A DNA stretch of 12,155 nucleotides, taken from positions 1 through 12,155 of the forward strand of contig WFYH01000049.1 in assembly GCA_015490215.1 (NCBI GenBank). The letters run 5' to 3'. The stretch is from Aquificaceae bacterium (GTDB lineage: Bacteria > Aquificota > Aquificia > Aquificales > Aquificaceae). Positions 1 to 12,155 of the stretch are shown piece after piece. The position numbers and the translations under genes are program-made. Within the stretch, counting starts at the first letter, position 1. Each line of letters opens with the position of its first letter. The notes under the pieces are model-generated. The model had not been told where the DNA came from. It saw nothing but the letters and a program-made list of their open reading frames with translations, and searched no databases.

Positions 1-511
1 GGATTTGGATATGGGGAGACGTATTATCTGAGTTGGAAGAGGGGAAAGAAGCTCAGGCAGGTAAGATCGCATGTGAAGACAGAAATTCTTGTGGGAGTTG
101 TCAGGGGCAAGACAGTAATAGTAGATGTGAATACAGGCAAGGCTTATACGGATGAGAACAAGCTTCTTATGCCAATGCTTGAGGGGATGGGATTCAGGGC
201 AAGGTATTTCATAGGGGACGCCTACTATGGGAAATCAGTGGAGGTATTGAAGAAGGTCAAGGAGCTTGGTATGGAGGCGGTGGTGCCTGTGAAGGACACA
301 TACAGGACAAGGGTGAGGGATCCTTACAGGCTGTGGGCAAAAGAGAATTATATGCTTAGGAGGAAGGTGTATAGGAAGAGGGGTAATGTGGAGAGTCCGA
401 TAGGGATAGTTAAGAACACTATGGGTGACAGGGATCAGACGAGGAGCTCCTTTTATTGTGGCTCAAGCTTTTGGAGTGTATAACCCACTCCAACTCATTG
501 TCTTTCAATAA
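1..511 (+). pseudogene. IS4-type DDE transposase remnant, 5' cut by window, frameshifted 3' end
   Basis: The reading frame is open from base 1, so the start lies outside the window; the GTG at 73 is only an internal codon. The frame carries the second catalytic Asp (in FIGDAYYG, codon 217-219) and a complete IS4-family signature Y-(2)-R-(3)-E-(6)-K: Tyr 370-372, Arg 379-381, the third catalytic Glu 391-393, Lys 412-414. The first Asp is not visible. The frame stops at 481-483, but from 446 the +1 frame reads AFGVYNPLQLIVFQ and stops at 509-511, which looks like the natural C-terminus. One extra base near 442-450 explains this. The protein would have cut and joined IS ends; as it stands it is probably a dead remnant, unless the frameshift is an assembly error. 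Composition (G-rich, many AGG and GGG) differs from the genes to the right. Confidence 0.8.
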
Positions 512-575
512 AATGAGGATTTTCCCAACAGGCTCTTGCATATTTTAAAAAAGTGAATTTAAATTCTATTTTACT
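484..575. other. AT-rich junction between the IS remnant and the barrel gene
   Basis: This stretch holds the tail of the transposase frame and a small inverted repeat, CTCATT (494-499) with AATGAG (512-517) and a 12-base loop, which overlaps the presumed stop at 509-511. It could be part of the IS end or a weak terminator. A loose promoter-like pair follows: TTGCAT (536-541), 17 bases, TTAAAT (559-564). If used, transcription would begin about 5 bases before the GTG at 576. No ribosome-binding site is visible before 576. The right IS boundary cannot be placed because the left end is missing. Confidence 0.35.
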
Positions 576-1553
576 GTGAGACTCCTCGGGGTAGGGGGGC
601 TTGTATTAGCAAGCTTTGCCCTCGTGCAGGCAGCCTCACTAACGGTAAACTTTGACTTCGCCGAACCCATCTTTCCCTCGGAAAACGTGGAAAACGAGGG
701 TGTTCAAGAGGCAACTATAAACGACTATGACGCAAGTTACGTAGAATACGGTATCCAGCCCACAAACGCAGAAGCCGTTCAACCGAAGGCTATAGTTCCT
801 TTTCCTCCTAAAGCGTTAGCTTCATTTGAATACGTATATTCCCCGAACTTCAAAGTTTTGAACATTCCTTTAGGATATAGGGTGAAAGATTGGCTAATTT
901 TTAAAGCCCGTATCCCGTATATTCAAAGGACAATAAAGGTAGGTAACAAAGAATACAGTGCAAGCGGAATAGGTGATATTTATGTAGGTTTTGACGTAGT
1001 TGAGGTTAGGGAAAATAAGTTTGCTACAAGCACTACAATTGCAACGAGCTTGCCGACAGGAGATAACGAAAAAACTGATAATGGAGTTCTTGTTCCGCTC
1101 GGAAAGGGCGCGTATAACTTTCATTTAGGTCAAAGTCTTGTGTGGGTGGTTTCCAACTTTAGCTTTTCCGTTTTTGGAGGCGTCAAAGTTTTCCTTACCG
1201 ATAACGAGTTCGCTTACCAAGGGCAGAAATACAAAGAAGATATAGGAACCAAATACTTTTTGAATTTCAACATAAACAGCAGTGTGAGAGACTTTGCCCG
1301 TTTGGGAGCAAAGTTAGTATACTTCCAGAATGCGGAGAGTCGAATAAAAGTAAACAACAACGAAGTAGGACTAAGGAATGATTTGAAGGTCGCCGATTTG
1401 ATACTCTATGCAATACCTTTAAAATTCCAACACCAAGGGTTCGGAGCACACATATCAGTTATCATACCCGTTTACACAGACTACAACGATGAGGTGGAGG
1501 ACAAACCTGACAGGAAGGTGACCCTATCTGTGAGGTTAACAAAGCTCTTTTAG
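576..1553 (+). CDS. predicted outer-membrane beta-barrel protein
   Basis: A 325-residue protein with a short signal peptide: Arg2, hydrophobic core about 3-17, probable cleavage after VQA at residue 19. The rest is rich in alternating hydrophobic/polar strands and aromatic residues, has no cytoplasmic-type domain, and ends in Leu-Phe; a C-terminal Phe is the usual sorting signal of outer-membrane barrels. It resembles the loose group of porin-like or MetA-type transporters, but no specific substrate can be read from it. The start is a GTG with no Shine-Dalgarno, and an in-frame stop at 546-548 leaves no better upstream start, so the native 5' end may have been altered by the adjacent IS. The next gene begins 15 bases after its stop, pointing to one transcript and possibly a joint envelope role. 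Base composition looks lower in G+C than petABC. Confidence 0.7.
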   Translation: MRLLGVGGLVLASFALVQAASLTVNFDFAEPIFPSENVENEGVQEATINDYDASYVEYGIQPTNAEAVQPKAIVPFPPKALASFEYVYSPNFKVLNIPLGYRVKDWLIFKARIPYIQRTIKVGNKEYSASGIGDIYVGFDVVEVRENKFATSTTIATSLPTGDNEKTDNGVLVPLGKGAYNFHLGQSLVWVVSNFSFSVFGGVKVFLTDNEFAYQGQKYKEDIGTKYFLNFNINSSVRDFARLGAKLVYFQNAESRIKVNNNEVGLRNDLKVADLILYAIPLKFQHQGFGAHISVIIPVYTDYNDEVEDKPDRKVTLSVRLTKLF

Positions 1554-1568
1554 GCGGAGGGCTTGGAC

Positions 1569-2792
1569 ATGAAATTCAAAGAAATTATCTGGACTAGTTT
1601 AGCGGGTGTAATCTTAGCTTGCGGCGGTTCGGAAACCTCGGAAACGTCTCTAAAGATGAACGTAAAGTTTGTAGATCCGGAGAGCGAAAACCTACACAGT
1701 CAAGCCGTATTTCCCGAAGGAGTTAATGTTGTGTATATAGACGTGTGCGAAATCCCCGAAGCGGACACTATGGCTCCGGATACCTGTCTCGGACCTGTAG
1801 ATATCCTAAGGGATTCAGGGCAGACCAGTTATACCTTTACCGGATTGGCTGCGGGTAAGAGTTACAACGTGGAAATTTGGACAAAAAACTCCGAAGGAAT
1901 AAGAACTTACTGGGGCGGGACAACGGTAACTTTGCGGGAAGGCGAAAATACAGTAAACGTAGTAGCGGTGAGGCTACCTTGGAGAAGCGCAGGGGAATAT
2001 ATACAACTGAAACCTCCTTTATCCTCGTGCTCCGTATTCTACGACCTTACAACCGATACATACGATTTTTCCTTTGACTCTAAGTTCTTTAGCGGTGCAG
2101 GCTTTCCGCTTGAGGCTAAAAATTTGATTGTTTACAGCCCTACCGGTAACTTTAACGTTATATCGGAAGGAACGGACAATGGAACGACATACACCGACTT
2201 ACAGCTTATTCCGATATACGACGATGGTCTACATTATGACGGGAGGGCAAACGACGGAAGGTGGAATATAAGGCTCAGATATACAGCAGGGGGCGGCGGA
2301 ATTCCTGTAGGATTGGTTACATACAAGGTTAGGGATCCCCTCGGAGGCAACTTTTACAGCTACGAATATTGCAAAGCTTATCCCATAATTTACGTAAGCG
2401 ACAGACTAAGTAACTCTGCACGAGCCAACGCTGGCGGTGATGATATTTGGGATGCAAACGCTAACGAAGATGTGATCTTAGAACATGACCTCACCGGCGG
2501 AGATTATGCGGTTTTTGTATTTTTTGAAAGCTCTTCAAACCCTATTAACTTTGACAGTCTTTCCGGGAGTGATGACGTTTTCAGACAATTGGTTTTCGGA
2601 GTTGCTGCCCGTAGCCCCTACGGTAATTACTCCATCACCACAAGCACAGTAACGATTCCCGGAACGGATGTAGCATCGTGGTTGGATTTCACAGACCCAA
2701 GGGCTTACGGTTTTGACCAGATGCGTTTTGTAATTGTGGACGAAACCAACGGTCAGTGGCAGGTTTCCAATCCCATACGTTTCTCCTTCTGA
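1569..2792 (+). CDS. secreted lipoprotein with beta-sandwich-like domains, function unknown
   Basis: The ATG at 1569 is preceded by GGAGG at 1556-1560 with an 8-base spacer, so it is preferred over the in-frame TTG at 1563; the protein has 407 residues. It starts with Lys2/Lys4, a hydrophobic stretch and a lipobox-like ILAC with Cys18 followed by GG and a Ser/Thr-rich linker, as expected for an acylated surface or periplasmic lipoprotein. Residues about 85-137 look like a fibronectin-III-like strand pattern. Residues 218-230 carry a DDG-x3-DG-x3-DG motif of the kind found in extracellular domains with choice-of-anchor architecture, perhaps binding metal. A Gly/Asp/Asn-rich segment lies around 288-300. 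Cys60, Cys73, Cys154 and Cys268 could form disulfides. It follows the barrel gene closely, so the two may form an envelope pair. I do not recognise the specific family. Confidence 0.7.
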   Translation: MKFKEIIWTSLAGVILACGGSETSETSLKMNVKFVDPESENLHSQAVFPEGVNVVYIDVCEIPEADTMAPDTCLGPVDILRDSGQTSYTFTGLAAGKSYNVEIWTKNSEGIRTYWGGTTVTLREGENTVNVVAVRLPWRSAGEYIQLKPPLSSCSVFYDLTTDTYDFSFDSKFFSGAGFPLEAKNLIVYSPTGNFNVISEGTDNGTTYTDLQLIPIYDDGLHYDGRANDGRWNIRLRYTAGGGGIPVGLVTYKVRDPLGGNFYSYEYCKAYPIIYVSDRLSNSARANAGGDDIWDANANEDVILEHDLTGGDYAVFVFFESSSNPINFDSLSGSDDVFRQLVFGVAARSPYGNYSITTSTVTIPGTDVASWLDFTDPRAYGFDQMRFVIVDETNGQWQVSNPIRFSF

Positions 2793-2804
2793 GCTTCCTA
2801 CGGT

Positions 2805-2810
2805 TATAAT
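2805..2810 (+). promoter_or_regulatory. candidate -10 element for dapL
   Basis: A perfect TATAAT lies between the lipoprotein stop and the dapL ATG, 31 bases ahead of that start. No good -35 hexamer is seen at 16-18 bases upstream, where the sequence is pyrimidine-rich and inside the end of the lipoprotein gene. It could be a weak or activator-dependent promoter, or chance. Confidence 0.35.
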
Positions 2811-2841
2811 CTTTCCCGAGTAATTCCAAAGGAGGTTCTCC

Positions 2842-4008
2842 ATGGGTTTTGAACTAAGCCAGAGGCTAAAAGCTTTGCCTCCCTATTTGTTTGCTGAGCT
2901 GGACAGGAAGAAGCAGGAAAAGATAGAGCAAGGTGTTGACGTTATAGACCTCGGTGTGGGCGATCCCGACCTCCCTACCCCTCAGCCTGTGGTTGAGGCA
3001 CTCGCCGAAGCTGCAAAAAAACCCGAGAACCACAAATACCCCTCCTATGTGGGTATGAAAGCCTACAGGGAGGCGGTAGCAAAGTGGTATAAGAGAAGGT
3101 TTGATATAGACCTAAACCCCGATACGGAGGTAATAGCCCTTATAGGTTCAAAGGAGGGCGTTGCACACTTTCCCTTAGCCTTCGTAGATCAGGGTGACGT
3201 TGTTCTATGTCCCGATCCCGCCTACCCTGTCTACAAGATAGGAACTATCTTTGCAGGAGGAACCCCCTACTTTATGCCCCTCAAAGAGGAAAACAACTTC
3301 CTTCCCGATCTCGGCTCAATACCCCAAGAGGTGGTGGATAAGGCAAAGATTATCTGGATCAACTATCCCAACAACCCTACCTCCGCAGATGCTACGGAGG
3401 ATTTCTTCAAGGATCTTATAAAATGGGCAAAGAAAAATAACATCATTGTTGCTTCAGATAACGCCTACTCGGAAATTTACACGGGAGACAAGAAGCCCAT
3501 GTCTATACTTCAGGTGGATGGTGCAAAGGACGTGGCTATAGAGTTCCACTCCCTTTCAAAAACCTACAACATGACGGGTTGGCGTATAGGTATGGCGGTA
3601 GGAAACGAAGAGCTTGTAAAGGGTCTCGGAAAGGTGAAAACGAACGTAGACTCAGGACAGTTCAACGCAATTCAGGAAGCCGCCATAGTAGCCCTTAACC
3701 TTCCAGAGGAAGAACTTGACAAGCTCAGGTCTATATACAGGCAAAGAAGGGAGGTTATGACCAAGGCACTCAGGTCCCTTGGGCTTGAACCCTACGAGTC
3801 GGATGTAACCTTTTACGTGTGGACCAAAGTTCCCGAGGGTTACACCTCCGCCCAGTTTGTGGGAAGGCTCATAGACGAAGCGGGGATCGTGTGCACCCCC
3901 GGAAGCGGTTTCGGAAATGCGGGAGAGGGCTACTTTAGGATATCCCTGACAGTCCCCACCGACAGGTTGCTTCAGGCGGCGGAGAGGATAGAAAATTTGA
4001 AGTTATGA
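2842..4008 (+). CDS. dapL: LL-diaminopimelate aminotransferase
   Basis: A 388-residue fold-type I, PLP-dependent class I/II aminotransferase. It is expected to convert tetrahydrodipicolinate and glutamate to LL-2,6-diaminopimelate in one step (EC 2.6.1.83), supplying lysine and peptidoglycan precursors in the cytoplasm. Visible residues: the opening GVGDPDLPTP at 38-47; NYPNNPT at 174-180 with the cofactor-ring Asn; Asp206 and Tyr209, which contact PLP; the Schiff-base lysine Lys240 in SLSKTYNMTGWR with Arg248; and Arg366 in FRIS, the substrate-carboxylate arginine. Length matches the DapL family. The start has a strong AAAGGAGG (2828-2835) 6 bases upstream. Aspartate or another aminotransferase activity cannot be excluded by eye. 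The gene overlaps the next by ATGA, so the two are probably translated together, although the partner is not a lysine-pathway gene. Confidence 0.85.
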   Translation: MGFELSQRLKALPPYLFAELDRKKQEKIEQGVDVIDLGVGDPDLPTPQPVVEALAEAAKKPENHKYPSYVGMKAYREAVAKWYKRRFDIDLNPDTEVIALIGSKEGVAHFPLAFVDQGDVVLCPDPAYPVYKIGTIFAGGTPYFMPLKEENNFLPDLGSIPQEVVDKAKIIWINYPNNPTSADATEDFFKDLIKWAKKNNIIVASDNAYSEIYTGDKKPMSILQVDGAKDVAIEFHSLSKTYNMTGWRIGMAVGNEELVKGLGKVKTNVDSGQFNAIQEAAIVALNLPEEELDKLRSIYRQRREVMTKALRSLGLEPYESDVTFYVWTKVPEGYTSAQFVGRLIDEAGIVCTPGSGFGNAGEGYFRISLTVPTDRLLQAAERIENLKL

Positions 4009-5297
4009 AGGGATCCTCCGTATCCCTTGTTGACATAAGCATAAGCGTTCCCAGCGTAGCCCACGATATGAACATAACCGAGCTAAAGGGCGTATTTGAG
4101 GAACTGCACATATACCCTTACCTGACGGTGGTCAAAGGTTCATACCCCATAGGTTTGGTCTTCAGGGATCAGGTTTTCAAAGTCTCCAACGAGAGCCTAA
4201 CAGCAGGGGACATAACCCATCACTGCTGTAGGGTAAAAAATACTCAGGTAACCCAAGAGAGTATAGCCGGCATCCTTGACCTTCTGCCCCTTGAAAAGGA
4301 ACCCGCCATAGTGGTGGACAAAAAAGGTGCCTATCTGGGGGTGATAACTTACGATACAGTTCTTCTGTATATAACCCAGCACAAAGAGTTTGTCCTTCCG
4401 GTGGTTCAGAAACTTCACTCAAGTTTGGGTAAGGAAGAATACCTGTGCGTTTTCGGTTTAAAGAACATGGAGGACTTTAAAAACCTCTTTGGCTCAGGCA
4501 AAGCGGAAAGCGTATACAAGATACTCTACGAGGATATAAAGGACTTCTTTGAAGGGGAGGTCTCGGGAGTTCCCGAAAAAGGGGAAATATGGATAATTTC
4601 CTCCAAGCAACCCAAGAAGGAGCTTATAAAAGACCTCTTTAAAGAATTTCACAGGGAGTATGCCCTACTGTTCGGAGAGTTTCAACAGGTGTATGTTTAC
4701 GGATTTTGCATAGATATGAGCAAGATAGACTCTCAAGAGAAGCTTTACTCCCTCAAGGAGGAACTCAGGAACAGGGTGAGGAAGATAGAAAGCTCCGTAT
4801 TTGTAGTTCACGGGCTTCAGCCCCTTTTGGTTCTCTACGATCCCTCAAAGCAGAAGATAATAAGCAACATAAAAAAGAAGATAATGAAAGATTTCAAAGA
4901 AATTGTTGAAATGGTCAGGTCATCTCCCAAGGATATGTGGGAGCACGTTCTGTATGATGCCTTTGACCAGTATCCTTACTTTGAACTCTTCTACATAATC
5001 GGTGAAAAGGGGTTGCAGATAACCAACAACATAATCAACCCTAAGGCGGATTACTTCATAGCCCAAGGAAAGAAGGGAAGCGACAGGTCCGATAAGGCTT
5101 ACTTTATCAAAGCTATAGAAGAAGGGAGCTATATATCGGACATATATCTTTCAAAGGCTACCGATGACTTTTGTATAACCGTTTCAGAAAGGTTTGTCTA
5201 TGAAGGTAAAACTTACGTCCTTGCGGGGGATATAAACTTCCGTCAGATACACAAGCTTGTAAGAAGTCTAAGGGAGGAGGCTCACTTAGGTAGTTAA
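4005..5297 (+). CDS. soluble CBS / degenerate GGDEF-like / PDC (Cache) sensor protein
   Basis: A 430-residue protein without signal peptide or membrane segment, so probably cytoplasmic. Residues about 15-60 and 83-127 resemble two CBS motifs (for example AIVVDKKGAYLGVITYD at 101-117). Residues about 145-275 follow the order of a GGDEF fold: YLCVFGLKNMEDFKNLFG at 146-163 corresponds to the metal-binding strand and following helix, and KGEIWII at 192-198 sits where GGDEF would be, so the catalytic signature is gone. Residues about 308-416 resemble a PDC/Cache ligand-binding domain: a DRSDKAYFIKAIEEG stretch, YISDIYLS, CITVS, then LAGDINF. PDC domains normally lie outside the membrane, so a soluble copy is unusual. 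The domain calls come from pattern reading only. The start overlaps the dapL stop by 4 bases. A role in sensing a metabolite and signalling to a partner is likely, but no output domain is present. Confidence 0.6.
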   Translation: MKGSSVSLVDISISVPSVAHDMNITELKGVFEELHIYPYLTVVKGSYPIGLVFRDQVFKVSNESLTAGDITHHCCRVKNTQVTQESIAGILDLLPLEKEPAIVVDKKGAYLGVITYDTVLLYITQHKEFVLPVVQKLHSSLGKEEYLCVFGLKNMEDFKNLFGSGKAESVYKILYEDIKDFFEGEVSGVPEKGEIWIISSKQPKKELIKDLFKEFHREYALLFGEFQQVYVYGFCIDMSKIDSQEKLYSLKEELRNRVRKIESSVFVVHGLQPLLVLYDPSKQKIISNIKKKIMKDFKEIVEMVRSSPKDMWEHVLYDAFDQYPYFELFYIIGEKGLQITNNIINPKADYFIAQGKKGSDRSDKAYFIKAIEEGSYISDIYLSKATDDFCITVSERFVYEGKTYVLAGDINFRQIHKLVRSLREEAHLGS

Positions 5298-5397
5298 CTC
5301 CTATAAGAACATCTCATAAAGATATTAGAATTTCTTTATATGATAAATGACATATAGGTCATGTTAAAATGTATGAGTATTCTCAGGAGGTGCGCAA
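5298..5397 (+). promoter_or_regulatory. petABC upstream region with palindrome and -10-like element
   Basis: This AT-rich 100-base gap separates the sensor gene from petA. It contains the palindrome ATGAC-N6-GTCAT (5347-5362), a -10-like TAAAAT (5365-5370), and a strong AGGAGG (5385-5390) 7 bases before the petA ATG. The 5-6-5 spacing is like that of CRP/FNR-family operators, but the half-site is not their consensus. An AT-only-rich stem ATAAAGA/TCTTTAT (5316-5339) lies just upstream. This is the only evident promoter region for the petABC operon. Confidence 0.4.
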
Positions 5398-5940
5398 ATG
5401 GAAGCCTCAAGAAGAGATTTCATAAGTGTAGCAATAGGCGGTATGGGTGCAATAGGTGCCTTGGGTGTCCTCTACCCGGTCCTTAAGACCCTCGCCCCAA
5501 GCGCAGCTTCAACCACCGAAGCCAAGGTTGAAATTGACGTGACCCAGATACCGGAACTCGGGGTAAGGGTAACCTCTTGGAAGGGTAAGCCCCTCTTCGT
5601 TCTGAGGTTGCCCAAGAACATAGCTGAGGACAAATACAACGTGAAGAAGGACTCGGTCAACAACGCCGGAAAGCTCAACTACGACCTTCTCAAGGGACAG
5701 GACGCCTTTGCCTTGGTAGGGGTGTGCACCCATCTGGGATGCATTCCTCTCTGGAAGCCTGAAGGAAGCGATGCTGTAAAGGCTCCTTACTTGCACTGTC
5801 CCTGCCATGGAGGACTGTATACCCCGTGGGGTGATGTCATAGGAGGTCCGCCACCGAGACCTCTTTTCGTTCCTCCCCAGAAGAGAGAAGGAAACAAGCT
5901 CATCGTTGGTGAAGAAGGCTTCGTAAAAGAGCTTGTATAA
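5398..5940 (+). CDS. petA: Rieske iron-sulfur subunit of cytochrome bc1 complex
   Basis: A 180-residue Rieske protein that takes an electron from quinol at the Qo site and passes it to cytochrome c1. The N-terminus has a twin-arginine motif SRRDFI (4-9) and a hydrophobic, Gly-rich segment about 11-27 that stays as the membrane anchor after Tat export. A Ser/Ala/Thr-rich hinge follows at about 34-41. The 2Fe-2S site is complete: CTHLGC at 110-115 and CPCHG at 134-138 give ligands Cys110, His112, Cys134 and His137, with Cys115-Cys136 as the conserved disulfide. The Pro loop GGPPPRP (149-155) closes the cluster-binding subdomain. The presence of the Tyr/Ser set that tunes the potential cannot be judged without alignment. 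The start is supported by AGGAGG 7 bases upstream. petB starts 13 bases after its stop. Confidence 0.95.
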   Translation: MEASRRDFISVAIGGMGAIGALGVLYPVLKTLAPSAASTTEAKVEIDVTQIPELGVRVTSWKGKPLFVLRLPKNIAEDKYNVKKDSVNNAGKLNYDLLKGQDAFALVGVCTHLGCIPLWKPEGSDAVKAPYLHCPCHGGLYTPWGDVIGGPPPRPLFVPPQKREGNKLIVGEEGFVKELV

Positions 5941-5953
5941 GGAGGGTTGGAAA

Positions 5954-7177
5954 ATGCTAAAGAGGATAGTGGACTGGATAGACGAAAGAACCCACGTCAG
6001 GGACCTATACAGAGAACAGATGATAGACTACAAGGTCCCTAAAAATCTAACCTTTCCCTATGTCTTCGGTGTCCTTGCCCTGATCACCTTTGCCATCCAG
6101 ATAATCTCGGGAATTATCCTGATTATGTATTACAAACCCGTAATAGCCCACGCCTTTGACAGCGTCAACTACACCATAATGAGGGAAATTTCCTTCGGAT
6201 GGCTTTTCAGAAACATCCACGCCGCAGGTGCTAACTTCTTCCTCGCCATAGTCTATCTGCACATGTTTACGGGAATCTACTACAACGCTTACAAGAAACC
6301 CAGAGAACTGGTTTGGATAGTGGGATGGGTCATCTACTTTGTTCTGCTAGTTACCGCCCTAACGGGATACCTTCTGCCTTGGGGACAGCTCTCCTACTGG
6401 GGAACGGTAGTTACCACCGAGATACCCGCTTCTTTGGCTGACGCTCCTATCCTGAAGGGTCTTTTTGGAGCCATAGGTGAAACCATATCTATCTGGATGA
6501 AGGGCGGATACAAGCTTGAGGATCTGGCTCTGGGTAGGTTCTTCGGTCTGCACGTCCTATTCCTGCCTCTTACCCTTTTGGGGCTTGTAGGCATACACCT
6601 CTTCCTCGTCAGAGCCGCAGGAATATCCAACCCCGACGGATACGAGATAGACAAGAAGAAGGAACCCGAAAAGGTTGTCCCCTTCCACCCCTACATGACC
6701 CTCAAAGAGGGTGCCTACGCCATGTGGTATTTGGCTATATTCTTCTTCTTTGTGTTCTTCTACATGTCCCATTTCCTCCCTGCGGACAACTTTGAACCTG
6801 CGGACCCTCTAAAGACTCCCCCTCACATAGCACCCGAGTGGTATCTGCTTGGGTTTTATGAAGTGTTCAGATCCATTCCCAGTAAGTTCTGGGGATTTGT
6901 AGCCTTTAACCTGATACTTGTTCTACTGCTTCTACTTCCCTTCCTTGACTTTTCCCCCATAAAGAGTGCAAGGAGAAGACCCCTATTCTTCATAGCCTTT
7001 GTGGTCTTCCTGATATCCTCCATGGCTCTTACCATCTTGGGGGCTATGGCACCCACACCCACAAACGCAAAGCTTGGGATGTTCTTTACAGCTCTGGTAT
7101 TCCTGTTCTTCCTGTCGCTGCCGGTTATTTCCTTCCTTGAGTGGGGCTGGTATAAAGCCAAAGGAGGTCAATCATGA
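5954..7177 (+). CDS. petB: cytochrome b subunit of cytochrome bc1 complex
   Basis: A 407-residue, full-length (fused, eight-helix type) cytochrome b, the membrane core that oxidises and reduces quinol and carries hemes bL and bH. Heme ligands are His89 and His103 (13 residues between) on helix B, and His200 and His215 (14 residues between) on helix D. The Qo motif PEWY is at 294-297. The sequence GYLLPWGQLSYWG (138-150) is the conserved helix-C/Qo region. Hydrophobic helices are seen about 35-60, 86-110, 122-142, 196-219, 256-272, 313-331, 344-364 and 375-395. The 14-residue spacing in the second pair is the cytochrome b6 type, although the subunit is not split and no Cys corresponding to the b6 heme-ci attachment is seen. 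ATG at 5954 has GGAGG 8 bases upstream and is preferred over the TTG at 5933, which lies inside petA. Its stop overlaps petC. Confidence 0.95.
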   Translation: MLKRIVDWIDERTHVRDLYREQMIDYKVPKNLTFPYVFGVLALITFAIQIISGIILIMYYKPVIAHAFDSVNYTIMREISFGWLFRNIHAAGANFFLAIVYLHMFTGIYYNAYKKPRELVWIVGWVIYFVLLVTALTGYLLPWGQLSYWGTVVTTEIPASLADAPILKGLFGAIGETISIWMKGGYKLEDLALGRFFGLHVLFLPLTLLGLVGIHLFLVRAAGISNPDGYEIDKKKEPEKVVPFHPYMTLKEGAYAMWYLAIFFFFVFFYMSHFLPADNFEPADPLKTPPHIAPEWYLLGFYEVFRSIPSKFWGFVAFNLILVLLLLLPFLDFSPIKSARRRPLFFIAFVVFLISSMALTILGAMAPTPTNAKLGMFFTALVFLFFLSLPVISFLEWGWYKAKGGQS

Positions 7178-7875
7178 GCGCAGGCGGAATGCTGAAAACC
7201 ATATTCTTTGGTGGTCTGACGGTTCTGTTCTTCTTCGTAATCTGGATATACAACCCCTTTGCACCTCACGAGGAATATGAAATTCCCGACGAGGTAAAGA
7301 CAATAATAGGAGATCCCAAGGCTGCAGTTGAAGGCAGAGAACTCTTTAAACAGAGCTGCGCAAGTTGTCACTCGGTAAGATACGACGGCATATATCTGAC
7401 ATCCGTAGCCGCCAGACCCGAGTGGGCTAACATAGAGAAAGTTCACGGCAAACCCATCTTTGAGGAAAAGGACGGAAAACTTCAAATAAAAGGTTACTTC
7501 GTCCCGAGAGACGTCTACGAAGCAGTAGCCATTCAGGACCTTCAGGGCTTAAAGGCTTCCTTCGGTAAAGTTCCTCCCGATCTTTCTACCATATACCTGT
7601 CCAGAGGAGCGGGATACTTATATCAATTCATCCTTGATCCCCAAAAGGTTCTCCCCGGAACTTCAATGCCCAAGCTCTTTTTCCCCGAATACGACAAAGA
7701 AGCTCCCCAAAAGGTGGCTAAAATCGTCTCCTACCTAAGATCCGTAAACGACCCTCCCCCTGCGGAGAAGGTCAAGAGAACCCTTATGGGTGTGGTTACC
7801 ATAGGCTACTTTGTAGTGATGGGCTTCCTCCTGTGGATATACAGGAAGAAGCTCCTTGCCAAGATGGGATACTGA
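7174..7875 (+). CDS. petC: mono-heme cytochrome c1 subunit of bc1 complex
   Basis: A 233-residue cytochrome c1 that accepts the electron from the Rieske protein and hands it to a soluble or membrane cytochrome c on the periplasmic side. One heme-binding motif, CASCH at 62-66 (thioether Cys62 and Cys65, proximal His66), and a probable axial Met165 in PGTSMP are visible. PPDLS at 134-138 is a typical cytochrome c1 motif. There are two hydrophobic anchors: residues about 8-26, which lack a clear cleavage site and probably remain uncleaved, and about 204-223 at the C-terminus followed by a Lys/Arg-rich end on the cytoplasmic side. Many bc1 relatives have only the C-terminal anchor after signal cleavage. 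The ATG overlaps the petB stop (ATGA) and has AAGGAGGT with a 5-base spacer. A strong hairpin follows its stop. Confidence 0.92.
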   Translation: MSAGGMLKTIFFGGLTVLFFFVIWIYNPFAPHEEYEIPDEVKTIIGDPKAAVEGRELFKQSCASCHSVRYDGIYLTSVAARPEWANIEKVHGKPIFEEKDGKLQIKGYFVPRDVYEAVAIQDLQGLKASFGKVPPDLSTIYLSRGAGYLYQFILDPQKVLPGTSMPKLFFPEYDKEAPQKVAKIVSYLRSVNDPPPAEKVKRTLMGVVTIGYFVVMGFLLWIYRKKLLAKMGY

Positions 7876-7882
7876 TTATCTC

Positions 7883-7902
7883 GGACCGCCTACGGGCGGT
7901 CC
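7883..7902. terminator. shared bidirectional hairpin between petC and the convergent gene
   Basis: A perfect 8-base-pair stem, GGACCGCC (7883-7890) and GGCGGTCC (7895-7902), with loop TACG, lies 7 bases after the petC stop and directly against the stop of the minus-strand gene. It can fold from either strand. The plus-side tail TTAACTT is only partly T-rich, and the minus-side tail is not a clean U run, so termination may rely partly on the GC-rich stem or on Rho. Confidence 0.75.
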
Positions 7903-9042
7903 TTAACTTCCCAGCTTCCTTATGTAAAGGTTCTTATCCTTATCCTCCTCGCTGTCCAATATGCCAACAAGTTTGAGTCCGTTACCTTCCCTTCTCAAGT
8001 ATGCCCTTCCACCCGAAAATCTCAGTTTGTAAAGGTTCGCATCGGTAGCTAAGGGTCTGATCTTCTCTTGGGGGTTTCTCAGAAGCTCCTTTATCAGATT
8101 CCTCTTCTTATCGGGCGGTAGTTTTATGAACTCTTCCACCGCCTTGTCCTCAAATCGTAGTCCCGTTAGGCTTTCAAGGATTTCACGGATTATCTTTCTT
8201 CTTCTAAGTTCCATATCTCCTCGGGACTGCATTTCAAGTAGGCTTACCTTTTTCCTCAGCTTTTCCAGCTTTTCTTTAAGTCTGCGGTTTTCATCCTTTA
8301 GGGCTTCATTTTCCTCGGACATGAGTTCAAGAAGCTCCTGAAAGTGAAGGACCTCCTTTATGAGCTTTTTCCGCTCTCTTCTCAGACTCGTCAGCTCTTT
8401 TCTGCTGGGGCTTTCCCCCTCTTCCGCTCTGATGTTTTCCAAGAGCTGAAACAACCTCCTGTTGGTTTCAAGGAGGCGCCTTTCCTTTTCCCTGTAGTCG
8501 TTCAGTTGGCTTTTCAAGGCTTCAAGTTCTTCTTCCATTTGCTTTAATCTCTCCTCCTTTATATCTTCTTCTTCTTTTTCTCTTTCAAGCTCAACTATTC
8601 TTCTTGTCAGCTCCCTGAGTTTTCTTTCAACCACCTCCCTTTGAAGGTGGACCCTTTCTATCTCTTCAAGTAGCCTCTCCCTTTCCCTTTCCGTGTTTTT
8701 GATTCGCCTTTCGGTAGGAGATTCAAAGAGTGCCACAAGGGCAAGGGTGAAAGTAACGGGTGCAAGGTCCTTTACTATTACCGCTAAATCTCCGAAGTAA
8801 AGACTCATGGCTATTATCTGCAGAAAGAACAGAAACCCAAGCCACTGGACCGCTCCCTGCCTTTCCCCGAAAAGCCAGCTTACGTATAAGGTGGAAGAAA
8901 AGGAAAGCACAAGGATGGTGTGGTAGGGGTCTTGGGGGAACAATTGAACTGGCGAAATACCCCTGTAGGTTATATACCAAAGCAGGAAGTTATAGGCGAC
9001 TATGAGAAAAAGAAGGGTAAGTGCACTCCTCATAGAATACAT
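7903..9042 (-). CDS. membrane-anchored coiled-coil protein with RelE/ParE-like C-terminal domain
   Basis: A 379-residue protein of unrecognised family. The N-terminus has four probable membrane helices (about 5-26, 41-58, 66-84 and 88-106). Residues about 110-275 are a long charged heptad-rich coiled coil, full of Glu, Lys, Arg and Leu. Residues about 292-377 look like a small globular domain: a two-helix stretch (FEDKAVEEFIKLPPDKKRNL, from 297), then YKLRFSGGRAYLRR at 338-351, LKLVGILDSEEDKDK at 356-370 and a final YIRKL. This helix-helix-strand order and the YxLRxxxxRxxxR pattern resemble RelE/ParE toxins; that is an inference. The start is uncertain: ATG at 9042 and ATG at 9033 are both in frame and neither has a Shine-Dalgarno. 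The second has TTAAAT 7 bases before it and fits a leaderless start. It is transcribed divergently from the TnpA-like gene. Confidence 0.7.
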   Translation of the reverse strand: MYSMRSALTLLFLIVAYNFLLWYITYRGISPVQLFPQDPYHTILVLSFSSTLYVSWLFGERQGAVQWLGFLFFLQIIAMSLYFGDLAVIVKDLAPVTFTLALVALFESPTERRIKNTERERERLLEEIERVHLQREVVERKLRELTRRIVELEREKEEEDIKEERLKQMEEELEALKSQLNDYREKERRLLETNRRLFQLLENIRAEEGESPSRKELTSLRRERKKLIKEVLHFQELLELMSEENEALKDENRRLKEKLEKLRKKVSLLEMQSRGDMELRRRKIIREILESLTGLRFEDKAVEEFIKLPPDKKRNLIKELLRNPQEKIRPLATDANLYKLRFSGGRAYLRREGNGLKLVGILDSEEDKDKNLYIRKLGS

Positions 9043-9099
9043 TTAACCCGAATGCACATTTCCCTTGCACATTCCTTTGGTTCTGCCTAAATTGGATAT
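9043..9099. promoter_or_regulatory. divergent promoter region with tandem 8-mer
   Basis: The 57 bases between the two divergent genes contain TGCACATT twice (9053-9060 and 9066-9073), spaced 13 bases start to start. The second copy overlaps a good plus-strand promoter: TTGCAC (9065-9070), a 17-base spacer and TAAATT (9088-9093). That promoter would begin transcription at about the A of the ATG at 9100, which lacks a ribosome site, so a leaderless message is likely. On the minus strand TTAAAT (9046-9041) sits 7 bases before the ATG at 9033. The repeat could be an operator serving both genes. Confidence 0.4.
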
Positions 9100-9489
9100 A
9101 TGGAGTATAGGCAAGATAAAGGTCAGCATGCGGTTTATTCACTTCAGTTCTACCTTGTCCTTGTAACAAAGCACAGGAGGGAGCTTATAACGGGCAAGGT
9201 AGCAGGTAGGCTCAAAGAGCTTGTCTCAGGTGTGGCTTCCTCCTTCGGTGTGGGTATAATACGCCAAATTGCCGAAAAAGACAACTTTCAGCTCCTTTTC
9301 TCAGGCAGACCGATGCTTATAATCCCCAGATTTGTCAATTCCCTGAAGACCGTAACTTCAAGGAAGATAAGGAAGGAGTTTCCCCATATAAGGGAAGGTT
9401 TTTGGGAGAGGTCTTACTTTATAGCAAGCGTCGGGGAGGTGTCCCAAGAAGATGTGAGAAGGTATGTAGAAAGATTTGCGAGGGGGTAA
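9100..9489 (+). CDS. IS200/IS605 TnpA-like protein without HUH histidines, probably domesticated
   Basis: A 129-residue homologue of Y1 single-strand transposases. The N-terminal strand pattern (HAVYSLQFYLVLVTKHRREL, 10-29), the central DxxxLL strand, the SYFIASVGEVS stretch (105-115) and the C-terminal helix with the nucleophile position Tyr122 in RRYVE follow the family order and length. However, the HUH motif, normally D-H-U-H-L-L, reads D61-N62-F63-Q64-L65-L66, so both metal-binding histidines are gone, and the usual YH before LVFVTKYR is FY. Metal-dependent cleavage should be lost. The frame is otherwise intact, no IS ends are seen, codon use looks like the neighbours, and the next gene starts 5 bases after its stop, so it is more likely a retained, repurposed nucleic-acid-binding protein than a fresh decayed insertion. 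The start has no Shine-Dalgarno but fits a leaderless transcript. Confidence 0.75.
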   Translation: MEYRQDKGQHAVYSLQFYLVLVTKHRRELITGKVAGRLKELVSGVASSFGVGIIRQIAEKDNFQLLFSGRPMLIIPRFVNSLKTVTSRKIRKEFPHIREGFWERSYFIASVGEVSQEDVRRYVERFARG

Positions 9490-9494
9490 GGAGT

Positions 9495-11477
9495 GTGCTC
9501 AAGGCACTTCCCTATCCGGCTCTGCTGGTTAGGAAGAACTCTCTGGAGATAGAAGATCTAAACGATAAGGCACAAAAGCTCCTCGGCTTTTCCGAAGATA
9601 AGGTAAGGGAGATCACCCTTGAGGATATCTTTCCGGAAAAGCTTTTGGGTTCCTTCTTTGAAACCTTGGCGGAGTGCTTAGAAGAGGGTAAGACAGCCGT
9701 AAAAAGACTCTACATCAAGGCTTTCGGTGAGAAACGCCTTGTTCCCGTAGAGGTCGGTGTGGGTGAAGCAGACAAGGAACACCTGCTTATTATCTTGAGA
9801 GACCTTACGGGTTCAACGGAAGGGGACGTTGAGTATATCAGGAACCTTTACAGGGTTTTAAGTCATATAAACGCCCTTGTGACTTCCGCGACCGATGAAA
9901 AGGCTATGCTTCAATCTGCGGTGGATATTCTCTCCTCTTGCAATCTCTTTGAATACGTTGCCATCTTCAGGTCTGAGGGAAACGAACCCGTAGCTGAAGC
10001 GGGAGAAAAGAGAGGAAAAGAAAGTAGTTTGTGCTTTCCTATAGCTCCCGGAGGTAAGAGGACGGAATACTTTCTAACCGTTTCAAGAAAAGAAGGGATA
10101 GCCTTTTCACCTTATGAGCTTGAGCTTTTATCCGAGGTTGCCCATGATCTTGCCCACGGTATAGGGCACGTGAGAATGGCGGACAGACTCAAAAGGATAT
10201 CGGTAGAAGATGAGCTTACAGGTCTTCCCAACAGGATCGCTTTTATTCGGTCGCTCAGCTTCTATATGAAAGAGGCAAAGAGGCGCAAGAGACCTTTGGG
10301 ATTGGTTATCTTTGACATAGATAACTTCGGGGAGATAAATCAGGCTTTCGGTCAAGAAACTGGGGACAGGATAATCTTGGAGACGGTTGCTCGCCTGAAG
10401 GCCTCCGTCAGGGATTCGGATGTTATAGCGAGAACCGGAGCGGATGAATTTGCTACCCTCGTAACGGAAGGAGATATACCCAAAGCTTGTGCGGAGCTTA
10501 TAGAGAGGCTACGTTCTTCCTTCAGAAATCCAATAAGGCTGAAGTCTGAAACCCTTTACGTAACCTTCTCTGCGGGTGTTTCGGTGTTTCCCACCGATGC
10601 GGAAGAGGCAGAAACCCTCTTTACCAATGCCTACAGCGCCCTACAGCAAGCAAAGAGGGCGGGAGGGAATACAACGGTCTTCTTTACAAGAAAAGTCGCA
10701 AACGCCTTTGAGGTAGCTGTAAAGATAAGGTCCGAAGCCAGAAAGGCTCTTGAAAAGGGAGAGTTCACTCTCTTTTACCAACCCAAGATAGATCTGTCCA
10801 CGAAAAAGATCGCCGGGGCGGAAGCCCTGATAAGGTGGATCAAAAAGGGCAAGGTTGTCCCTCCTATGAAGTTTATCCCTGTGGTGGAGGGGAGCGAACT
10901 TATCCACGAAGTGGGGCAGTTTGTTATTTCCGAAGCCTGCAGACAGATAGGTGTTTGGAAGGAAAAGGGTATTAACATACCTGTAGCTGTAAACGTCTCT
11001 CCGAGTCAGCTTAAATCCGCAACCTTCGTTAAGGGTATATCCGCCTTTACCGACACTTGCAAGGGAAATCTGGATCTTTTGGAGGTAGAGATAACCGAGT
11101 CCGTGATAATGGAAAATCCGCCCGAAGTTATAACATTTCTTCAAGCTCTTTCGGCGAGCGGGATAAAGACCTACATAGACGATTTTGGAACGGGGTACTC
11201 TTCCTTGGCTTATCTGAAAAAGCTGCCCGTCCATGCGATAAAGATAGACAGAGAGTTTATAAAGGATATTCCCCACAGCAGGGATAGCCTTGAGATAGTG
11301 AAGATGATCATCCGGCTTGCGGATCAACTGGGCTTTAAAACGGTTGCGGAGGGGGTTGAGAAAGAAGAGCAGGAGGAAGTCTTAAGGGATTTGGGTTGTG
11401 ATTACGCCCAAGGTTTTCTCTACTCTCCTCCTTTGCCGGCTGAAGAGTTCGAAGGTGTCGTTTGGAGATGGATCTGA
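9495..11477 (+). CDS. PAS-GAF-GGDEF-EAL c-di-GMP protein, likely phosphodiesterase
   Basis: The open frame extends up to 9402, but that part overlaps the TnpA-like gene; the PAS domain begins directly at the GTG at 9495, giving 660 residues. Order: PAS about 2-105, GAF about 117-230, GGDEF about 236-398, EAL about 405-655. No membrane segment is seen, so it is cytoplasmic. The EAL site looks complete: E443-A-L, Asn500 in NVSPS, Glu532, Asp562-Asp563 in DDFGTG, Lys583, Glu619 and Gln639; it should hydrolyse c-di-GMP to pGpG. The GGDEF signature reads G-A-D-E-F (315-319), and the usual Lys after DIDNF is Gly279, so cyclase activity is doubtful; the inhibitory-site R-x-x-D (306-309) is kept, so the domain may bind GTP or c-di-GMP and regulate EAL. 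The start lies 5 bases after the upstream stop. Its end overlaps the next gene by 10 bases, pointing to translational coupling. Confidence 0.9.
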   Translation: MLKALPYPALLVRKNSLEIEDLNDKAQKLLGFSEDKVREITLEDIFPEKLLGSFFETLAECLEEGKTAVKRLYIKAFGEKRLVPVEVGVGEADKEHLLIILRDLTGSTEGDVEYIRNLYRVLSHINALVTSATDEKAMLQSAVDILSSCNLFEYVAIFRSEGNEPVAEAGEKRGKESSLCFPIAPGGKRTEYFLTVSRKEGIAFSPYELELLSEVAHDLAHGIGHVRMADRLKRISVEDELTGLPNRIAFIRSLSFYMKEAKRRKRPLGLVIFDIDNFGEINQAFGQETGDRIILETVARLKASVRDSDVIARTGADEFATLVTEGDIPKACAELIERLRSSFRNPIRLKSETLYVTFSAGVSVFPTDAEEAETLFTNAYSALQQAKRAGGNTTVFFTRKVANAFEVAVKIRSEARKALEKGEFTLFYQPKIDLSTKKIAGAEALIRWIKKGKVVPPMKFIPVVEGSELIHEVGQFVISEACRQIGVWKEKGINIPVAVNVSPSQLKSATFVKGISAFTDTCKGNLDLLEVEITESVIMENPPEVITFLQALSASGIKTYIDDFGTGYSSLAYLKKLPVHAIKIDREFIKDIPHSRDSLEIVKMIIRLADQLGFKTVAEGVEKEEQEEVLRDLGCDYAQGFLYSPPLPAEEFEGVVWRWI

Positions 11478-12155
11478 AAGACATATACAAGGAGCTTGAA
11501 AAGGACTTTTCCTTTTTCAAGGACTACAAGGAAAAGTTCAAGGAAAATTTTAAGGAGAGCTTTTTACGTATATACCCGGACCGCGGCTCTCCTCCCCTTC
11601 TTAATACCTTGGTTTCACGGCTTTATGCGGCTCTCTTTTCCATGAGAACGGATCCGAGAAAGGAACTTTACAACCTCTGCCTCGCACTCCTGAGAAACAA
11701 GATGGACTTTCGTCCGGTTCTCATAGAGGTATGTTTGCATATGACCAAGGACTATATAGACTTCATAGTCAAAAGCCTCTCTCCCTACAAAAGGATAAAA
11801 GTGTTTTTGGATCTTGTGGACATTTACGTTCAAACTGCTGAAAAGGCAAACAGGGACTACATAAGATCCGTTGAAAAGGCGCTCAAAAGAAAAGAAGAGG
11901 AAGCGGAGGACAAAAGCAAAAAATTAGCCCTTGATTTTCTAAAAACCTTAGCGGAGCAGGGTACGGGTAAAATCGTCGTCCACACCGTTTACAAAGGGCT
12001 GTTCGTTGATACGGACTCCGAACTTGTAAGGCTTGATGGGGAAGACGTACTAATTAAAACGGGAAATATGAAGATTTATGCTCCGGGTAAGGAGATATGC
12101 TTAAGAGGCTCAGCAGTACCTTCAGCGATAGTCTGCAGGATCAAAGAAATAGACA
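11468..12155 (+). CDS. partial protein with PilZ/YcgR-N-like domain, runs off window
   Basis: An uninterrupted frame of 229 codons starts at ATG 11468, inside the last codons of the EAL gene, and runs off the right edge. AAGGTG (11452-11457) lies 10 bases upstream. Residues about 1-155 are highly charged and mostly helical: a Lys/Glu-rich start, helices about 44-72 and 82-130, and a Lys/Glu-rich linker about 134-152. Residues about 155-229 look like a beta-barrel: KIVVHTVYKGLFVDTDSELV (168-187), LIKTGNMKIYAPGKEICLRG, then VPSAIVCRIKEID. This matches the pattern of the domain that precedes PilZ in YcgR-like c-di-GMP receptors (YKGLxx, then K/Q-x-Y/A, then I-x-S-x-x-V/I). The PilZ RxxxR motif itself would lie beyond the window. 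No signal peptide or membrane segment is seen. Context beside an EAL gene supports a c-di-GMP receptor role. Confidence 0.7.
   Translation, partial: MDLKDIYKELEKDFSFFKDYKEKFKENFKESFLRIYPDRGSPPLLNTLVSRLYAALFSMRTDPRKELYNLCLALLRNKMDFRPVLIEVCLHMTKDYIDFIVKSLSPYKRIKVFLDLVDIYVQTAEKANRDYIRSVEKALKRKEEEAEDKSKKLALDFLKTLAEQGTGKIVVHTVYKGLFVDTDSELVRLDGEDVLIKTGNMKIYAPGKEICLRGSAVPSAIVCRIKEID

Follow-up and report, generated by a model that had tools for sequence, protein, structure and literature searches.

Exaptation by catalytic loss has been described for IS200/IS605 elements on the TnpB side, in the TldR proteins, whose nuclease activity has reportedly been lost. The available part of PMC13418256 describes TldRs as TnpB-derived RNA-guided transcription factors, and that of PMC8266576 indicates that TnpAREP retains the HUH-Tyr catalytic centre and cleaves REP. 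According to excerpts of PMC12594629, the tnpA locus of Salmonella IS200 is apparently not mobile and has a host role via the 5′tnpA regulatory RNA. For IS608, passages of PMC5934647 and PMC6006769 give as metal ligands D61, H64 and H66 from one chain plus Q131 from the second, and E57 and Q59 as residues that help position the Tyr helix; in the former, the TnpA active site is put together in trans. In the accessible portion of Quentin et al. 2018, 722 of 924 Y1 proteins had both motifs in a complete core, and metal-less Y1 proteins would drop out of that survey because proteins lacking the core motifs were set aside as probably non-functional. Among the open-access literature matches listed, taken at the level of titles and abstract openings, none reported a TnpA protein that is catalytically dead and plays a part in the host.

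Here we describe a tnpA-derived gene on contig WFYH01000049.1 of a heat-loving Aquificaceae bacterium (GCA_015490215.1). The stretch analysed, hereafter the window, is 12,155 bases long and is an entire contig of this draft genome. The encoded protein is like the IS200/IS605 TnpAs of IS608 and ISDra2 in its length, predicted fold, C-terminal-helix Tyr and family-model matches, but it lacks both HUH histidines and the third ligand, and its locus lacks a left end, a right end and tnpB. It shares with TnpAREP (RAYT) the retention of a Y1 transposase as a single-copy gene without IS ends; the TnpAREP catalytic centre is intact, whereas the metal site is gone here, and the REP transposase model NF047646 gave no match at E ≤ 0.001, NF033573 being the only NCBIfam model listed. 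As regards flanking REP palindromes, the analysis covered local repeats and a single IS-end hairpin pattern. TldR, as far as the source goes, resembles the window protein only conceptually, in being a transposon protein retained for regulation; it derives from TnpB and the window protein from TnpA, and there is no sign of a guide or of regulation here. Salmonella IS200 is likewise described, in the part consulted, as an apparently immobile tnpA locus with a host role, but RNA is the active part there, whereas the leader and junction of the window showed no significant RNA structure (z −0.18, 0.20 and −0.78) and no Rfam family match. Judging from sequence, we put at about even the chance that this catalytically dead, immobilised TnpA has been kept as a nucleic-acid-binding protein.

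A TnpA-type protein without its metal site

The features of the gene are as follows.

9100..9489, + strand: tnpA-derived ORF with a predicted Y1_Tnp fold without the metal site (ORF call, family models, alignment, model)
9151..9153, + strand: codon 18, TAC (Tyr), where 118 of 119 homologues have His and the five compared IS copies read CAC (alignment)
9280..9297, + strand: DNFQLL in place of DHIHIL, with codon 62 AAC (Asn) and codon 64 CAG (Gln) (sequence, alignment)
9463..9465, + strand: codon 122, TAT, the retained catalytic-type Tyr (alignment)
9475..9477, + strand: codon 126, TTT (Phe), in the place of the third metal ligand, where 96 of 119 homologues have Gln (alignment)

The ORF runs from ATG to TAA and encodes 129 aa. 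An earlier note, made from the letters of the window, had proposed a TnpA homologue with an intact frame, TnpA-like length and strand order and the C-terminal Tyr122, and all of this was confirmed by the ORF itself, with zero internal stops across 129 codons, and by family models, an AlphaFold2 model and alignment. The search that it had called for against Pfam PF01797 (Y1_Tnp) matched at 96.9 bits (cut-off 23), and the NCBIfam IS200/IS605 transposase match reached 104.7 bits (cut-off 55). This ORF is the only PF01797 match in the genome, so that tnpA is single-copy in the assembly. The structure prediction, also suggested by that note, had a mean pLDDT of 87.6 and the element order E15-23, H33-48, E52-58, E62-68, H75-93, E102-111, H116-127. 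Its top PDB match was the ISDra2 TnpA-DNA complex 2xma (E 5.7e-13, TM 0.82), and ranks 1–29 were ISDra2, IS608 and other Y1 transposase chains, with full-length rmsd mostly 5–10 angstrom. The protein is thus predicted to keep an IS608/ISDra2 TnpA-type fold, and the model and PDB matching support the proposal that a transposase fold has been retained. Two HIH relatives, P0035 and P0048, miss about ten residues near the loop at which the window TnpA is itself six residues shorter.

In the alignments, D61-N62-F63-Q64-L65-L66 falls on DHIHIL, Y122 on the catalytic Tyr and Y18 on a near-invariant strand-1 His, a residue that the model would place beside the HUH strand. The reading of the earlier note, D-N-F-Q-L-L at 61–66 in place of HUH and FY for the strand-1 YH, therefore held. 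No alternative histidine shifted into the metal site in the alignments of this protein. The metal-site loss is more complete than that note stated, with the third ligand also gone: the Y+4 position, absent from its account, is Phe126. IS608 D61, H64, H66 and Q131 correspond by alignment to E59, N62, Q64 and F126, and Y127 to Y122, so that three of the four IS608-type ligands are replaced (H62N, H64Q, Q126F) and the fourth position is acidic (D in the sister IS, E59 here). E57 and Q59 of IS608 align with R55 and I57.

Given these residues, metal-dependent nicking by the window TnpA should be impossible. Nor would a site probably be rebuilt in a mixed dimer with a normal TnpA, because the Tyr helix carries the third ligand along with it. 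Gln at the second His is known elsewhere, in P0043 (DHLQLL) and, according to part of PMC10833120, as an HUQ motif in a viral Rep, so weak metal binding by an N/Q pair is conceivable; given F126, such binding by N62 and Q64 appears unlikely.

A near twin, P0001 (129 aa, 96% identical), is encoded on a different contig (5,300 bases, ENA). It starts and ends where the window TnpA does and likewise has N, Q, F and Y at the lost or changed active-site positions. It differs at positions 3, 29, 58, 116 and 125, none of which is in the 21 most conserved columns, an observation that adds little because five changes would fairly often avoid those columns by chance.

Rarity of the double histidine loss

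Both HUH histidines were lost in none of 119 aligned homologues and one was changed in four; these homologues are the best 120 by profile search minus P0001, a list that leans towards HUH keepers because the ranking profile itself carries HUH. A survey of the phylum covered 136 genomes, 35 of which had a Y1_Tnp match. Open copies readable at the motif numbered 28, including three cut by contig ends; both histidines were present in 26, one had been lost in the G133 copy, and only the window copy was missing both. The G133 copy (G133:C1:898371-898736, L151), from another family of the phylum, reads DHVYIL, with Tyr for the second His and the catalytic Tyr and Y+4 Gln kept. A distant Y1-like match, G066:C1:292181-292402 (L169), reads NHVHLL within an unusually long 1,408-aa open frame and was counted as open with both histidines present.

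Of 11 copies that are broken in frame or fragmentary and in which the motif can be read, 7 had both histidines (G005, G026, G060:C54, G039, G088, G103:C164 and G103:C154); the first His was lost in G122 and G103:C17, and G006 and G090 were damaged at the motif. Five more copies stop short of it (G008, G045:C109, G100, G108 and G094:C30). Broken copies lose the frame and mostly keep HUH, and the window copy therefore shows the reverse order; loss at the motif also occurs in decay, since some broken copies have one His gone.

The earlier note had asked whether N/Q at the HUH positions is conserved in Aquificales, and such conservation did not emerge: among motif-readable copies from 112 genomes of the order, the N/Q form was found only in the window's own, and this single occurrence rules it out as a conserved trait of the order. 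Scans of the genome contig set and the viral contig set yielded no relative, and 2,049 plasmid records had a match, all below 60% identity. No ortholog was found beyond one 90%-identity protein cluster (five member sequences listed).

Origin from an IS200/IS605 element

In a tree of 70 rows, the window TnpA and P0001 grouped together (100/100) with P0018 as sister (99/90), and the three were nested within an 11-row clade of HIH transposases (99/97). The stem of the window TnpA and P0001 measured 0.89 changes per column, compared with 0.18 on the P0018 branch, with tips of 0.039 and 0.02, in a tree that has few columns and in which long branches meet elsewhere. Five relatives at 58–62% amino acid identity (G034, G027, G055, G026 and G005) have a unit of about 1.8 kb in common, consisting of tnpA and then a tnpB part, plus common ends. 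The second part is taken as tnpB because the copy on contig C240, 83% identical, matches PF07282. In two of the five (G026 and G005) tnpA is broken; that of G026:C1:750270-751962 (L108) is interrupted by about 1.3 kb after codon 97.

Homology of the window to this sister IS is confined to tnpA. The left end, right end and tnpB had no match at the locus, and one IS-end hairpin pattern found nothing above chance in the window. A 19-column match just 5′ of the tnpA ATG, considered as an IS leader remnant, was not significant (49 of 500 shuffles did as well for G034, and 392, 214 and 380 of 500 for the other three IS copies), and a surviving IS leader upstream of tnpA was not supported by this shuffle test. 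The gene should no longer move, because tnpB and both ends have been lost. Immobility with an intact frame, as proposed beforehand, is thus borne out, and the P0001 frame is likewise open. We regard it as firm that tnpA descends from an Aquificota-type IS200/IS605 element and that the IS ends and the metal site were lost.

Pieces of the sister IS are present in the window's genome: tnpB and the right end on C240, which stops at the tnpA/tnpB junction; a left-end remnant on C132; and, on C227 (L127, ~1695-2070), a deletion derivative whose left and right ends lie about 0.37 kb from each other and in which neither tnpA nor tnpB is matched. End-hairpin matches in this genome numbered four, against 0 in a reversed-pattern control. 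The genome also has eight PF07282 TnpB-type matches (L118-L125), seven of them above cut-off, versus the single Y1_Tnp match. A dead TnpA might bind or heterodimerise at sister IS ends in the same genome and so act as a dominant-negative brake on their movement. The pieces on C240, C227 and C132 and the excess of end hairpins would accord with this, and mixed dimers should be dead because, as stated in part of PMC5934647, the TnpA site is assembled in trans. Against it, no HIH tnpA was found in the genome, though this assembly has a completeness of 91% and C240 breaks off at the tnpA/tnpB junction, and the window TnpA has diverged by about 40% from the sister TnpAs; we consider such a role improbable.

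Genomic context

The surroundings of tnpA contain the following features.

7903..9042, − strand: divergent coiled-coil gene, 379 aa, 57 bases from tnpA (ORF list, Pfam, NCBIfam, genus survey)
9053..9073, + strand: direct repeat of TGCACATT, two copies whose starts are 13 nt apart, in the intergenic gap ahead of tnpA; a possible, weak operator (repeat search)
9480..9486, + strand: GAGGGGG inside tnpA, which might serve the EAL gene as a ribosome-binding site (read by eye)
9495..11477, + strand: GGDEF-EAL gene, 660 aa from GTG 9495 (Pfam; length versus relatives)
11462..12155, + strand: next operon gene, cut by the contig end, no family (Pfam, NCBIfam; neighbour survey)

The EAL gene begins five bases past the tnpA stop. 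The earlier note had placed a PAS-GAF-GGDEF-EAL gene at this distance; the spacing, GGDEF and EAL were recovered, but PAS and GAF were undetected by Pfam at E ≤ 0.001. Eight close relatives of the EAL protein have 656–666 aa; others, of 839–848 aa, have an additional N-terminal part, and one is shorter (548 aa). The gene appears whole because its length matches the eight close relatives, and truncation by insertion was ruled out on the same comparison (660 aa). The sequence suggests a phosphodiesterase with a degenerate cyclase domain; by eye, T-G-A-D-E-F stands for GGDEF, and EALIRW and DDFGTGYSS are kept.

Neighbours of the EAL gene were surveyed in the loci of 11 relatives with 42–50% identity, several on short contigs, and none had tnpA. 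No TnpA match at E ≤ 1e-5 was found in the 20 loci scanned, in which some stretches upstream of the EAL gene were short. Conservation of the EAL neighbour, which the earlier note had put up for testing, was not supported, and tnpA was ruled out on these loci as a regular member of the EAL operon. The gene at 11462 has no family match, and its relatives adjoin the EAL gene at 7 of the 11 loci surveyed, making it an uncharacterised partner of the c-di-GMP enzyme. The coiled-coil gene occurs in 15 of 17 genomes of the genus, the window's own included, and the fetched stretches of eight coiled-coil loci from other genomes contained no EAL relative. As far as the loci examined go, the coiled-coil/tnpA/EAL junction is specific to the window's lineage. 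At its other end (1–483) the contig starts within a DDE transposase gene, which a weak, sub-cut-off NCBIfam match suggests to be IS5-like.

The junction could in principle be an assembly or binning artefact that fused a TnpA gene to the EAL operon, the window being a whole contig of a draft genome with 5.26% contamination. This appears very improbable indeed: P0001, from another contig, begins and ends at identical residues, the EAL protein is full length and tnpA is single-copy in the assembly. The protein clusters have four members for EAL (represented by the window's own protein) and five for tnpA, sizes that are compatible with co-occurrence but do not show it.

Probable constraint on the fold

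Where the IS copies all share the same base, the window departs from it at 29 of 108 first, 18 of 113 second and 25 of 48 third codon positions. A branch codon model rejected omega = 1 for the window branch (p = 3.5e-7; dS saturated), which gives no estimate of omega, only the rejection of 1, because the branch length runs to its bound. Among columns conserved in ≥80% of homologues, 4 of 5 active-site positions were changed versus 2 of 18 others (p = 0.008), with p of 0.008–0.022 at thresholds from 60 to 95% and of 0.024 without H18 and D61, values that flatter the case because the set was chosen once the changes were known. Simulated neutral drift from G034, with 20,000 runs at each of six phase lengths and the same post hoc active-site set, produced the four losses in a stop-free frame, with no more than 1 of the 18 other columns changed, in 2 of 120,000 runs. 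Constraint on a fold relieved of catalysis accounts for this pattern better than unconstrained drift does. From the pattern we infer that catalysis was given up at a time when the fold remained under constraint, which says nothing firm on constraint today.

An ordinary relic stands close behind the nucleic-acid-binding protein and is a serious contender, somewhat short of even: an immobilised tnpA whose catalytic site has gone and whose stop is not yet met would encode a functionless protein, its translation at most feeding ribosomes to the EAL start via a site inside tnpA (translational coupling). The possible ribosome-binding site at 9480-9486 and the EAL start five bases past the stop agree with this, as do the narrow distribution of the double-loss form and the two broken copies with one His lost (G122, G103:C17); Quentin et al. 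2018, in the part available, class Y1 proteins without the core motifs as non-functional. A terminal neutral phase is also cheap, costing only 1.5 lnL at 0.2 substitutions per codon and 2.4 at 0.3, with P(no stop) of 0.44 and 0.29, respectively, from the window sequence or 0.34 and 0.20 from that of G034. Four active-site losses with almost all other conserved positions kept are, on the other hand, rare under neutral drift, and the stem, about five times the sister branch, is too long for easy survival of a neutral frame. Other decaying copies broke the frame, yet both histidines remain in 7 of 11.

Discussion

The origin of tnpA, the loss of its ends and ligands, the frame intact in two distinct sequences and the predicted fold are established. 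To explain them we favour retention as a nucleic-acid-binding protein. An Aquificota-type IS200/IS605 element (tnpA, tnpB and hairpin ends, about 1.8 kb) would have come to lie beside a c-di-GMP phosphodiesterase operon and shed tnpB and both of its ends. The metal ligands and the strand-1 His would have been replaced while the frame and fold stayed, the fold presumably remaining under constraint after ligand loss. The dimeric TnpA fold may thereby have been co-opted as a catalytically dead binder of single-strand or hairpin nucleic acid, encoded at the head of the EAL operon.

Control of the EAL operon by TnpA is possible in view of the short gap to the divergent gene, the TGCACATT repeat and the putative internal ribosome-binding site; that its target is the operon's own leader is speculative. 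We remain doubtful of the fuller proposal that a metal-less TnpA heads a c-di-GMP phosphodiesterase operon as a DNA- or RNA-hairpin-binding regulator, the counterpart of TldR on the TnpA side. Against domestication, the double-loss form is limited to one 90%-identity cluster (five members listed), and the phylum and EAL-locus surveys did not find a conserved gene at a conserved locus across lineages.

The domesticated TnpA of the literature, TnpAREP, keeps cleavage as far as the source goes, and the window TnpA would be a metal-less case. If this is true, the hairpin-binding fold alone would be worth keeping without the metal site, and a small protein, open to testing, would be tied to c-di-GMP signalling. 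If the gene is only a relic, it would still be a clean example of decay starting at the active site.
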